From Aggregatilinea lenta (GTDB lineage Bacteria > Chloroflexota > Anaerolineae > Aggregatilineales > Aggregatilineaceae), in the NCBI RefSeq assembly GCF_003569045.1, contig NZ_BFCB01000003.1, positions 2,480,001 through 2,544,000 of the forward strand: a stretch of DNA of 64,000 nt. Direction: 5' to 3'. The notes beneath the pieces are model-generated. The model did no database searches, was not told the origin of the DNA, and saw only the letters and a list, made by a program, of their open reading frames with translations. Of this stretch, positions 1-64,000 are shown in pieces. The number at the start of each line of letters is the position of its first letter. Position 1 is the stretch's first letter. The position numbers and the translations under genes are program-made.

Positions 1-2
1 TG

Positions 3-1346
3 GAGCGCAAGGAAGGCTCGACGAAGGGCGTCGTCGTGCTGGCGACGGTCTACGGCGACGTGCACGACATCGGCAAGAACCTCGTCCGCACCATTCTCAG
101 CAACAATGGCTACACCGTGCACGACCTGGGCAAGCAGGTCCCGGCGAACACGATCATCCAGGCGGCGGTCGATCACAACGCCGACGCGATTGGCCTCAGC
201 GCGCTGCTGGTCAGCACGTCCAAGCAGATGCCGCTGATCGTCAACGAACTGGCCCGGCGCGGCCTGAGTTACCCCGTGCTGATCGGTGGGGCCGCGATCA
301 ACCGCGCGTTCGGGCGGCGCATCCTGTTCCTGGAGGAATCGGGTGACGCCTACGAGCCGGGCGTGTTCTACTGCAAGGACGCCTTCGAGGGCCTGGACGT
401 GATGGATCAGCTTACCGTGCCGGAGAAGCACGATGAGCTGCTCGAACGGGCCGTGGCCGAAGCGCATGCGGAGATGGGCAAGGCCACACCTGCCGTGAAG
501 CAGCGCACCGAAAAGGCGCGCACGTCCACGGTGGAGCCTGCACCGGACATCCCCACGCCCCCGTTCTGGGGTGCGCGGGCTGTGCTCGATATTCCGCTCG
601 ATTCGGTCTTCCCGCACCTCGACAAGCGCGAGCTGTTCCGCCTGAGCTGGGGCGCGCGCAACACGCACGGCGAGGAATGGGATCGGCTCGAAGCGGAATT
701 CGAGGCGCGGCTGCACCGCATGAAGCGCGAGGCGATAGAGGCGGGCACGCTGCGTCCGCAGGCCGCGTATGGCTACTTCCCGGCGCAGTCGCAGGATGAC
801 GATCTGCTGATCTACGACCCGGACGCCTACGCGCGGGGCGGGGCGCTGGACGAAATCGCGCGCTTCCACTTCCCGCGCCAGCCGTTCGGGGAATACCTGT
901 GCCTGGCGGACTACTTCGCGCCGGTCGGCGGCGAGCGTATGGACGTGTGCCCGCTGCAAGTCGTGACGGTCGGCGCAGGCGCGACGGACGCTTTCGACCG
1001 CTTGCAGGCGGCCAACGAATACACCGAGGCGTACTTCTTCCACGGCCTTGCCGTGCAGACCGCCGAAGCGACCGCAACCTATATGAACCGGCATGTCAAC
1101 CGCGAACTGGGCATTCCGGTCTCGCGTGGCAAGCGGTATAGTTGGGGTTATCCGGCTTGCCCGGATTTGGACGATCACGCGACCCTGTTCCGCCTGCTGC
1201 CCGCCGAAGAAAAACTGGGCATGACCCTCACCGCTGCGTTCCAGCTCGTACCGGAGCAGTCCACGGCGGCGATTATCGTGCACCATCCCGACGCGAAGTA
1301 CTACAGCGTGGGCGTCTCGCGGGCGGAGCAGCTCACCAGCGCATAG
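3..1346 (+). CDS. metH: Cobalamin-dependent methionine synthase MetH, C-terminal part (cut by window edge)
   Basis: The reading frame is open to the left edge, so this is the end of a longer gene. The first residues form a B12-binding domain with the DVHDIG motif, whose His (codon 63-65) is the lower axial cobalt ligand; this motif transfers methyl groups from methyl-folate to homocysteine through cobalamin. After a linker rich in Pro, Thr and Glu (about 480-560) comes the AdoMet-binding reactivation domain, with the GYPACPD motif near 1147 that binds AdoMet for reductive methylation of inactive cob(II)alamin. The stop is at 1344-1346, 9 bp before the next methionine gene. The pterin and possible homocysteine domains lie outside the window, so I cannot tell whether the full protein has its own homocysteine domain. 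Identification of the visible part is secure. Confidence 0.95.
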   Translation, partial: ERKEGSTKGVVVLATVYGDVHDIGKNLVRTILSNNGYTVHDLGKQVPANTIIQAAVDHNADAIGLSALLVSTSKQMPLIVNELARRGLSYPVLIGGAAINRAFGRRILFLEESGDAYEPGVFYCKDAFEGLDVMDQLTVPEKHDELLERAVAEAHAEMGKATPAVKQRTEKARTSTVEPAPDIPTPPFWGARAVLDIPLDSVFPHLDKRELFRLSWGARNTHGEEWDRLEAEFEARLHRMKREAIEAGTLRPQAAYGYFPAQSQDDDLLIYDPDAYARGGALDEIARFHFPRQPFGEYLCLADYFAPVGGERMDVCPLQVVTVGAGATDAFDRLQAANEYTEAYFFHGLAVQTAEATATYMNRHVNRELGIPVSRGKRYSWGYPACPDLDDHATLFRLLPAEEKLGMTLTAAFQLVPEQSTAAIIVHHPDAKYYSVGVSRAEQLTSA

Positions 1347-1355
1347 GACGAGGAC

Positions 1356-3233
1356 ATGGCTAAAATCCCGTTTCGAGAGCGGCTCGCGCAGGGCGAGGTC
1401 ATCCTGGCCGACGGCGCGATGGGTACCCTGCTGCATGCCCAGGAAAATCTGCCGATTGATACCTGCTTCGACCTGCTGAATCTGGATAACCCGGCGGCGG
1501 TGACGCGCGTGCACCATCACTACCTGGAAGCTGGGGCCGAAATCGTCGAAACCAATACCTTCAGCGCCAACGTCTTCAAGCTGGCCGACTGCGGCCTGGA
1601 AGACCAGTGCGCCGCGATCAACCGTGCGGGTGTGGAGTTGGCCCGGCGCGTGGTGGACTCGATGTTCCGCGAGAACCTGTACGTGGCCGGATCAGTCGGG
1701 CCGCTCGGCGTGCGGCTCGCGCCGTTTGGCCGCGTCACGCCGCAGCAGGCGTTCGACGCGTTTATCGTGCAGCTGCGCGCACTCATCGAGGCGGGCGCGG
1801 ACCTGATCATCTTCGAGACGTTCACCGACCTCAACGAGATCGTACAGGCGGTCAAGGCCGCGCGCGCCACTAACCCGGACATTCCCGTCGTGGCGCAGAT
1901 GACCTTCACCCGCGACGACCGCACCCTGCTGGGCGATACGCCGGCCCAGGTCGCGCTGGCGCTGGCCGCCACCGGCGCGGACGTGATCGGCGTGAACTGC
2001 AGCGGCGGCCCGTCGCAGTTACTGCGCGTGCTGCGCCAGATGCAAAAGGCCGCGCCCGGCGCACGCCTGTCGGTGATGCCCAACGCGGGCTGGCCGGAGA
2101 TGGCCGGGGGCCGCGTGATGTATTCGGCCACGCCGGAATATTTTGGAGATTACGCGCTGGCGTTCAAAGAAGCGGGCGCGTGCCTCGTTGGCGGGTGCTG
2201 CGGCACGACGCCGGAGCACATCCACCTGATGCGCGAAGCGCTGGACGACCCGTCGCACCACCAGCCCGCCCTCGTTACGGTCCAGGAGCGGGTCGAGCTA
2301 ACGCGGTCGGACGTGCCCGAACAGCCGACGCAGCTTCAGCAGAAGCTGGACGCCGAGCAGTTCGTGGTGACGGTCGAGATGCGCCCGCCGCGTGGTTACA
2401 CGGCGCAGAAGGTGATCGCGTCGGCCTCGCTGCTCAAGGAAGCGGGCGTGGACGTAATCAACGTCTCCGACAGCCCGATGGCGCGCATGCGCATGAGTCC
2501 GTGGGCGGTGTGTCACCTCATCCAGCAGAACCTGGGCATCGAGACGGTGCTGCACTTCCCGACGCGGGGCCGAAATTTGCTACGCGTGCAGGGCGATCTG
2601 CTCGGCGCGCACGCGCTCAGCGTTCGTAATATTTTCGTGGTAATGGGCGATCCGACGACCATCGGCGATTACCCCGACGCGTTCGACACGCATGACATCG
2701 CGCCGACCGGCCTGATCCGCCTGATCAAGCACAACCTGAACGACGGGCAGGACCAGGCGGGCAACTCCATCGGCCAGCCAACCTCGTTCCACGTGGGCTG
2801 CGCGCTGAACATCACCGCGCTCGATCTCCCGCGCGAGGTCAAGCTGCTGCGCAAGAAGATCGACTCCGGCGCGGACTTTGCGCTGACGCAGCCGACCTTC
2901 GACCCGGCGGCCCTGGAACGCTTCCTCGACGCGTATGCAGCCCAGTATGGCCCCCTCACGCTGCCGGTGCTGGTAGGGCTGATGCCGCTTTATGGCAGCC
3001 GCCACGCAGCTTTTTTGCACAACGAGGTGCCCGGTATCGTCATCCCCGACGAGGTCCGCAAACGGATCGACGTCGCAGGCGACGGCGCGCCGGAAGAAGG
3101 CGTACGCATCGCCCGCGAGCTGCTGGTCCGGCTGCGCCCCCTGGCGCAGGGTGCCTATATCATGCCCGCGTTTGGGCGCTACGATCTGGCCGCCAGCGTA
3201 GTGGACGTGCTAGAGCGCACCCGTGTGGTGTAA
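1356..3233 (+). CDS. Bifunctional homocysteine S-methyltransferase / 5,10-methylenetetrahydrofolate reductase
   Basis: This 625-residue protein joins two enzymes. Residues about 1-300 are a homocysteine-binding (Pfam S-methyl_trans) barrel with the DGAMGTLL start and the three zinc cysteines in GVNCSGG and GGCCGTTP. Residues about 320-620 are a MetF-type flavin-dependent methylenetetrahydrofolate reductase that makes methyl-folate. The arrangement resembles Bacillus YitJ. The gene starts 9 bp after metH and is surely cotranscribed, so the fusion could make methyl-folate and also present zinc-activated homocysteine to the cobalamin protein upstream. No separate metF is seen nearby. The start ATG at 1356 follows a weak GAGGA-like site. 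Function of both halves is clear from motifs; the methyl donor of the first half (methyl-cobalamin protein, S-methylmethionine or other) is not decided by sequence. Confidence 0.93.
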   Translation: MAKIPFRERLAQGEVILADGAMGTLLHAQENLPIDTCFDLLNLDNPAAVTRVHHHYLEAGAEIVETNTFSANVFKLADCGLEDQCAAINRAGVELARRVVDSMFRENLYVAGSVGPLGVRLAPFGRVTPQQAFDAFIVQLRALIEAGADLIIFETFTDLNEIVQAVKAARATNPDIPVVAQMTFTRDDRTLLGDTPAQVALALAATGADVIGVNCSGGPSQLLRVLRQMQKAAPGARLSVMPNAGWPEMAGGRVMYSATPEYFGDYALAFKEAGACLVGGCCGTTPEHIHLMREALDDPSHHQPALVTVQERVELTRSDVPEQPTQLQQKLDAEQFVVTVEMRPPRGYTAQKVIASASLLKEAGVDVINVSDSPMARMRMSPWAVCHLIQQNLGIETVLHFPTRGRNLLRVQGDLLGAHALSVRNIFVVMGDPTTIGDYPDAFDTHDIAPTGLIRLIKHNLNDGQDQAGNSIGQPTSFHVGCALNITALDLPREVKLLRKKIDSGADFALTQPTFDPAALERFLDAYAAQYGPLTLPVLVGLMPLYGSRHAAFLHNEVPGIVIPDEVRKRIDVAGDGAPEEGVRIARELLVRLRPLAQGAYIMPAFGRYDLAASVVDVLERTRVV

Positions 3234-3379
3234 ACTCTAGGTGTGAGCCGGACGGACGGGCCGCCGCATGCTCGGTCTGCACAGGGACGGGTGTTCGTTG
3301 TTAAATTGGTGCAACGCATGGTAGGCTAATCCGTAGATCATTGTGTTGATCTTATCCTTCAACCCTGGAGGTAGCTTGT

Positions 3380-4255
3380 ATGCGTCGTTACCTGACGTAT
3401 TTGATCGTGTTTGTCGCCGGGATTAGCTTGCTGGCGGCCTGCGGCGGCTCGGACAAGGATGAGCCACTGCCCGAGGCGCGCACGCTTTTGGAGGAGGCGA
3501 CACAGAAAGTCGAGGACGCCGCATCATTCGAGCTGGAGATTGCACTCAGCGGTTACCCGGTGGGTATTGACGTGGGCGACTTCCCCATGCCCATGGACCT
3601 GCCGCTTCAGTTCGACTATGCGCGCGGCACGTTCATCGCGCCCGACCGCTTGAGCGCGAACGTGCAGGTCAGCCTGGGCGATCTGGCCGCGACGGTGGAT
3701 CTGGTGGCGATTGGCAACGAACAGTTCATGCGCAGCGACACACTGACGCAGGGACGCTGGGTCCAGGAGGAGATTATTCCCGGTTTTGCACCCTCGGTGC
3801 TGCTGGCCGAAGACGGCGGCATCACCAGCGCCTTGAACTCAATCGATAATCTGGAAATGGTGGGCCGCATCGACCTCGACGGGCTGGACGTGTATCACCT
3901 GCGCGGTCAGATCGACGCGGCGAACGTCTATGCCCTTACGTTTGGACTGATGGGCGCCAGTGAAGGCGCGTTGGATTCTGATATCTATATTATGGCGGAC
4001 GATCACACGGTCGAGCAGATCGTGCTGCACGAGCCGCCGCCCGACGTGCCGACCCAGGAACCTGCCGCCGCCGCTACTGCTGAGGCCGAGGCCGAAGAAC
4101 TTGAGCCGACCGTCTGGACGATCTCGCTTCAGGGCTACAACGAGGATTACGCCATTCAAGCACCTGCGACCGAAGAAGCGAAGAGTGGGCTTCCTGATAT
4201 GGGCACCGCGCAGCCGGATGGCCTGAGCGCGACGAGCGAACCGGACGGTCAATGA
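3380..4255 (+). CDS. LppX/LprAFG-family lipoprotein
   Basis: The 291-residue product starts with a lipoprotein signal peptide: MRR, a hydrophobic stretch, then the lipobox LLAAC with Cys at about 21. The body (about 30-225) resembles the LppX_LprAFG fold: an early helix of the LLEEATQKVEDA type, alternating beta strands, and the late 'V.GR..LDGL..Y.LRG.ID' region. Mycobacterial LprG and LppX carry triacylated lipids across the cell envelope in a hydrophobic cavity. The C-terminal 65 residues are Ala/Glu/Pro-rich and probably disordered. A GGAGG ribosome site precedes the ATG. The stop codon overlaps the start of the MFS gene by ATGA, so the two are translationally coupled, the same order as lprG-p55 in Mycobacterium. 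Family assignment is by eye; lipid binding is inferred. Confidence 0.78.
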   Translation: MRRYLTYLIVFVAGISLLAACGGSDKDEPLPEARTLLEEATQKVEDAASFELEIALSGYPVGIDVGDFPMPMDLPLQFDYARGTFIAPDRLSANVQVSLGDLAATVDLVAIGNEQFMRSDTLTQGRWVQEEIIPGFAPSVLLAEDGGITSALNSIDNLEMVGRIDLDGLDVYHLRGQIDAANVYALTFGLMGASEGALDSDIYIMADDHTVEQIVLHEPPPDVPTQEPAAAATAEAEAEELEPTVWTISLQGYNEDYAIQAPATEEAKSGLPDMGTAQPDGLSATSEPDGQ

Positions 4256-5991
4256 GCATCCTGCCTTCCTCTGACCGGCGACGGTCGCCGTGGCTGATCC
4301 TGGCAATCGTCAGCCTGCCGGTCTTCATTGGCGCGCTCGACCTGACGATCATTTCGGCGGTTCTGCCCGAAGTGATCGTTAGTTTGAAGCTGCCCGTCAA
4401 GGACTACCTCGATCAGGCGTCCTGGGCCGTCAACGGCTACCTGCTCGCGTACGCGATCAGTATGACGTTCACCGGGCGTTTGTCCGACCTCATCGGGCGG
4501 CGCTCGGTCTACATCGGGTGTCTGATCCTGTTTATGATCGGCTCCTACCTCGTCACGGCCTACGACAGCACCTTTCTCAACAGCACGATTGCGCGCTTTT
4601 ATAACAGTGTGCTGGGAATGCGTCCCCCGCGATTGGAGGAGCGTCACCTGTATCTGGTGATCGCCGCCCGAATCGTGCAGGCGTTGGGGGCAGGCGCGAT
4701 GGTTCCCATTACCATCGCCCTGGTAGGCGACCTGTTCCCACGCGGCGAGCGTGCCCGTCCGCTGGGCGTAGTGGGCGCGGTCGATACGGTGGGCTGGGTG
4801 CTGGGCCACCTGTATGGCGGCGTGATGGTGCGCCTGTTCGGCCTGCACGGCGACAGCCTCGTGGACGCCTTCGGCAGTCTGGGCATCAGCGTCGCACAAC
4901 CCTCGTGGGAGACGCTGTTCATTCTCAATATTCCCATCGGCATCCTGGGCCTCGCGGGTGCGTGGTGGGCGTTGAGCCACGTCGAAGGGCCGCGCGCGAC
5001 CGGGCGCTTCGACTTCCTGGGGACGCTGCTGGTGTCGTTCAGCCTCATCGCGCTGAATCTCGGACTGGGGGCCAGCCCAGATGCGGTGATGGGCGCGGGC
5101 AACATCAACGAGCTGGGCGAAGCGTCGAGCGGCAGAGGGGTGTATTTCCTCGTGGCAGCGCTGGCGTTTTTTCTCTTGTTTTTGTGGACGGAAACGCGCG
5201 TCCGCGATCCATTGGTGCACCTGAATCTGTTCCAGCGGCGCAACTTCGCGTCGGCGTCGGGCACTAACCTCCTGGTCGGATTCTGCCTCGCGATCGGCCT
5301 TGTCAGTGCGCCGCTGCTGGTGAACATCCGCGCGGACAGCCCAACCAGCGACGACATCCAGCAGGCGGCTTTAATTGCCGGACTGCTGCTGTCCGGCCTG
5401 ACGATTCCGATGGCGCTGGCCGCGATACCCGGCAGCGTACTGAGCGACCGGAAGGGCTATCGCTTCCCGACCGTGCTGGGCATGGCGCTGTCGGCCATCG
5501 GGTTCGCGCTCGCGGGCCTGACCTGGAAGGCTGACACGTCCTACTGGCTCATGGGCGCGGAGATGGTGCTGGTCGGCATCGGGCTGGGCCTGACGATCTC
5601 CCCGATCGGCACGGCGGTCATCAATGACGCGCACGAAGACGAGCGGGGTGTGGCCTCGGCGCTGATCCTGATTCTGCGGCTGATCGGCATGACGCTGGCA
5701 ATCTCGTCCCTGACGACCTACTCGCTCGAGCGGGTGGATCAGTTGGTCCGCAACCAGAGCACCGCGACGTCGGGCGACACCGGCGAGGTGATCGAAGCCT
5801 CCGTGGACGCCCAGTTTTACGCGGCGGTCCAGGCAATTCAGGAATTGCAGTTCGTCGGGGCGGCGGTTTCCGTGCTGGGACTGCTGGCGGCAGCTTTTTT
5901 GCAGGGCGGGCAAGTCAAGCCGCTGCTTGCGCCTGCCTCGCCGCCGGGCGAGAAGCGGCGCATTATGGCGCGAGGTGATCCGGGGGATTGA
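4252..5991 (+). CDS. DHA2-type (14-helix) MFS exporter, P55-like
   Basis: A 579-residue integral membrane protein with about 14 hydrophobic helices. It has the DHA2 signature ALDLTI with Asp30 in helix 1 and MFS motif A GRLSDLIGRR at 75-84. A hydrophilic insert lies after helix 3 (about 103-130) and a Ser/Gly-rich one near 275-295. DHA2 members are proton-driven drug or lipid exporters. The start overlaps the lipoprotein stop by four bases (4252-4255), which couples translation. The lipoprotein-then-MFS order matches mycobacterial lprG-Rv1410c, where the pair moves triacylglycerides to the outer envelope and contributes to drug tolerance. A specific substrate cannot be read from this sequence; generic multidrug export is the alternative. 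Confidence 0.88.
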   Translation: MSILPSSDRRRSPWLILAIVSLPVFIGALDLTIISAVLPEVIVSLKLPVKDYLDQASWAVNGYLLAYAISMTFTGRLSDLIGRRSVYIGCLILFMIGSYLVTAYDSTFLNSTIARFYNSVLGMRPPRLEERHLYLVIAARIVQALGAGAMVPITIALVGDLFPRGERARPLGVVGAVDTVGWVLGHLYGGVMVRLFGLHGDSLVDAFGSLGISVAQPSWETLFILNIPIGILGLAGAWWALSHVEGPRATGRFDFLGTLLVSFSLIALNLGLGASPDAVMGAGNINELGEASSGRGVYFLVAALAFFLLFLWTETRVRDPLVHLNLFQRRNFASASGTNLLVGFCLAIGLVSAPLLVNIRADSPTSDDIQQAALIAGLLLSGLTIPMALAAIPGSVLSDRKGYRFPTVLGMALSAIGFALAGLTWKADTSYWLMGAEMVLVGIGLGLTISPIGTAVINDAHEDERGVASALILILRLIGMTLAISSLTTYSLERVDQLVRNQSTATSGDTGEVIEASVDAQFYAAVQAIQELQFVGAAVSVLGLLAAAFLQGGQVKPLLAPASPPGEKRRIMARGDPGD

Positions 5992-5996
5992 CCGTC

Positions 5997-6022
5997 GCAG
6001 CCGCTACAGTTGTGGTGGCTGC
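5997..6022 (+). terminator. Possible terminator hairpin after the MFS gene
   Basis: The arms 5997-6007 and 6012-6022 form an 11-bp stem, counting two G-U pairs, around the tetraloop AGTT, starting just after the MFS stop. The following bases are only moderately T-rich, so termination may be weak. Confidence 0.45.
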
Positions 6023-6070
6023 GATTGTTAAGGGGTTAAGACTGCATCTGCCGTAGGATGATGGGTGGTT

Positions 6071-6919
6071 ATGGCCGAGGTAGGTCAAATACGTGTCTTG
6101 GGGGCGGTAGCGCCCCAGTCCGAGGATCGCTACCGGACACATCTTGCGCGCGATGCTCAAATTGCGCTGCGGATGGTCACAAGCGGACCCGCGATTTGTA
6201 AGGATCTGGATGCTGCCGACGAGCAACCCGATATTCTGGTCATCGATTACGCGCTGGGCGACGTTTACACCCTCATCACGGCCCTGCGCGAACGCTATCC
6301 CCGCCTGCTGATTCTGTTGGTAGACGAAGAAGCCGATTTTGTCATGCCGGGCCGCGCGGACGAGGTCTCGGTGGATCCGTTCGAGGGCGACGACCTGATC
6401 AAACGCATCAAGCGGATGACCGAAGACCGCCGCTTGGAAACGCTGCGCACAGACGTCCTGCCGCAGATTCGCGTGTTCGCCAAAGCGTTGCGGCGCGCCT
6501 CGTCCGGCTACGCGCGCCAGCAGGCCGCGATTACCGCCACGCGATCGTTGGGCTTTGACTATGCCGCCGTTTACCAGGCCGCGCCCGCAGACCCCGGCGA
6601 TCTGACGCTCGCCGTGCAGGATGGTCCGCGCGAGTTGGTGGATGGCGCGCCCAAGCGCGAGAGCGGCCCGAACTCACTGGTGGCCTGGGTCGGACGCAAT
6701 GGCCAGAGCCGTATTGTCGCGCCCGGCGACGAGCCGACCCACGTGTTTTTGCGCGAAAGGCAGCTCGGCGCGGCGGTGTGTGTGCCTATTGGCGTGACGT
6801 TCCGGTTCGGGGTGATCGTCGCCTGCCGGACCGAACCGCAGAGCATCACGCAGCAAAACGTATTGATGCTAGAATTAGTCAGCGCCCAGCTTGCAAGCGC
6901 GCTGGCTAAGCAAGGGTAA
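6071..6919 (+). CDS. Degenerate receiver-GAF protein
   Basis: About 282 residues from the ATG at 6071; a GTG two codons earlier (6065) is an alternative. Residues about 5-115 have the layout of a response-regulator receiver domain, with the phosphoacceptor-like Asp in ILVIDYALGD. The usual acidic pair after strand 1 is missing, and the strand-4 Thr/Ser and strand-5 Lys are not obvious, so it is probably a pseudoreceiver. Residues about 140-280 look like a GAF domain ending in a LELVSAQLASAL helix. No output domain (DNA-binding, kinase or cyclase) is present, so it probably acts through a partner. It is flanked by unrelated genes, and no histidine kinase is nearby. The domain calls are by pattern only. 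Confidence 0.7.
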   Translation: MAEVGQIRVLGAVAPQSEDRYRTHLARDAQIALRMVTSGPAICKDLDAADEQPDILVIDYALGDVYTLITALRERYPRLLILLVDEEADFVMPGRADEVSVDPFEGDDLIKRIKRMTEDRRLETLRTDVLPQIRVFAKALRRASSGYARQQAAITATRSLGFDYAAVYQAAPADPGDLTLAVQDGPRELVDGAPKRESGPNSLVAWVGRNGQSRIVAPGDEPTHVFLRERQLGAAVCVPIGVTFRFGVIVACRTEPQSITQQNVLMLELVSAQLASALAKQG

Positions 6920-6972
6920 CGTGCAGCGGCTTGGGCACGCAGGTTTTGTGACCAGAGGCGAGGCGAGGCTGC

Positions 6973-8079
6973 ATGTCTGTTCCTATCCAAATCGGCTCCG
7001 CGCGCAGCCATCCGGGCCAGATCGTGTATGGTCAATTTGACGCTGTGCCCCTGCCGACTGGCGGCATAGAGACGCTGCCCGTAATCATCGCCCAGGGGCG
7101 CAGTGGGGACGGTCCGGTCCTATGGCTGACGGCCAGCATCCACGGCAACGAATATGACGGCTTGCTGGCGATCCACCGGCTGATCACGCCGGATCTGGTC
7201 GAGCAGCTCAATGGGACCATCGTCGCCATTCCCACCCTGAATCCGGCGGGGCTGCGGTCCGGCGCGCGCGCGCCCTATTACCAGCACGGCAAAGACCCGA
7301 ACCGCCTGTTCCCCGGCATGCCTTTGGAGGGCAGCGGGCGCGATCCGCACCTGCCGAGCGCGCTCGAACTGTCCTACGCGCGCCTGTTTGCCCACATCGA
7401 CGCCACGGCTGACTTCCTGATCGATCTGCATAATTATGGCAGCCGGTCGATCCCGTTCGTCTTTCGGGACCCGGTGTTTTACCACAACACGCGGGACTAC
7501 CACGCCGCCGTTCGGCTCCAACACATGGTGGGCGAGATGGTGCAGGCGCTGGGGCTGACCGTCGTCAACGAGTACGTGTCCGACCAGTACGTGGAGATGG
7601 GCTTGCATCGATCGGTCAGTGGAGCGACACTAAACACGGCGCGTATCCCGGCGGTGACCGTGGAACTGGGCGGCCAGAACGCGGTCAATCCCGTCTGCGT
7701 GCAGGAAGTGGTCGCGGGCATCCGCAATGTGATGCGCTGGGCGTCGATGCTGCCCGGCCCGGCGGAGCAAGTCGCTCACACGCCGGTCGCAGATCTGGGC
7801 TATCCGGTGCGGCGCATCCAGCATCCGCGCGTGACGGAAGCCTGCGTGGTGCACGCCGTGGTCGAGCCGGGGCAGGCGGTCAGCGCGGGGCAGGCTGTGG
7901 CGCGGATGGTCGATATTTATGGCCGTCCTGTCGGGGGCGCTCAGGGATGGTTGTGCAGCGAGTATGACGGGCTGGTGTTGGGGTTGTACCCCGGTATCAC
8001 CTATTTTCCGAACGAGCCGGTGATGGGCCTTGCGATTCGAGACGATCACGAGTTGATCGTACAGGTGCCATACGGTTAG
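6973..8079 (+). CDS. Succinylglutamate desuccinylase/aspartoacylase-family zinc hydrolase
   Basis: A 368-residue member of the AstE/AspA branch of M14-like zinc enzymes. The zinc site is visible as HGNEYDG (His and Glu, residues about 56-59) and the later His in DLHNYG (about 154). The presumed catalytic Glu is in TVELGGQN (about 233). The C-terminal 100 residues form a beta-rich, lipoyl/biotinyl-like domain (VHAVVEPGQAVSAGQAVA), common in this family. These enzymes cleave N-acyl or amide bonds of small amino-acid derivatives. Nothing nearby identifies the substrate; many members are misannotated as aspartoacylase. The ATG at 6973 follows GAGGCGAGGC, a reasonable ribosome site. Confidence 0.88.
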   Translation: MSVPIQIGSARSHPGQIVYGQFDAVPLPTGGIETLPVIIAQGRSGDGPVLWLTASIHGNEYDGLLAIHRLITPDLVEQLNGTIVAIPTLNPAGLRSGARAPYYQHGKDPNRLFPGMPLEGSGRDPHLPSALELSYARLFAHIDATADFLIDLHNYGSRSIPFVFRDPVFYHNTRDYHAAVRLQHMVGEMVQALGLTVVNEYVSDQYVEMGLHRSVSGATLNTARIPAVTVELGGQNAVNPVCVQEVVAGIRNVMRWASMLPGPAEQVAHTPVADLGYPVRRIQHPRVTEACVVHAVVEPGQAVSAGQAVARMVDIYGRPVGGAQGWLCSEYDGLVLGLYPGITYFPNEPVMGLAIRDDHELIVQVPYG

Positions 8080-8165
8080 AATGAAAGGGAAGCTTTTTAT
8101 CCCAAGTAATACGTTTATTTACCGCTATTCCTGACTATTACCGGGTAGTCGCAAGCTGTAACCTA

Positions 8166-8174
8166 TGCTACAAT
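8166..8174 (+). promoter_or_regulatory. Extended -10 promoter for the Ser/Thr kinase
   Basis: An extended -10 element TGCTACAAT lies 46 bp before the kinase ATG, in an AT-richer gap. A clear -35 is absent, as usual for extended -10 promoters. The predicted start near 8181 would give a leader of about 40 nt. Confidence 0.55.
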
Positions 8175-8220
8175 TCGCTGACAGAAAGCCCATCTGCGCC
8201 CACTCTTTAAGGCAAATCGG

Positions 8221-11200
8221 ATGATCGGTTCTCGGCTCGGCCCGTATGAAATCATGGATGAAATCGGGCATGGCGGTATGGCGACCGTTTATCGGGCGTG
8301 GCAGCCATCCATGGATCGTTTCGTCGCGATCAAGATCATCCACCGCGCCATTGCGACCGAGGGTACGTCGCTCGACCGGTTCGAGCGCGAAGCCAAGCTC
8401 ATTGCGCGGCTTGAGCATCCCCATATTTTGCCCATCTACGACTATAACGGCATGCACGATCCGCCTTATATCGTGATGCGTTACATGCCGACCGGCACCC
8501 TGAAAGACATCCTCCAGCGCGACCATCTCCAGTTCACCGAGGCCGCCTATCTCGTGCGGCAGGTGGCATCGGCGCTCGATTACGCGCATCGCCAGGGCGT
8601 CATCCACCGCGACGTGAAGCCATCGAATATTATGGTGGACGGCGACGGCAACGCGTTCCTGACCGACTTCGGCATCGCGCGTATTTTGGAGAGCGCGGAG
8701 GGCCTGACCGCCAGCGGCCTCGCGGTCGGCACGCCGGGCTACATGGCCCCCGAACAAGGCATGGGCCTGCAAATCGACAACCGCGCGGATATTTACGCGT
8801 TGGGCGTGATGATGTTCGAGATGATCACCGGGCACACACCCTATCGCGCCGAAACGCCGATGGGAGTGATCCTGAAGCACATCAGCGATCCGGTGCCGCT
8901 CGCTTCGACCGAAAATCCCGATATCTCGCCCGATGTCGACAAGGTGCTGCTGCGGGCGATGTCGAAAGACCCCAACGATCGCTACCAGACCGCGACCGAG
9001 ATGGCCGACGACCTGATCGAGGCGATGGGGCCGAGCGCTGCTCAGACGCCCAAGCACCTCCAACGCATCGCGGCGGAGACGATCGCGGACCTGGAGCGGC
9101 AGCGGGTTGAGGCGCAAGCCGCGCTCACGGTGGAGAAGCAGCAAATCCCCAGCGAGTCGGCGACAATGGCGAATGAGCTGGCGACCCCATCCGGACAGGC
9201 GGTACCTGTGCCTGCGCCGGTTCGCGAGGCGCCGCGCCGTCGCACCGAGCGCCGGTGGGGAGCGGCGTTGTTTGCCGTGCTGCTGCTGATCGCAGTTGGC
9301 GGCGGTTACCTGCTGCTGCGCGAGAATGGAGACGGGAGTCCGGGCGTCAAACCCTCGTTTGTGCCCACTCGCTCGATGTGCCCGCAACTCGTGCGGCAGG
9401 CGCTGGACAATACGCGGGCTTCCTGCTCGGACATCAACAACAACCAGATCTGTCTCGGCAACCAGCCGGTGATGATGACCCTCGAAAACGGCCTGACCGC
9501 CAGTCTTAGCCAGATCGGCGGGCCGCTGCCGCTGGGGATGATCGCATCGGCCAATTCGGGTGCCTTTAGCCAAACGACCCAGTCGTGGGGCATCGCCGTG
9601 ATCCGTGCCCAGGTGAACCTGGACCCCGACACCAGTGTGACGTTTGTAATGATGGGCGATACACAGCTTACGCCCACAGACGAGTACCTGCGAGCATTTA
9701 GCTTCCGGACGAACACGACCAGCGTTGAATCGTGCCCGGAGGCCCCGCCCGCGGCCTTGATCGTGCAGGTGCCAGAGGGCCAGGAGGCGGTGTTTGTCGC
9801 CAACGGCGTGACGATCACCGCCGGGACGACTCTCATTTTACAGGCCGTGCCCGCCGGACAGATGTCGATCATGGCGCTGAACGGTTCGGTGAACGTGCAC
9901 TCAGAAGACGTGACGCGCGACGTGCCCGCTGGCTATTCGACGCGCGTCACGATGAACGCCGACCTGGAGGCGGTCAGCCCGCCGATTGCGCCGGAGCGTA
10001 TCCCCGACCTTCAGACGGTGGTCAATCTGGTCGGGCCGTCGCCGCTGTCGCTGCTGCCAGTGCCACTGGACAACGTCGCATTGGCGACGGCGGTGGTGCT
10101 CGCACCCACGCTGACCGACACGCCGACGCCGACGCGTACGCCCACCCATACGAACACGCCCACGGACACGGTGACCCCGTCGCCGACGCCCACCGATACC
10201 CAGACGCCGACCACCGCGCCGACGAATACGCCGCTGCCTACGGCAACGGATACCGTAACTCCCACCCCGTCGCCGACGCGCACGCCGCGACCCACGCAGA
10301 CTTCAACCGAGACTCCCGCGCCAACTAACACAGTTACCGAACTGCCGTCCGCCACAGATTCACCCAGCGAAACCCCTACAGCGGTAGAAACAGAGGCGGT
10401 GCTGCCAGAGCCGAGCGAAACACCGCTCCCGGCAACCGCCGAGGTTGAACCGGCGCTCACGGCCACCCCGCCGGAGCCAACCGCAATTCCCGTGGGCCAG
10501 CTGCCCTACATTCAGGATATGGAGGGTGAGGACGCGCTGGCCGGGTGGGATTACGACTCGATGCACTGGCAGCTACTTTCAGAGGGCGGCAACGTCGTGC
10601 TGATGGGCCTGTCGGGCCTGGGCGACTATTTGGAGATCCTGGGCAATGAGCAGCCCGAGTGGGCGCAGCGGACTGAACAGTCGCTGGCGATCACGATGCG
10701 CATCAGCCTGCGTGACAGCAACAGCCTGGGCCGCGTGATGTTCCGCGCGACGGACGAGGGTTACTACGTACTGGAGATGGTGCAGGGCTACATGATGCTC
10801 AAGCGCGGCGTGACGGGCACGATCGATCGCCAGTCAGAAGAACTGCTGCGCGCGTGGCAGGAGGCCGCGATCCAGGCGGGACGCTGGTACGAGGTTACGA
10901 TCTGGATGGCGGGCAACCGCATCTTCGTCTACGTCGATCACCAGCTGCGGCTGGCAGCCAATGATACCGGGCTGGCGCTGCCATCCGGCGGCGCGATCCG
11001 GCTGCAAACCCTCAGCTCCGAAGTGGGGCAGGTCGGTTTCGACGACATCGTGATCCAGCGCCCCGAAAGCGCCAGCGATCATTTCGAGGGGTCGCGCTTC
11101 CCCAGCACGTGGCAGGCCACCAGCATCACCAACGTCGAGTTGGGCGCGGAGACGGATGGGAACCAGTATGTCTACATTTTCGACGACGTGGACCTGCTGC

Positions 11201-12294
11201 CGATCACGCCGCCGCTGGCGGATGTGTTTGTGTCGTGCCGGTTATACAGCGAGGTGGGCGGTTTTAAGGTCCGTCTGCGCGAAGGACAGGACGGCGCCTA
11301 CCAGTTCAACGTCGAGGCGGGCAATCTGGAGATCCAGCAGCTTGATGCCCAGGGTGATATCGTGCAAACCTGGACGCGCCAGAATTACTATGGGCGCGGC
11401 GCATGGTTCGACTTTACCGTCGTGACAGTGGGCAACCGCCTGACGATCTACCGCCAGGGTGAGACGATCCTGGACGAGCTGATCGACGCTGCACCGACCT
11501 CCGGCGGGCTGCGCTTCACCACCGAGGTGGGAGATCGCCTGCGCGTGGATGACTGCCTCTTTGCAGAAACGGCGCTGTCACCGACCGTCGATGCGCGCTT
11601 CGCGTTTGACCTGATCAGCGACCTGGAAACGCGATCGATCCGGGATGGGCTGACGGACTGGTACGAGTACTTCGACAACGCTGTGGTGAACGCAGGTTGG
11701 TGGGTCGGCGGGATCGAGAACGACCCCGGCGAATACATCTTCGACGAGGTCGCGACGGAACGCCGCCGCTATTACCAGATCACGTCCGGCGACGAGCCGC
11801 TGTTCCGTCTGTTCAACAGTGAGGTGGATGCGCAGGGGCGCGTGTTTGGCCTGGGCAACGACCGCATCGACTTCCTCGACTCGACCGATATTTACGTGGG
11901 CGGCTATGTCCGGCTACCGCTGGTTGCCGGGATCGGCAGCGAAGGCGGTTTCGGCGCGCGCTCGACCCTCAACCCATCCGGCGACAGCCTGAACCAGTAC
12001 GAGGTCGTGCTCATCAAAGACGACAACGCCAACCTGCGTGTGCAAGTGCGGGCCAACACCCCTAACAACCAAACGGTACTGTACGAAAAGCCGCTCGATG
12101 CGACGTTTGGCGGCTGGCACTTCCTCGAAGTCGTCGCCCTGGATGACCGCATCGCGTTCTTCGCGGACCAGCGGCTGCTGACCGTCGTACGCGACGTGGA
12201 GCAGTTAGGCGGCACGATGTCGTTGAGCGTCGGGCCAGACTCGGTCGTACAGTTCGACGACCTCGTCGTGCGCGATACGTCCACCAACGAGTAA
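8221..12294 (+). CDS. Membrane-anchored PknB-type Ser/Thr kinase with large extracytoplasmic region
   Basis: A 1357-residue receptor-like kinase. Residues about 8-270 are a complete protein kinase domain: glycine loop GHGGMATVY, catalytic Lys in VAIKII, HRDVKPSN and the DFG in LTDFGIAR. A coiled segment follows, then one membrane helix at about 348-367. Outside the cell come a beta-rich region with two Cys pairs (about 380-610), a Thr/Pro linker (about 628-755) and two or three LamG/3-keto-disaccharide-hydrolase-like jelly-roll modules (about 760-945, 953-1120, 1125-1350), each with the 'GRWYEVTIW...V.GNRI.VYVDHQL' pattern. It has none of the PASTA repeats of classical PknB. The outer modules suggest sensing of glycans or another surface polymer, but no ligand is known. 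It ends next to a convergent polysaccharide operon, a suggestive neighbour. Confidence 0.9.
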   Translation: MIGSRLGPYEIMDEIGHGGMATVYRAWQPSMDRFVAIKIIHRAIATEGTSLDRFEREAKLIARLEHPHILPIYDYNGMHDPPYIVMRYMPTGTLKDILQRDHLQFTEAAYLVRQVASALDYAHRQGVIHRDVKPSNIMVDGDGNAFLTDFGIARILESAEGLTASGLAVGTPGYMAPEQGMGLQIDNRADIYALGVMMFEMITGHTPYRAETPMGVILKHISDPVPLASTENPDISPDVDKVLLRAMSKDPNDRYQTATEMADDLIEAMGPSAAQTPKHLQRIAAETIADLERQRVEAQAALTVEKQQIPSESATMANELATPSGQAVPVPAPVREAPRRRTERRWGAALFAVLLLIAVGGGYLLLRENGDGSPGVKPSFVPTRSMCPQLVRQALDNTRASCSDINNNQICLGNQPVMMTLENGLTASLSQIGGPLPLGMIASANSGAFSQTTQSWGIAVIRAQVNLDPDTSVTFVMMGDTQLTPTDEYLRAFSFRTNTTSVESCPEAPPAALIVQVPEGQEAVFVANGVTITAGTTLILQAVPAGQMSIMALNGSVNVHSEDVTRDVPAGYSTRVTMNADLEAVSPPIAPERIPDLQTVVNLVGPSPLSLLPVPLDNVALATAVVLAPTLTDTPTPTRTPTHTNTPTDTVTPSPTPTDTQTPTTAPTNTPLPTATDTVTPTPSPTRTPRPTQTSTETPAPTNTVTELPSATDSPSETPTAVETEAVLPEPSETPLPATAEVEPALTATPPEPTAIPVGQLPYIQDMEGEDALAGWDYDSMHWQLLSEGGNVVLMGLSGLGDYLEILGNEQPEWAQRTEQSLAITMRISLRDSNSLGRVMFRATDEGYYVLEMVQGYMMLKRGVTGTIDRQSEELLRAWQEAAIQAGRWYEVTIWMAGNRIFVYVDHQLRLAANDTGLALPSGGAIRLQTLSSEVGQVGFDDIVIQRPESASDHFEGSRFPSTWQATSITNVELGAETDGNQYVYIFDDVDLLPITPPLADVFVSCRLYSEVGGFKVRLREGQDGAYQFNVEAGNLEIQQLDAQGDIVQTWTRQNYYGRGAWFDFTVVTVGNRLTIYRQGETILDELIDAAPTSGGLRFTTEVGDRLRVDDCLFAETALSPTVDARFAFDLISDLETRSIRDGLTDWYEYFDNAVVNAGWWVGGIENDPGEYIFDEVATERRRYYQITSGDEPLFRLFNSEVDAQGRVFGLGNDRIDFLDSTDIYVGGYVRLPLVAGIGSEGGFGARSTLNPSGDSLNQYEVVLIKDDNANLRVQVRANTPNNQTVLYEKPLDATFGGWHFLEVVALDDRIAFFADQRLLTVVRDVEQLGGTMSLSVGPDSVVQFDDLVVRDTSTNE

Positions 12295-12326
12295 CGCCGC
12301 CGCACGGTTCGCTTCTGCAAACAAAA

Positions 12327-12354
12327 ACAGCCGCCCCATCACTGAGGCGGCTGT
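12327..12354. terminator. Bidirectional terminator between kinase and rfbB
   Basis: A perfect 9-bp stem (12327-12335 with 12346-12354) with a 10-nt loop lies between convergent genes. It is flanked by an A-rich tract on the left and a T-rich tract on the right, so it can end transcription from both sides. Confidence 0.8.
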
Positions 12355-12377
12355 TCTGTTGTTGGGATGCAGCGGAC

Positions 12378-13406
12378 CTATTCGGCCTGGGCGAGGCGCT
12401 CCGCGTACTGCGCCTTGTAGAAGTCCAGGTATTCGCCCGTCTTGATCTTGCGCCACCACCACTCGTTCTGCCGGTACCATTCGACTGTCGCGGCCATCGC
12501 CTCTTCGAAGGTGTGCTGCTGCGACCAGCCCAGTTCGCGGCGGATCTTGTCGTTGGTCAGCGCATAGCGGCGGTCGTGGCCGGGCCGGTCCGCGACGTGG
12601 CGGATCAACGTCTCCGGCTTGCCCAGCGCCTGCAAAATAAAGTGCGTGACCTCGATGTTATGCAGCTCGTGCTCGCCGCCCACGTTGTAGATCTCGCCCG
12701 GCGCACCCTTGTGCAGCACGGTATCGATCGCGTCGCAGTGATCGCCCACGTAGAGCCAGTCGCGTACCTGCATGCCGTCGCCGTAGAGTGGCAGCGGACG
12801 GTCGTCCAGCGCCTCGGTGATGAAGAACGGCGCGATCTTCTCCGGGTACTGGTAGGGGCCAAAGGTATTGCTGCCACGCGTGACGGTGGTATGCATGCCG
12901 TACGTCACGTGATAGGCGCGCAGCATCATCTCGCCGCCCGCCTTGCTGGCCGCGTAGGGACTGTTTGGCTCTAGCGAATCGCCTTCGCGGAAGGTGCCTT
13001 CGGGGATCGAGCCGTAGACTTCGTCCGTGCTGACGTGGTGGAAGCGGTTGATGCCCAGCTTGCGCGCGCTTTCGAGCAGCACGTACACGCCCACGACATC
13101 CGTCTGAATGAACGCGTCCGGGTTGAGGATCGAGCGATCCACGTGCGATTCGGCGGCGAAGTTGACGATAGCGTCGATCGCATGCTCTTCCAGGGTACGT
13201 TCGACGGCCGCGTGATCGGTGATGTCGCCCTGCACGAATGCATAGTTCGGGTTTTCGCTGATGGGCAGCAGGTTGTCCAGGTTGCCCGCGTAGGTCAACT
13301 TGTCGAAGACGACCACCTTGTAGGATGGGTGGTTAGCGATCATGCGCCGCGCGAACTCGCTGCCGATGAAACCTGCTCCGCCTGTGACCAGGATATTTTG
13401 CATCAT
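12378..13406 (-). CDS. rfbB: dTDP-glucose 4,6-dehydratase
   Basis: A 342-residue extended SDR enzyme that converts dTDP-glucose to dTDP-4-keto-6-deoxyglucose using bound NAD. It shows the Rossmann motif GGAGFIGSEF at 8-17, the STDEVYG motif at about 125-131 and the catalytic YAASKAGGE near 151. Length and motifs are typical of RmlB/RfbB. It is the last gene of the minus-strand polysaccharide operon and works directly after the thymidylyltransferase two genes upstream (14318-15388). No rmlC or rmlD is present in the window, so the final sugar is unknown. The start ATG follows AAGGAG. Confidence 0.96.
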   Translation of the reverse strand: MMQNILVTGGAGFIGSEFARRMIANHPSYKVVVFDKLTYAGNLDNLLPISENPNYAFVQGDITDHAAVERTLEEHAIDAIVNFAAESHVDRSILNPDAFIQTDVVGVYVLLESARKLGINRFHHVSTDEVYGSIPEGTFREGDSLEPNSPYAASKAGGEMMLRAYHVTYGMHTTVTRGSNTFGPYQYPEKIAPFFITEALDDRPLPLYGDGMQVRDWLYVGDHCDAIDTVLHKGAPGEIYNVGGEHELHNIEVTHFILQALGKPETLIRHVADRPGHDRRYALTNDKIRRELGWSQQHTFEEAMAATVEWYRQNEWWWRKIKTGEYLDFYKAQYAERLAQAE

Positions 13407-13423
13407 GTGTGCTCCTTGAAGGA

Positions 13424-14305
13424 TTAGTGATTCCGTGTTGGACGGTCGGCTATGCTGGGTGTTAGCACAAAGGTGTGAATGGCGTGCCCGACGCCGTCTT
13501 CATCGTTTGTCCCGGTGACATAGTCGGCTTGGGCGCGCACGGCGTCGGGCGACTGGCCCATCGCCACGCCCACGCCCGCCATACGAATCATCTCAAGATC
13601 GTTCGAGTTGTCGCCCACGGCCATCGTTTCGGCAGGGTCGATGTCCAGGTAGTCCAGCAGGACGGCCAGCGCGTTGGCCTTCGACACGCCGCGCGGCAGG
13701 ATCTCGAACAGCGAGATCAATCCGCTGCGCATGACGTCCGCGCGTCCGGCGAAGGTTTCAGCGAGCGTATCCTGAAAGGCGGCGACCGAGGGCAGATCGT
13801 CGGCGTTCATGAAGATGATCTTGTGCGGCTTGTACGCATCTGTCAGCGCCTGCGCCAAGTCGTCCACCACGCGCGCGGCGGGTTCGTAGTGGGCCATGAG
13901 GATTGCCATGTTGCGGTCGATGGCGTCGTGGCTGCCATTCAGCGGCGCGACGATCAGCTCCGGCCCGGCGTAAACAATGGGCAGAATTCCCTCGCGCCGC
14001 GCCAGCTCAATCGATTCCAACGCGATGTCGAGCGGGATCGGACGCTCCCAGATCATGCTGCCATCGACGCCGTTGAGCACGGTTCCGTTGTTGGTGATGA
14101 CCGGGATCGTGATCCCATAGCGCTGGATGACGTCCTCGGTGGAGGGGAACGTCTTGCCTGTGGCGACGGTAAACAACACGCCCTGCTCGATGGCCACACG
14201 CACCGCAGCGTCGGTGAAAGGTGTGATCTGGTGCGCCGTGTTGAGCAGGGTGCCGTCCAGATCGGAGACGATCAGGCGGATGGCGGGCTGTGACGAATCG
14301 GGCAT
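13424..14305 (-). CDS. Cof-type HAD-IIB family phosphatase
   Basis: A 293-residue HAD hydrolase with the Cof/IIB architecture: motif I SDLDGTLL (nucleophile and acid Asp at about 14 and 16), motif II TVATGKTF, a C2-type cap between motifs II and III, motif III Lys in GVSKANAL, and motif IV VGDNSNDLEMIRMAG. Members remove phosphate from sugar phosphates, nucleotides or pyridoxal phosphate. It sits in tight spacing (12 bp and 17 bp) between rmlA-like and rmlB-like genes, so a sugar-phosphate substrate in polysaccharide precursor supply is plausible, though unproved. Confidence 0.9.
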   Translation of the reverse strand: MPDSSQPAIRLIVSDLDGTLLNTAHQITPFTDAAVRVAIEQGVLFTVATGKTFPSTEDVIQRYGITIPVITNNGTVLNGVDGSMIWERPIPLDIALESIELARREGILPIVYAGPELIVAPLNGSHDAIDRNMAILMAHYEPAARVVDDLAQALTDAYKPHKIIFMNADDLPSVAAFQDTLAETFAGRADVMRSGLISLFEILPRGVSKANALAVLLDYLDIDPAETMAVGDNSNDLEMIRMAGVGVAMGQSPDAVRAQADYVTGTNDEDGVGHAIHTFVLTPSIADRPTRNH

Positions 14306-14317
14306 GATGGAGTCCTG

Positions 14318-15388
14318 TTAGAGCAGTTCCAGGCGGCTGTGGTCGCCCAGGTGCATTTTGATCGCCTTCGGGCGCAGTGTGTTGATGCCGACCGATGCAT
14401 GGCGGCCAATCAAGCTGTCCTGAATGCGCGTCGGGATATCGCACACGGTGCTGTGTTCCAGCACGATCGAGCGCTCGATCTCGCTGTTCTCGATCACGAC
14501 GTCGTGATAGATGCTGGTGAATGGGCCGACGTAGCTGTTGACGATCCGCGTGTTCTGGCCGATGATGGCCGGGCCGCGAATCACGCTGTTGACGATCTCC
14601 GCGCCGGCCTGAATGGTCACGCGCGTATCGACTTCGGAGGCGGCGTCCACCGTGCCCCTGATTTCGGGCTTCAGTTCTTCGAGCACGAGGCTGTTGGCGG
14701 TTAGCATGTCGCCGGGTCGCCCGGTGTCGATCCACCAGCCGGTGTGAATGTGCGGGTACACGCTGTAGCCGTTTTCGATCAGCCACTGGATCGCGTCGGT
14801 AATTTCCAGTTCGCCCCGGAAGGACGGTTTGATCTCGTCTGTCGCCTGGAAGATGTGGTGATCGAACATGTAGATGCCGACCAGCGCCAGATTCGACGGC
14901 GGCTGTTTGGGCTTCTCGATCAACCGCTCGATGCGGCCATCGTCGCTAAGCTGGGCCACGCCGTACTGTTCGGGGAACTCGACGGCGGTCAGCACGATCT
15001 GGCTGTTCCACTCGTCGTGGTGCGCGAAGTCCGCGATCAGCGGACTGATGCCGCCCTGGATCACGTTGTCGCCCAGGAACATCACGAAGCGGTCGTTCCC
15101 GATGAAATCGTGCGCGATCTTCACCGCGTGCGCCAGGCCGAGAGGTGCGTCCTGCGGGATATACGTGATCTCGACGCCGAACTGCGCTCCGTCGCCGACC
15201 GTCTCGCGGATTTCCGGCCCGGTGTCGCCGATGATGATGCCGATCTCGGTAATGCCGGCGTCGCGAATGGCTTCGATCACGCGGAACAGCACCGGCTTGT
15301 TGGCGACCGGGATCAACTGCTTGGCGCGGGTATACGTAAGCGGGTAGAGCCGTGTGCCCTTGCCCCCGCTGAGAATCAGACCTTTCAC
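14318..15388 (-). CDS. rfbA: Glucose-1-phosphate thymidylyltransferase, long form
   Basis: A 356-residue nucleotidyltransferase. The N-terminal 240 residues carry the signature LSGGKGTRLYPLT with catalytic Arg/Lys, FLGDN for metal binding and EKP. The C-terminal 110 residues form a left-handed beta-helix with hexapeptide-like repeats (IQAGAEIVNSVIRGPAIIG). Short RmlA proteins are about 290 residues, and this longer form is typical of StrD-like enzymes of antibiotic and surface-sugar pathways. It makes dTDP-glucose from glucose-1-phosphate and dTTP, feeding RmlB in the same operon. Loss of the RmlA-type allosteric site in long forms is known for the family but not tested here. UTP specificity is the alternative. 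Confidence 0.9.
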   Translation of the reverse strand: MKGLILSGGKGTRLYPLTYTRAKQLIPVANKPVLFRVIEAIRDAGITEIGIIIGDTGPEIRETVGDGAQFGVEITYIPQDAPLGLAHAVKIAHDFIGNDRFVMFLGDNVIQGGISPLIADFAHHDEWNSQIVLTAVEFPEQYGVAQLSDDGRIERLIEKPKQPPSNLALVGIYMFDHHIFQATDEIKPSFRGELEITDAIQWLIENGYSVYPHIHTGWWIDTGRPGDMLTANSLVLEELKPEIRGTVDAASEVDTRVTIQAGAEIVNSVIRGPAIIGQNTRIVNSYVGPFTSIYHDVVIENSEIERSIVLEHSTVCDIPTRIQDSLIGRHASVGINTLRPKAIKMHLGDHSRLELL

Positions 15389-15414
15389 TGTCGTTTTCCC
15401 CCTATAAACCGGGC

Positions 15415-16080
15415 TTAGCGAGAATAATAGCTGCCGACGGGCGCGTCGTAGCGGGCGTTGGTGAGCACGGTGCCGATTAGCGGGGCCTTCACGCGGTCAA
15501 GCTGTTCCTTGGCGCGCGCGGCATGGTCGCGCTGGGACGAGCCTGCACGCAGCACCAGGATCACGCCGTCCATTTTGGCGCTTAACAGCGCCGCGTCGGT
15601 GACGGCCAGGGTAGGCGGCGCGTCGAACAGCACGTAGTCGGCGTGCTCTTTCAGCGCGGCGATCACCTCGTCCATGCGCCGCGAGCCGAGCACATCCGCC
15701 GGGTTGGGCGGCAGCGGGCCGCTGGACAGCACGCTCAGGTTGGGCACGGCGGTCGCCTGGACTGCCGGGTTTGCCAGTGCCGTGACTTCGACCAGCATGG
15801 TGGTCAGGCCGCGCTGGTTGTCCAGGTGCCAGATCTCGTGCTGCGACGGCTTGCGCAGGTCCGAATCCACGATGATGGTGCGGTTGCCGCCCTGCGCCAG
15901 CGTCACGGCCAGGTTGGCGAGCACCGTGCTCTTGCCTTCGCCCGGCACCGGCGAAGTGAACAGCAGGCAGTGCAGCGGTTTGTCCAGGCTGTAAAAGGTC
16001 AGGTTAGTGCGCAGCGCGCGGTAGGCTTCGGCGGCAGGCGTGCGCGGATCGGTCAGCGTAATGAGTTGAGCATCAGGCAT
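15415..16080 (-). CDS. CpsD/CapB-family bacterial tyrosine kinase
   Basis: A 221-residue BY-kinase of the separate-polypeptide type. Walker A is PVPGEGKST (about 44-52), Walker A' is IIVDSDLRKP (about 73-82) and Walker B is VLFDAPP (about 149-155). The end contains three tyrosines in YDAPVGSYYSR, a short version of the autophosphorylated tyrosine cluster. Such kinases control polysaccharide chain length and export together with a Wzz-type membrane activator. The two genes just upstream in the operon (16090-16752 and 16864-17568) encode such activators. Nine bp separate it from the first of them. Confidence 0.92.
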   Translation of the reverse strand: MPDAQLITLTDPRTPAAEAYRALRTNLTFYSLDKPLHCLLFTSPVPGEGKSTVLANLAVTLAQGGNRTIIVDSDLRKPSQHEIWHLDNQRGLTTMLVEVTALANPAVQATAVPNLSVLSSGPLPPNPADVLGSRRMDEVIAALKEHADYVLFDAPPTLAVTDAALLSAKMDGVILVLRAGSSQRDHAARAKEQLDRVKAPLIGTVLTNARYDAPVGSYYSR

Positions 16081-16089
16081 GGTCTTACC

Positions 16090-16752
16090 TCAGGAGCGCG
16101 AATCTTCGGCAGGCACAGCCGCCAGCACGGGCAGGTCGAGAAAGCGCTCGATATCTTCCCGGCGGCGCACGATGTTCGAATCCAGATATTCCAGCGCGAA
16201 AACGACGACGCCACCCAGCAGCAGCCCCAGCACCGCCCCCGCGATGACGTTGATCTTGGTCTTGGGCGAAAACTGCGAATAGGTGGCAGAGTCGATCCGG
16301 ATTGCGTCGATGCGGTCTTCACGCTGCGCGTCGCGGTTTTCTTCCGTGCGATATTCCTGCAGCACCGTGCCATACTCTGTGGCGATCTGCGCGGCCAGTG
16401 GGCCGTCTTCCATCGTCACGTCGATCTGGACGATGAGCTTGGTCGGGTCGGAGCTAAAAACGGCGTGGCTGCGCAGTTCGCCGGGCACCATGTCGAGCTG
16501 CAAGCGGTCAATGACATCCTGCGCGCGTGCGTCGCTGTTGATCCACACTACGTTGCTGGCCAACAGCGTACGCAGCGTCTCGGTCAGGCCGTAGTCGCTG
16601 CGGGCGGGCTGGAACAGCACCACCTGGGTCGCGCGGTAGGTCGGCGTTTGGAGCTTGCTGAAGCCAAACGCTGCCGCCGCCGTGACGAGCATTGCCAGCG
16701 CGAGAATCCAGCCGCGCCGGATCAAAATGCGCACGTAATAAGATAAGTTCAT
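16090..16752 (-). CDS. Wzz/YveK-type polysaccharide co-polymerase
   Basis: A 220-residue protein with two membrane helices, at about 14-33 and 172-195, around an extracytoplasmic region of about 130 residues, followed by a cytoplasmic tail with the typical 'EDIERFLDLPVLAAVP' sequence. This is the transmembrane activator arrangement of Gram-positive-like CapA/YveK proteins that pair with a separate CpsD kinase. It lies 9 bp upstream of the kinase gene. Its role is to set chain length and activate the kinase in export of a capsule or exopolysaccharide. Confidence 0.9.
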   Translation of the reverse strand: MNLSYYVRILIRRGWILALAMLVTAAAAFGFSKLQTPTYRATQVVLFQPARSDYGLTETLRTLLASNVVWINSDARAQDVIDRLQLDMVPGELRSHAVFSSDPTKLIVQIDVTMEDGPLAAQIATEYGTVLQEYRTEENRDAQREDRIDAIRIDSATYSQFSPKTKINVIAGAVLGLLLGGVVVFALEYLDSNIVRRREDIERFLDLPVLAAVPAEDSRS

Positions 16753-16863
16753 GGAGTCGTGGTCCTTGCTACACAGCCGGGGCTGTGCGGTACGCCGCTA
16801 TTATACCAAGGGTTTCGCGCGGACGGGACGGATGTCAGGCCCGCGTATCGAAAACGCTGGTCG

Positions 16864-17568
16864 TTAACGCTCCGGCGGGATTTCACCTAACAGCGTCAGT
16901 CCCAGCGCTTCAACGTCGGCGCGCGAGTGCACTGCGCCGTCCAGATATTCGGCCAGCAGGGCCAACCCGATGCCCGCCGCCAGCCCAACTGCGATGCGCA
17001 GCAGCGGCTGGAAGCGCGTCATCAGCGGCGGCGCAACCTGGGTGACCTTCACCGTGTCCCATGCCACGACGTTCAACGGCGCGGGCGACTGGGGTAGATA
17101 GAAATCGCTGCGCCTTTGCAGCACTTCGACGGCGGCCTCTGCGATGGCGCGCAGCTCGGCCTCGTCGTCCCACGCGACGTACAACGTCAGCACGCTGCGG
17201 TAGCTGTCGGCGGCGAAGACGGGCTTGAGGTCTTCGGCGGGTGCGATGTCCAGGCCGCTCCCGGCCAGCCGTGCCCTCACCTCAATCGCGAACGTATCGC
17301 TGGTGATCCACGCGGGCAAATTGACGACGACGTATTCCGAGGCCAGGAACGGCACGTACACGCTGTCCTCGTAGGGCGCGGTGGCGGCGCCGCTTTCCAC
17401 GGCGTCGGGCGGGGTCGCGGCGGTCAGCCGGATCTGCGTGCTGTAAGTGACCGGCGGTGAGATCATGCCGCGCAGACCCGGCAGCGCCAGCGCAAATGCA
17501 GCGACCGCTGGCAGCAGGATCAGCCACCAGCGTCGTAAAAGAAACTGCCAGATCGCTCTCAGTTCCAT
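16864..17568 (-). CDS. Second Wzz-like polysaccharide co-polymerase
   Basis: A 234-residue protein from the ATG at 17568; an in-frame ATG at 17646 would add a Pro-rich N-terminus not expected of the family, so I prefer the shorter form. It has membrane helices at about 14-33 and 190-208 and a tail with 'RADVEALGLTLLGEIPPE', the Wzz-type C-terminal pattern. It resembles the downstream Wzz-type protein only distantly. Two different Wzz-like proteins beside one BY-kinase suggest either a heteromeric co-polymerase or two chain-length settings. A gap of 111 bp separates it from the next operon gene. Confidence 0.82.
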   Translation of the reverse strand: MELRAIWQFLLRRWWLILLPAVAAFALALPGLRGMISPPVTYSTQIRLTAATPPDAVESGAATAPYEDSVYVPFLASEYVVVNLPAWITSDTFAIEVRARLAGSGLDIAPAEDLKPVFAADSYRSVLTLYVAWDDEAELRAIAEAAVEVLQRRSDFYLPQSPAPLNVVAWDTVKVTQVAPPLMTRFQPLLRIAVGLAAGIGLALLAEYLDGAVHSRADVEALGLTLLGEIPPER

Positions 17569-17637
17569 GATCGTCGCGGCAGGCGGGCCGAGGGGCCAGG
17601 AATGCCGCATCCCTCCTATGTGTTCCGGCGCGGCGCT

Positions 17638-17666
17638 ACGATACACCGGGGCAGGGTACGGCGCAA
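17638..17666 (-). promoter_or_regulatory. Possible promoter of the polysaccharide operon
   Basis: On the minus strand TTGCGC (17661-17666) and TATCGT (17638-17643) are spaced by 17 bp, about 70 bp before the first gene. Both boxes are imperfect, so this is a weak call. Confidence 0.3.
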
Positions 17667-17786
17667 TCTGCTTGCCAGATCCGGCCCGGTTCGGTTAGGC
17701 TCAATAGTAAGCCAGCCACCCAAGCGGGCCATTATAACAGATTGTGGCGGCGATGTGCGGCATTGGACAAGCTGAGGGCTGCGGCC

Positions 17787-18290
17787 ATGAGTCACGATGA
17801 TGAATATGAGGAATTCGACGAGGAGTACTACGGCGATGACGACGATGACGGCGAGTATGACTCGTACGAACAGGCCGACGACGACGCCTACGCGCTAGAG
17901 ACGCTGCCCCCGGCGCGGCCTCGCCGGGCGGCGGCGCGGCGCGCCCCAATGGTTGCCCGGCGTGGGGAGAATTCGCTGTTGCGCCAGGGCGTCGATTGGG
18001 CGCTCGGCGGCAGTATCCTGGCCATCGTCGTGATCACGGTGCTGTATGTGCTGTCGCCTATCGACGCGATCCCCGACATTCTCCCCGTCGCGGGGCAGGC
18101 CGATGACGTCGCAGCGGTGCTGGCAGGCGGCGCGTCTGTGGCTGTGGCAACGCTGGCGCGCTACATCCTGCGCGGGGTGGTCGCCAGCCGGGCGGGCCGG
18201 ATCGGCTGCCTGATCGTGATTGGGCTGTCCGCGATCGGCGCGTTCGTCGTGTTTATGGCGTTCCTAGAACTGTTTGGGCGGATCTTCTGA
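17787..18290 (+). CDS. DUF1232 (YkvA-like) membrane protein with acidic N-terminus
   Basis: A 167-residue protein from the ATG at 17787, preferred because it begins a natural acidic N-terminus; a GTG at 17742 is the longer alternative. Residues 3-40 are almost entirely Asp, Glu and Tyr, followed by a basic Arg/Ala stretch (about 45-65). The DUF1232 core follows: a hydrophobic helix then 'LSPIDAIPDILPVAGQADDVAAV' type sequence (about 90-115), and a last membrane helix at about 138-163. DUF1232 has no firm function. The strong charge switch from acidic to basic just before the membrane is unusual for the family. Confidence 0.8.
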   Translation: MSHDDEYEEFDEEYYGDDDDDGEYDSYEQADDDAYALETLPPARPRRAAARRAPMVARRGENSLLRQGVDWALGGSILAIVVITVLYVLSPIDAIPDILPVAGQADDVAAVLAGGASVAVATLARYILRGVVASRAGRIGCLIVIGLSAIGAFVVFMAFLELFGRIF

Positions 18291-18295
18291 CGCGC

Positions 18296-19315
18296 TCAGC
18301 CGACGGGACTCGCCTCGAAGCACGACGGCAGCTCGCTGACTTTGTGCGGCCACTCCTCACCGTAAAACGCGAGGTAGTTGTCGAGGTGGCTGCTCCAGTA
18401 GTCCGGATCGTGCCCGCCGACCATGCTGACCGTGTATTCGTGCGAGACGCCGCGCGTGCGCAAAATGCCGGACATCGCCATCGTGTTGCGCCCGACGATG
18501 TCGTCCGTGGCGTTGTCCATGTAGATGCGGATCGGGTTCTTAGCGAAGTTCGCCGTCTCCGCCAGATCGAGCGGATTGCTATCGGGCAGGGCGTTGTCCT
18601 CGGCGAAGTACGGGCTGTGGCCACCCAGCGCGCTGAACAGCTCCAGGTGCTGCAGCGCCGTGCTGAACGCCCAGAATCCCCCACGCGAAATGCCGCCGAT
18701 GGCCCGTCCGTCGCGGCTGCCCCACAGACAGTACTCTTCCTCGAACGTCGGAATCATCTCGTCCACGATCACGTCCGCGTAGGATTCACCTTCCGGCTGG
18801 TCGTTCTTCTCCGACAGGTAGCCGCCGTCCGGCATGAACAGCACCATCGGCGGCAGCGTGTCCTTCGCCAGCCCGCTGTCCATCATATCGAGCACACCCA
18901 GGTCGTCCCACATCGCGTCGTCGTAACCCGTGCCGTGCAGCAAAATGACGTACGGATAGCGCTGCGAGGTCGTGAAGAAACACGGCGGCAGGTAGACGCG
19001 GTAGTCCACTTCGCCCATGATCGCGCTGTCGAACGAGCCGTAGACGATCTGCCCGTGCCGGTCGTCGTCGCAGCCAAGCGACGAGGGGGCGGCGGTGGGC
19101 TTGGGCAGCGGCGTAGCGGTCGGCGTGCGCGTCGGGATCAGCGTGACGACCTGCTGGCGGTGGGCGCTGATCAGCGCCGTCTCGCCAGACGCACCCAGGC
19201 GCGCGCCGGGCGTGTTCGTGGTGGCGTCGGGACCAGGGGCGAGCGGTTCGCACGCGGCAAGCATGAAAAGCGTCAGGCAAACGAACGGGAGGAAGGCGCG
19301 GGACTTGGGTATCAT
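18296..19315 (-). CDS. Lipoprotein esterase, alpha/beta hydrolase (putative esterase D/Fes-like family)
   Basis: From the ATG at 19315 the product has 339 residues, with a lipoprotein signal: Lys/Arg start, hydrophobic core and LAAC lipobox (Cys at about 22). After a linker comes an esterase domain with the oxyanion-region HGTGYDDAMW, the nucleophile elbow GGISRGGFWAF (Ser), a likely acid Asp in the YMDNATDDIVG region, and a His in GGHDPDYWSSHL. It is therefore predicted to be a surface-anchored carboxylesterase of the same group as acetyl-xylan and feruloyl esterases and mycolyltransferases; the substrate is not evident. An in-frame ATG at 19351 exists but lies upstream of the likely promoter, and the signal peptide fits the 19315 start. 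Confidence 0.85.
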   Translation of the reverse strand: MIPKSRAFLPFVCLTLFMLAACEPLAPGPDATTNTPGARLGASGETALISAHRQQVVTLIPTRTPTATPLPKPTAAPSSLGCDDDRHGQIVYGSFDSAIMGEVDYRVYLPPCFFTTSQRYPYVILLHGTGYDDAMWDDLGVLDMMDSGLAKDTLPPMVLFMPDGGYLSEKNDQPEGESYADVIVDEMIPTFEEEYCLWGSRDGRAIGGISRGGFWAFSTALQHLELFSALGGHSPYFAEDNALPDSNPLDLAETANFAKNPIRIYMDNATDDIVGRNTMAMSGILRTRGVSHEYTVSMVGGHDPDYWSSHLDNYLAFYGEEWPHKVSELPSCFEASPVG

Positions 19316-19322
19316 AGGGGAA

Positions 19323-19351
19323 ATTATAGGCACGAAAGAAGCGCCGGACAA
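19323..19351 (-). promoter_or_regulatory. Promoter for the esterase, positioned for a leaderless mRNA
   Basis: On the minus strand TTGTCC (19346-19351) and a perfect TATAAT (19323-19328) are 17 bp apart. The -10 ends 7 bp before the A of the ATG at 19315, so transcription should begin at or next to the start codon. No Shine-Dalgarno site is possible in such an mRNA. Confidence 0.6.
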
Positions 19352-19360
19352 CCGGAATCT

Positions 19361-19389
19361 TTGGCGATGTACGGGGAAAACCGTACAAT
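19361..19389 (+). promoter_or_regulatory. Promoter for the transglutaminase gene
   Basis: TTGGCG (19361-19366) and TACAAT (19384-19389) with a 17-bp spacer point toward the gene starting at 19459. It is back to back with the esterase promoter. Confidence 0.5.
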
Positions 19390-19458
19390 GGGACCGGTCA
19401 TAGCAGTATTGTAATGACGGTGAATACGTGACGGCGGATGAGTAGAAGTTAGCGACTT

Positions 19459-21978
19459 ATGACCACAACACAATCCATGCGCCCCGTTCGGGCACGCTCC
19501 ACGCGCTCCGACCCTCCTGCGAAAGTCCCCAGTCGCTGGCGGCGACGCTTGCGCAGCAATCTGCGCGCCGTGTTCGCGCGCGGCGACATCAGCAGTCTAT
19601 TCATGGCTTGGGGCCTGATGATCGTCACAGCCCTGGCGCTGGACGCGGCGGATTGGGCCGCCGGGACCGGGATGTTGGCGTCGGTCAGTGTCGTGTCGGT
19701 TGGGTTCGGCTTCTTGCTGGCGCGCAGCCGCTTTTCGGAGCTGGCGGCACTGCTGGTGAGCATGTCCTACAGCGTGCTGTGTGTGGGCGCGATCGCGGCG
19801 ATGACGCTGGTCCAAGACGGATCGCTGCGCAGCCGCGCAGTTGCCCTGGCCGAGCGCGTCCATGCCTGGATCAGTCAGGCCGCCGCCGGGGGCCAGCCCG
19901 CCAACGATGAGACGGTCTTCGTGCTGTTCCTGGCGATCCTGTTCTGGTTCCTGGGCCATAACTCGGCGTGGCATGTCTTCCGCGTGGACCGCGTGTGGCG
20001 TGTGATCGTGCCAACCGGCCTCGTGCTGATCACCAACCAGTTCTACTACCAGGGCGACGCGTCTCTGAACGGCTATCTGGCCGCGTTCGTGGTGCTGTCG
20101 CTGCTGCTGCTGATCCGCTCGCATATCGACGCGCGCGAGTTCGACTGGTACCTGCACCGCGTCAGCTTCCCGTCTAGCGTACGGCGCACGTTCTTCCAGA
20201 CTGGCGGCGTGCTGGCTGCGCTGATCGTCGTGGCGGCGTGGCTGGCCCCGGTCGGGCAGGACGACAAGAACCTCGACCGCCTGAATGACTTCCTCTCCGG
20301 CGAGCCATTCGCGGATTTGGCCGATTTGTGGAACCGGCTGTTTTCGTCGTTGGAAGGCGAAGGTATCGCCACGGCGGACTACTACGGCGGCGATCAGCTC
20401 GATCTGGGCGGCGCGATCCGGCTTGGCGATCAGCCGGTGATGCTGGTCGAAGCGCCGGAAGGTCCGCGCTACTACTGGCGCTCGACCGTCTTCGACCGCT
20501 ACAGCGTCAATGGCGACCAATGGGGCTGGCGGCACACGCGCACGGTGCGCGCCTATACGGAGACGGATGGTCTTGAGCTGAACATCGGTGACTTCATCGC
20601 AGGCAGCCGCCAGGACGTCCAGCAGAAGGTCACGATGCTGATCCGCGCGACCCGGCTGGTTTATGCCGCGCCGCAGCCGGAGTCGTTTGGGCTGCCGGTC
20701 GAGGCGGAGCTGGACTGCGTCGAAGACCTGGGCCGCATGTGTGTGAACGAGAGACGCCCGGCGGACGTGTCCATCGTGCGGGCGCGCGAAACGCTGCGCA
20801 CCGGCACGACCTATACCGTGACCTCCTCGATGAGCACCGCCACCGCCGATCAACTGCGCGCCGCCGGGACGGCCTATCCCGACTGGGTGCTGCGACTCTA
20901 TCTGCAGGGCGTGGGAAACACAGCGCCGAGCGTGCAGCAGCTTGCCGCGCAGATTGTGGCCGACGCAGGCGCAGGCACACCCTACGACACGGCGAAAGCT
21001 ATCGAGCGCTGGCTGCGTGCGAACATCCAGTACAACGAGCAGATCCCGGAACCGCCGACCGGCGCGGACCCGATCCAGTGGTTCCTGTTCGATCTGCGTC
21101 AGGGCTACTGCAACTACTACGCGACCGCGATGGTGATGATGCTGCGCACGCAGGGTATCCCCGCGCGCATGGCGGCTGGCTTCGCGCAGGGCGTGTGGGA
21201 CCCGGAGCAGGGCGGCTTCCTGGTCAAGGAGCGCGACGCGCACACGTGGGTCGAGGCATACTTCCCCGGCTATGGCTGGATCGAGTTCGAGCCGACGGCG
21301 GACGAAGCCCCGCTGGACCGCGAAGGCGATCAGGCGGCGGTCACGTCGCCTCAGCAGACGCCGCAGGCAACCTTCACCCCGCTGCCGACCGTGACGCCCA
21401 GCCCGCCGCCGACGAATACGCCTGTGCCACCCACGCCCGAAGGCGGCGCGAATGCGACCCCGACCGGCGCAGCCGAGCAGCCCGTGCAGCCCGCTACCCC
21501 GACCCCACAGCCCACGCCGACCGCGACCCCCGTCGGGCCGGAAAGCGTGACGCGCGTAGATTCGGATGGCGGCGGCATCGGCCACACGATTCTGCTGACG
21601 CTGGGCATCTTCCTGCTGGTGATCCTGGCGGGCGTCGCGCTGGGCGCGTTCGTCGTGTGGTACATCGAATTTCGCGGCCTGAGCGGGCTGTCCGTTGTGC
21701 AGAAGGCGTACGCGCGCATGGGCATTTATGGACGCTGGCTGGGCCTGCGTCCGGCGCAGGCGGCTACACCCGACGAGCGGCGGCGCTACCTGATCGGCGC
21801 TGTACCGGAAGGCGAGGAGCCGATCAACGCCATCACGCGGGCCTACATCGTGGATCGCTATGGAGCACCAGCGCGCCAGGATAGTACGGCACAAGAAGGC
21901 ACGATCCAGACCGCATGGCACAACGCGCGGCTGGCATTCATCCGGCAGAAGCTGGGCTGGCTTCGACGCCGTCGCTAG
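19459..21978 (+). CDS. TgpA-like membrane transglutaminase
   Basis: An 839-residue protein with about six N-terminal membrane helices (35-235), a large extracytoplasmic part, and a last membrane helix at about 708-730 before a cytoplasmic tail. The transglutaminase core carries the catalytic Cys in RQGYCNYYA (about 553), the His in KERDAHTWVEAYF (about 596) and the Asp/Glu region GWIEFEPT. A Thr/Pro linker (about 632-695) precedes the last helix. This matches the TgpA/DUF3488-transglut architecture. Family members are thought to act on envelope peptides or proteins; TgpA is essential in Pseudomonas. In many genomes it sits beside a MoxR ATPase and DUF58 gene; neither is seen here. Confidence 0.88.
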   Translation: MTTTQSMRPVRARSTRSDPPAKVPSRWRRRLRSNLRAVFARGDISSLFMAWGLMIVTALALDAADWAAGTGMLASVSVVSVGFGFLLARSRFSELAALLVSMSYSVLCVGAIAAMTLVQDGSLRSRAVALAERVHAWISQAAAGGQPANDETVFVLFLAILFWFLGHNSAWHVFRVDRVWRVIVPTGLVLITNQFYYQGDASLNGYLAAFVVLSLLLLIRSHIDAREFDWYLHRVSFPSSVRRTFFQTGGVLAALIVVAAWLAPVGQDDKNLDRLNDFLSGEPFADLADLWNRLFSSLEGEGIATADYYGGDQLDLGGAIRLGDQPVMLVEAPEGPRYYWRSTVFDRYSVNGDQWGWRHTRTVRAYTETDGLELNIGDFIAGSRQDVQQKVTMLIRATRLVYAAPQPESFGLPVEAELDCVEDLGRMCVNERRPADVSIVRARETLRTGTTYTVTSSMSTATADQLRAAGTAYPDWVLRLYLQGVGNTAPSVQQLAAQIVADAGAGTPYDTAKAIERWLRANIQYNEQIPEPPTGADPIQWFLFDLRQGYCNYYATAMVMMLRTQGIPARMAAGFAQGVWDPEQGGFLVKERDAHTWVEAYFPGYGWIEFEPTADEAPLDREGDQAAVTSPQQTPQATFTPLPTVTPSPPPTNTPVPPTPEGGANATPTGAAEQPVQPATPTPQPTPTATPVGPESVTRVDSDGGGIGHTILLTLGIFLLVILAGVALGAFVVWYIEFRGLSGLSVVQKAYARMGIYGRWLGLRPAQAATPDERRRYLIGAVPEGEEPINAITRAYIVDRYGAPARQDSTAQEGTIQTAWHNARLAFIRQKLGWLRRRR

Positions 21979-22012
21979 GCGGCAGGTTTCCCCTGGGGTG
22001 CAAAGTTCAGGC

Positions 22013-22041
22013 TTGACGCCCCGAGGGGCGGCTGGTATCAT
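22013..22041 (+). promoter_or_regulatory. Strong promoter of rplJ-rplL
   Basis: TTGACG (22013-22018) and TATCAT (22036-22041) are separated by exactly 17 bp, each one mismatch from consensus. The predicted start near 22048 begins the L10 leader. Confidence 0.8.
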
Positions 22042-22047
22042 CAGCGA

Positions 22048-22140
22048 CACAATTGAGGCCAACTCAGGTTGGCGCTTTGCCGCAGACAGCAGGTGCTCGC
22101 AAGAGCTTAATCGGGATCCCCGTCGCCTGCCGAGGTGAAG
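22048..22140 (+). promoter_or_regulatory. Ribosomal protein L10 leader RNA
   Basis: The transcribed leader contains a small hairpin (22058-22063 with 22068-22073), then the conserved core of L10 leaders: a CAGCAGGTG strand near 22086, an AAGAGCTTAAT internal segment, and GCCTGCCGAGGTGAAG ending near 22140. In other bacteria free L10 (with L7/L12) binds this kink-turn-containing RNA and represses its own synthesis. It resembles the Rfam L10_leader family. It lies directly upstream of the attenuator hairpin and rplJ. Confidence 0.82.
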
Positions 22141-22190
22141 ACCCTAAACGAACCATAGGCGCTTCTGGGCGCTGGTGGAATGTTATTTCA

Positions 22191-22221
22191 CGGTCTTCGC
22201 CGGTGTGCGGAGGCCGTTTTT
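22191..22221 (+). terminator. Attenuator terminator in the L10 leader
   Basis: A 9-bp stem (22191-22199 with 22208-22216, two G-U pairs) with an 8-nt loop is followed by TTTTT (22217-22221). It lies 55 bp before rplJ and is well placed to end transcription when L10 binds the leader. Confidence 0.75.
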
Positions 22222-22275
22222 GTTGCCCCCTAGGGCAGCAGCCGGTGATCCTTTGAGGAAAGGAGGAATACGCGC

Positions 22276-22836
22276 TTGGCTATTACGAAGAAGCGTAAGG
22301 AAGAGCTGGTCGCCGAATATGTCGACCTGCTGCAACAGTCGAATGGCGTGGTCATCGCTGAATATCGCGGCATGACCGTGAAACAGCTCGATGCACTGCG
22401 TGCGAAGCTGCGCGAAAATAACTCCAGCTTCACCGTGACCAAAAACACCCTGTTGAAGATCGCCTTGAATGAAGTCGGTATGGCGATCCCGGAGAACTTG
22501 CTGAAGGGTCCGGCGGCGCTGATCTCCGCAACTGAAGATCTGGCGACGATGGTCAAAACGATCCTGGACTTCAGCAACACGCAGGAACTGCTGATCGTCA
22601 AAGGCGGTGTCGTGGGCACGTCAGTGTTCCATGAAGACCAGCTCGAAGCGATCTCCGAACTGCCGTCTTTGGACGTGCTGCGGTCGCAGCTGCTGGGCAT
22701 GGTCACCATGCCGCTGGCGCAGCTTGCGGGCCTGTTGGAAGAACCGGCACGCCAGTTGGTTTACGTGGTCCGGGCCGGGTCGGATGGTCTGGTCAACGTG
22801 CTGGCCGCTTACGTCCAGAAGCAGGAAGCCGCATAA
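22276..22836 (+). CDS. rplJ: Ribosomal protein L10
   Basis: A 186-residue protein with the typical N-terminal rRNA-binding domain (about 1-100, including VVIAEYRGMTVKQLDALR and KNTLLKIA) and the C-terminal helical spine (about 135-185) that binds L7/L12 dimers at the ribosomal stalk. The start is an uncommon TTG, supported by a strong GGAGG site at 22262-22266 with 9-nt spacing. The TTG may itself moderate expression beside the L10-leader control. rplL follows after 73 bp. Confidence 0.97.
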   Translation: MAITKKRKEELVAEYVDLLQQSNGVVIAEYRGMTVKQLDALRAKLRENNSSFTVTKNTLLKIALNEVGMAIPENLLKGPAALISATEDLATMVKTILDFSNTQELLIVKGGVVGTSVFHEDQLEAISELPSLDVLRSQLLGMVTMPLAQLAGLLEEPARQLVYVVRAGSDGLVNVLAAYVQKQEAA

Positions 22837-22909
22837 CGCGGTGCTCTCATTCTCGTTCGTTGATTAAACAGTCTAAAACGCTGATAAGCATACAAGGGAG
22901 TAATTCACA

Positions 22910-23308
22910 ATGGCCGATCTACAGAAGCTGGTTGAAGAACTCAGCGCGCTGACCGTCGTGGAAGCCGCTGAACTGAAGAAACTGCTCGAAGATGCGTGGG
23001 GCGTTGAAGCCTCTGCACCGATGGCGATGGGCGGGATGCCCATGATGGCTATGGGCGGCGCTGCGGCTGCGGCTCCGGCGGAAGAAGTCGAAGAGCAGAC
23101 CGAGTTCAACGTCGTGCTCAAGGACGTTGGCCCCAAGAAGATCGAAGTCATCAAGGTTGTTCGCAGCCTGACCAGCCTGGGCCTCAAGGAAGCCAAGGAC
23201 CTGGTCGAGGGCGCGCCGAACAATGTGCTCGAGGCTGTGAGCAAAGAAGTCGCCGCCGACGCGAAGTCCAAGCTCGAAGCCGTGGGCGCTGGCATCGACG
23301 TCAAGTAG
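22910..23308 (+). CDS. rplL: Ribosomal protein L7/L12
   Basis: A 132-residue stalk protein: N-terminal dimerisation helices (1-35), a flexible Ala/Gly/Met/Pro hinge (about 38-62, with Met-rich [13 protein letters not shown]) and the C-terminal factor-binding domain ending in the [13 protein letters not shown] region. It recruits translation factors to the ribosome. A good AAGGGAG site precedes the ATG. rpoB, rplK and rplA are not next to it, so this is a stand-alone rplJL unit closed by a terminator. Confidence 0.98.
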
Positions 23309-23338
23309 TTTCACTCAGGTTCAACCCTGCAACACCAA

Positions 23339-23371
23339 GGACGGTGCCGGTCTATCGGGGCCGTCCTTTTG
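23339..23371 (+). terminator. Terminator after rplL
   Basis: The outer stem 23339-23344 with 23361-23366 encloses further partial pairing and is followed by a run of T. It closes the rplJL operon. Confidence 0.7.
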
Positions 23372-23487
23372 CTTTTTCGGGTGCGAGTATGCCGTCAGTC
23401 GGTTGGAAAGATGCCTGATAGCAGCTAGACGACTTTTCTAAAAGCCTTTAAACTTTAAAAAATACTCAGGGAGACAGGTAAGGGCCC

Positions 23488-24615
23488 ATGATGACCGTGA
23501 TCCCCGCCGACGGACTGGAAGTGCGCATTCGCAGCACGACCTGGGAACTGGTCCCAACCAGCAAGCTGGTGACGATCCAATCTGTGTTTCGGGTCGTGCA
23601 TCGCGGCGCGGTGATGGAGTATTCCGCCGACTATGGGGAGGCGCGCCGCCTGCCGGGTACGTTGTGCGCGGTGGAATTCGTCCAGTCGGTCGTGATTGGC
23701 TACGACGAAAAGACACAGCGCTGGCTGCTGGGTCTCTACATGAGCGAGGCGCAGGAAAAATCGCGCTGGGTGGAGCTGGTCCATTGGCCGGTTGGCGAAA
23801 ACCGCCTCTATGGGGCGGCGGCCCAGCAAGCCGGGCGCGCGTTGGCTGACTATATCGGCAGCCCGCTGCGGGTCTTCGGCGCGAAGAAAGTCACCGCGCC
23901 GCTCAGCGACCCGACCGTGCGTGGCGTGGTCACCGGGCCGCTGATGCCGCACGCGCGCGAAGACATCGAGCCGGAGCAGGTACAGGCGCTGGCCGAGACG
24001 ATCACACTGCCGATCCAGTATTCGACCATGTGGCTGGGGCGCGAACGGTCGGGCGTGACCCTGAGGCTGGCGAAAGACGCCGCCGTCGCGCAGAAACACG
24101 GTGAAGCGCCGTCGTTCAATCAGGCAATCATCAATGCGGAGCAGGGCACCGTCCGGCTGGTGTCACCGACCGGGCTGCTGGGTGCGTTCCTGGGCGGACA
24201 GGCGCGCATCGTCCACACGGTGAATATTCGCAACGTCGAGCTGCGGCATACCGTCCGCGAGCGGGCCGAGCTGCGCGACGAGCGCGGCGGCGTGGCGACC
24301 GAAGTGACGTACTTGCTGAACGTGTGGGGCGTTTACCTGACTCTGACCGACGAGTCGCTGCTGCTGGCGCAGACCAGCCACGAATCGAACAGCGATCTGC
24401 TGCGCTCACGCCGGGTCGGAGGCGACCGGTTCGCCGCGGATTCTGCGCGCGGACTGGATTACCTGCGCCTGCACCAAGCGGATCAGGCACTCTTCGAGCG
24501 CGCGCAGAAGTGGGCGGAATCGGCCTCGCTGGTCATCGCCAGTGCGCTGAACACCCGGCTGGTCAAGACCGAGGCTCAGGAACGGTTGGATTCCGGCGAC
24601 AGCGACAGCCAATGA
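23488..24615 (+). CDS. Conserved-looking hypothetical protein
   Basis: I do not recognise this 375-residue protein. It has no signal peptide or membrane helix. The first two thirds are beta-rich with alternating hydrophobic residues and contain a possible dimer of similar halves; the last part (about 305-360) is helical. No cysteine cluster or known catalytic motif is evident. GC content and codon use match the neighbours, and long ordered sequence argues for a real gene. The ATG at 23488 follows a GGGAGACAGG-like site. Its 3' end overlaps the convergent trehalose synthase gene by 40 bp. Confidence 0.7.
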
Positions 24616-26243
24616 TAGCCGTAGGGCGCCAGCTTGATAGCATATGCATCGCTTCCGGCGACGGGCCATTCCTCACCGGTTAGCAGGTCTTTCGGCGCGA
24701 TGCCAACATAGCTCCCCAGATCGAGCGTGAACTCCTGCGGCTCGTCCGACAGGTTTGCCAGCACCAGGATGTGCTCCTCCAGGCGATCCTCGCCGTCGGC
24801 GCGGTATACGCGCCAGTACCCCAGCACTTCCTCTGCAGGCGGCAGCGCAAACGTGAACGTTCCCCGTCCAAACGCGCGGAACTTGCGGCGTACGTCCAAC
24901 ATGTGGCGCATGGTGTGCCACAGCGACGCGCTGTCGGCCCGCTGCGCCTTGACGTTGAGGTGCTGGTAGCCGAACACGTCATCGTCGATCACCGGGGCGT
25001 AAAGGTGATCCGCTTCGGAGAACCCGGCATCCTTCGAATCATCCCACTGCATCGGCGTGCGCACGCCGTCGCGATCATCCAGCCAGATGTCGTCACCCAT
25101 GCCGATCTCGTCGCCGTAATAAATGATGGGCGATCCCGGTAAGGTGAACAACATCGCGTTGAGCAGCTCAATCCGGCGGCGGTCGTTGTCGAGCAGCGGG
25201 GCCAGGCGGCGGCGGATGCCCAGGTTGATGCGCATGCGCGACTCCGGCGCGTACTGGTCCCACATGTAGCGGCGTTCTTCTTCCGTCACCATTTCCAGCG
25301 TCAGCTCGTCGTGATTGCGCAGGAAGATGCACCACTGCGCGAGCGGCGGGATCGGCGGCGTGCGGTTGATGATGTCTACAATGCTGGTGCGCCGCTGCTG
25401 CTTCAGCGCCATGAACAGGCGCGGCATGATCGGGAAGTGGAACGCCATCTGGAACTCGTCGTCGTCGCCAAAGTAGGCACGCACGTCTTCGGGCCATTGG
25501 TTCGCCTCGGCCAGCAGCAGGCGGCCCGGCCACTTCGAGTCGACGTGAGCGCGCATGCGCTTGACGTACTGGTGTGTCTCCGCCAGGTTTTCGCAGTTGG
25601 TGCCTTCACGCTCGAAGAGGTACGGCACGGCGTCTACGCGGAAGCCGTCGAGACCCAGTTCCATCCAGAAGTCGATGATGTCCAGCATTTCCTGCTGCAC
25701 GGCGGGGCTGTCGTAGTTCAGGTCTGGCTGGGCACTGAAGAAGCGGTGCCAGTAGTATTCGCCGGTGTGGCTGTCGTACGTCCAGTTGGATGATTCCGTA
25801 TCGAGGAAGATGACACGCGCATTCTGGTAAAGCTGGTCGGTGCGGCTCCACACGTACCAGTTGCGCATCGGCGAGTCGGTCGAGGTGCGCGACGCCGTGA
25901 ACCAGGGGTGCTGGTCCGACGTATGGTTGAGCACGATGTCCACAATGATGTGCATGCCGCGCTCGTGTGCGCCTTCGATGACCGCTTTGAAGTCCTCGAG
26001 CGTGCCATAATCTTCGTGGACGCCGCGATAGTCTGCGACGTCGTAGCCGTCATCGACCAGGGGCGACGGGTAAACCGGCAGCAGCCAGATGCAGTCGATC
26101 CCTAACTCCTGAAGGTAGTCGAGCTTGGACAGCAGCCCTTGGAGGTCGCCGTGGCCATCGCCGTTGCCGTCCTTGAACGCGCGGACGTACAGCTCGTAAA
26201 AGACGGCGTCTTTGTACCACGTCGGGGCTTCGTGTGCAGCCAT
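24576..26243 (-). CDS. treS: Trehalose synthase (maltose alpha-D-glucosyltransferase), GH13
   Basis: A GH13 enzyme of about 555 residues that interconverts maltose and trehalose. It shows the TreS opening [15 protein letters not shown], region I DIVLNHTS, region [12 protein letters not shown] with the nucleophile Asp, region [14 protein letters not shown] with the acid Glu, and region [14 protein letters not shown]. The start at 26243 has a clear AAGGGG site; an in-frame ATG at 26321 would add 26 polar residues without a good site. It lacks the maltokinase domain fused in some homologues, and no treY/treZ or pep2 is near. The likely role is osmotic or starvation trehalose supply. The gene end overlaps its convergent neighbour. 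Confidence 0.93.
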
Positions 26244-26369
26244 GCTGTCCCCTTCAGTCGGGCGTACAAGACTGGTGCCATCGGGTTGCTGTGGGTTGGT
26301 GTGTTGTGAAGGATTAGCCATGATTCCCAGTATGCGGCCACTGAGCCGCCCGTGTTAGACCCGATTGGG

Positions 26370-26867
26370 TCAGGCAAAACGGACCTGCAAAATCAGATTG
26401 CCAAAGCGGACTTCATCCCCATCCCGCAAAATGCGCTTCTGATATGGCGTCAGCTCGATGCCGTTCAGATAGGTGGCGTTGGCGCTGCCAAGATCGGTGA
26501 GCTTGAGCGCGTTGTCCTCAACGAGAAACGCGGCATGGCGGCGCGACACGCCCAACTGCTGCGCGCTGAACTCGTCCAGTAGCACGTCCGGTTGCTCGCC
26601 GTGGTCGGGATCGAAGCGGCCTACGACCAGACGTTCCCTTAAATCAATGATCAACGGCTGGCTGTAGCCGCAAATATGTAAAAATAGCCGATGAGTCTCG
26701 CCAAGGCGAGCAGTTCCCCAGCGCGGCTGGTGTACGATCTCTTCCGCCATTTCAATACGAAAAGTTTCGTTATCTGGATCGGTGTCCTGGTCCAGATCTG
26801 TGCCGCACTTGGCGCAGAACATCACCCCGTCGGGATTATCAAAGCCGCACTGATGACACGTTACCAC
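26370..26867 (-). CDS. Zinc-ribbon FHA-domain protein
   Basis: About 165 residues from the GTG at 26867, chosen because AAGGA lies 8 nt before it; a GTG at 26885 has no such site. The first residues contain a two-CxxC zinc ribbon (CHQCG and CAKCG). Residues about 60-160 are an FHA domain with the GR, S-RRHA and N-x-YLNG motifs (LVVGRFDP, GVSRRHAAF, SANATYLNG), so it should bind phosphothreonine. The gene is divergent from the TPR gene. The 1357-residue Ser/Thr kinase at 8221 is one possible source of its phosphorylated partner. Confidence 0.88.
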   Translation of the reverse strand: MVTCHQCGFDNPDGVMFCAKCGTDLDQDTDPDNETFRIEMAEEIVHQPRWGTARLGETHRLFLHICGYSQPLIIDLRERLVVGRFDPDHGEQPDVLLDEFSAQQLGVSRRHAAFLVEDNALKLTDLGSANATYLNGIELTPYQKRILRDGDEVRFGNLILQVRFA

Positions 26868-26905
26868 AAGACGTTTCCTTGACACAGGCTAGTACGTTAC
26901 GCAGA

Positions 26906-26933
26906 AGTATACAGGATGTACGGCCCCTGCCAA
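26906..26933 (-). promoter_or_regulatory. Promoter for the FHA gene
   Basis: On the minus strand TTGGCA (26928-26933) and TATACT (26906-26911) are 16 bp apart. The predicted start near 26899 gives a 32-nt leader to the GTG at 26867, which supports that start. Confidence 0.65.
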
Positions 26934-26968
26934 GCGCCATCTTTTCTCAGCACGACTTTCGAATGGAG

Positions 26969-26974
26969 TATACT
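26969..26974 (+). promoter_or_regulatory. -10 element for the TPR gene
   Basis: TATACT lies 36 bp upstream of the ATG at 27010. No clear -35 is visible. Confidence 0.4.
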
Positions 26975-27009
26975 GGTGAGATGGGTTAACGGTTGGCAAG
27001 GTGTGCAAC

Positions 27010-27540
27010 ATGACTCAACCGGCATGGTATGAACGTTTCGGGCGGATTGGTCGCAACCTCAGCATTGCGGAGCGCTACTACGAGCGAGCGCTGTACTACT
27101 ACCAGCGTGGCAAATACGATCTGGCCGTGGCCGACCTGGATGCGGCCATTCAGAACGAGCCGAAGAATGCGGAGTTGTACGTCGCGCGAGGATTGGCGCT
27201 GCTGGGCGATAGCCGTCCCGCCGACGCCCAGGAAGATCTCGCTTATGCCCTGTCGCTCGATCCGGCACAGTGGCTGGCCTACTATGGGCGCGGGATGCAC
27301 GCTTTTGAGAGTGGGCAGTGGGCGGCGGCCATCGACGCGTTTTCGCGCGCGCAGCGCTTGGTACCGGACCGGCCAGAGATATATATCTACCGGGCGGCGG
27401 CGCTGTACCGGGCAGGGCAGCCCGACGAAGCGCGCGGCGACATCGAGGTTGCGCAGGAACTGCTGCCTGCGGCAGACAAGCGCCGTAAGCTGGCGTCGCG
27501 CTGGCTGGCCGCGTTGGGGACGGTTTCCTCCGGGATGTAA
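27010..27540 (+). CDS. Small TPR-repeat protein
   Basis: A 176-residue soluble protein. Three to four tetratricopeptide repeats run from about 18 to 155, with typical A/Y/P positions (YYYQRGKYDLAVADLDAAI, LALLGDSRPADAQEDLAYAL, HAFESGQWAAAIDAFSRA). Such repeats mediate protein binding. The ATG at 27010 has AAGGTG 6 nt upstream; a GTG at 27001 is possible. It is divergent from the zinc-ribbon FHA gene and precedes a CpaF ATPase by 115 bp. No partner can be named. Confidence 0.85.
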   Translation: MTQPAWYERFGRIGRNLSIAERYYERALYYYQRGKYDLAVADLDAAIQNEPKNAELYVARGLALLGDSRPADAQEDLAYALSLDPAQWLAYYGRGMHAFESGQWAAAIDAFSRAQRLVPDRPEIYIYRAAALYRAGQPDEARGDIEVAQELLPAADKRRKLASRWLAALGTVSSGM

Positions 27541-27655
27541 GCCCTGGTCAATGTGAAATTTGCGTGAAAGATCTGTAAGTATTGGGAATACGGTTTACAC
27601 TATCTTAAGGGTCTCTTTCGGAAGAGCGTCGTGGAATGGTAAGGGGTAAACGCGT

Positions 27656-29116
27656 ATGTCGTCACGATTGTCACGCCTGAATCGATCTGGATCGGACGAG
27701 CAGCGGCCCGGCAGCAGCCCGTCACTGCCGCAAGTCGGCGGATCGGAACCGGCTCAGAATTCCGCACCGAGGTTGTTCGCTCCGGAGCCACAAGGGCAGG
27801 TGCATAAGCACCACACGCCGCCGCGCATCGCGCTGCTGCGCAAGCAATTGCGCGCCAAGCTGGTGGCCGCGCCGGACGAGTTCGACGAAATGAACAGCAC
27901 GAATCCCGACCACCAGCAGCTCGTGCGCGACCGGCTGCGTATGGTCCTTGAGCGCGCCAACATTCAACTGCCGCCCGCGGAACTGACCCAGCTCGAAAAC
28001 GCGCTGATCGCCGATCTGCTGGGCTTCGGCGCGATCGATCCGCTCGTGCACGATGCCAGCTGTTCGGAAATCATGGTCAACGGCCCGGACATCATCTTTG
28101 CCGAGCGCAAAGGCAAGATCCTCGAAACCGAAGTGACGTTCGACGACGAAGAGCACCTGCAGTGGACGGCCCAGCGCATCGTGCGACCCCTCCAGCGCGA
28201 TTTCAGCCGCCACAACCCGATGGTGGATGCGCGCCTGCCCGATGGATCGCGCGTGCACCTGATCATGCCGCCCTCGGCGCTGCTTGGCACCACCATGACC
28301 ATCCGCAAGTTCCCATCGAAGCCGCTGACGGTGGACGATCTCGTGCGCTTCGGCTCGATGACCGAAGAGGTAGCGGAATTTCTACAGGCCTGTGTCGTGG
28401 CCCGGCTGAACGTTGTTGTTTCCGGCGGGACTGGCTCCGGCAAGACGACCCTGCTCAACGTGCTGTCCGCGTTTATTCCCGACGGCGAGCGCATCATCAC
28501 CATCGAAGACTCGGCGGAGCTTCAGCTCACACAGCGGCACGTCGTCCGGCTCGAAACCTGCCCGCCGGTGCCGAAGGGCGATGGCATCGAGGGACGCCTG
28601 ATCATTCGCGATCTGGTCAAGGGCAGCCTGCGTATGCGCCCGGACCGCGTGGTCGTTGGCGAATGTCGCTCCGGCGAGGCGCTGGACATGTTGCAAGCGA
28701 TGAACACGGGGCACGATGGCTCGCTGACCACCGTGCATGCCAACAGTCCACGCGACGCGATTGGCCGGCTGGAGACCCTGGCGCTGATGGCCGGGATGGA
28801 CCTGCCGATCAACGTCATCCGCCGCCAGATCGCCAGCGCGGTTCAGCTCATCGTGCAGCAGAGCCGCCTTAAGGACGGCAGCCGCAAGATCGTCCAGATC
28901 ACCGAGGTGCAGGGTATGGAAGGCGATCAGGTCACCCTGCAGGACATCTTCGTGTATCAGATGCCCGACGCGCGTGGGGGAGGGGCGAGCCACGCCGGGG
29001 GCGGCCATCTGCTGCCGACCGGGTTCCGGCCTAACTTCACGGAGCGTTTGGAAGAGAGCGGTTTCAAGCTTAGCGGTCGGATTTTCGGCGCGGGCACGGG
29101 CAAGTTCGGCAACTGA
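27656..29116 (+). CDS. CpaF/TadA-type secretion ATPase
   Basis: A 486-residue ATPase of the type II/IV secretion superfamily, CpaF branch. The N-terminal 60 residues are polar. Next come a helical domain with LGFGAIDPLV and the MVNGPD motif, Walker A GGTGSGKTTLLN (about 258-269), an Asp box EDSAELQL, Walker B region and the 'GHDGSLTTVHANSPRDAIGRLE' type His box (given here in pieces). Such ATPases drive Flp/Tad pilus assembly. No TadB, TadC, CpaB or prepilin gene is beside it, so it is an orphan copy or works with a remote locus. The C-terminus has a Gly/His-rich segment. Confidence 0.92.
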   Translation: MSSRLSRLNRSGSDEQRPGSSPSLPQVGGSEPAQNSAPRLFAPEPQGQVHKHHTPPRIALLRKQLRAKLVAAPDEFDEMNSTNPDHQQLVRDRLRMVLERANIQLPPAELTQLENALIADLLGFGAIDPLVHDASCSEIMVNGPDIIFAERKGKILETEVTFDDEEHLQWTAQRIVRPLQRDFSRHNPMVDARLPDGSRVHLIMPPSALLGTTMTIRKFPSKPLTVDDLVRFGSMTEEVAEFLQACVVARLNVVVSGGTGSGKTTLLNVLSAFIPDGERIITIEDSAELQLTQRHVVRLETCPPVPKGDGIEGRLIIRDLVKGSLRMRPDRVVVGECRSGEALDMLQAMNTGHDGSLTTVHANSPRDAIGRLETLALMAGMDLPINVIRRQIASAVQLIVQQSRLKDGSRKIVQITEVQGMEGDQVTLQDIFVYQMPDARGGGASHAGGGHLLPTGFRPNFTERLEESGFKLSGRIFGAGTGKFGN

Positions 29117-29145
29117 CGCCCAAGCGCTTAACTCAATCCTATAAC

Positions 29146-29179
29146 TTGCGCCCCCGGACCCCCTGTCTGCGGGGCGCAA
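29146..29179. other. Perfect inverted repeat upstream of the moeZ-like gene
   Basis: Arms 29146-29154 and 29171-29179 are a perfect 9-bp inverted repeat with a 16-nt loop, without a T tract. An extended -10-like TGTTATGCT follows at 29183-29191. The repeat may be an operator overlapping the -35 region or a weak terminator of cpaF. Confidence 0.4.
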
Positions 29180-29276
29180 TCGTGTTATGCTCTTGGAACT
29201 CGTGTTGGAAGGTGAGCGTTGGCGGCCCTTTCCATCTGGGAAGTGCACGCCGCGTTGAGTTGCGGAGGACTGTGGA

Positions 29277-30464
29277 ATGACGTTCGCAGATGATCGCGGG
29301 CAGCCCGGCAGCCCGGAGCTGATGCAAGCCGAGCTAGCCCGCTATGCGCGTCACCTGAGTTTGCCTCAGGTGGGCGTGGAAGGGCAGCGCAAGCTGAAAG
29401 CGTCCAGTGTGCTGGTTGTCGGCACGGGCGGGCTGGGAAGTCCGGTGTCGATGTATCTGGCGGCGGCTGGCGTGGGGCGCATCGGGCTGGTGGATTTCGA
29501 CGTCGTGGACGCGAGCAACCTCCAGCGCCAGATCGTGCACGGGCAGAGCACGCTTGGCGTGCCCAAGGTCGTGTCGGCGGCGGCGCGCCTGCGTGACCTG
29601 AATCCCTATGTCACGGTCGAGCCGCACGGCACCTTGCTGACCAGCGAGAACGCGCTTGATATCCTGGCCGGGTATGACGTGATCGTGGACGGCACGGATA
29701 ACTTCCCGGCGCGCTACCTGCTGAATGACGCGGCGGTGCTGCTGGGCAAGCCGCTGGTATATGGCAGCATTTTCCGCTTCGAGGGGCAGGTGAGCGTGTT
29801 CGGCGCGGCGGACGGCCCGTGCTACCGCTGCATGCTGCCGGAACCGCCCCCGCCGCATTTGGTGCCGAGCTGCGCGGAAGCGGGCGTGCTGGGCGTTTTG
29901 CCAGGCACGATCGGCACGCTCCAGGCGACGGAAGCGCTCAAGCTGCTGCTGGGCAATGGGCAGCCGCTCGTCGGACGGCTGCTGCTGTACGATGCGTTGG
30001 ATATGACGTTCGAGACGATACGGCTCCGAAAGCGGTCGGACTGCCCGGTGTGCGGCGATCACCCCACAGTGACGGCCCTCATCGACTACGACGCGTTTTG
30101 TGGCACGCCGGGGTATTCGCCACAGGTAGAGGTTATGAGCGATCTCAAACCCGAAATGACCGTGCAAGAAGTGAAAGCGCAGCTCGACGCAGGCGAGCCG
30201 CTGGTTTTGCTGGACATCCGCGAACCGTACGAGCTGCTGATCAGCCACCTGGACGGCGCGGTGACGATTCCCATGAGCGAGTTGAACGGGCGCGTGGGCG
30301 AAATTCCGCGCGACCAGCCGGTGGTCGTGATGTGCCGGTCGGGTGCGCGCAGTGGTAATCTGGTGGGCCAGCTGCGTTCGATGGGCTACGGTAACGTAAC
30401 GAACATGGTGGGCGGTATTAACCAGTGGGCGCGGGAGATCGATCCGTCGCTGGCGCTGTATTAG
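29277..30464 (+). CDS. moeZ: ThiF/MoeB adenylyltransferase fused to a rhodanese domain (MoeZ-like)
   Basis: A 395-residue protein. Residues about 15-260 are an E1-like adenylating domain: GTGGLGSPV for ATP, the Arg of SNLQRQIVH, DGTDNFPARYL, and two zinc CxxC pairs (CYRC, CPVC). Residues about 285-395 are a rhodanese domain with the active-site loop CRSGARS. Such proteins activate the C-terminal Gly-Gly of sulfur-carrier proteins (MoaD, ThiS, CysO) and pass sulfur to them. No carrier or molybdopterin gene is nearby, so the pathway is open: molybdenum cofactor, thiamine or cysteine. Sequence features are complete. Confidence 0.92.
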   Translation: MTFADDRGQPGSPELMQAELARYARHLSLPQVGVEGQRKLKASSVLVVGTGGLGSPVSMYLAAAGVGRIGLVDFDVVDASNLQRQIVHGQSTLGVPKVVSAAARLRDLNPYVTVEPHGTLLTSENALDILAGYDVIVDGTDNFPARYLLNDAAVLLGKPLVYGSIFRFEGQVSVFGAADGPCYRCMLPEPPPPHLVPSCAEAGVLGVLPGTIGTLQATEALKLLLGNGQPLVGRLLLYDALDMTFETIRLRKRSDCPVCGDHPTVTALIDYDAFCGTPGYSPQVEVMSDLKPEMTVQEVKAQLDAGEPLVLLDIREPYELLISHLDGAVTIPMSELNGRVGEIPRDQPVVVMCRSGARSGNLVGQLRSMGYGNVTNMVGGINQWAREIDPSLALY

Positions 30465-30489
30465 CGGTCCGCTGCATACAGGCGTAAAA

Positions 30490-30522
30490 AAGAGGAAGCC
30501 GCCGAAGCGAGCTTCCCCTTTT
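30490..30522. terminator. Bidirectional terminator
   Basis: A 10-bp stem with one mismatch (30490-30499 with 30511-30520) between convergent genes, with A-rich and T-rich flanks. Confidence 0.7.
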
Positions 30523-30551
30523 GTCCGTGTGGTGTTGGCGTAGGCTGTTGG

Positions 30552-33272
30552 TTACGGCAGCGTGTTCGGTTGCGTATCCGTCAGCGGTAGCGCGAAGGCG
30601 TCCAGCGACGGTTCCGGCGCGGCGAGTGTGACACCCGCCCCGGTGAGCCGTTCCTGACGTGCTTTGGCCCGGCTCAGCAGGCGGCGTGCGTCGGTGTTTT
30701 CCGGCAGCCGCTCGACCGCGCCTTCCAATAGCTGCACGGCCCGGTTGATCTGCATCGTATCGTCCATCAGCATACGGGCCAGCGTCAGCAGAATGTGCCC
30801 GATCTCGGCGGGATCGCCCAGGTCAAGCGCGACCCGCAGCGCCTGCTGGTAGATGCGGATCGCGCCGGGCTGGTCGCCGCTGGTCTCGGTCACAGCGCCC
30901 AGGTCCACCAGCAGATCGTAGGTCCAGTCCGGGTCGCTGCCGTCGCGCGCCAGCCTGAGCGCGCGCGTGTAGGCGGTTTTGGCCGGGTCCCAGTGCAGCA
31001 GGGCGGCGTGCGCCTCGCCGAGCCTGTCCAGCGCCGGACCGAGCAGGTCGGGCCGGTGAACGCGCTCGAAAATGGTCGTGGTCTGCTCCAACGTCGCCAC
31101 CGCGTCGCGATAGCGTTCCTGCGCCAGATACTGCACGCCGAGCTTGTCGAGGATCTGCCCGATCGCCAGCCAGTCTTCAAAGGGATGCAGCAGGTTGAGC
31201 GCTTCGCGGTAGGCGTCTTCCGCGCCTTCGTGCTTGCCCAGCGCCGCTTCCAGGTCGCCGAGCAGCGCCAAGAGGTGGCCCTCGGCTTGCGGCGCGTTGA
31301 TGTTTTCGGTCAGGCGCAGCCCCTGTTCAAGGTAGCTCAGCGCATATTCATACTCGCGGCGTGTCAGGCCCACCTCGGCCAGCGCTTGCAACGCGGCGAG
31401 CTGGCCCTGCGTGTCTTCCGCTGCCGTGTAGGCTTCTAAGGCCTGCCCGTAATATGTCCCGGCTTCGGCCAGATCGCCCTGATCCCGCGCAGTTTTCGCT
31501 TGCTCAAACAACCGATCCGCGTCGACGGCGGGCGCGATGGACGGCATGGTCGGCTCTTCGGTGGGCGCGTGATGTACGGCCACGGCCTCCGGCTCGTCTG
31601 CGACCTCGACGTCAGGCACATCGCTGTCGAGTAGTTCGGCGTCTGCCAGCGGCTCGGCGAGGCTCATAATGTCGAGCGGCTGCAGCGCGTCCTCGTCCTC
31701 GTCGGGATTGATCTCAGATTCCGGCGGCGCGAGCAGCTCGGCATCGCCGGAGTCTTCGTCCATTTCCAGCACGGCCTGCTGCGCGTCTTCTTCCGTTTCT
31801 GCCGTGTAGTCCCACTCGTCGTCGGCGTCTTCTGGCTCACTGAGCGGGTTGCCCGCTTCCAGCGCGGACCACTCGTCCGGCTGCGACATGTCTTTCGGGA
31901 GCGAGATCGGTGCAGGACTGTCCGCCGGGATGTCTTCCGGCGTTGCGGCTTGCGGTTCCGGCGCTGGGGTGTGCGGTGTGGCGGGCGCGGCGAATTCCAC
32001 CTCCGTCCCGACGTCCCCCGCGCTGTCCGGGTAGACCATCATGTACAGCAGCCAATCGAATTCCGGCTGATAATTGCAGGTGGTGATGAAGCTCTCCGGT
32101 TCGTCGGGATCGAGCAGCTCGATCAGCGTTTGCAGCGCGTCGTCCAGGCGGGCACGGGTCATGTACCGTCCTGCCGCCATAATCGTGTCGATCTCGGCGG
32201 TGAGCCGGTCGTAATCGTCGGGCGTGTCGGCGCGGGTATGCCGCCGCACGTAGCTCAGCAGCCCTGCCACGTGACGCCGGCTCAGCGCGTCGAGTTGGTG
32301 CTTCCCGGCCAGCAGCGCGCGTACGAACGCCTGCACGATCTCGTGGGTGGCGAAGTAGGGCTGGTTGTACGCGGTACGCTCGATCGCCAGCCCGCGTGCG
32401 ACGATCTGGCGCAGCCCCGCGCGCAGGGCGCTGTCGGGCGCGCCGCTGACGTCGGCCAGCAGCTCCTCGCTTGCGCCGCCGGTGAAGGTGGTGCCCACCA
32501 GCAGCAGCATGCCGCGCAGTGCAGGTGGCAGCAGGCGGTACGCCGCCGCGACGACTTCTGCGGACGGGTTAAGTCGCGCGGCAGGTAGGCCAGACATCTG
32601 CGCCAGCAGTGCGGCGGGCGCGGCTGCGCCCACAGCCAGATGATGCCCCGCAATCGAGATCGCGAGCGGGTGACCGCCAAGCCGCTCGCCCAGCGCCATC
32701 AGGTCCATCAAATCCGCTTCGAGATCCGGTCCGGCGAGGTGAATGAGCATGGCGTTGGCGGCGTCTCGGTCGAGCCGGGCGATTTCGCGCTGCGACCACG
32801 GTCCGTTGAGTGGTTGCGGATGCGTGAGCAGCACCGGCACGCCCGCCGCACACTGCTCGATGAGTTGCCGCGCGGCTCCGGCGTCGACCTGACCGTCCAG
32901 CACCACAAGCGGCTCGTCGTCCTGAAGCAGCCCGCGCACGCGCTCGATTTGCGCGCCCAGGTCATCCTCTGGGCTGACGACCTCGCTGTCGTAGGCGCGT
33001 GCGATCTGGTTGAGCATGGCGTGCAGCGGATCGCCGTTGAGGGTGAACCACAGGACCTCGTGATGCTCGCCGTACTCTTCCGCGAGACGCGCTGCGAGCG
33101 CCGTCTTGCCGATGCCTGACGGACCATGCAGCAGCACGGCGGCCTTGCTTTCGAGCGCAAAGCGCACCGCATTCAGTTCTGCGTCGCGTCCAAACAGCGG
33201 ATCGGGCGGCTGAACCGGGAGATTGGCGACATCTGAAGGCGTATCGTGCGGAAGATCTGGTGGTAGGGCCAT
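30552..33272 (-). CDS. STAND-type NTPase with C-terminal TPR repeats
   Basis: A 906-residue cytosolic protein. The AAA/NB-ARC-like NTPase has Walker A GPSGIGKT at 50-57, Walker B LVVLDG (about 122) and a helical lid, followed by a winged-helix-like segment (about 240-330). Residues about 415-590 are low-complexity and strongly acidic (Asp/Glu/Pro). About 595-880 hold six to seven TPR repeats. No DNA-binding or effector domain is seen at either end, unlike SARP or MalT regulators. STAND proteins act as ligand-triggered switches; the TPR part is the usual sensor. Role here is unknown; no toxin or protease partner is adjacent. Confidence 0.85.
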   Translation of the reverse strand: MALPPDLPHDTPSDVANLPVQPPDPLFGRDAELNAVRFALESKAAVLLHGPSGIGKTALAARLAEEYGEHHEVLWFTLNGDPLHAMLNQIARAYDSEVVSPEDDLGAQIERVRGLLQDDEPLVVLDGQVDAGAARQLIEQCAAGVPVLLTHPQPLNGPWSQREIARLDRDAANAMLIHLAGPDLEADLMDLMALGERLGGHPLAISIAGHHLAVGAAAPAALLAQMSGLPAARLNPSAEVVAAAYRLLPPALRGMLLLVGTTFTGGASEELLADVSGAPDSALRAGLRQIVARGLAIERTAYNQPYFATHEIVQAFVRALLAGKHQLDALSRRHVAGLLSYVRRHTRADTPDDYDRLTAEIDTIMAAGRYMTRARLDDALQTLIELLDPDEPESFITTCNYQPEFDWLLYMMVYPDSAGDVGTEVEFAAPATPHTPAPEPQAATPEDIPADSPAPISLPKDMSQPDEWSALEAGNPLSEPEDADDEWDYTAETEEDAQQAVLEMDEDSGDAELLAPPESEINPDEDEDALQPLDIMSLAEPLADAELLDSDVPDVEVADEPEAVAVHHAPTEEPTMPSIAPAVDADRLFEQAKTARDQGDLAEAGTYYGQALEAYTAAEDTQGQLAALQALAEVGLTRREYEYALSYLEQGLRLTENINAPQAEGHLLALLGDLEAALGKHEGAEDAYREALNLLHPFEDWLAIGQILDKLGVQYLAQERYRDAVATLEQTTTIFERVHRPDLLGPALDRLGEAHAALLHWDPAKTAYTRALRLARDGSDPDWTYDLLVDLGAVTETSGDQPGAIRIYQQALRVALDLGDPAEIGHILLTLARMLMDDTMQINRAVQLLEGAVERLPENTDARRLLSRAKARQERLTGAGVTLAAPEPSLDAFALPLTDTQPNTLP

Positions 33273-33397
33273 CGTTTGTTTTCACCCAAAAACACGCGTC
33301 ATGCCGGAGGAACTCTGCACGCCAGTATAGCAGAAGCCTGTAAGTGGGACTAGCTGACTATGGAGCTACGGTTTTTGGTGGCAGCACGGCCAACAAA

Positions 33398-33424
33398 AAC
33401 GCCCGGCAGCCAGGGCCGGGCGTT
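33398..33424 (-). terminator. Terminator for the Trm112-like gene
   Basis: A perfect 10-bp stem (33398-33407 with 33415-33424) with a 7-nt loop. On the minus strand it is followed by a T run (complement of 33393-33398). Confidence 0.75.
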
Positions 33425-33443
33425 GCGTGACGCACAATGGGTC

Positions 33444-33704
33444 TCAGTCTTCGCTGGGGGGCGGAACGGGCAGATCCTCGACGGCGACGTCCTTGTATTT
33501 TTCGCCTACTTCCACCAGCATCACCGGGATGCCGTCCCGAATCGGGTACTTGTAGCCGGAGTCCTTCGAAACCAGCCAGCAGCCGTGCGCCAGTTCCAGG
33601 CGGCCCGGATCGTCCCCGTGATCGGTGTAGTGCACGGCGATAGGGCAGCGCAGAATGTCGAGCAGTTCCGGGCTGATGGCCGGAGAGGTTGCATCATCTG
33701 CCAT
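33444..33704 (-). CDS. Trm112/YcaR-like small protein lacking most zinc cysteines
   Basis: An 86-residue protein from the ATG at 33704, which has GAGGA at the right distance; an upstream ATG at 33734 is less likely. The start SPELLDILRCP and the end YPIRDGIPVMLVEV match the UPF0434/Trm112 pattern. The second cysteine of the usual CPxC pair is absent (CPIA), so zinc binding is probably lost. Family members support methyltransferases or lipid A-related enzymes, often as small partners. The C-terminus is an acidic Pro-rich tail. Its own promoter and terminator make it a single-gene unit. Confidence 0.8.
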   Translation of the reverse strand: MADDATSPAISPELLDILRCPIAVHYTDHGDDPGRLELAHGCWLVSKDSGYKYPIRDGIPVMLVEVGEKYKDVAVEDLPVPPPSED

Positions 33705-33746
33705 AAGATTGTCCTCGCAGAAAGCCAGCATCACGTTCCGGCACGG

Positions 33747-33775
33747 AGTATAGCTGTCCCGTGCGGGAGCGTCAA
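33747..33775 (-). promoter_or_regulatory. Promoter for the Trm112-like gene
   Basis: On the minus strand TTGACG (33770-33775) and TATACT (33747-33752) are spaced by 17 bp, both near consensus. The expected leader is about 36 nt. Confidence 0.75.
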
Positions 33776-33856
33776 GCCAAACCCCGCCCGCTGGTGGAAG
33801 GCCGCGCCTTTCTGGGCTAGACTGGAGATGTGTGGATGCGGTTCAAAGGAGCAGCA

Positions 33857-34633
33857 ATGCCAGTCGTGCAGGTGGGGGACGAACGGTTGTACGTGGCCGC
33901 GCGTAAGCTTGCGGAGAGCGCCTATCCGCCGCTGGTGTTGATCCACGGCGCGGGCGGGTCGCACCTGGATTGGCCGCCGGAGCTGCGGCGGCTGGCTGGT
34001 GTGCGCGTGTTGGCTCTCGACCTGCCGGGGCATGGCAAATCGAGCGGGGCAGGGCGGGCCGACACGCAGGTGTACGCGGCGGCGGTGGCCGGATTGTTGG
34101 AAACGCTCGATCTGCCGCCTGCGGTGCTCGTCGGTCACAGCATGGGCGGCGGCGTCGCCCAGGAGATCGCTATCTACTGGCCGGAACGGGTCGCGGGGCT
34201 GGTGCTGATCAGCACGGGCAGCAAGCTGCCGGTCGCGCCCGATCTGCCCGACCGCGTGATAAACAACCGCGAGTCCACGCTAGACCAGATCGTCGCGGGG
34301 TCGTGGGGCGACGGTGCGACGCCCGCGCTGACCGCCCGCAATCGCGAAAACCTGCTGGCTGTGCCGCCCGCCGTGCTCAGCGCGGATTATGCCGCGTGCC
34401 AGCGCTTCGACGTGCGGGCGGCGCTTGGCAGGATTGCTGCGCCCACCTTAATATTAGTGGGAAGCAAGGATCGCATGGTCCCGCCCAAATTCAGCGTGAC
34501 GCTGGCGGAGCGGATCGCAGACAGCACGCTGGTGCAGATCGAAGGCGCGGGGCATATGCTCCCGTTGGAGCAGCCCGGCGAAGTGGCCAGTGCGATTGAG
34601 ATGTGGTTGGCGGAGCGGACATGGGCAAGCTGA
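33857..34633 (+). CDS. Alpha/beta-fold hydrolase
   Basis: A 258-residue single-domain hydrolase from the ATG at 33857, which has a strong AAAGGAG site; an ATG at 33830 is in frame but less likely. The oxyanion motif LIHGAGGSHLDW (about 26), nucleophile elbow GHSMGGGVA (Ser about 96), acid Asp in VGSKDRMVPP (about 208) and final His in EGAGHMLPLEQP (about 236) complete the triad. It resembles the BioH/MhpC/3-oxoadipate enol-lactonase group. Substrate unknown. Its stop overlaps the next gene by 13 bp, so the two are coupled. Confidence 0.9.
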   Translation: MPVVQVGDERLYVAARKLAESAYPPLVLIHGAGGSHLDWPPELRRLAGVRVLALDLPGHGKSSGAGRADTQVYAAAVAGLLETLDLPPAVLVGHSMGGGVAQEIAIYWPERVAGLVLISTGSKLPVAPDLPDRVINNRESTLDQIVAGSWGDGATPALTARNRENLLAVPPAVLSADYAACQRFDVRAALGRIAAPTLILVGSKDRMVPPKFSVTLAERIADSTLVQIEGAGHMLPLEQPGEVASAIEMWLAERTWAS

Positions 34634-35061
34634 AATGGTTACGCACGGCGGCAGGGTGGGCGGTCCGGTTTGGCGGGCCGACGGCGGTGAGCGCCGTGTC
34701 CGAGGCCGTGCCGCGCGTCTCACAGCGCATGGAGACGCAGGTGTTTATGGTCACGCCGCCGGTCACGGTCTATGTGCGCGGCAGCCACTGCCGGGTCAGC
34801 GTGCAACGACACGCAGCGCCGAAGGTGATCGTGCAAGCGGCGATGCAGGCCGCATTTGGACTGGATCTGGCGGGGGAGCAGGACGAGGCGGGCGTGTACA
34901 TCGTCGCGCGGCGCAAGCCGATCATGGGCCAATTGTCGCGCGCCGACTTTTCGATCACCGTGCCGCATAACACGTCGCTGGTGTTCCGCCTGACACCGGG
35001 CGACGTGGTGATGGAAGACGTGGACGGCATGCTGGAACTGCCGCCTGTCGCCGAGCCGTAG
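34621..35061 (+). CDS. Small DUF4097-like hypothetical protein
   Basis: A 146-residue protein from the ATG at 34621, inside the end of the hydrolase gene (13-bp overlap). A basic N-terminal helix (1-35) is followed by a beta-rich region whose end, with VPHNTSLVFRLTPGDVVMED, resembles the edge repeats of DUF4097 beta-solenoids. There is no signal peptide or clear membrane helix. The function is unknown; coupling with the hydrolase suggests a shared process. Confidence 0.65.
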   Translation: MGKLKWLRTAAGWAVRFGGPTAVSAVSEAVPRVSQRMETQVFMVTPPVTVYVRGSHCRVSVQRHAAPKVIVQAAMQAAFGLDLAGEQDEAGVYIVARRKPIMGQLSRADFSITVPHNTSLVFRLTPGDVVMEDVDGMLELPPVAEP

Positions 35062-35302
35062 GTTGCGGGCGTTCTAACGCGGGTTTTGTAGACTCTTCGG
35101 CGCTTATGCGCCATAGTATGGGGTAGATTTTCCACTGCGCCGTGCGATTTCGGACGCAAAAGTGGCACTTGCCAGCCTACCAATACGGTGGTAGTCTTCC
35201 GCAAGACTCCTACCCAGTTCTTTCAATCACACGCGTTTCGTAAGAATTTATCGTCGTTCATATCCGCTCAAACCGGATGATTGTAGTGATCACAGGTGTC
35301 GC

Positions 35303-38050
35303 GTGAGCAAGCTGGTTATTGTTGAATCACCAACCAAAGCGCGGACGATCCGCGAATTTTTGCCCAAGGACTATCAGGTCGAGGCGAGCATGGGCCACAT
35401 CCGTGACCTGCCCGCTTCCGCTGCCGAGATCCCGCCCAAGCTGAAGGGCGAGGAGTGGGCGCGCCTGGGCGTGAACGTCGGTCAGGGATTCGAGCCGCTG
35501 TACGTCATTTCAAGGGACAAGAAGAAAGTCGTGCGGGATCTGACCGCCGCGCTCAAGTCGGCGGACGAGCTGATCCTGGCAACGGACGAGGACCGCGAAG
35601 GGGAGAGCATCGCGTGGCACCTTATGCAGGTGCTCAAGCCGCGCATCCCGATCAAGCGCATGGTCTTCCACGAGATCACGCGCGAGGCGATCCAGGACGC
35701 GCTCAAGAAGTGCCGTACCATCGACAGCGATTTGGTCGAGGCCCAGGAAACGCGGCGTATTCTCGACCGGCTGGTGGGCTATACGGTCTCGCCGCTGCTG
35801 TGGAAGAAGGTCGCACCGGGCCTGTCCGCCGGACGCGTTCAGTCGGCGGCGGTGCGCCTGCTGGTCCAGCGTGAGCAAGACCGGCGCGGCTTCCACTCTG
35901 GTTCGTACTGGGATCTCAAAGCTACGATCGAGGCGCACGCGGAACGGTTCACTGCGCAGTTGGTGACGCTCGGCGGCGTGCGGCTGGCGACCGGCGCGGA
36001 TTTCGACGAGTCGACGGGCAGGATCCCGAAGGGCAAAAAAGTAGTCCTGCTCGAGCAGCAGCAAGCCGCCGATCTGCGGGATCGGCTGCTGAAGGGCGCG
36101 TGGTCGGTCAAAGAGGTCAACGAGCGCGAGCAGGAGCGCACGCCCGCGCCGCCCTTCACGACCTCGACGCTGCAAATGGAAGCCAACCGCAAGCTGGGCA
36201 TGTCGGCCCGTGAGACAATGCAGGTGGCGCAGCGCCTCTACGAGCAAGGCTACATCACCTATATGCGTACCGACTCGGTGCACCTGTCCAAGCAGGCGCT
36301 GGGCACCATCCGGCAGTGCGTGATGAACAAGTACGGCCAGGACTACCTCAGCCCGACGCCGCGCCAGTTCCGTACCAAGTCGAAGGGCGCGCAGGAAGCC
36401 CACGAGGCGATCCGCCCCGCCGGGCAGCGCATGCCGACTGCCGAAGAACTGCACCTTTCTGGGCAGGAATTTCGCCTGTACGATCTGATCTGGAAGCGCG
36501 CCATCGCCACGCAGATGGCGAACGCCAAACTGAAGCTGAGCACGGTTACCCTCGCGGTCGAAGACGCAGAGTTCCGCGCGTCGGGCAAGCGCGTCGTGTT
36601 TCCCGGTTTCTTCCGGGCCTACGTCGAGGGCGCGGACGATCCGAGTGCGGCGCTCGACGATCAGGAAACGATCCTGCCGCCGCTCAAACAGGGCGAGCCG
36701 GTGGACTGCCGCGCGCTGGACCCGATGCAGCACGACACCAAGCCGCCCGCGCGTTATACAGACGCGACGCTGGTCAAGGAGTTGGAGAGCAACGGGATTG
36801 GCCGTCCTAGCACCTACGCGACCATCATCAGCACGATCCAGGATCGCGGCTACGTCGTCAAGCAGGGCAACCAGCTCATCCCGACCTTTACTGCGTTTGC
36901 CGTGAATCACCTGATGGAAGAGCACTTCCCGGAACTGGTCGATACACAGTTTACGGCGCGCGTCGAGCAGGTTCTGGACGACATCGCCAGCGGCGGCACC
37001 GAGGGTGTGCCGTACCTGGAGTCGTTCTACCTGGGCGAGCGCGGCCTGGACCAGCAGGTGAAGGCGAAGGAAATCGAAATCGACCCGCGCGAGATTCACG
37101 CGCTGGAGGTCCAGCCGCTGAGCGTACGCGTGCGGATTGGCCCTTACGGGCCGTATCTCGAATACGAAAACAACGGCGACCTGGTGCGGGTGTCGCTGCC
37201 GGAGGCGATGCCGCCCGGCGATCTGGTGGACGAGGAGATCCGGCACCTGCTGCGCCAGAAGGAAGAAGGCCCGCAGCCGCTCGGACATCACCCGGAATCG
37301 GGCGAGCCGGTGTTCGCGCTGATCGGCCCCTACGGCCCGTACGTGCAGTTGGGCGAAAACGGCGAGAGCGGCACGAACGGCAAGGGTGCCAAGCCGCGCC
37401 GCGTGTCGCTGCCAAAGAACCTCAAGCCGGAAACGATCGCGCTCGATCAGGCGATCGCGCTGCTTGAACTACCGCGCAACCTGGGTCCGCACCCGGACGA
37501 CGGCAAGGCCGTCGAGGCGGGTATCGGGCGCTTTGGCCCGTTCGTGAGGCACGACGGCGAGTATCGCTCGCTGACGAAGACGGACGACGTGCTGAAGGTC
37601 GGGCTGCCGCGCGCACTCGACCTGCTGGCGCAGGAGAAAGGCCGCCGCAAGGTGGAGATGCTGCGCGAGCTGGGCGAACACCCCGAAGGCGGCGTCATCG
37701 GGCTGTTCGAGGGGCGCTACGGCCCCTACGTCAAGCACGGCAAGGTAAACGCATCGCTGCCAAAGGCGATGAGCGCGCAGGACATCACGCTGGAGCAGGC
37801 GCTGGCGCTGCTGAGCGAGAAGCAAGCCAAGAAGCCCGCCGCCAACAAGGGCGCGAAGTCCACCAGGAAATCGACGTCGAAGTCGACCCCAAAGACGGCG
37901 CCCAAGACCACAAGCAAGAGCAAGAGTAGTACCAGCGCCGCGTCGAAGACGGGGACCAAAGCTGCGCCGAAATCGACCGCCAAGAAGAAAACGGCGTCTA
38001 CGTCCAAGACATCCAAGACGCCGAACAAGAAGCAGGTTCCGCAGGAATAG
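35303..38050 (+). CDS. topA: DNA topoisomerase I (type IA)
   Basis: A 915-residue enzyme that relaxes negative supercoils. The Toprim domain begins [12 protein letters not shown] and has the acidic [12 protein letters not shown] motif. The active-site Tyr lies in [13 protein letters not shown] (about 316), and [12 protein letters not shown] follows at about 498. In place of the zinc fingers of E. coli TopA, the C-terminus carries four Topo-C repeats with GPYGPY/RFGPF/RYGPY cores (about 608, 675, 735, 802), then a disordered tail of about 75 residues rich in Lys, Ser and Thr. The start is GTG at 35303. The Lys-rich tail resembles those of actinobacterial TopA that raise processivity. Confidence 0.97.
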
Positions 38051-38073
38051 GCCTGCATATCTCCGTAGAAACG

Positions 38074-38110
38074 AACCGGGCGCTACGACTGTCGCAGCGC
38101 CCGGTTTTTG
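38074..38110. terminator. Terminator after topA
   Basis: A perfect 11-bp stem (38074-38084 with 38096-38106) with an 11-nt loop and T tract, between the topA end and the convergent ABC operon. Confidence 0.85.
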
Positions 38111-38131
38111 TTTGGGTTGAAGCTCCGCGCT

Positions 38132-39256
38132 CTAGCCTTTGACCGACCCGGCCAGCAGCCCGCGAATGAAGTAGCGGCCCAGGAAGATGAACACCAGCAG
38201 GGTAGGCAGCGCGGCCATAACCGCGCCCGCCATCGGCAGGTTCCACTTGACGGCCTCGCCACCCGCCAGCTGCGCCAGCGCAACCGTGATCGGCTCCGCT
38301 TTGGTGCCGCTGGTCAGCGTGACGGCGAACAGGAACTCGTTCCAGATCTGCGTGAACTGCCAGATGATCACCACCACGAAACCCGGCAAAGACAGCGGGA
38401 AAACGATCCAGCGGTACACGCCAAAGAAGCCCGCGCCGTCGATCTTGCCCGCCTCGATCATGTCGGTCGGCACCTCTACGTAGTAATTGCGGAAGATCAG
38501 CGTTGTGATCGGCAGGCCGTAGACGACGTGCGTGATGATCAGCGCCGCGATGGTGCCGCCGAGGTTAACGTCGCTCATGAACTGGAAGACCGGGATCAGC
38601 ACGCTCTGGTAGGGGATGAACATGCCGAACAACATCAGTGGAAAGATGATGTTCGCGCCGGGGAAGCGCCACTTGGCCAGTACATAACCGTTGATTGACC
38701 CCATCAGCGCCGACAAGATCGTGGCCGTGATGGTCAGGATCGCGCTGTTACGCAGCTTCGGCCCCAGCAGATCCCACGCCTGCTGATAGCTGTTCCAGTT
38801 CACGTGTGTGGGCAGGTTCCACACGCTATTGAGCTGCCCGGCTTCATCGGGCGTTTTCAGGCTGGTGGTGATGACCGTGTACATGGGCATCATGTAGATC
38901 AGCGCCAGCACGATCAGCAGTGCGTAAAGCAGCACGCGCGAGCCGAGTTTGAGGTTAATGCCCAGGCCGCCGATCCAGTCCGCCGGGGTGGAGCGCGGGG
39001 CCGCGTGGGCGACTGTTGCCTCCGGACCCGCCAGCGCGCCTACAGCGGCCAGCTGCGGCTGGTTCGCGTAACGCGAGTACAGGTAACCCCACAGCGGCAG
39101 CAGGAACACGAGGTTACCCACCGCGCCGATCAGACCACCCAGCAGCGCTGCCCGCTGCTGCTCTGCCTCGCGGTCGAAGTACCGGTACAGCAGGTACGAT
39201 CCCAGGCTGCCGATCAGCAATCCAAACACGATCCAGGAGACAACATAGGTAATCAT
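38132..39256 (-). CDS. Sugar ABC transporter permease (MalG-like) with extra N-terminal helices
   Basis: A 374-residue permease. The standard MalG-type core (about 105-374) has six helices and the EAA loop [17 protein letters not shown] facing the ATPase. About 100 residues come before it, with two added helices (about 4-25 and 40-62) and an Ala/Pro-rich linker. It is the last gene of a three-gene unit: binding protein, MalF-like permease, MalG-like permease. No ATPase gene is included, so a shared MsmK/UgpC-type ATPase elsewhere is expected. The best guess for substrate is glucose or another simple sugar. Confidence 0.9.
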
Positions 39257-39266
39257 GGGGTATCTC

Positions 39267-40637
39267 CTAGACCTCGTGCTCGCCGCGCAGTTGCGTTGCC
39301 AGATAGGGGATGATGATGATCGCGACCATCATCAGTAGCACGACCGCGATCGCGCTGCCCTTGGCAAACTCGTTGCTGCGGAACATCGAATAAACCTGCA
39401 CGCCGGGCACGGTCGTGGGCAGGAAGTCCGGCCCAACCATCGCGAAGATCAGGTCGAAGATCTTCAGCGAGATGTGGCCGAGCACGATCGCGGCGCTGAG
39501 CGTGATCGGGCGCAGCAGCGGCAGAATGATCTTGGTGTAAACCTGGACCTCGTTGCAGCCATCGACGCGGGCTGCTTCGCGCAGCTCGTCGGAGACGCCG
39601 CGAATCCCGGCAAGATACATTGCCATCGTGTAACCCGAAAGCTGCCACACGGCGGCGATGATCAGGGCGATCAGCGCCATGTTGAAGCCATAGGGTGATT
39701 CGGCTTCGGGGATATCCAACTTTGGCAGACTGTCTGGCCCGCCGGTGAAATACCATAGAACCAGCAGCATAGTCGGAACGCCCAGCCAGATCGCCGTGCG
39801 GCTGCTGTGCCATAGCGCCTGTATTGTGCCTAGACAGAACAGGATCACGATGACTGCCGCGATTACGTCGAGCATGGTCGACCACTGGAACAGCCCGTGC
39901 ATCAATTCATCTTTGCGAGCGGGGTCCCACGTGGCAAAGTCGGCGGCAACCCAGGCGAAGATGAGGACCATAGGTACGCCGAAAAAGATCGCCTTCAGGT
40001 AATTGCGCCGCGAAACTTGCATGGCGAAGTAGGCCAACAGCCCCAGCATGATGATCGCCGTGATCGGCCAAGGCACTTCGTGCCAGTTGAAGGTGAATGC
40101 GCTCCGGTTATTCAGCCACTTGAAGGTGAGAGGATCCGCGCCAACGACGGTGGGCAAAGCGTTGATACCGCCGCCGGGATTGAACAGCCAGCGCCAGATC
40201 GTGCCCGTTACGGCGAAGGAGAGCGCCATCGGGAAGAGGAAGATGGTACGGAAAATGCCTTCGCTCTTGATGTTCTGGTCAAGCAGGACGGCCAACAGGA
40301 ATCCCAGCGTCAAACAGCCCACCAGGAAAAACGCCGTGAAGAAAAATGTATTGACGATGCCCAACCGGAATTTTGGCTCGATGGAGCCAAAGGCGGTAAA
40401 CAAATCTTTATAGTTCTGAATGCCAATATACGCTTTGGTGGGATTGAGTTCGACGCCGCGCCAGCTTGTCAGCGACCAGTACACCGTCTCGCCGATGAAA
40501 CCGTACACAAAGATGCCGAGTAAGATCACTGAAGGCAGAATTGCGCCGAAGGCATACAGACGATCCCAATCCATGCGCGACAGAGAGGATCTGATACGCG
40601 CCCACCTGGAAGGTTTGTCTCGCGTAAGTGTCGCCAT
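39267..40637 (-). CDS. Sugar ABC transporter permease (MalF-like) with internal insertion
   Basis: A 456-residue permease, about 150 longer than usual for this family. The first helices (about 30-150) and the end with the EAA loop [17 protein letters not shown] (about 368-384) match CUT1 permeases. In between (about 165-325) is an insert with at least three added hydrophobic helices and the charged stretch [13 protein letters not shown]. The insert keeps the frame and base composition, so it is part of the protein. It lies 10 bp upstream of the MalG-like gene and is translated with it. Confidence 0.9.
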
Positions 40638-40682
40638 AAGTAGTGCTGCTCCGAGGGTTGCCTAAATAAGATCGGAGTGAAG

Positions 40683-40716
40683 AGGGCCTCTGGGACGCTA
40701 AGTTCACAGAGGCCCT
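40683..40716 (-). other. Intercistronic hairpin between binding protein and permease genes
   Basis: A perfect 10-bp inverted repeat (40683-40692 with 40707-40716), with no T tract after it on the minus strand. In such operons a hairpin after the binding-protein gene often stabilises its mRNA or reduces readthrough, giving an excess of binding protein over permease. Confidence 0.6.
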
Positions 40717-40769
40717 ATGGGTGCTCATTTCGCGCTCGTATACGAAGCGCTTGTGAGTGGTCGGTGAGG

Positions 40770-42038
40770 CTAGCCCTCGCAGATGCGCGACTGGATGCAG
40801 ACTACCTGCGATGCGTTAGCAGCTGCCTGAGAATTCCGCGCACCGAGGAACAGTTCCATAACGGTTGGGAACTCGCCCATGAAGGACTCGTTGGCGGCTG
40901 CGCCGTGCTGCAGACTGCCGACGATGGTATCCGCCTGCCAGTCGGCAGCGGCGGACTGCGAGTAGACGCTGTACAGGCTCAGGTCAGAGTCCAGTCGCGC
41001 GGCGATGGATCCCTTGAGCGGGTTGAAGATGTCCTGGCCTTCGTTGGAGCCGAGCAGTTGCAGCCAGGCGATGGCGTTGTCACGATCCGGCGCGCCGATG
41101 GGCAGGCCGAAGGAGTCGGAGAGCATGATGAAGGTCCCCGCCGTGCCGGGCGAAGCGACCCAACCGAAGCCGGTTTCCGGCTCCAGGCCGAGCGTGGTCA
41201 TCATGTAACCCGCGGCCCAGTCGCCCATGACGTTGAACGCGGCCTCGCCGTTGACGACCTTATCGGTTGCCTGCTGCCAGGACAGTGTTGCGGCATCTTC
41301 GTCGGCGTTCGAGCAGTCGAGAATCTGGCCGAACAGGTCCCACGTAGCGACCACATCGTCGTCCAGCCAGGACTTTTCACCAGTCCACAGCGCGTTCCAG
41401 CCGTCCGTGCCCAGCTGCGACACGGCCACGCTTTCCCACAGGTGGATCATGGTCCAGTTTTCACCGACCGACAACGGGGTGATGTCCTGATCTTGCAGGG
41501 TCGGGCAGATCGCCAGGAAGTCGTCCCAGGTCGCGGGAGCTTCGACGCCCCACTGTTCCAGGTTGGCAGGGACGTACCACATCACGTTGGAGCGGTGGAT
41601 GTTCACCGGAACCGACCAGATGCCCTCATCCGTGCTGATCAGGTCCAGCAGGCCCTGCGGGAAGACGTCCATCCAGCCTTCTTGCTCAAACAGGAAGGTC
41701 AGGTCTTCCATGCGGTCGGCCACGACCCACGTACCGATAAGTTCCTGGCCCGCGTGGACCTGGAACGAGTCGGGCGCGTCACCGCCGAGCATACGGGTCT
41801 TGAGGACGGCCTTCGCGTTTACACCGGAGCCGCCAGTCACCGTGGCGTTATTGACTTCGACGTTGGGGTGCAGAGTATTATATTCGGCGATCAGGGCTTC
41901 GAGAGCGGGGCCTTCGTCGCCAGCCCACCACGAGAAGATTTCCAGCTGGCCACTGAGGTCATCCTGAGCCAGTGTGGGGGCAACCACGACCAGGATTAGG
42001 GCCAGCGCGATTGCCAACGTAACAAGTCGTCGAGTCAT
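40770..42038 (-). CDS. Extracellular sugar-binding protein of an ABC transporter
   Basis: A 422-residue protein from the ATG at 42038, which has GAGGAG 8 nt upstream; a TTG at 42053 is unlikely. A signal peptide ends at APTLAQ (about 25). The mature protein starts with [18 protein letters not shown], typical of cluster B sugar-binding proteins of the glucose/mannose type such as Thermus and Pseudomonas glucose-binding proteins. There is no lipobox, so it is secreted or held otherwise. Two cysteines lie close to the C-terminus. Expression should exceed that of the permeases because of the hairpin that follows. Confidence 0.92.
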
Positions 42039-42364
42039 CTTAAGTCTCCTCAAAAATGGTTACTAGATAGACAAGCAAACAAACTAGTGGATGGGTCGTT
42101 TACCTATGCTGGCGTGAGCACTCTCCTTTCATCATCCAGCATAATTGTATCCTAAGAGTATTATAGATCACTCTCTGATTTAGGCCAGCGAAAAACGTCC
42201 TCTCATGCCCGCGTTACCGGGAAGGCGTATAAATGAGAGGCTTATTCTTTGTTCATGCTATTGTTGCCGGGGACCCCCGTACAGGTATAATCGGCTCAGG
42301 TGAGTGGGTCGCCTTTTTGGAAACGGCACGGTGACCGCTCAGTTGTAGATATTGACCGCGATCG
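42039..42364. promoter_or_regulatory. Divergent regulatory region with promoters and inverted repeats
   Basis: This 326-bp gap holds no gene. On the minus strand a perfect TATAAT (42160-42165) serves the sugar-binding protein, and it lies within an imperfect palindrome with CCTAA (42151) and TTAGG arms, a possible repressor site. Arms 42199-42206 and 42233-42240 form a perfect 8-bp inverted repeat with a 26-nt interior. On the plus strand TTGCCG (42264-42269) and a perfect TATAAT (42286-42291), 16 bp apart, serve the cyclase genes. The expected leader there is about 65 nt. Confidence 0.6.
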
Positions 42365-44167
42365 ATGGTGGGTAACCCGCATGGTTCGGGAATAGTCGGA
42401 ATGGGCGAGTCGAACGGACGGCCTCCGGTTGAGGTCGAAATAAAGTGGCTGCTGCAGGCCACGATTGAGCTCGTCGATATGCTACGCGTCCAGCGCGATT
42501 TTCTGCGCCGGCACGGGATGGCGCTGCCGCCCGGCACGCTGAACACGTTGAACGGCGTATATACCGATCTTGAGACTTATGCGGGGCAGATCACGCGGAT
42601 CTCGGTCGAGCTGGGGCAGCTGCGTGCCCTGGCGGAGACGATTGCGCTCGTCAATTCGTCGCTGGATCTCAATCAGGTGCTTAACGAAGTGATGGACAAG
42701 GTGATCGCACTGACCGGGGCCGAGCGCGGCTACATCGTGCTGCGCGACGAGCAAACCGGCGAGATGGCCTTCCGCGCGGCGCGCAACCTGGACCGCGAGA
42801 CCATCGACGAGGGCGGATTCATCGTCAGCCGCACCGTGGTGGAAGAGGTTGCCGCGACCGGCCAGCCGATCGTCACCACCAACGCTCAATCCGATCCGCG
42901 TTTCAGCCACCAGCAGAGCGTGATGCTGCACGCGCTGCGCTCCGTGCTGTGCGTCCCGCTGACGGTCAAGGGCGAGGTGACGGGCGTCGTCTATGCCGAC
43001 AACCGCGTACGCGACGGCCTGTTCGGGGAGCAGGAATTGGCGCTGCTGGTGTCATTCGCCAACCAGGCTGCGATCGCGATCGAGAACGCGCGTCTGTACC
43101 GGCGCGTGCAGCTTACGTTGTCCGAAGTCACCGAGATCAAGGAGATGCTCGATAACGTGTTCGCGTCCATCGCCAGCGGCGTGATCACGACCGACATGTA
43201 CGATACGATCACGACCTATAACGTGGCAGCAGAGCACATCCTCGACCTGCCGCGCGACCGCGTTCTGGGCCATGCCCTTGCCGAGGCGCTCCCGGCACTG
43301 TACGCGCCTATCGCGGACGTGCTGTCGAACGTCTACGCGCAGAACGCGCAGGAGACGCTCGACATCGAGCCGGAACTGGGCACACGCGGCAAGGTGTCGC
43401 TGAACCTGAAGCTCACGCCGCTGAAGGACGAGGACGAGACGCAGGGCGTCGCGATCGTACTGGAAGACCTGACCGAGATCAGGCGCCGCGATGCCACGCT
43501 GGACATGGTACGCCGCTATTTGCCGCCGGAAGTGCTGGATAATATCCAGAGCATTGACGGGTTGGGCCTGGGCGGTGAGCGCCGTGTGATCACGGTGATG
43601 TTCGTCGAGATGCGGCCTTTTTCGTCGTTCCCGCCTCACCTCAGCCCGCAGGAGCTGATGTCATGGCTGAATCTCTACCTGACCAGCGGCGCGGAGGTCA
43701 TCCACCAGCAGTCGGGCGTGATCGACAAGTTCATGGGTAACGAGATTATGGTGCTGTTCAACACCCAGCTCAATCCGTATGAGCATCATGCCTGGGCCGC
43801 CGTGATGACCGCACTCCGCCTGGCAGAGACGTGCCTTACGCTGGCGAACCAGTTGGGCGAAGCACCGGAACCGCATTACCGCATTGGGATTCACACCGGC
43901 GTGGCAACGTTGGGCAACGTCGGCAGCGCCACCCGGCGCGACTTCACCGCCATTGGCGATACGGTGAACCTCGCCAAGCGCCTGCAAGAGAATGCGGAAC
44001 ACGGCCAGATCATCATCAGCGAAGACACCTATCGTCACAGCGCCGAGCAGTTGGTTGGTTCGGAGGCGACACTCTCTATTTCGCAGCATCCCGACGTGCA
44101 GGTCCGGGGTCGTCGCCAGGTGACGACGGTCTATGAAGTTCGCGCTTGCGCCGAGCCGGAGTGCTGA
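42365..44167 (+). CDS. GAF-PAS-class III cyclase paralogue lacking metal aspartates (C2-like)
   Basis: A 600-residue soluble protein; the start may be the ATG at 42401. A helical N-terminus (about 25-85) precedes a GAF domain (about 95-245), a PAS domain (about 260-375), a transducer helix with RRYLPPEVLDNIQ, and a class III nucleotidyl cyclase domain (about 403-590). Both catalytic metal aspartates are changed: FVEM with Glu415 in place of the first, and GNEIM with Asn459 in place of the second. The substrate Lys of DKFMG and the transition-state pair Asn535/Arg539 (VNLAKR) remain. Alone it should be inactive. It matches the C2 half of mammalian adenylyl cyclase and probably pairs with the next gene. 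Confidence 0.88.
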   Translation: MVGNPHGSGIVGMGESNGRPPVEVEIKWLLQATIELVDMLRVQRDFLRRHGMALPPGTLNTLNGVYTDLETYAGQITRISVELGQLRALAETIALVNSSLDLNQVLNEVMDKVIALTGAERGYIVLRDEQTGEMAFRAARNLDRETIDEGGFIVSRTVVEEVAATGQPIVTTNAQSDPRFSHQQSVMLHALRSVLCVPLTVKGEVTGVVYADNRVRDGLFGEQELALLVSFANQAAIAIENARLYRRVQLTLSEVTEIKEMLDNVFASIASGVITTDMYDTITTYNVAAEHILDLPRDRVLGHALAEALPALYAPIADVLSNVYAQNAQETLDIEPELGTRGKVSLNLKLTPLKDEDETQGVAIVLEDLTEIRRRDATLDMVRRYLPPEVLDNIQSIDGLGLGGERRVITVMFVEMRPFSSFPPHLSPQELMSWLNLYLTSGAEVIHQQSGVIDKFMGNEIMVLFNTQLNPYEHHAWAAVMTALRLAETCLTLANQLGEAPEPHYRIGIHTGVATLGNVGSATRRDFTAIGDTVNLAKRLQENAEHGQIIISEDTYRHSAEQLVGSEATLSISQHPDVQVRGRRQVTTVYEVRACAEPEC

Positions 44168-44183
44168 GGGACGGAATGACCCC

Positions 44184-45932
44184 ATGTTGAGCACCGCGAA
44201 CATGAATACCACGCTCTACGATCACCTGTGCCGCCTGGGCCGGGAAGTGACCGACCTGGACGGGATGCTGCGCTCGCAGTACGGACTGCTCTACCAGCGC
44301 GGGCTGGCGCTGCCGCCGGAGATCTTCGAGCGCCTCTACTACCTGCGCATCACGCTGGAAGGCGTCGCCAAACGCGTGCTCGACGACGGCGCGGAACTGG
44401 CGCAGCTGCGCGCGCTGGCGGAGACGGTCAAGCTGATCAATACCTCGCTCGACGTAGACGTGGTGCTGCGTGAAGTGATGGACACGGCCATCGCGCTAAC
44501 GGGCGCGGAGCGTGGCTACATCGTGCTGCGCGACTCCAAAACGGGCGAGCTGCGGTTCCGGGTGGCGCGCAGCATGCACCGCGAAGACATCGAAGAGGAC
44601 AATTTCAGCGTGAGCTGGACCATCGTCACCGAGGTCAACGAAACCGGGCAGCCCGTCGTCGCACGCAACGCGCTGCTCGACCCGCGCTACCGCGATCAGC
44701 AGAGCGTGGTGCTGCACGCACCGCGCTCCGTGCTGTGCGTACCGTTGTTCTTCCGGGGCAAGCAGACCGGCGTGATGTATGCCGACAACCATCACGTACC
44801 GGATCTGTTCGGCGAAAAAGAACTGGGGCTGCTAGAAGCCTTTGCGAATCAGGCTGCCGTTGGCATCGAGAACGCGCGCCTGTTCGACCGCATCCGGCGC
44901 GCGCTGAACGAGATCATCGACATGAAAGAGCTGATGGACGACGTCTTCGCGTCTATCGCCAGCGGCGTGATCACGACCGACACCAACGACCTGATCGTGA
45001 CCTACAACCATGCCGCCGAGACGATCCTGGGCATCCCCGCGCAGGACGCGCTGGGCCGGTCGCTGGTGGATGTGCTGCCCGCGCTCTCCGAGCGGTTCGA
45101 CGCGGCCCTGGCGAAGGTGAAAACGGAGGGCCGCCAGAACGTGATCGAGATCGAGCCGGTGCTGCCGGGGCGGGGCGCGGTGACGCTCAACCTCAAGCTG
45201 GCGCCGCTGACCAACGGCGACGGCGCGACTTATGGCGTGGCACTGGTGGTGGACGACCTGACCGAGATCAAGAAGCGTGATGCTACCCTCAAGGTTGTGC
45301 GCACCTACCTGCCGCCCAGCCTCGTGCGCAACATCCAAAGCATCGATCGCCTGGGGCTGAGCGGCGACGAGCGCGAGATTTCGGTGGTATTCGCGGATGT
45401 GCGCGGCTTCACCAGCTTCAGCGAGCAGCTTCCGCCGGAGGAACTGCTGGAAATTATCAACCGCTACCTGACCGTGTGCACGGACGCTATCCAGCTTCAT
45501 GACGGTATCATCGACAAATATTTGGGCGACGCCGTGGTCGGGCTGTTCAACACGCAGCTCAATCCGCAGGACGACCATGCCGAGCGGGCCGTGCGCGCGG
45601 CGCTGTCGATGGTCTACGACGTGAAAGCCCTGCACGAGATTCTTGAGCCGGACCAGCGGCTGTCGTACGGTGTTGGCATCGACACCGGGCTGGCAATGCT
45701 GGGTAACGTGGGCAGCCCCAGCCGTCGGGAGTTCACGGCGATTGGCACGGCCTTCAACTTCGCCAAGCTGCTGCAAGAAAACGCGCTGCCCGGCGAAATC
45801 ATGCTCAGCCAGAGTACGTATGACCGTATCGCGGATCTGTTCGCGCTGGAACCGGTCGAGCCGCGCAAGGTCAAGCCGCACCTTGAATTCGACGTGATGT
45901 ACCGTGTCACGGGCGTCAAACGGCACGGGTAG
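44184..45932 (+). CDS. GAF-PAS-class III cyclase paralogue with metal aspartates but no transition-state Arg (C1-like)
   Basis: A 582-residue paralogue of the preceding protein with the same order: helical start, GAF (about 80-230), PAS (about 245-360), transducer helix, cyclase domain (about 393-575). Both metal aspartates are present, FADVRGF with Asp405 and LGDAVV with Asp449. The motif after AIG is FNFAKL: Asn525 is kept but the catalytic Arg is Leu529, and the usual GDT is GTA. A homodimer should be poor or inactive, whereas a heterodimer with the first protein restores one full site. The ATG at 44184 follows the upstream stop by 16 bp. ATP or GTP preference is not clear; the position equal to the adenine-binding Asp is Thr in both. 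Confidence 0.9.
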   Translation: MLSTANMNTTLYDHLCRLGREVTDLDGMLRSQYGLLYQRGLALPPEIFERLYYLRITLEGVAKRVLDDGAELAQLRALAETVKLINTSLDVDVVLREVMDTAIALTGAERGYIVLRDSKTGELRFRVARSMHREDIEEDNFSVSWTIVTEVNETGQPVVARNALLDPRYRDQQSVVLHAPRSVLCVPLFFRGKQTGVMYADNHHVPDLFGEKELGLLEAFANQAAVGIENARLFDRIRRALNEIIDMKELMDDVFASIASGVITTDTNDLIVTYNHAAETILGIPAQDALGRSLVDVLPALSERFDAALAKVKTEGRQNVIEIEPVLPGRGAVTLNLKLAPLTNGDGATYGVALVVDDLTEIKKRDATLKVVRTYLPPSLVRNIQSIDRLGLSGDEREISVVFADVRGFTSFSEQLPPEELLEIINRYLTVCTDAIQLHDGIIDKYLGDAVVGLFNTQLNPQDDHAERAVRAALSMVYDVKALHEILEPDQRLSYGVGIDTGLAMLGNVGSPSRREFTAIGTAFNFAKLLQENALPGEIMLSQSTYDRIADLFALEPVEPRKVKPHLEFDVMYRVTGVKRHG

Positions 45933-45946
45933 AGACGGCGGCGATC

Positions 45947-46747
45947 ATGGACGGCACTGGCGCGGAGATGGCGCACCTCAAGGCGCAGATCGCGGAGGCC
46001 GAGGCGGAGCTGGCCGCGTTGGAAGAAGAAGTGATCGATTTGCGGCGCGAGCTGGACACGTTCACCCGTGCCTATAACCGTACCATCCGCCCGCTGGCCG
46101 AACGCCTGGACGTGATGCGCACGGTGGTCGCCGAGCTTGAAGCGGAAAAACTCACGCCGCCCCAGCTTGGCGGCTTTGCTGCGTCGCCGGGGGAGGGCTG
46201 GACGCCGCCGCCCGACTACGTGCCGGTCGAGGAGCAGTTCTTTCGCACGTGGATCGCGCCGCGTGGGTCCGCGCCCGCCGAGGCGGAACTGCCCGTGCGC
46301 CAGGTGATCTTGGACGACGATCCAGACCGCATGCTCAAGCGGCTGTACCGCGCGCTGGCCCGGCGCTTTCACCCCGACCTGAGCACCGACCCTGACGAGC
46401 GCGAGCGCCGCACCCGCCTGATGGCCGAAATCAACGCCGCCTACGCTGCGCGCGACCTGAACGCACTGCATTTACTTTCTGAGCAGCCGTCCGGCGCGAC
46501 GCCTGATGTGCCGCTGGCCGCCCTGGCGCTGCGCCAGTTGAAGCAAATCGTGCTCCAGTTGGAGGCACGGCTAATGACCCTGCGCCGACAGCGCAGCGAG
46601 CTGCTCAACGGTGACCTGATGTGGTTGAGCATCCAGGCCAAGCTGGCCCGGCGCGAGGGGCGCGACCTGCTGCGCGAGATGGCAGTTCAGCTTGAGCGCG
46701 ACTACGCCGCCTGCCTGGACCGCGTGGATGAGCTGCGCGCGCGGTAG
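45947..46747 (+). CDS. J-domain protein with flanking coiled coils
   Basis: A 266-residue soluble protein. Residues 5-70 form a coiled coil (AHLKAQIAEAEAELAALEEE), residues about 70-120 are Pro-rich, and about 124-175 make a J-domain-like helical hairpin with the HPD tripeptide at 142-144 in ALARRFHPDLS. A second coiled coil runs from about 190 to 265. HPD stimulates DnaK-type ATPases, so it may recruit a chaperone to partners held by the coiled coils. It begins 14 bp after the second cyclase and ends 31 bp before the glycosyltransferase, so it belongs to one operon. Confidence 0.85.
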   Translation: MDGTGAEMAHLKAQIAEAEAELAALEEEVIDLRRELDTFTRAYNRTIRPLAERLDVMRTVVAELEAEKLTPPQLGGFAASPGEGWTPPPDYVPVEEQFFRTWIAPRGSAPAEAELPVRQVILDDDPDRMLKRLYRALARRFHPDLSTDPDERERRTRLMAEINAAYAARDLNALHLLSEQPSGATPDVPLAALALRQLKQIVLQLEARLMTLRRQRSELLNGDLMWLSIQAKLARREGRDLLREMAVQLERDYAACLDRVDELRAR

Positions 46748-46778
46748 CCGCCGACCCTGCACGACGAAGGACGGACGC

Positions 46779-48230
46779 TTGACTGTTTTGATAGATCTGT
46801 TGGGCGCCGCCTACATGCTGGCGGCGACAGTAATAGCCCTCTACTCCGCCAGTTTTTTTATTCTATTGGCGATCTACCTCCTCAAGCGCAAGCAGCCGCC
46901 CGCCGCGCCCGATGTGCCCGATGACGGGCTGCTGTCCGTGACGTTACAACTGCCAATCTACAACGAGCAGCACGTCGCGGAGCGCCTGATCGATGCCATC
47001 GGCGCGCTGGATTACCCACGCGACAAACTGTGCGTTCAAGTGCTTGACGACTCCACCGACGAGACCACCGCCATTCTGCGCGCCAAAGTGGATGGCTGGC
47101 GCACGCGCGGCCTGGACATCACGCTGCTCCGGCGACCGGAGCGGGCGGGCTACAAGGCCGGGGCGCTGGCGTATGGGCTGGCGTACTGCACGACCGATTG
47201 TGCGGGGACGTTCGACGCGGACTTCGTGCCTGCGCCCGACTTTCTGCGCCGTGTGATGCCGCACTTCAACGCTTCCCCCAATGTGGCGCTGGTGCAAACG
47301 CGCTGGGCGCATGTCAACGTGGACTATAACCTGCTGACGCGCGCGCAGGGACTGGCGATGGACCAGCACTTCGCCATCGAGCAGGTGGCACGCAGCCGGG
47401 GCGACCTGCCCATGTCGATGAACGGTACGGGCGGCGTGTGGCGGCGCGCAGCCATCGTGGATGCGGGTGGCTGGTCGGCGGAGACGCTGACGGAAGACCT
47501 CGACCTGAGCTACCGCGCATTCTTGAAAGGCTGGCGCTTCCGCTACATTGTGGACGTGAGCGTGCCGGGCGAGGTGCCACCCCAGTTGACGGCGTATAAG
47601 CTCCAGCAGGCGCGTTGGGCCAAAGGCTCGACGCAGTGCCTTGCCAAGCACGCCGGGTCGCTGCTGCGCTCGGATTTGACCCTGCTGCAAAAGGTGTTCG
47701 GCTTGACGCACTTGGGCCAGTACGCGATCCAGCCGTTCGTGCTGCTGCTGTTCGTACTGACGCCGCCCGCGCTGGCGACGGGGCTGCTGCTGCGGCTGCC
47801 GCTTGCGCCTCTGGGCATCGCCAGCCTCGCGCCGCCGATCATCCTGGCGATGGGGCAGATCGCGCTCTACCCCGATTGGCTGCGGCGGCTGCTGTACTTT
47901 CCGGCGCTACTGCTGTTCAACACCGGTATGATGCTGAACAACTCGCGCGCGGTGATCGAGGCCTTGACGGGGCGGGGCGGCAACGCCTTCAAACGTACGC
48001 CCAAGTTCGGGGTGGTGCGGCGCGGCGACCGGCTGGCAGGCACGCGCTACCTCATCCGGCCCGACTGGACGACCACCGGTGAGATCGCGCTGGGGCTGTA
48101 TGCGCTGTTGGGGCTGGTCGTCGCCCTATTCCGCGCGCCCGCCATGATCACCTACCTGCTCGTTTATGTGGCCTCGTTCGGCGTGCTGGCGTTCGGCAGC
48201 CTGTGGCAGGCGTGGCGCTACGGCGACTAG
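46779..48230 (+). CDS. Cellulose-synthase-like family 2 glycosyltransferase
   Basis: A 483-residue membrane enzyme starting at TTG 46779, supported by AAGGA 8 nt upstream. One N-terminal helix (about 5-30) is followed by the GT-A catalytic domain with DDSTDE, the TFDADF metal motif (about 145), TEDLDLSYR (about 237) and QQARWAKGS (about 276), the D,D,D,QxxRW set of processive synthases. Four or five C-terminal helices follow. It resembles CslA-type glucomannan synthases and other BcsA relatives but has no PilZ domain. It lies at the end of the cyclase operon, which suggests control of polysaccharide synthesis by that pathway. The sugar is unknown. Confidence 0.88.
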   Translation: MTVLIDLLGAAYMLAATVIALYSASFFILLAIYLLKRKQPPAAPDVPDDGLLSVTLQLPIYNEQHVAERLIDAIGALDYPRDKLCVQVLDDSTDETTAILRAKVDGWRTRGLDITLLRRPERAGYKAGALAYGLAYCTTDCAGTFDADFVPAPDFLRRVMPHFNASPNVALVQTRWAHVNVDYNLLTRAQGLAMDQHFAIEQVARSRGDLPMSMNGTGGVWRRAAIVDAGGWSAETLTEDLDLSYRAFLKGWRFRYIVDVSVPGEVPPQLTAYKLQQARWAKGSTQCLAKHAGSLLRSDLTLLQKVFGLTHLGQYAIQPFVLLLFVLTPPALATGLLLRLPLAPLGIASLAPPIILAMGQIALYPDWLRRLLYFPALLLFNTGMMLNNSRAVIEALTGRGGNAFKRTPKFGVVRRGDRLAGTRYLIRPDWTTTGEIALGLYALLGLVVALFRAPAMITYLLVYVASFGVLAFGSLWQAWRYGD

Positions 48231-48397
48231 CGCGGCTCTGGGCAGTCTTGCCCTGCGTTCCCCTACAACACTGCGAGTTTGGGCCATAATTGACACGCGA
48301 CCATAACTAGTCGCGCGTCTACTTGTTCTTATATGTTAGCTGTCACACGCCGCAAGAATTGAGCAACGACCCGTGAGAGGGTCAAGGAGGTTTGGCC

Positions 48398-49441
48398 GTG
48401 AGCCGTAAGACCATAGGAGCACTTTTGCTGTTGATCGGGCTGATCGCTGTCGCCGCCGGGCTGGTGCTGATGTTGGTCGTCGTGCCCGGCATGAAGCAGT
48501 GGCCGGATGACGTGGACACCGTGCGCACTTATGACGGCACGATGCCGGTACTGCTGAACGCGCAGACGTTCGAGTTCATGCCCGACCTGACGGTGACGAT
48601 TGAGCGTCACGTCAAGACGGAGGCGACCGAGGGCGACGTGGCCCTGGTCAGCGAGGACCAGCAGTTGATGATGGGCGGTCAGCCGCTCCAGGCGCTGCAC
48701 AAGCTTTACGCGATCGACCGCAAGACGATGGAATATACCGCCGACCATCCCGCCGAGTGGGATAGCCAGGAGGGCTTCCGCCCGCGTGGCGGGCTGGTGA
48801 TCGGCTGGCCGATTGATACTGAAGCAAAAGATTATGAAGGCTGGAGCGACGATTACAACAGCGTGGTGCCGCTGACGTATGCGGACGAAGTGACGCATGA
48901 TCGCAGCGGCCTGGAAACTTACTTGTTTACGTCCAGCAGCGAGCCGCAGTTGATCGATCCGGCGGCGGTGCAGGCGATGGGCCTGCCCGAAGCGCTGCCT
49001 AAGGAGCAGCTCGCGGCGCTGATCGGAAATACCGATCTCAGCCCGCTGGTCAAGAACATGCTGCCGACGCTGCTCGAAGACTGGCCCGAAGACACGGTAC
49101 CGCTCCAGTACTACTACAACTACGACGCGCAGTACTGGATCGAGCCGCAAACCGGCGTGCTGATCGACACGACCAAGCATGAAGTGCGCACCGTGGGTCT
49201 CTCCGACGAGATGCTCGAAGGCTCGGCGCTGGCGGCCCTGCCGGAAGAACAGCGCGCCAGTCTGCGCGTGCCGGTGTATGACCTGACCTATCAGGCTACT
49301 GACGCCTCCGTGCAGGACGCGAAGGCCGACGCCCAGGACGCAATGGACCAGATCGACCTGTTCGGCACGACGATCCCTTACGCCGCGATTGCGGCGGGCG
49401 CGATCTTCGCGCTGCTAGGGCTGGTGTTCATGCTGCGCTAA
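48398..49441 (+). CDS. DUF3068 (PorA-like family) membrane-anchored protein
   Basis: A 347-residue protein starting at GTG 48398, which has AAGGAGG at the right distance. An N-terminal membrane helix (about 6-28) and a C-terminal helix (about 322-345) bracket an outer domain. The pattern of this domain, with 'ALHKLYAIDRKTMEY', the PRGGLVIGWP segment, DYEGWSDDY, and GLETYLF, matches DUF3068, a family best known from mycolic-acid Actinobacteria and named after a porin. No function is established. Upstream (about 48290-48315) are a TTGACA box and an inverted repeat CGCGAC/GTCGCG, possibly its promoter and operator. Confidence 0.78.
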   Translation: MSRKTIGALLLLIGLIAVAAGLVLMLVVVPGMKQWPDDVDTVRTYDGTMPVLLNAQTFEFMPDLTVTIERHVKTEATEGDVALVSEDQQLMMGGQPLQALHKLYAIDRKTMEYTADHPAEWDSQEGFRPRGGLVIGWPIDTEAKDYEGWSDDYNSVVPLTYADEVTHDRSGLETYLFTSSSEPQLIDPAAVQAMGLPEALPKEQLAALIGNTDLSPLVKNMLPTLLEDWPEDTVPLQYYYNYDAQYWIEPQTGVLIDTTKHEVRTVGLSDEMLEGSALAALPEEQRASLRVPVYDLTYQATDASVQDAKADAQDAMDQIDLFGTTIPYAAIAAGAIFALLGLVFMLR

Positions 49442-49479
49442 ACACGCGAACCCGGTTTTCCGAAACATCTGAAATTTAT

Positions 49480-49507
49480 GTAGGGGCGTATCGCTATACG
49501 CCCCTAC
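49480..49507. repeat. Palindromic element / bidirectional terminator, copy 1
   Basis: A perfect 11-bp inverted repeat (49480-49490 with 49497-49507) with a 6-nt loop lies between convergent genes. Its core GGGGCGTATCG/TACGCCCC reappears in diverged form at 56972-57001. It can act as a terminator, but without a strong T tract. Confidence 0.65.
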
Positions 49508-49531
49508 GCGTGTTTGCCGATTTCCCCGTGA

Positions 49532-51463
49532 TCACGGCACGCTCGTCTTAAACGTGAGTGCCGTGCCGTCCCCGGCGGGGCAGACCTGCGCCAGCAGCTC
49601 CGCGCCGTCGCGCGTGTAGCCCTGCGTCCCGCAGTCGTCAGCGGCGGTGGGCGCGGTTGGCTGCCAGTGCTGGCGGCTGAGCAGGTGCGTGATCCACGTC
49701 CCGGCGGCGTCCGGCGGCAGGCTGACCGTCTCTGCTGCCTCTTTGCCAGGGTCAAGTTCGGCCAACGCCGCCGCAATCGCGTCGCGCTCCGCCTGGGGCG
49801 GGCCGGGCTGCCAGATCTCGTAGTTAAACCCGTTCATGACGATTACCTCGGACGGGTAATACGCCTCATAGGCCGCATCGAGCACGGGCGGCGGGTAAAA
49901 CTGCGCGCGGAACACCAGCACGCTGAAGTCGTGCGCGCGCAGGGCGTCCACCAGAGCGGTGGGATCGTACAGGTCGTTCTCGTACAGGTTCTTGAGCTGC
50001 GTCGGGTTGGTGATCACGTCCCGATCCGCTTGCAGGCTGAAGCCCGCCTCCTCACTCATGGCGGGTTTGTCGCTGGCGCGCAGGATGTCCACGATGCGCC
50101 ACCCGTTGTCGACATCGGTTTGCGACGGCACGTGGCCGATGGTTGCGTAGCCGGGTACCCAGCCCGCCGAATCGTAAAACGCGTAGCGGTCGCCGTAGCT
50201 GGACGTGAGGTTTAGCGCGTCCGCCAGCGGTCCGAAGACGCGGCCCTCGGTCGGCATGTGGATCACGTTCAGGCTGTACATGATATACAGCACTGGAATC
50301 AACGCGGCAGCAGCAGTCCGCACCTGCGCGGGCCGGACCCTGGCGCGTGACCACAGCGCGCGCAGATGGCGGCTGTATGGGTTATCAGCGACTGTCCACG
50401 ATCCGTTCAGGCAACGCGCGGCGAAGATGCCTGATAGGATGCACGTCGCGGCGATCGCGGTGGCGAAGTAGCTGTCGCCCGCGCCCCACTTGCCGGACAG
50501 CGCCGAATCCGCGACGGCGGCGACCCACCAGATCGTGTACAGCGACAGGCGCGCGAAGTAAAGCTCGTACGCGGCGAACAGGCCTGCCATGAGCACCAGC
50601 GGCCAGTGCAGCCGCATCCACTGCCGGAACAGGTCGAGTGCCTGCTGCGGCATGAAGGTGTTGACGTTGGCGGCGATGATATTGGTCCACCATTCGCCGT
50701 GCGTGGAGATGTTGATAAACAGGAAGATCGCGCCCCCGACGACGCCAAACGGCACCGCCCAGGCGACGGCACGGCGAGGATTACGCAGGAACAGGAACGC
50801 AAACGCCGCGACGACCGTCGCTGCCGCAAGTTGTTTCGTGTAGCCAGCACACATCAGCAGCGCCAGCCCGACTATCATCGTGCGCCGACGTCGCGCGCGG
50901 TCGGGAAAGTCCATGACGCGCGCCAGCACGACGACGGCGAGCGTCTCGAACATCACCATGAACAGGTGCTGCCGGAACAGCGGTCCCACGTGGTAGATGT
51001 AGTTGGAGGCCAGGAACGCCAGCGCGGAAAAGACCGCGATCAGCCGGTGGTGGCCTTCGCGGTAGACCGCGTAGCCGATGGCCGACGCAGCGACCAGCGT
51101 GCCCAGGAAGCCCACCAATCGCCCGTACCAGTAGGCCGGGCCAAAGATCCACACGAACGGGACCAGCACGAGGTGGAACAGGGGCGGGTAGTTGCTGGCA
51201 TAGAAGGGGTAGACCTCGTTGTTGCGGTACGGCCAATCGCCGTGACTAAACATGACCGTATCGACCAGCTCGAAGCCCTCGCCCTGGTCGTAGTCGAATG
51301 GGAAGCGCATCAGCCCGATCGCGTAGTGCAGGTAGATGAGCGTATGTGCGATCAGCAACAGGGCCGCGCCCGCGAGTAGAATCCGCCCGATCCAGAGTGC
51401 GGCGCGCGAGGTGGCGGGTGAGCCAGATGGCGGTGTCGTGATATTGGTCATGGGCCTCGTCAT
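49532..51463 (-). CDS. Polytopic membrane glycosyltransferase (GT-C, ArnT/PMT-like)
   Basis: About 643 residues from the ATG at 51463, chosen because ATGA overlaps the stop of the upstream small membrane gene. There are about ten membrane helices in the first 430 residues. The first outer loop carries the acidic motif DYDQGEGFEL followed by YPFYASNYPPLFH, typical of GT-C enzymes that use polyprenyl-phosphate sugars. The C-terminal 220 residues form a soluble outer domain. It is expected to glycosylate lipids, proteins or polysaccharide at the outer face of the membrane. Donor and acceptor are unknown. Confidence 0.82.
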   Translation of the reverse strand: MTRPMTNITTPPSGSPATSRAALWIGRILLAGAALLLIAHTLIYLHYAIGLMRFPFDYDQGEGFELVDTVMFSHGDWPYRNNEVYPFYASNYPPLFHLVLVPFVWIFGPAYWYGRLVGFLGTLVAASAIGYAVYREGHHRLIAVFSALAFLASNYIYHVGPLFRQHLFMVMFETLAVVVLARVMDFPDRARRRRTMIVGLALLMCAGYTKQLAAATVVAAFAFLFLRNPRRAVAWAVPFGVVGGAIFLFINISTHGEWWTNIIAANVNTFMPQQALDLFRQWMRLHWPLVLMAGLFAAYELYFARLSLYTIWWVAAVADSALSGKWGAGDSYFATAIAATCILSGIFAARCLNGSWTVADNPYSRHLRALWSRARVRPAQVRTAAAALIPVLYIMYSLNVIHMPTEGRVFGPLADALNLTSSYGDRYAFYDSAGWVPGYATIGHVPSQTDVDNGWRIVDILRASDKPAMSEEAGFSLQADRDVITNPTQLKNLYENDLYDPTALVDALRAHDFSVLVFRAQFYPPPVLDAAYEAYYPSEVIVMNGFNYEIWQPGPPQAERDAIAAALAELDPGKEAAETVSLPPDAAGTWITHLLSRQHWQPTAPTAADDCGTQGYTRDGAELLAQVCPAGDGTALTFKTSVP

Positions 51464-51681
51464 GCGGGCTGGTTGCCCAGGGGAATCAGCGAGAGGCCGA
51501 CCAGCAGCGCCGCCGCGCCGAGGATCACCCCGGCACGCTGCGCCAGTCCGAACCCGCCGGAATCCGCGTCGAGCCATTCGGCGGCCAGCATCGCGGCGAT
51601 CAGTACGGGGCCTATCGCGGTCAGGATCAACCCCAGGTGACGTTTGGTGAACGTGAAATCATCTCGCAGAAGATCGCGCAT
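51460..51681 (-). CDS. Small two-helix membrane protein
   Basis: A 73-residue protein from the ATG at 51681, which has a strong GAGGAGGG site. Two hydrophobic helices (about 15-35 and 47-68) and a charged N-terminus are visible. No family recognised. It is coupled by ATGA to the GT-C enzyme gene and may be an accessory subunit. A minus-strand TATACT at 51705-51710 is a possible -10. Confidence 0.7.
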   Translation of the reverse strand: MRDLLRDDFTFTKRHLGLILTAIGPVLIAAMLAAEWLDADSGGFGLAQRAGVILGAAALLVGLSLIPLGNQPA

Positions 51682-51867
51682 GTGTTTCCCTCCTCGGCGG
51701 GCTGAGTATACCCTAGCTCCCCGGCGCAAAAAACCGTTTTTGCCAATTCTCGCGCCGCGCGCAACTCCGCCGCGCTGCCGTGCGTATAGAGAAGTGAAGC
51801 ACGACAACAAACGACTGAATCACCGGTAATGGTGTTGATGGAAGCAATGGACGACCAGGAGCACACG

Positions 51868-52635
51868 ATGGACGAGCGCGATCAGACGACGAACATGGAC
51901 GAGAATCCTATCACCGGAACTCCTCCGGCTTCGCAGAACCCGGTCGAAGGCGAGCCGGTGCCGGATCACATCCGCCGGTCGGTGGACGGCATCAAGGCAC
52001 GGGCGGGCACAGAGGCCGATAGCGAGCGCGTGGTGCGGGAATACCAGGATCGATATTATCCCGACCCGCCGGAGCGCCGCAGCCGCCTTGAAGCGCCGCT
52101 GGAAGGCGTAAAGCTGCCGCCGGTGTCGGGCAAGCCCAAGCGCAAGGCATGGGAAAGCCCGGTGCACCCCAACGAGCGCAAGTGGGCTGCCCTGGCGCAT
52201 GCCAGCACGCTGCTGACGGCGCTGGTCGCGCTGCCGAGCGCGGGCGCGGGCGTGCTGTTCACGATGTTCGTGCCGCTGCTGATCTACTTTGCGTTCCGTA
52301 ATCGCTCGCAGTACGTGGCATTCCACGCGCTGCAAGCGTTCACCCTCCAGCTCGTGGGCACGGTCGGCTTCATGTCGCTGTTCATCGGCGGCGCATTCGT
52401 GTGGGGCGCGCTGCTCGTGCTCTCGCTGCTGCTAATCCTGCTGCTGGTCGGCTTCATCCTGGCTCCGGTCGTGCTGGTGCTGGCGCTGGTCTACTTCCTG
52501 GCGACCTTCGCGCTGCCGGTGGCGATGGTGATCTACTCGGTTATCGCGGCGGTCGAGACCTGGAACGGGCGCGACTACCGCTACCCCTACATCGCGCGTT
52601 GGGTCGAAGGCCAGACCTACGTGCGCACGGCGTAA
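51868..52635 (+). CDS. DUF4870-domain membrane protein
   Basis: A 255-residue protein from the ATG at 51868, which has AGGAG 6 nt upstream; an earlier ATG at 51829 is possible. Residues 1-110 are polar and probably disordered. Then comes the DUF4870 pattern NERKWAALAHAS, a helix, RNRSQYVAFHALQA, and further helices (about 155-230), in total four membrane segments. The family is widespread, of unknown function, sometimes called Tic20-like. It is followed by a strong terminator, so it is a single-gene unit. Confidence 0.85.
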   Translation: MDERDQTTNMDENPITGTPPASQNPVEGEPVPDHIRRSVDGIKARAGTEADSERVVREYQDRYYPDPPERRSRLEAPLEGVKLPPVSGKPKRKAWESPVHPNERKWAALAHASTLLTALVALPSAGAGVLFTMFVPLLIYFAFRNRSQYVAFHALQAFTLQLVGTVGFMSLFIGGAFVWGALLVLSLLLILLLVGFILAPVVLVLALVYFLATFALPVAMVIYSVIAAVETWNGRDYRYPYIARWVEGQTYVRTA

Positions 52636-52664
52636 CCCGCGCCACATCGTAACCCTGAACATAC

Positions 52665-52695
52665 CGCCCCCGGAACTGCTTCCGGGGGCGTTTTT
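52665..52695 (+). terminator. Terminator after the DUF4870 gene
   Basis: A perfect 11-bp GC-rich stem (52665-52675 with 52680-52690), loop CTGC, then TTTTT. Confidence 0.92.
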
Positions 52696-52911
52696 GTTCA
52701 GTTTGCATGGCTGGCTTACGATTCCACATGGATCGCCGTGGAGTGCCCGCGTAGTGGCCCGCGCCGGACAACCACTGAATGTGCATACTACACAGGCAAA
52801 GTAGTCACTTGCGCGCTATACTACTCCGAATATTTGTCGGCAATTTCACACTCCACGGGTGGCTTCCGGCGGGCCGCCTGGACCACACGCTGCGCACGGG
52901 AGACTTAATCT

Positions 52912-54699
52912 ATGTTGAAGACACATAACTGCGGCGAGCTGCGCGCTGAGAACGCAGGCCAAACCGTGACCCTTGCGGGTTGGGTGCATCGTTGGCGCGA
53001 CCAGGGCGGTCTGGTATTTTTGGATCTGCGCGATCGCTGGGGCGTTACGCAGGTGACGGTCAACCAGCAGACCGCGCCCGAAGCCCACGCACTGGCACGC
53101 GACATCCGCTCCGAATGGGTAATCCAGGTGACGGGGGTGGTTGTGAAGCGGCCCGACGGCATGGAAAACTCGGACCTCGCCTCCGGCGCGATTGAGGTGC
53201 ACGCTAGCAGCATCGTCGTGCTCAACCGCGCCAAGACGCCGCCGTTTTACATCAACAAGGACGAAAAGGTCGAAGAGGCGCTGCGCATGCGCTACCGCTA
53301 CCTCGACCTGCGCCGCCCGTCGATGCAGCACAACCTCGTGCTGCGCCACAACGTGCTGCGTTACATCCGCAATTACCTGGGCGATCGGGGCTTCGTCGAG
53401 ATCGAAACGCCGATCCTGTTCAAGACCACGCCCGAAGGCGCGCGCGACTATCTCGTGCCCAGCCGCGTACACCCCGGCAAGTTCTACGCGCTGCCACAAA
53501 GCCCGCAGCAGCTCAAGCAGTTGCTAATGGTCGCGGGGTACGAGCGCTATTTCCAGGTGGCGCGTTGTTTCCGCGACGAAGATCAGCGCGGCGACCGCCA
53601 GCCGGAATTTACCCAGCTCGACATGGAGATGAGCTTCGTCACGCGCGAAGACGTGATGGACCTCGTTGAAGGCATGATGACGCACGTCGTCGAAGACGTG
53701 GCCGGGCTGGAACTGGTCACCAAGCCGTTCCCGCGTCTGAAGCACCACGACGCGCTGCTGCGCTATGGCACGGACAAGCCCGACCTGCGCTACGGCCTGG
53801 AAATCGTGGACGTCAGCGACATCGCGGCGGGCACATCCTTCCGCGTGTTCGCAGATAACGTCGCAGCGGGCAATCCGGTGCGTGGCATCCGCGTGCCCGG
53901 TCTGGCTTCTTACAGCCGCCGGGAGTTGAGCGAGTTAGAAGAGATCGCCAAGTCGGCAGGGGCAAAGGGCCTCGCCTGGATGGCGGTTGAGGAGGGCGGC
54001 GAAAGCCCGGTGCGTTCGCCTATTGCTAAATTCTTCACGCCAGAGCTACTAGTGATGCTGCTGGAACGGATGCAGGCCCAGCCCGGCGACCTGCTACTGT
54101 TCGTGTCGGATACAGCCCCGGTCGTCGCTGGATCGCTCGATACGCTGCGGCGCACGCTGGCGGAGCGGCTGAACCTGACTGATCCGAAGAAGATCGCGTT
54201 CTGCTGGATCATCGACTTCCCGCTGTTCGAGTGGAATGAGGACGAGCAGCGCTGGGACCCCAGCCACCATCTGTTCACCGCGCCGATGTGGGAAGACGTG
54301 GCGATGCTGGACGGCGAGCCGGGCAAGGTGCGCGGCCAGCAATACGACCTGGCCTGCAACGGCTACGAGGTCGCGGGAGGCAGCATCCGTATCCACGACC
54401 GCCAGATCCAGGAGAAAATCTTCAAGCTGATCGGGCTGGACCCGGACATCGCGCGCGAGCGGTTCGGGCACATGCTCGAAGCATTCGAGTATGGCACACC
54501 GCCGCACGGTGGCATTGCGCCCGGCGTGGACCGGCTGATCATGCTACTAGCAGGCGAGCCGAACATCCGGGAGGTGATCGCGTTCCCCAAGACGCAGCAG
54601 GCCGCCGACCTGATGGCCGGGGCGCCGTCCGAAGCGGAACCCGCCCAGCTCGAGGAGCTGCACATCCGTATCGCGGACGACGTGACGGAAAAGAGCTAA
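52912..54699 (+). CDS. aspS: Aspartyl-tRNA synthetase
   Basis: A 595-residue class II synthetase of the bacterial type. It has an N-terminal OB-fold anticodon domain (about 1-110), the catalytic core with motif 2 FRDEDQRGDRQPEFTQ and motif 3 GIAPGVDRLIMLL, and the bacterial GAD insertion in between (about 290-410). It charges tRNA-Asp, and in organisms lacking AsnRS also tRNA-Asn; which applies here cannot be told. The ATG is preceded by GGGAG. A TATACT at 52817-52822 is a possible -10 with a leader of about 80 nt. Confidence 0.97.
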   Translation: MLKTHNCGELRAENAGQTVTLAGWVHRWRDQGGLVFLDLRDRWGVTQVTVNQQTAPEAHALARDIRSEWVIQVTGVVVKRPDGMENSDLASGAIEVHASSIVVLNRAKTPPFYINKDEKVEEALRMRYRYLDLRRPSMQHNLVLRHNVLRYIRNYLGDRGFVEIETPILFKTTPEGARDYLVPSRVHPGKFYALPQSPQQLKQLLMVAGYERYFQVARCFRDEDQRGDRQPEFTQLDMEMSFVTREDVMDLVEGMMTHVVEDVAGLELVTKPFPRLKHHDALLRYGTDKPDLRYGLEIVDVSDIAAGTSFRVFADNVAAGNPVRGIRVPGLASYSRRELSELEEIAKSAGAKGLAWMAVEEGGESPVRSPIAKFFTPELLVMLLERMQAQPGDLLLFVSDTAPVVAGSLDTLRRTLAERLNLTDPKKIAFCWIIDFPLFEWNEDEQRWDPSHHLFTAPMWEDVAMLDGEPGKVRGQQYDLACNGYEVAGGSIRIHDRQIQEKIFKLIGLDPDIARERFGHMLEAFEYGTPPHGGIAPGVDRLIMLLAGEPNIREVIAFPKTQQAADLMAGAPSEAEPAQLEELHIRIADDVTEKS

Positions 54700-54777
54700 G
54701 CTGCCGGACGATTGTCACCCACGGGGCCGCGCGTGTATACTCGGCTAAATGGTGAGAGGCGGAAGGAGCAGCACAGC

Positions 54778-55203
54778 ATGGCGCAGGAAAGCACCGGGAT
54801 TCAGGCGGTAGACAGCCTGTCCTCGAACGAGTTTAAGGTCGAGCTGGACGGCGTCGAGGCGAGCGGCGTCTTTGCCGTGCGAGGACTGACGATCCGGCAG
54901 ATCGATGGCAGTGGGCAGGTGGCGCTTCTGCCGCTGGTGATCGTGAAGATGGTCCAGCAGGACCCGGACCTGCCGTTCAACCGCTGGACGCGCGAGACGC
55001 TGGCCGGTACGTCGGCGAAAGTCACGCGTGAACTGGCGATCGTCGCAGTGGACGACGGCGTCGAGGTTCGGCGGTGGGTGGTCAAGGATGCCTGGATCAG
55101 CAGCATCGCCCTGTCCGACTTCGACTCGGCCCGCGCCGATCTGATCGAGGAACGTCTGACGATTCATCATGGCGGCGTCGAAGAACGCTGGCCGCAGCGC
55201 TAG
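54778..55203 (+). CDS. Orphan phage-tail-tube (gp19)-like protein
   Basis: A 141-residue soluble protein from the ATG at 54778, which has AAGGAG 10 nt upstream. Its plan resembles the T4 gp19/contractile-injection tube family: an FKVELDGVEASGVFAVRGLTI opening (strand-loop 'GxFxxVxGL'), an 'LPFNRWTRETL' middle, and the late 'RRWVVKDAWISSIALSDFDS' and 'IEERLTIHHGG' strands, where tube proteins have 'W.l.nAwp' and 'vE.leL.h.G'. No sheath, baseplate, spike or ATPase gene is adjacent. It stands alone between aspS and a terminator. Alternatives are a domesticated tube-fold protein with another role. The assignment is by pattern only. Confidence 0.6.
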   Translation: MAQESTGIQAVDSLSSNEFKVELDGVEASGVFAVRGLTIRQIDGSGQVALLPLVIVKMVQQDPDLPFNRWTRETLAGTSAKVTRELAIVAVDDGVEVRRWVVKDAWISSIALSDFDSARADLIEERLTIHHGGVEERWPQR

Positions 55204-55222
55204 ATCGCTTCATCGACACGAA

Positions 55223-55263
55223 AACAGGGACGCTGCCAAACCAGGAGCGTCCCTGTTGTTTTT
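55223..55263. terminator. Bidirectional terminator
   Basis: A perfect 12-bp stem (55223-55234 with 55246-55257), an 11-nt loop, and an A tract left and T tract right, between convergent genes. Confidence 0.88.
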
Positions 55264-55292
55264 GCGGAGATGGCCTGCCGCGTGGGGCAGAC

Positions 55293-55715
55293 TCAGCCAA
55301 GCTGGAGCAGCACGATCGCCAGCACGGCGGCCCCCACCATCTCGGCCAGTCCGATGCCGGTCGCGACGGCAATCGCCTGCGTGCCCGGCGCGCGGTCCAT
55401 GCCCTTGGGGCTGTAGTGTTCCCACGTCTCCGACCCCAGTAGCATGCTGATCGGCAGCGCGATGATCGTGCCCGCGAACAACAGCATCGGGCCGCTGTTG
55501 TCCTCGGTAAGGTAACGCGCGCTCAGGAAGAACAGCGCAAAGAACGCGGCGAACATCATGATGCCCAGTTGCAGCGGTTTGCGCGTGTCGTAGCGCAGCT
55601 CGGTGATGTAGGGGGCGTTGTCCAGGTACGGGATCGCCATCACGATCCAGGCCGCCAGGGCTAGCGTTGTTGTGATGGCGCTTCCAAAGACGCCTAACCA
55701 GGCGAATCCACTCAT
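55293..55715 (-). CDS. Four-helix membrane protein of unknown function
   Basis: A 140-residue protein from the ATG at 55715, preceded by GAGGA; an upstream ATG at 55799 is in frame but less likely. Four hydrophobic helices lie at about 8-28, 49-68, 77-95 and 115-138. A short conserved-looking loop with TRKPLQLGIM lies before helix 2. I do not recognise the family. It has its own terminator, and it faces away from the 55901 gene. Confidence 0.7.
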   Translation of the reverse strand: MSGFAWLGVFGSAITTTLALAAWIVMAIPYLDNAPYITELRYDTRKPLQLGIMMFAAFFALFFLSARYLTEDNSGPMLLFAGTIIALPISMLLGSETWEHYSPKGMDRAPGTQAIAVATGIGLAEMVGAAVLAIVLLQLG

Positions 55716-55900
55716 GAACGCTTTTCCTCGTGTGTAGGCCGTGTCGGGGTTGCGTGGAATTGCTGTCGTAAATACGCGCCAGCCCGTCGCTCGGTTCAAA
55801 ATTCACCTGCGACCCATGCCAAGCCTGGGTAGCCGCAGACGGGTCTTTGATGGTATGATTGACGGCAGATCGTTTTTGCCTTAGAGGAGTTTTTGAGTTC

Positions 55901-56311
55901 ATGGCAACGAACGCGACCACGTGGTTTTACCGCGAGCCGGAACACCGCGCGTATTTCATCGAAGAGCGGGTCAACCACACGTTTTGGAGCAACCGCATCA
56001 ACGACCTCTATCTCAACTGCACCAGCGAGACGTCGCCCTTCAAGATGGAAGGCGTTTGGAACGACCTGCCGCTGACGATGGAGTGGGTGCCGAACCAGTA
56101 TTTACGCCTGGCGATTGCCCCGGCGGAGACGACTACACCGCTAATCACCGGCGTCAAGGAGATCCTGGGTTTCGAGCCGTCCGTGTCGTATGCTGACGGC
56201 GGTCAGAGCGTGTACGAGTGGATCGTGACCGGCGCTGACGAGCGGCTGCAGGAGCTTCAGAGCAACACCAGCCGCTACCAGAACATCAAGCGCACCACCA
56301 AAAAGCAATAA
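55901..56311 (+). CDS. Small soluble hypothetical protein
   Basis: A 136-residue protein from the ATG at 55901, with AGAGGAG 11 nt upstream and an extended -10 TGGTATGAT at 55851-55859. It is rich in aromatics (WFYREPEHRAYFIEE, FWSNRINDLYLNC), acidic early and basic at the end (RTTKKQ). No known domain. The gene at 56355 follows after 43 bp and is probably cotranscribed. Confidence 0.7.
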   Translation: MATNATTWFYREPEHRAYFIEERVNHTFWSNRINDLYLNCTSETSPFKMEGVWNDLPLTMEWVPNQYLRLAIAPAETTTPLITGVKEILGFEPSVSYADGGQSVYEWIVTGADERLQELQSNTSRYQNIKRTTKKQ

Positions 56312-56354
56312 GCGCGGCGCTGCCGCATCCACCAAGCGAAGGGTTGGAGAGACC

Positions 56355-56948
56355 ATGAGTGATCAGCTGCCGTCACTGTCCTACGACGTCGAAAAAGATG
56401 TCCGGGCCTTGTCGGCGATGGCTTCAAACTTGACGCCCTACCTGTACGAAGACGAGTTGTACGGCTACTTGTCTGGCGATCTGCCCCGGTTGACGCTCGG
56501 CGGGCTGCTGCTGCGGCTGTACCGTTTGCGCCGCTTCGACCACAGCCTTCTCGGCCCGGAGCAGGAGACTCAGGTGCAGGACGCGGCGATCAACTTCGAC
56601 GCGGCGCGCTCCGAGTGGTCGGTGCATTACAAGACGAAACTGGCGGCGGAGCTGAAATCGCGCCTGGACGCGCTGGATCAGTATCTACGCGACTGCGCGG
56701 AACAGCCGCAGGGTTGCGCGGCGGATTATCCCATCCAGGCCGAAAAGCGCACCATGATCCAGCACCTGTACGACGAGTTGGCGGAACAGAACGACGTGCC
56801 GGACGAGCTTGAGGCTCGTCTCAAGCAGGTGGACAACCGTCTGCGGCGGCTGCTCAGCGGCGACGAATTCGTGTTCGACGTGCGGCTGAAGGACGTCTAT
56901 CCCCCCGACCAGTTCTGGTGGCTGTACGGGCACATCAACGGGCGCTAG
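56355..56948 (+). CDS. Soluble hypothetical protein, helical
   Basis: A 197-residue acidic protein, mostly helical, with no membrane segment or cofactor motif. Two Arg/Leu-rich helices (LGGLLLRLYRLRRF near 45-60; LKQVDNRLRRLLSGDEF near 155-172) surround the middle part. It has a proper GGAGAG-like ribosome site. It probably works with the small protein encoded 43 bp upstream. Family unknown. Confidence 0.7.
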   Translation: MSDQLPSLSYDVEKDVRALSAMASNLTPYLYEDELYGYLSGDLPRLTLGGLLLRLYRLRRFDHSLLGPEQETQVQDAAINFDAARSEWSVHYKTKLAAELKSRLDALDQYLRDCAEQPQGCAADYPIQAEKRTMIQHLYDELAEQNDVPDELEARLKQVDNRLRRLLSGDEFVFDVRLKDVYPPDQFWWLYGHINGR

Positions 56949-56971
56949 CGCGTTGAAGGACACAAAAAACG

Positions 56972-57006
56972 AGGGGCATATCGTCGGATCGATACGCCCC
57001 TTTTTG
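56972..57006. repeat. Palindromic element / bidirectional terminator, copy 2
   Basis: A 12-bp stem with one mismatch (56972-56983 with 56990-57001) between convergent genes, followed by TTTTT and preceded by an A tract. The core GGGGC-TATCG/CGATACGCCCC matches the palindrome at 49480-49507. Confidence 0.75.
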
Positions 57007-57043
57007 TTGTCTTGTATGGTGGGTGCTGCGATTGCGCGGGTGA

Positions 57044-57775
57044 TTACCAGCCGTGTTCCAGGCGCGTGATCAACCGCTCCGGCATTTCCAGGCGGCGCAT
57101 CTTTTCCTGCGTGACGCCGATGGGGTAGGGCACGCGGCGGTGCTCGAAGACTGCTTCCTGCATGGTGAGGATGCCATAAGCCGCATCGCTGTTTGAGTCG
57201 CGCGGCTGGCCCACGCTGCCGGGATTGATGATCAGCCGGTGGCCGTTGAGGGGTCGTCCTTCGCGGTAGATGGGCTGGATCGCGTCCGTGTCGCCCCGGT
57301 CGTCGGCCAACTGGAACAGGATCGGCGTGTGCGTATGCCCCACGAGGCAGTATGGTGTCTCAAAGTGGGGGAAGTTCAGCGCGGCGATCAACGGATCAAG
57401 GATATATTCCCAGACCGGCTCGCGCGGGCTGCCATGCGCCAACGTGTAATTGCCCAGCACGAACGTCGTTGGCAGCGCGGCGAGGTAGGCCGTATTTTCC
57501 GGCGTGAGCGTATCGCGGGTCCACTGGACGGCGCGGCGTGCGTCGGCGTTAAAGGTGCGGATATCCAGACGCCCCAGCGCGGCCCAGTCGTGATTGCCTG
57601 CCAGGCACAAATGCGGCAGTGTGCGCAGCAGCTCGCAGCATTCGTTCGGATCAGGCCCGTAACCGACGACATCACCCAAACACCATACATAGTCCCAGTC
57701 GCCCTGTGCATCGGCCAGGACGGCTTCAAATGCTGCCAAATTAGCATGAATATCGGAAATAACGAGAATCCGCAT
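57044..57775 (-). CDS. Calcineurin-type metallophosphoesterase (YfcE/MJ0936-like)
   Basis: A 243-residue enzyme from the ATG at 57775, which has GAAGGA 7 nt upstream. The two-metal site is complete: SDIHANL (Asp and His), GDVVGYGPDP (Asp), AGNHDWA (Asn, His), a later His in LAHGSPRE, and GHTHTP at about 145. This subgroup comprises phosphodiesterases, some acting on cyclic nucleotides or nucleotide second messengers, others on phosphoproteins. The cyclase pair in the window makes cyclic-nucleotide turnover a fair but untested idea. Confidence 0.9.
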   Translation of the reverse strand: MRILVISDIHANLAAFEAVLADAQGDWDYVWCLGDVVGYGPDPNECCELLRTLPHLCLAGNHDWAALGRLDIRTFNADARRAVQWTRDTLTPENTAYLAALPTTFVLGNYTLAHGSPREPVWEYILDPLIAALNFPHFETPYCLVGHTHTPILFQLADDRGDTDAIQPIYREGRPLNGHRLIINPGSVGQPRDSNSDAAYGILTMQEAVFEHRRVPYPIGVTQEKMRRLEMPERLITRLEHGW

Positions 57776-57881
57776 CGTTTGGTCCTTCAACGCCTGTAGT
57801 GACTGGCGGAAATGATAGCATGAATTATCGGGGGCGGCGAATGCAAAACAAAATTAAGTCTTCCGCTAACGACCTCACGCG

Positions 57882-57926
57882 CCGGTGTTGTTTCCCTCCT
57901 GCCAAAGAGTATAATCTCAACACCGG
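57882..57926 (+). promoter_or_regulatory. tsaE promoter enclosed by a 9-bp inverted repeat
   Basis: A perfect TATAAT (57910-57915) with a TTGTTT (57888-57893) 16 bp upstream points to tsaE. Perfect inverted arms of 9 bp, 57882-57890 and 57918-57926, enclose the core promoter: the left arm overlaps the -35 and the right arm the start site. This is the layout of a repressor operator. The rest of the 249-bp gap (57776-58024) shows no gene. Confidence 0.65.
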
Positions 57927-58024
57927 AGCCTGTGTATACCGACGTGTGCGGGCTGCGGTTATTGCCAACGAAAACGACCATCGATCACATCGATCGCAAC
58001 GGTTGACAGAAGAGAGGCGCTCGT

Positions 58025-58522
58025 TTGTCCGTTCCTGCATCCATTACACTTGAGATCGAGTCTCTCAACGTTGAAGAAACAGAAGCGCTCGGCGCGGCGC
58101 TCGGCGCGCAGCTCGACCCCGGCGACGTCGTCTGCCTGGAAGGCGACCTCGGCGCGGGCAAAACTGCGTTGGTGCGCGGCGTTGGGCGGGGGTGGGGCGT
58201 GTTGGAGCGGGTCACCAGCCCGACCTTTACGCTGGTCCACGAGCACCGCCGGACGCAGGACGACCGCGTGCTCTATCATGTGGACTGCTACCGCCTGGAG
58301 CGCGCCGCCGATGCGTGGTCGCTCGGCCTGGAGGAAATGCTGCACAGCACGGACAACGTCGTGCTGGAGTGGCCGGAGCGCGTTGCGGAGATGCTGCCGG
58401 ACGGGCGGCTGTGGATCGAGTTCGAGATCGGCGACGATACGCGCCGCACGCTGCGCGTCAGCGCGAGCGAGGATCGGTACGCACACTTGATCGAGGCGCT
58501 GCGCTCGCGTGTCGCTGGATGA
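58025..58522 (+). CDS. tsaE: tRNA threonylcarbamoyladenosine biosynthesis ATPase TsaE
   Basis: A 165-residue P-loop protein starting at TTG 58025, with GAGAGG upstream. Walker A is [14 protein letters not shown] (about 40-53); [19 protein letters not shown] and LEWPERV are the family signatures. It turns over the TsaB-TsaD complex that puts threonylcarbamoyl on A37 of ANN-decoding tRNAs. tsaB follows after 64 bp. tsaD and tsaC are not in the window. Confidence 0.95.
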
Positions 58523-58586
58523 CGCATAGCGGCGAAAGAATAAAATAAGCTTAGGCAATTCAAAGCCGGGGAAAAAGGAAGCACGC

Positions 58587-59255
58587 GTGTTACTTGCGAT
58601 TGATACGTCGAGCCAGGTGATGAGTCTGGCGCTGCACGATGGGCGGCAGATCGTCTACGAGGCGACCTGGCGCACGCATAACAACCACACCACCGAACTC
58701 ACGCCGACCATCGAGGACGCCTTCCAGCGCGCGGGCATCGCTGCATCGGACCTGACCGCCGTCGCCGTTGCGCAGGGACCTGGCTCGTTTACCGGCTTGC
58801 GCATCGGGCTGGGCGTTGCCAAGGGATTGGCCGAGGCGCAGTCGCTGCCGCTGGTGGCGGTTCCGTCGCTGGACATCGTCGCGGCGGCGGTTCCGCCTGG
58901 CAATGCGGCGCTGGTGACGGCGATCCAGGCCGGGCGCGGGCGCGTCTGCGCCCAGCGTTACCGCTGCGTGCGCGACATGTGGACGCCGGACGGTGACGCG
59001 GAGATCACCACGTGGCTGGTGCTGGTTGAGGCCGTCGAGCGCGACACGCTGTTCGCGGGCGAGATCGACGACGCCGGGTACAGGCTCCTCAATGAGACGG
59101 GCCGCCCGACGAGAATCGTTCCCGGCGCATTCGCGCTGCGCCGCGCCGGCTTCCTGGCCGAGCTGGCCTGGGCGCGCGTCAATGCGGGCGACATGGACGA
59201 TCCCGCGACGGTCACGCCGATCTACCTGAACCAACCCGGGGCGCCGCGATCATGA
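58587..59255 (+). CDS. tsaB: tRNA threonylcarbamoyladenosine biosynthesis protein TsaB
   Basis: A 222-residue ASKHA-fold protein starting at GTG 58587, with AAAGGAAG upstream. It starts MLLAIDTSSQVMSLAL and has the family's GPGSFTGLRIGLGVAKGLA motif (about 71-89). It is the non-catalytic partner that holds TsaD and TsaE. Its stop overlaps rimI by ATGA. The C-terminal third is more divergent, as usual. Confidence 0.95.
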   Translation: MLLAIDTSSQVMSLALHDGRQIVYEATWRTHNNHTTELTPTIEDAFQRAGIAASDLTAVAVAQGPGSFTGLRIGLGVAKGLAEAQSLPLVAVPSLDIVAAAVPPGNAALVTAIQAGRGRVCAQRYRCVRDMWTPDGDAEITTWLVLVEAVERDTLFAGEIDDAGYRLLNETGRPTRIVPGAFALRRAGFLAELAWARVNAGDMDDPATVTPIYLNQPGAPRS

Positions 59256-59878
59256 GCGGCAGTCCTTTTACCCTGCGCCATATGGGCCTGGAGGATATCC
59301 CGCAGGTGGTGGATATCGACCGCGCGTCGTTTTCGTCGCCCTGGCCGTCACGCACCTATGAATTCGAGATCACCAACCGTGACGCGTCGCACTTCTGCGT
59401 GATCGAAGTGGCCGATCATCTCGACAAGCCGCGTATGGTCCGCTCGCTGTTCCAGCGTTTCTGGACGCCCAAAGCCGTGCCCCTGATCGCGGGCTACGGT
59501 GGCTGCTGGCTGATCGCGGGCGAGGCGCATATCAGCACGATCGCAGTACACCCGCAATTTCGCGGCCTGGGCCTGGGTGAGCTGTTGCTGTCGGGCATGC
59601 TCAAGCGCTCGATGAATCTCAAAGGGCAGTATTCGGTGCTGGAAGTGCGGGTCAGCAACCTGCCGGCGCAGCAGTTGTATCACAAGTACGAGTACGAAAT
59701 CGTGGGACGCCGCCGGGGCTACTACCGGGACGACGGCGAGGATGCCCTGCTGATGGAAGCGCGTCCGCTCGATGCTGGCTACTGCGAACGGCTGGACGAA
59801 CACATGAAGACGCTGCGCCAGCGCGTGGAGTTTGAGGATCGGTTCACGGCGGTCAATATTACTGCCGAGGAGGAGTAA
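59252..59878 (+). CDS. rimI: Ribosomal-protein-alanine N-acetyltransferase RimI, enlarged
   Basis: A 208-residue GNAT acetyltransferase, longer than the usual 145-160. The fold signature is seen in DRASFSSPWP (about 25-34), the CoA loop HPQFRGLGLGELLLSG (about 99-114) and VRVSNLPAQQLYHKYEYEIVGRR near 131. An insert of about 25 residues (near 57-82) after the second strand explains much of the extra length. Overlap with tsaB by ATGA follows the common tsaE-tsaB-rimI order. Natural targets are ribosomal protein N-termini (S18 in E. coli), although the substrate here is not certain. Confidence 0.9.
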   Translation: MSGSPFTLRHMGLEDIPQVVDIDRASFSSPWPSRTYEFEITNRDASHFCVIEVADHLDKPRMVRSLFQRFWTPKAVPLIAGYGGCWLIAGEAHISTIAVHPQFRGLGLGELLLSGMLKRSMNLKGQYSVLEVRVSNLPAQQLYHKYEYEIVGRRRGYYRDDGEDALLMEARPLDAGYCERLDEHMKTLRQRVEFEDRFTAVNITAEEE

Positions 59879-59885
59879 GCGAACG

Positions 59886-60533
59886 ATGGCGGACAGGTTG
59901 AGCGTGGAGGAACGGCGTCACGCGCTGGAAGCGGTCGCGGATGAAATCAAGGGCTGCACGCTGTGCCCACTGCATACCTCGCGCACGCACGCCGTGCCGG
60001 GTGCGGGCCGCGTCGATGCTGAAATCATGTTCATCGGCGAAGGCCCTGGTTACCACGAAGACCAGCAGGGCCTGCCGTTCGTGGGCGCGTCGGGCCAGTA
60101 CCTGAACGAGCTGCTGCACATGATCGGCCTCAAGCGTGAGGACGTTTATATCACGAACGTGGTCAAGTGCCGCCCGCCCAACAACCGCGATCCGCTGCCC
60201 AATGAGCTGGATACCTGCATCCCGACCTATTTGCAGCGCCAGGTCGAGATCATCCAGCCCAAGCTGATCGCCACCCTGGGACGGTTCAGCATGGCGCTGT
60301 TCTTCCCCGGCGGGCGCATCACCAAGATTCACGGTCAGCCCCGGCGCGGCAACGGGCGCATCTATTACCCGCTGTTTCACCCGGCGGCAGTGCTGCGCAA
60401 CCCGAACCTGCGTCCCATGATGGAAGAGGACTTCCGTCGGATGCTGGTGCTGGCGCAGGAGATGGCTTCTGCCGATGCATCCCAGCCGGACGATGAGCCA
60501 CCGCCTCCCCCACGCCAGCTCTCGCTGTTCTGA
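59886..60533 (+). CDS. Family 4 uracil-DNA glycosylase
   Basis: A 215-residue iron-sulfur UDG from the ATG at 59886, with GAGGAGGAG lying in the end of rimI. Four Cys ligands fit GCTLCPLH (two Cys, about 19-22), VVKCRPPNN (about 98) and DTCIPTY (about 113). The active-site motif is GEGPGYHEDQQGLPFVG (about 53-69), and HPAAVLRNP lies near 162. It removes uracil made by cytosine deamination, typical of thermophiles and many other bacteria. The C-terminal tail is Pro-rich. It is read through from the tsaE-tsaB-rimI operon. Confidence 0.94.
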   Translation: MADRLSVEERRHALEAVADEIKGCTLCPLHTSRTHAVPGAGRVDAEIMFIGEGPGYHEDQQGLPFVGASGQYLNELLHMIGLKREDVYITNVVKCRPPNNRDPLPNELDTCIPTYLQRQVEIIQPKLIATLGRFSMALFFPGGRITKIHGQPRRGNGRIYYPLFHPAAVLRNPNLRPMMEEDFRRMLVLAQEMASADASQPDDEPPPPPRQLSLF

Positions 60534-60697
60534 GGCAGGATAGGCGATTGTTCGTTCATGCGTTATGCTAAGCGCCGGGAGTTGGACCCGGCGCTGGTTT
60601 GTCCGGCGTTGGCGTGGTGCGCTATACTGGCTCGCCAGCCCAGCCGAGCGCGAATGTGGCATGGCCGCACAACACGTGCAGAAAGTTTCATAAGGTT

Positions 60698-61708
60698 ATG
60701 ACCGATTATTTCCCCGTCATGATTGCCGGGTTCGCAGCGGTCGTGGGGATTACGCCCATCACACGGCGCCTGGCGTTCCGCTATGGCGTACTGGATCAGC
60801 CGAGCGCGCGCAAGGTGCACCAGTCGCCAACGCCGCTGATGGGTGGTCTGGCAATTTACGCGGCGCTGGTCCTGGCGCTGTTGTTTTTCAGCCCACCGTT
60901 TTACATTGTCGAGTTCGGCGCGATTATGGCCGGGGCGACGTGGCTGGTGCTGCTCGGCTTTGTGGACGATCGAAACGGGATGCGGCCCTGGATCAAGATG
61001 GCGGGGCAGGTGTTGGCGGGCGTTGTGTTGGTGCTGGCCGGGATTCAGATTCACGCGTTTAGCAGCGATGTGCTCAACGTCGGACTGACGCTGTTTTGGA
61101 TCGTGGGCATCACCAACGCTATGAATTTCCAGGACAACATGGACGGCCTCGCGGCGGGTATCACGGCCATCGCCTCCGCCTTCTTCTTTGTGATGGCCGT
61201 GCGCGAACAACTGACCCTGGTCAGCAGCCTTGCCGCGGCGCTGGCGGGCGCGTCGGTCGGCTTCCTGATCTACAACTTCAGTCCGGCCTCGACCTTCATG
61301 GGTGACATGGGCAGCATGGTGCTCGGCTTTCTGCTGGCCGTACTGGCGATTAAACTCGACTTCAGCGCTACGCCCGACCTGCAGGTGGTGACTTCCGCCG
61401 TGCCGGTCGTGGTGCTGGGCTTCCCCATCTTCGACATGGTTCTGGTGGTGTTCACACGGCTGCGCGAGAGGCGTTCCCCGATGCAGGGCGGCAAGGATCA
61501 CACGTCGCACCGGCTGGTAACGCTCGGTATCAGCCAGCGGACCGCCGTACTGGTGCTCTACGGCGTGTGCATCGTGTTCGGCAGCATCGCGGTGCAGTTG
61601 TCGCAGGCGACCGTCGACGAAGGGCTGCGGATCGGCGCAGCGCTGGTGCTGACGCTGGTCGTGGCCTTTATCTTCCTGGAATGGACGTATATCCGCAGCA
61701 AGCGGTAA
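60698..61708 (+). CDS. Undecaprenyl-phosphate sugar-1-phosphate transferase (WecA/TagO/MraY family)
   Basis: A 336-residue polytopic enzyme with about ten helices, from the ATG at 60698. Signatures are KVHQSPTPLMGGLAIY, the Asp-rich NFQDNMDGLAAG (about 144-155), ASTFMGDMGSMVLGF, and DHTSHRLV near 266. This places it with WecA/TagO, which start polymer synthesis by moving GlcNAc-1-P or related sugar-P to undecaprenyl phosphate. It begins a surface-polymer gene run with the epimerase, GT4 and AsnB genes downstream. MraY itself is less likely, as no mur genes are near. Confidence 0.92.
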   Translation: MTDYFPVMIAGFAAVVGITPITRRLAFRYGVLDQPSARKVHQSPTPLMGGLAIYAALVLALLFFSPPFYIVEFGAIMAGATWLVLLGFVDDRNGMRPWIKMAGQVLAGVVLVLAGIQIHAFSSDVLNVGLTLFWIVGITNAMNFQDNMDGLAAGITAIASAFFFVMAVREQLTLVSSLAAALAGASVGFLIYNFSPASTFMGDMGSMVLGFLLAVLAIKLDFSATPDLQVVTSAVPVVVLGFPIFDMVLVVFTRLRERRSPMQGGKDHTSHRLVTLGISQRTAVLVLYGVCIVFGSIAVQLSQATVDEGLRIGAALVLTLVVAFIFLEWTYIRSKR

Positions 61709-61743
61709 CCGTGCTGTGGGGCGAGCGAAAGCGGAGTGGATCT

Positions 61744-62694
61744 ATGACTGACGCGAAGACGTATCTGGTGACGGGTGGGGCGGGGTTCATCGGCTCGCAC
61801 GTAGTGGAGGCCCTGGTCAAGGCGGGCAACCACGTGAAGGTGGTCGATAACTTCTCGACCGGCAAGCGCAACAACCTCGACGGCGTGCGCGACCGCATCG
61901 AGCTGCTGGAGTTCAGCATCACCGACCGTGACAAGCTCAACAAGGCGATGCAAGGCGTCGATTATGTGTTCCACATCGCGGCGCTGGCCTCGGTTCCGCG
62001 CTCCGTGGACGACCCGATCGGCAGCAACGACAACAACGTCACCGGCACGCTGAACCTGCTGCTTGCCGCGCGCGATGCGGGCGTTAGGCGTGTGGTCTAT
62101 TCCGGCTCGTCCTCGGCCTATGGTGACTCGGACGTCGAGTATAAGACCGAAGACCTGCTCCCGCGTCCCCTGTCACCCTACGCGGTGGCGAAGCTGGCCG
62201 CCGAACACTACTGCCAGGCTTTCAGCAACGTCTATGGGCTGGAAACGGTCACCGTACGCTACTTCAACGTCTTCGGCCCACGCCAGGACCCGCTGTCGGC
62301 CTACGCTGCTGTGATCCCCAAGTTCATCACCCTGATGCTGAAGGGCGAAGCGCCCAAGATCGAGGGCGACGGCTTGCAGTCGCGCGACTTTACCTATATC
62401 GACAACGTGGTACACGGCAATCTGCTGGCCTGCCATACGCCGGGCGTCACTGGCGAAACGTTCAACATTGCGGTCGGCGGCAACATCAACCTGCTGGACA
62501 TGGTGTCTGAGCTGAACCACCTGTTGGGTACGCACATCGAACCGGAATTCGTCGCGCCGCGTCCTGGTGACGTGAAGCATTCGCGCGCCGCCATCGACAA
62601 GGCAGGACGTATGCTCGGCTACGAGCCGGTGGTGTCGTTTGAGGATGGATTGGCGCGTACCCTGGCGTGGTACAAGACCGCCATGCCCGTATAA
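61744..62694 (+). CDS. NAD-dependent nucleotide-sugar epimerase (UDP-GlcNAc/Glc 4-epimerase-like)
   Basis: A 316-residue extended SDR protein from the ATG at 61744, with GGAG 7 nt upstream. The dinucleotide motif is GGAGFIGSHVVEAL (about 11-24), the catalytic Ser/Tyr/Lys set is in YSGSSSAYGDS and SPYAVAKLAAEHY, and RYFNVFGPRQDP is the sugar-binding region. It resembles WbpP/Gne-type epimerases of polysaccharide loci. GalE proper is an alternative; the exact sugar cannot be read. Confidence 0.92.
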   Translation: MTDAKTYLVTGGAGFIGSHVVEALVKAGNHVKVVDNFSTGKRNNLDGVRDRIELLEFSITDRDKLNKAMQGVDYVFHIAALASVPRSVDDPIGSNDNNVTGTLNLLLAARDAGVRRVVYSGSSSAYGDSDVEYKTEDLLPRPLSPYAVAKLAAEHYCQAFSNVYGLETVTVRYFNVFGPRQDPLSAYAAVIPKFITLMLKGEAPKIEGDGLQSRDFTYIDNVVHGNLLACHTPGVTGETFNIAVGGNINLLDMVSELNHLLGTHIEPEFVAPRPGDVKHSRAAIDKAGRMLGYEPVVSFEDGLARTLAWYKTAMPV

Positions 62695-62706
62695 GCTCTG
62701 CTTCGC

Positions 62707-63840
62707 ATGCCTGCCAACCGTATCGTTCATCTCTCCAAGATGACCGGCGTGTCCGGGTCAGAAGGACATCTGCTGGTGCTGCTGCGCGGCTTGCGCGCGC
62801 GGGGGCTGGACGTCCGTTTGTGGATTCTGATCGAGCCGGGCAAACCGCTGGACGCCTATGCCGCACAGCTTGAGGCGGCGGGGGTGCCGGTCGAGCAGAT
62901 TCTCATCCGCCGCGATCTCGACCCGGCCCTGTGGCGCGATCTACTCGCACGGCTGCATGCCATTCAGCCGGACGTGGTGCACACACACCTGTTCCACGCC
63001 GATCTGTACGGCACGCTGGCGGCGCGGCGCGCAGGTGTGCCCTACGTGATCAGCTCCCGCCATAACGACGACAAGTTCCGCCGTCGCACCCCGATTCGTC
63101 TGTTACTGCACACGCTGTGGCGGCGCACGGACGCCGGGATCGCCATCTCAGACGCGATCCGGCGCTTTTCGATTGAGGTCGAAGGCGCGCGCCCGGACCA
63201 GATCCGCACGATCCATTACGGCCTGAACCCTGCCAGCATCGACGCGCCCGCCGGGATGCGCACGCAGCTCAGCGAGCAGATCGGCGCACCGCCCGATGCG
63301 CTGTTGGTCGGCTCGGTCTGCCGCCTGATCGAGCAGAAGGGCCTCATGGACGGGCTGCGCGGGTTTGCGCAGGTCGCACGCGACGTGCCGGAAGCACATT
63401 ACGTGCTGGCGGGCGACGGTCCGCTGCGCGGCGCGCTGGAAGCGGAAGCAATTCAGCTGGGTGTGGCCGATCGCGTGCATTTCCTCGGCTGGCGCGACGA
63501 TGCCCGCGCCGTGATGAGCGCGCTCGATCTGCTGTTGGCCCCGTCGCTATGGGAAGGGTTCGGACTGGTGTTTCTGGAAGCGATGGCGCTGGGTGTACCG
63601 ATCTTGAGTACGTGCGTCAGCGCTATTCCCGAAGTAGTAATCGACGGTGAAACGGGCTGGCTCGTGCCGCCGCATGACGCGGACGCCGTGGCCGTAGCCT
63701 TGCGCGAGGCGCTGGTACACCCTCCGCTGCTGATGGCGCGCGGGCGCGCCGGACGCCAACGTCTGGAGACGCACTTCACGGTCGAGCGCATGGTCGATCA
63801 AACGGTTGAGGTCTATCGCAGCCTGGGAGAAACGCGCTGA
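62707..63840 (+). CDS. Family 4 glycosyltransferase
   Basis: A 377-residue GT-B enzyme. The N-terminal domain holds VSGSEGHLLVLLRGL and THLFHADLYGTLAARRAGVP; the C-terminal donor domain has GSVCRLIEQKGL (about 200) and the EGFGLVFLEAMALGVPIL motif (about 280) with the catalytic EX7E pattern. It adds a sugar from a nucleotide donor to a growing lipid-linked chain. It starts 12 bp after the epimerase, and its stop overlaps the asnB start (TGATG). Confidence 0.93.
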   Translation: MPANRIVHLSKMTGVSGSEGHLLVLLRGLRARGLDVRLWILIEPGKPLDAYAAQLEAAGVPVEQILIRRDLDPALWRDLLARLHAIQPDVVHTHLFHADLYGTLAARRAGVPYVISSRHNDDKFRRRTPIRLLLHTLWRRTDAGIAISDAIRRFSIEVEGARPDQIRTIHYGLNPASIDAPAGMRTQLSEQIGAPPDALLVGSVCRLIEQKGLMDGLRGFAQVARDVPEAHYVLAGDGPLRGALEAEAIQLGVADRVHFLGWRDDARAVMSALDLLLAPSLWEGFGLVFLEAMALGVPILSTCVSAIPEVVIDGETGWLVPPHDADAVAVALREALVHPPLLMARGRAGRQRLETHFTVERMVDQTVEVYRSLGETR

Positions 63841-64000
63841 TGTGCGGTCTGTGCGGCATCCTCAACCGCGACGGCGCACCTGTGTCGCACGACGTACTGG
63901 CGGCGATGAACGCGCTGCTGGTGCATCGTGGCCCGGACCAGGGGCGCGAGATCGTCGAAGGCGTGTGCGGACTGGCGAACCGTCGTCTGGCGATCCTGGA
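63840..64000 (+). CDS. asnB: Asparagine synthase (glutamine-hydrolysing), N-terminal part (cut by window edge)
   Basis: The ATG at 63840 overlaps the GT4 stop in TGATG. The visible 53 residues begin MCGLCGILNRDG, with the class II amidotransferase nucleophile Cys2, then LVHRGPDQGRE and LANRRLAIL, the known glutaminase signatures. The gene runs past the right edge. In surface-polysaccharide loci AsnB-like proteins often amidate sugar acids or peptides and may not make asparagine; position here favours that possibility, but it is undecided. Confidence 0.93.
   Translation, partial: MCGLCGILNRDGAPVSHDVLAAMNALLVHRGPDQGREIVEGVCGLANRRLAIL

Follow-up and report, generated by a model that had tools for sequence, protein, structure and literature searches.

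Class III cyclases work as dimers in which one chain provides the metal-binding aspartates together with the triphosphate loop and the other chain an asparagine and an arginine (PMC2576301, PMC4174876). Bacterial members are described in reviews and papers as homodimers, each chain bearing the whole set of residues (PMC4174876, PMC4886424, PMC9552081). In one of these three papers the advantage that a duplicated and linked cyclase could have over the bacterial monomer–dimer system is named as an open question. The solved catalytic domains that come closest, in sequence as well as in fold, to the two proteins described here are CyaB from P. aeruginosa (3r5g), CyaC from Arthrospira (1wc0) and Cya2 from Synechocystis (2w01). 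All three differ from our pair in having the complete set of residues in each chain, which results in homodimers with two equal sites.

A division of the residues between two different chains is typical for soluble guanylyl cyclase (sGC) of animals. Its alpha and beta subunits are encoded by two homologous genes with the architecture sensor–PAS–coil–cyclase, and the metal aspartates are located on alpha but the Asn/Arg couple on beta, so that one full site and one pseudo-site are formed (PMC3591389). Neither homodimer of the human enzyme is active, the residues being divided in such a way that the site cannot be completed (PMC3591389). The same division is found in mammalian membrane adenylyl cyclases (AC) with their C1 and C2 domains, whose roles are reviewed elsewhere (PMC4174876), and in soluble adenylyl cyclase (sAC, ADCY10). 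In these enzymes C1 and C2 are domains of one fused chain, whereas here they correspond to two genes (B to C1, A to C2) of which the C2-like one comes first. Obligate heterodimers of different cyclase chains, as proposed below, are also formed by chytrid rhodopsin guanylyl cyclase/NeoR (PMC8815786, PMC12264004), but those are fungal guanylyl cyclases with membrane rhodopsin sensors. The original prediction for our locus knew of no described bacterial pair of this kind, and a literature search, with subscription papers mostly outside it, likewise retrieved no bacterial two-gene class III heterodimer. Apparently, a split class III gene pair has been undescribed in bacteria.

Two tandem GAF–PAS–cyclase genes

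The window, i.e. the whole analyzed stretch of 64,000 nucleotides from the Aggregatilinea lenta genome, contains on its forward strand gene A (42365..44167, 600 aa) and, after a gap of 16 bp, gene B (44184..45932, 582 aa). From their open reading frames, Pfam domains and sequence matches in the PDB both encode GAF–PAS–class III cyclases, A representing the C2-like and B the C1-like half, and they are 53% identical across ~530 residues. Pfam detects GAF, PAS and Guanylate_cyc domains in A as in B. In A these are the GAF domain at residues 100–240 (42662..43084, + strand; PF13185 7.2e-22, PF01590 1.6e-20), the PAS domain at residues 267–373 (43163..43483, +; PF08448 3e-8) and the cyclase catalytic domain at residues 408–589 (43586..44131, +; PF00211 2.3e-19). 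The corresponding regions of B are residues 89–229 for GAF (44448..44870, +; PF13185 1.8e-17), residues 251–361 for PAS (44934..45266, +; PF08448 6e-12, PF00989 2.5e-10) and residues 397–564 for the catalytic domain (45372..45875, +; PF00211 1.9e-16).

Membership of both proteins in the class III superfamily is clear from PF00211 (Guanylate_cyc), with 70.1 bits for A and 60.7 bits for B at a cut-off of 21.9, and from the Z scores of the predicted models (23.7 for A and 22.9 for B against CyaB). These single-chain models exhibit the fold of class III enzymes, and their matches to CyaB, CyaC and Cya2 have Z scores of 22–24 (A against CyaC: 22.7); with a pLDDT of 76 and an alignment of four sequences behind them they are suited to confirming the fold and not to judging the interface. 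Pfam found neither H-NOX nor HNOBA sensor domains in A or B, which places the pair outside the sGC family. The strict motif of cNMP-binding GAF domains of the CyaB1/PDE type (NKxnFx3DE) is absent from A and B, and a loose version (NR...F...E) occurs in A only. In contrast with the eukaryotic, haem-sensing (H-NOX) and GTP-specific sGC, the pair is bacterial, has GAF sensors and bears a Lys/Thr combination suggesting ATP; it stems from a separate duplication, namely of a bacterial GAF–PAS–cyclase.

Active-site residues and their division between A and B

Alignment to solved class III enzymes and motif indexing show that A has Glu415 (43607..43609, +) and Asn459 (43739..43741, +) at the first and second metal position, respectively, and that it keeps Lys455, Thr528, the ribose-orienting Asn535 (43967..43969, +) and the transition-state Arg539 (43979..43981, +). 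B retains the first and second metal aspartates Asp405 (45396..45398, +) and Asp449 (45528..45530, +) as well as Lys445, Thr518 and Asn525, and the transition-state arginine is replaced by Leu529 (45768..45770, +). As Asn525 is present, B of the window lacks only the arginine of the second half. The coordinates, frames and residue assignments of the original prediction proved correct for both genes in ORF calls, alignment and motif indexing. Its proposal of a C2-like followed by a C1-like gene agrees with a sequence search of solved structures, in which the best stretches for A were sGC beta, AC9 C2 and sAC C2, and those for B AC5/AC9 C1, sGC alpha and sAC C1. The base-specifying residue is not the Asp of IGDTVN but the Thr that precedes the Asn by seven residues.

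Here, we present a tally of 87 pairs from the order to which the window belongs (window included; denominators of 84–87 depending on the position). The second metal position of A is never Asp (0/86) but Asn in 43, Thr in 21 and Ser in 17 proteins besides other residues. Its first metal position is Asp in 42 of 85 and Glu in 36, and can also be Tyr, Thr, Ser or Asn. The glycine of the phosphate loop survives in only three of 85 A proteins. By contrast, the other half is kept by A without exception: Lys in 86/86 and Thr/Ser, Asn and Arg each in 87/87. In B it is the metal half that is preserved, with both aspartates present in 87/87 and a phosphate loop having Gly in 85/87, Phe in 87/87 and Thr/Ser in 87/87. 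The remaining residues of B comprise Lys (82/87), Asn in 15 of 85 only and, at the position of the transition-state arginine, never Arg (0/86) but Leu (37), Tyr (16), Phe (10), Lys (9) and also Ile, Gln, Trp, Ser or Thr. The base-contact position of class IIIb, seven before the Asn as in CyaC, is Thr in 81 and Ser in 6 of 87 A proteins, is partly relaxed to Ala/Gly in B and has Thr (27) or Ser (12) in unpaired orthologues; the Thr of A equals that of CyaC.

This means that the full set of two metal aspartates, Asn and Arg is provided by A and B jointly in all pairs and by neither chain alone. A single chain with all catalytic residues, as expected for the homodimeric type, is not found in any pair, A lacking the second metal Asp and B the Arg; what is found is the division of sGC alpha/beta, with metal residues and Asn/Arg on separate chains from two genes. 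Given the distribution of residues between the chains of class III dimers, an A:B dimer would have exactly one complete site. The complementary losses that had been noticed in the window are seen in every one of the 87 pairs and are not due to chance. The claim that A has lost both metal aspartates has to be narrowed: loss of the second is invariant, but loss of the first is lineage-specific.

A could in principle compensate for its missing aspartate. Directly behind the second metal position, 83 of 86 A proteins carry Glu or Asp (Glu460 in the window), in contrast with Ala/Cys in B and in unpaired forms, and of the 84 A proteins scored for both positions 77 have an acidic residue at the first metal position. 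Moreover, Arg525 and Thr515 are A-specific and almost invariant. Possibly Glu460, Arg525 and Thr515 form the pseudo-site, or else they accommodate a remodelled metal. With acidic residues at both positions it is conceivable that A has a metal site in remodelled form. Taken together with the acidic first metal position of most A proteins and with the two aspartates always present in B, the near-invariant acid would suit an arrangement in which one chain, B or A, is a homodimeric enzyme with a remodelled site and the other one an allosteric pseudoenzyme. We consider this very improbable, since at the arginine position of B no single substitute is found, the Asn of B is also free to vary, and A is devoid not only of the second metal Asp but also of the phosphate-loop Gly and the metal-loop Glu, with a first metal position that tolerates even Tyr, Thr, Ser or Asn. 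Furthermore, there would be no need for Lys, Thr/Ser, Asn and Arg to be invariant in a pseudoenzyme. Of the two residues whose replacement from elsewhere in the chain would have spoken against a divided site, the arginine of B has no single stand-in. It is the near-invariant acid of A that mainly keeps our confidence in an obligate A:B heterodimer high rather than complete.

Column-wise conservation follows the same division. Among 203 comparable columns of A and B, those of Asn535 and Arg539 occupy ranks 1 and 2 among the columns conserved in A and free in B, and Gly582, Arg583 and Thr528 from the same half also belong to this group. The opposite list (conserved in B, free in A) is headed by Glu and Thr of the metal loop (A positions 424 and 420) and also includes Phe and Gly of the loop and both metal aspartates. 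The median pairwise identity of 0.49 within A and 0.54 within B demonstrates that this conservation does not originate from recent ancestry. As judged from these patterns, purifying selection holds each chain to one half site and has released the other half. This bears on the idea that A and B have no catalytic function and serve as a dead sensor or as a scaffold that binds nucleotides. In its favour it could be argued that every homodimer site is broken and that activity is a prediction for every member. There is very little chance of this, because the broken halves are exactly complementary, the retained halves are invariant across a deeply diverged order, and a dead scaffold would not preserve the pair of metal aspartates in B and the transition-state Asn/Arg in A.

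Distribution and phylogeny of the pair

Among 154 genomes of the window's order two matches (full-length, E <= 1e-90) were obtained in 128, one in 16 and none in 10. Nine of the 16 single-match genomes are exactly the nine genomes of family f3. From the other seven five were examined (G016, G039, G464, G487 and G512), and all of these have the gene at the end of a contig; three also show a cut-off fragment of the partner beside it. The survey of related genomes that had been suggested for the locus reveals both variants next to each other in the order outside f3, as read in 87 pairs; the cultured species Phototrophicus methaneseepsis ZRK33 is among the carriers. Within the phylum sample the two-match state (E <= 1e-90) is confined to this order. 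In the class sample it is almost confined to it, and the few exceptions that were read have one cyclase gene per locus. A contig search with B alone gave one locus, in an Anaerolineae MAG.

The order A then B and the strand are constant among the pairs. In 44 of 86 pairs the A stop and the B start closest to it share 4 or 1 bases, the B start codons used for this count not being proven; such overlaps are a putative sign of translational coupling. A conserved gene neighbourhood was not found, and the flanks of the window pair recur in only 6–8 of 86 other pairs. With surroundings that vary in this way, A and B by themselves make up the unit. Also encoded in the genome are L115, a cyclase whose site is complete, and the fused C1–C2 cyclase L114, and on this ground A and B might each be partners of other cellular cyclases and not mainly of each other. 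Among the explanations considered we give this one the smallest chance: A and B lie next to each other in a fixed order, in many cases with an overlap, and occur together in 128 of 154 genomes, all five examined singles from outside f3 are cut by a contig end, and the remaining cyclases possess different sensor domains.

Unpaired GAF–PAS–cyclase orthologues are present in other Anaerolineae (L146–L185), where they are ~39–50% identical to the pair. Both metal aspartates, Lys, Asn and Arg were found in 39 of 39 unpaired orthologues from other orders and in nine of nine from f3, although one Arg among the sequences read lies beyond a contig end. These forms share the architecture of A and B and constitute their direct outgroup but have a complete site in a single gene and so are expected to be homodimers. 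Active homologues of either gene occurring alone would have contradicted the original prediction; the lone homologues detected are complete pre-duplication forms, and neither a lone A nor a lone B is among them.

In the cyclase tree rooted on the unpaired orthologues the branching is (other orders, (f3, (A, B))), with support of 99 for A, 97 for B and 100 for A+B. With the complete unpaired forms as outgroup, this topology bears out the earlier statement that the two genes arose by duplication. A larger cyclase tree groups the A proteins by the same families and, for the most part, the B proteins too, which fits a presumed vertical inheritance of the pair. In a tree of RpoB, an independent marker, the sampled paired families make up a single clade (99), and f3 is the sister of all of them. 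TopA was unusable as species marker, families f1, f7 and f8 bearing a different and longer TopA, and was replaced by RpoB. From the agreement of the cyclase and RpoB trees a single duplication follows that happened after f3 had split off. The second metal Asp of A and the Arg of B are reconstructed as lost along the respective stem branch, earlier than the radiation of the paired families. All pairs therefore belong to one clade and trace back to one duplication, i.e. they document a single event preserved many times and not independent events.

Predicted heterodimer and its implications

By far the best reading of these data, and one that we hold with high confidence, is an obligate A:B heterodimer in which one site is live and the other dead. 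It is favoured by the universal complementarity of the losses, the complete unpaired forms, the single duplication, the fixed gene order and the opposite selection on the two halves. Against it count the acid next to the lost aspartate of A, the Asn kept by B of the window and the origin of all pairs in a single event. Very probably A and B are subunits of one obligately heterodimeric, soluble and sensor-regulated class III cyclase, dimerisation and activity being predicted from the sequence, complementarity, conservation, phylogeny and linkage that were observed. A homodimeric GAF–PAS–cyclase with complete site would have given rise to A and B by tandem duplication. In the head-to-tail dimer B would supply the two metal aspartates and the phosphate-binding loop, and A the Lys and Thr/Ser that contact the base, the Asn that orients the ribose and the Arg of the transition state, with one productive site per A:B dimer as the outcome. 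The mirror-image site, without metal ligand(s), phosphate loop and Arg, would be dead or regulatory. With GAF and PAS on each chain two different inputs, their ligands still putative, could gate one active site. Somewhat less firmly, we regard it as probable that the order evolved its own obligate heterodimer by this tandem duplication, with two GAF–PAS sensors gating one site and the second site now serving as regulatory pocket.

Regarding the presumed substrate, Lys455 and Thr528 of A are as in the adenylyl cyclases CyaB and CyaC, whereas in Cya2, a guanylyl cyclase, Glu takes the place of the Lys. This suggests conversion of ATP to cAMP as the likelier reaction. The genome encodes ten proteins with cNMP-binding domains, some of which would probably sense the cAMP produced.

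If the proposed heterodimer is true, the pair represents a naturally occurring equivalent of the animal cyclases in bacteria and offers a genetically clean two-input cyclase. It would record a transition from homodimer to heterodimer in bacteria for which both the state before (complete single genes) and the state after (fixed split pair) are extant, the undivided ancestral form persisting in sister family f3. Cost, benefit and order of steps on the way from a homodimer to an obligate heterodimer thereby become directly testable.

A further observation concerns fused cyclases. A fused dimeric class III cyclase was described as unknown in bacteria (PMC9552081). This does not seem to hold, as judged from the predicted proteins: the genome of the window encodes the already mentioned sAC-like fused C1–C2 protein L114, and two other Anaerolineae have stand-alone proteins (517 and 542 aa) whose first domain bears the metal residues and whose second domain bears Asn/Arg.

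Fused C1-C2 cyclases

Besides the tandem pair, the genome of Aggregatilinea lenta encodes an 814 aa protein (L114:3764-6205, G000:C1) with two cyclase domains, the metal Asp being located on domain 1 and Asn/Arg on domain 2. Its top match among solved structures is human soluble adenylyl cyclase, which spans both domains. Judged from its sequence this protein is a bacterial fused C1-C2 cyclase, a kind that has been stated as unknown in bacteria (PMC9552081). Two other Anaerolineae genomes each encode a stand-alone protein that combines one C1-like and one C2-like cyclase domain on a single chain, namely L293 in G126 (517 aa) and L296 in G023 (542 aa), and fused pseudo-heterodimers may be common across the class.

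G023 additionally contains an unpaired cyclase-domain protein (L289, 574 aa) with an odd partial site: the second metal Asp (LGSTIM) and Asn (GGVVG) are replaced and Arg is retained.

Residues of a possible remodelled pseudo-site

Glu460 (43742-43744) and Arg525 (43937-43939) of A are near-invariant among A proteins and correspond to other residues in B and in the unpaired orthologues. They possibly reflect a remodelled pseudo-site, the mirror-image second site of the proposed A:B heterodimer.

Other genes of the window

Immediately 3' of B (45947-48230) lie two genes: the product of the first shows weak DnaJ-like similarity over one stretch, under the Pfam cut-off, and the next encodes a family 2 glycosyltransferase; the neighbours are retained in few relatives only.

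The topoisomerase I of the window (35303-38050) is of a longer type common to families f1, f7 and f8 (59-75% identity); other families of the order possess a type with identity of only about 48%. This distribution is suggestive of a possible replacement.
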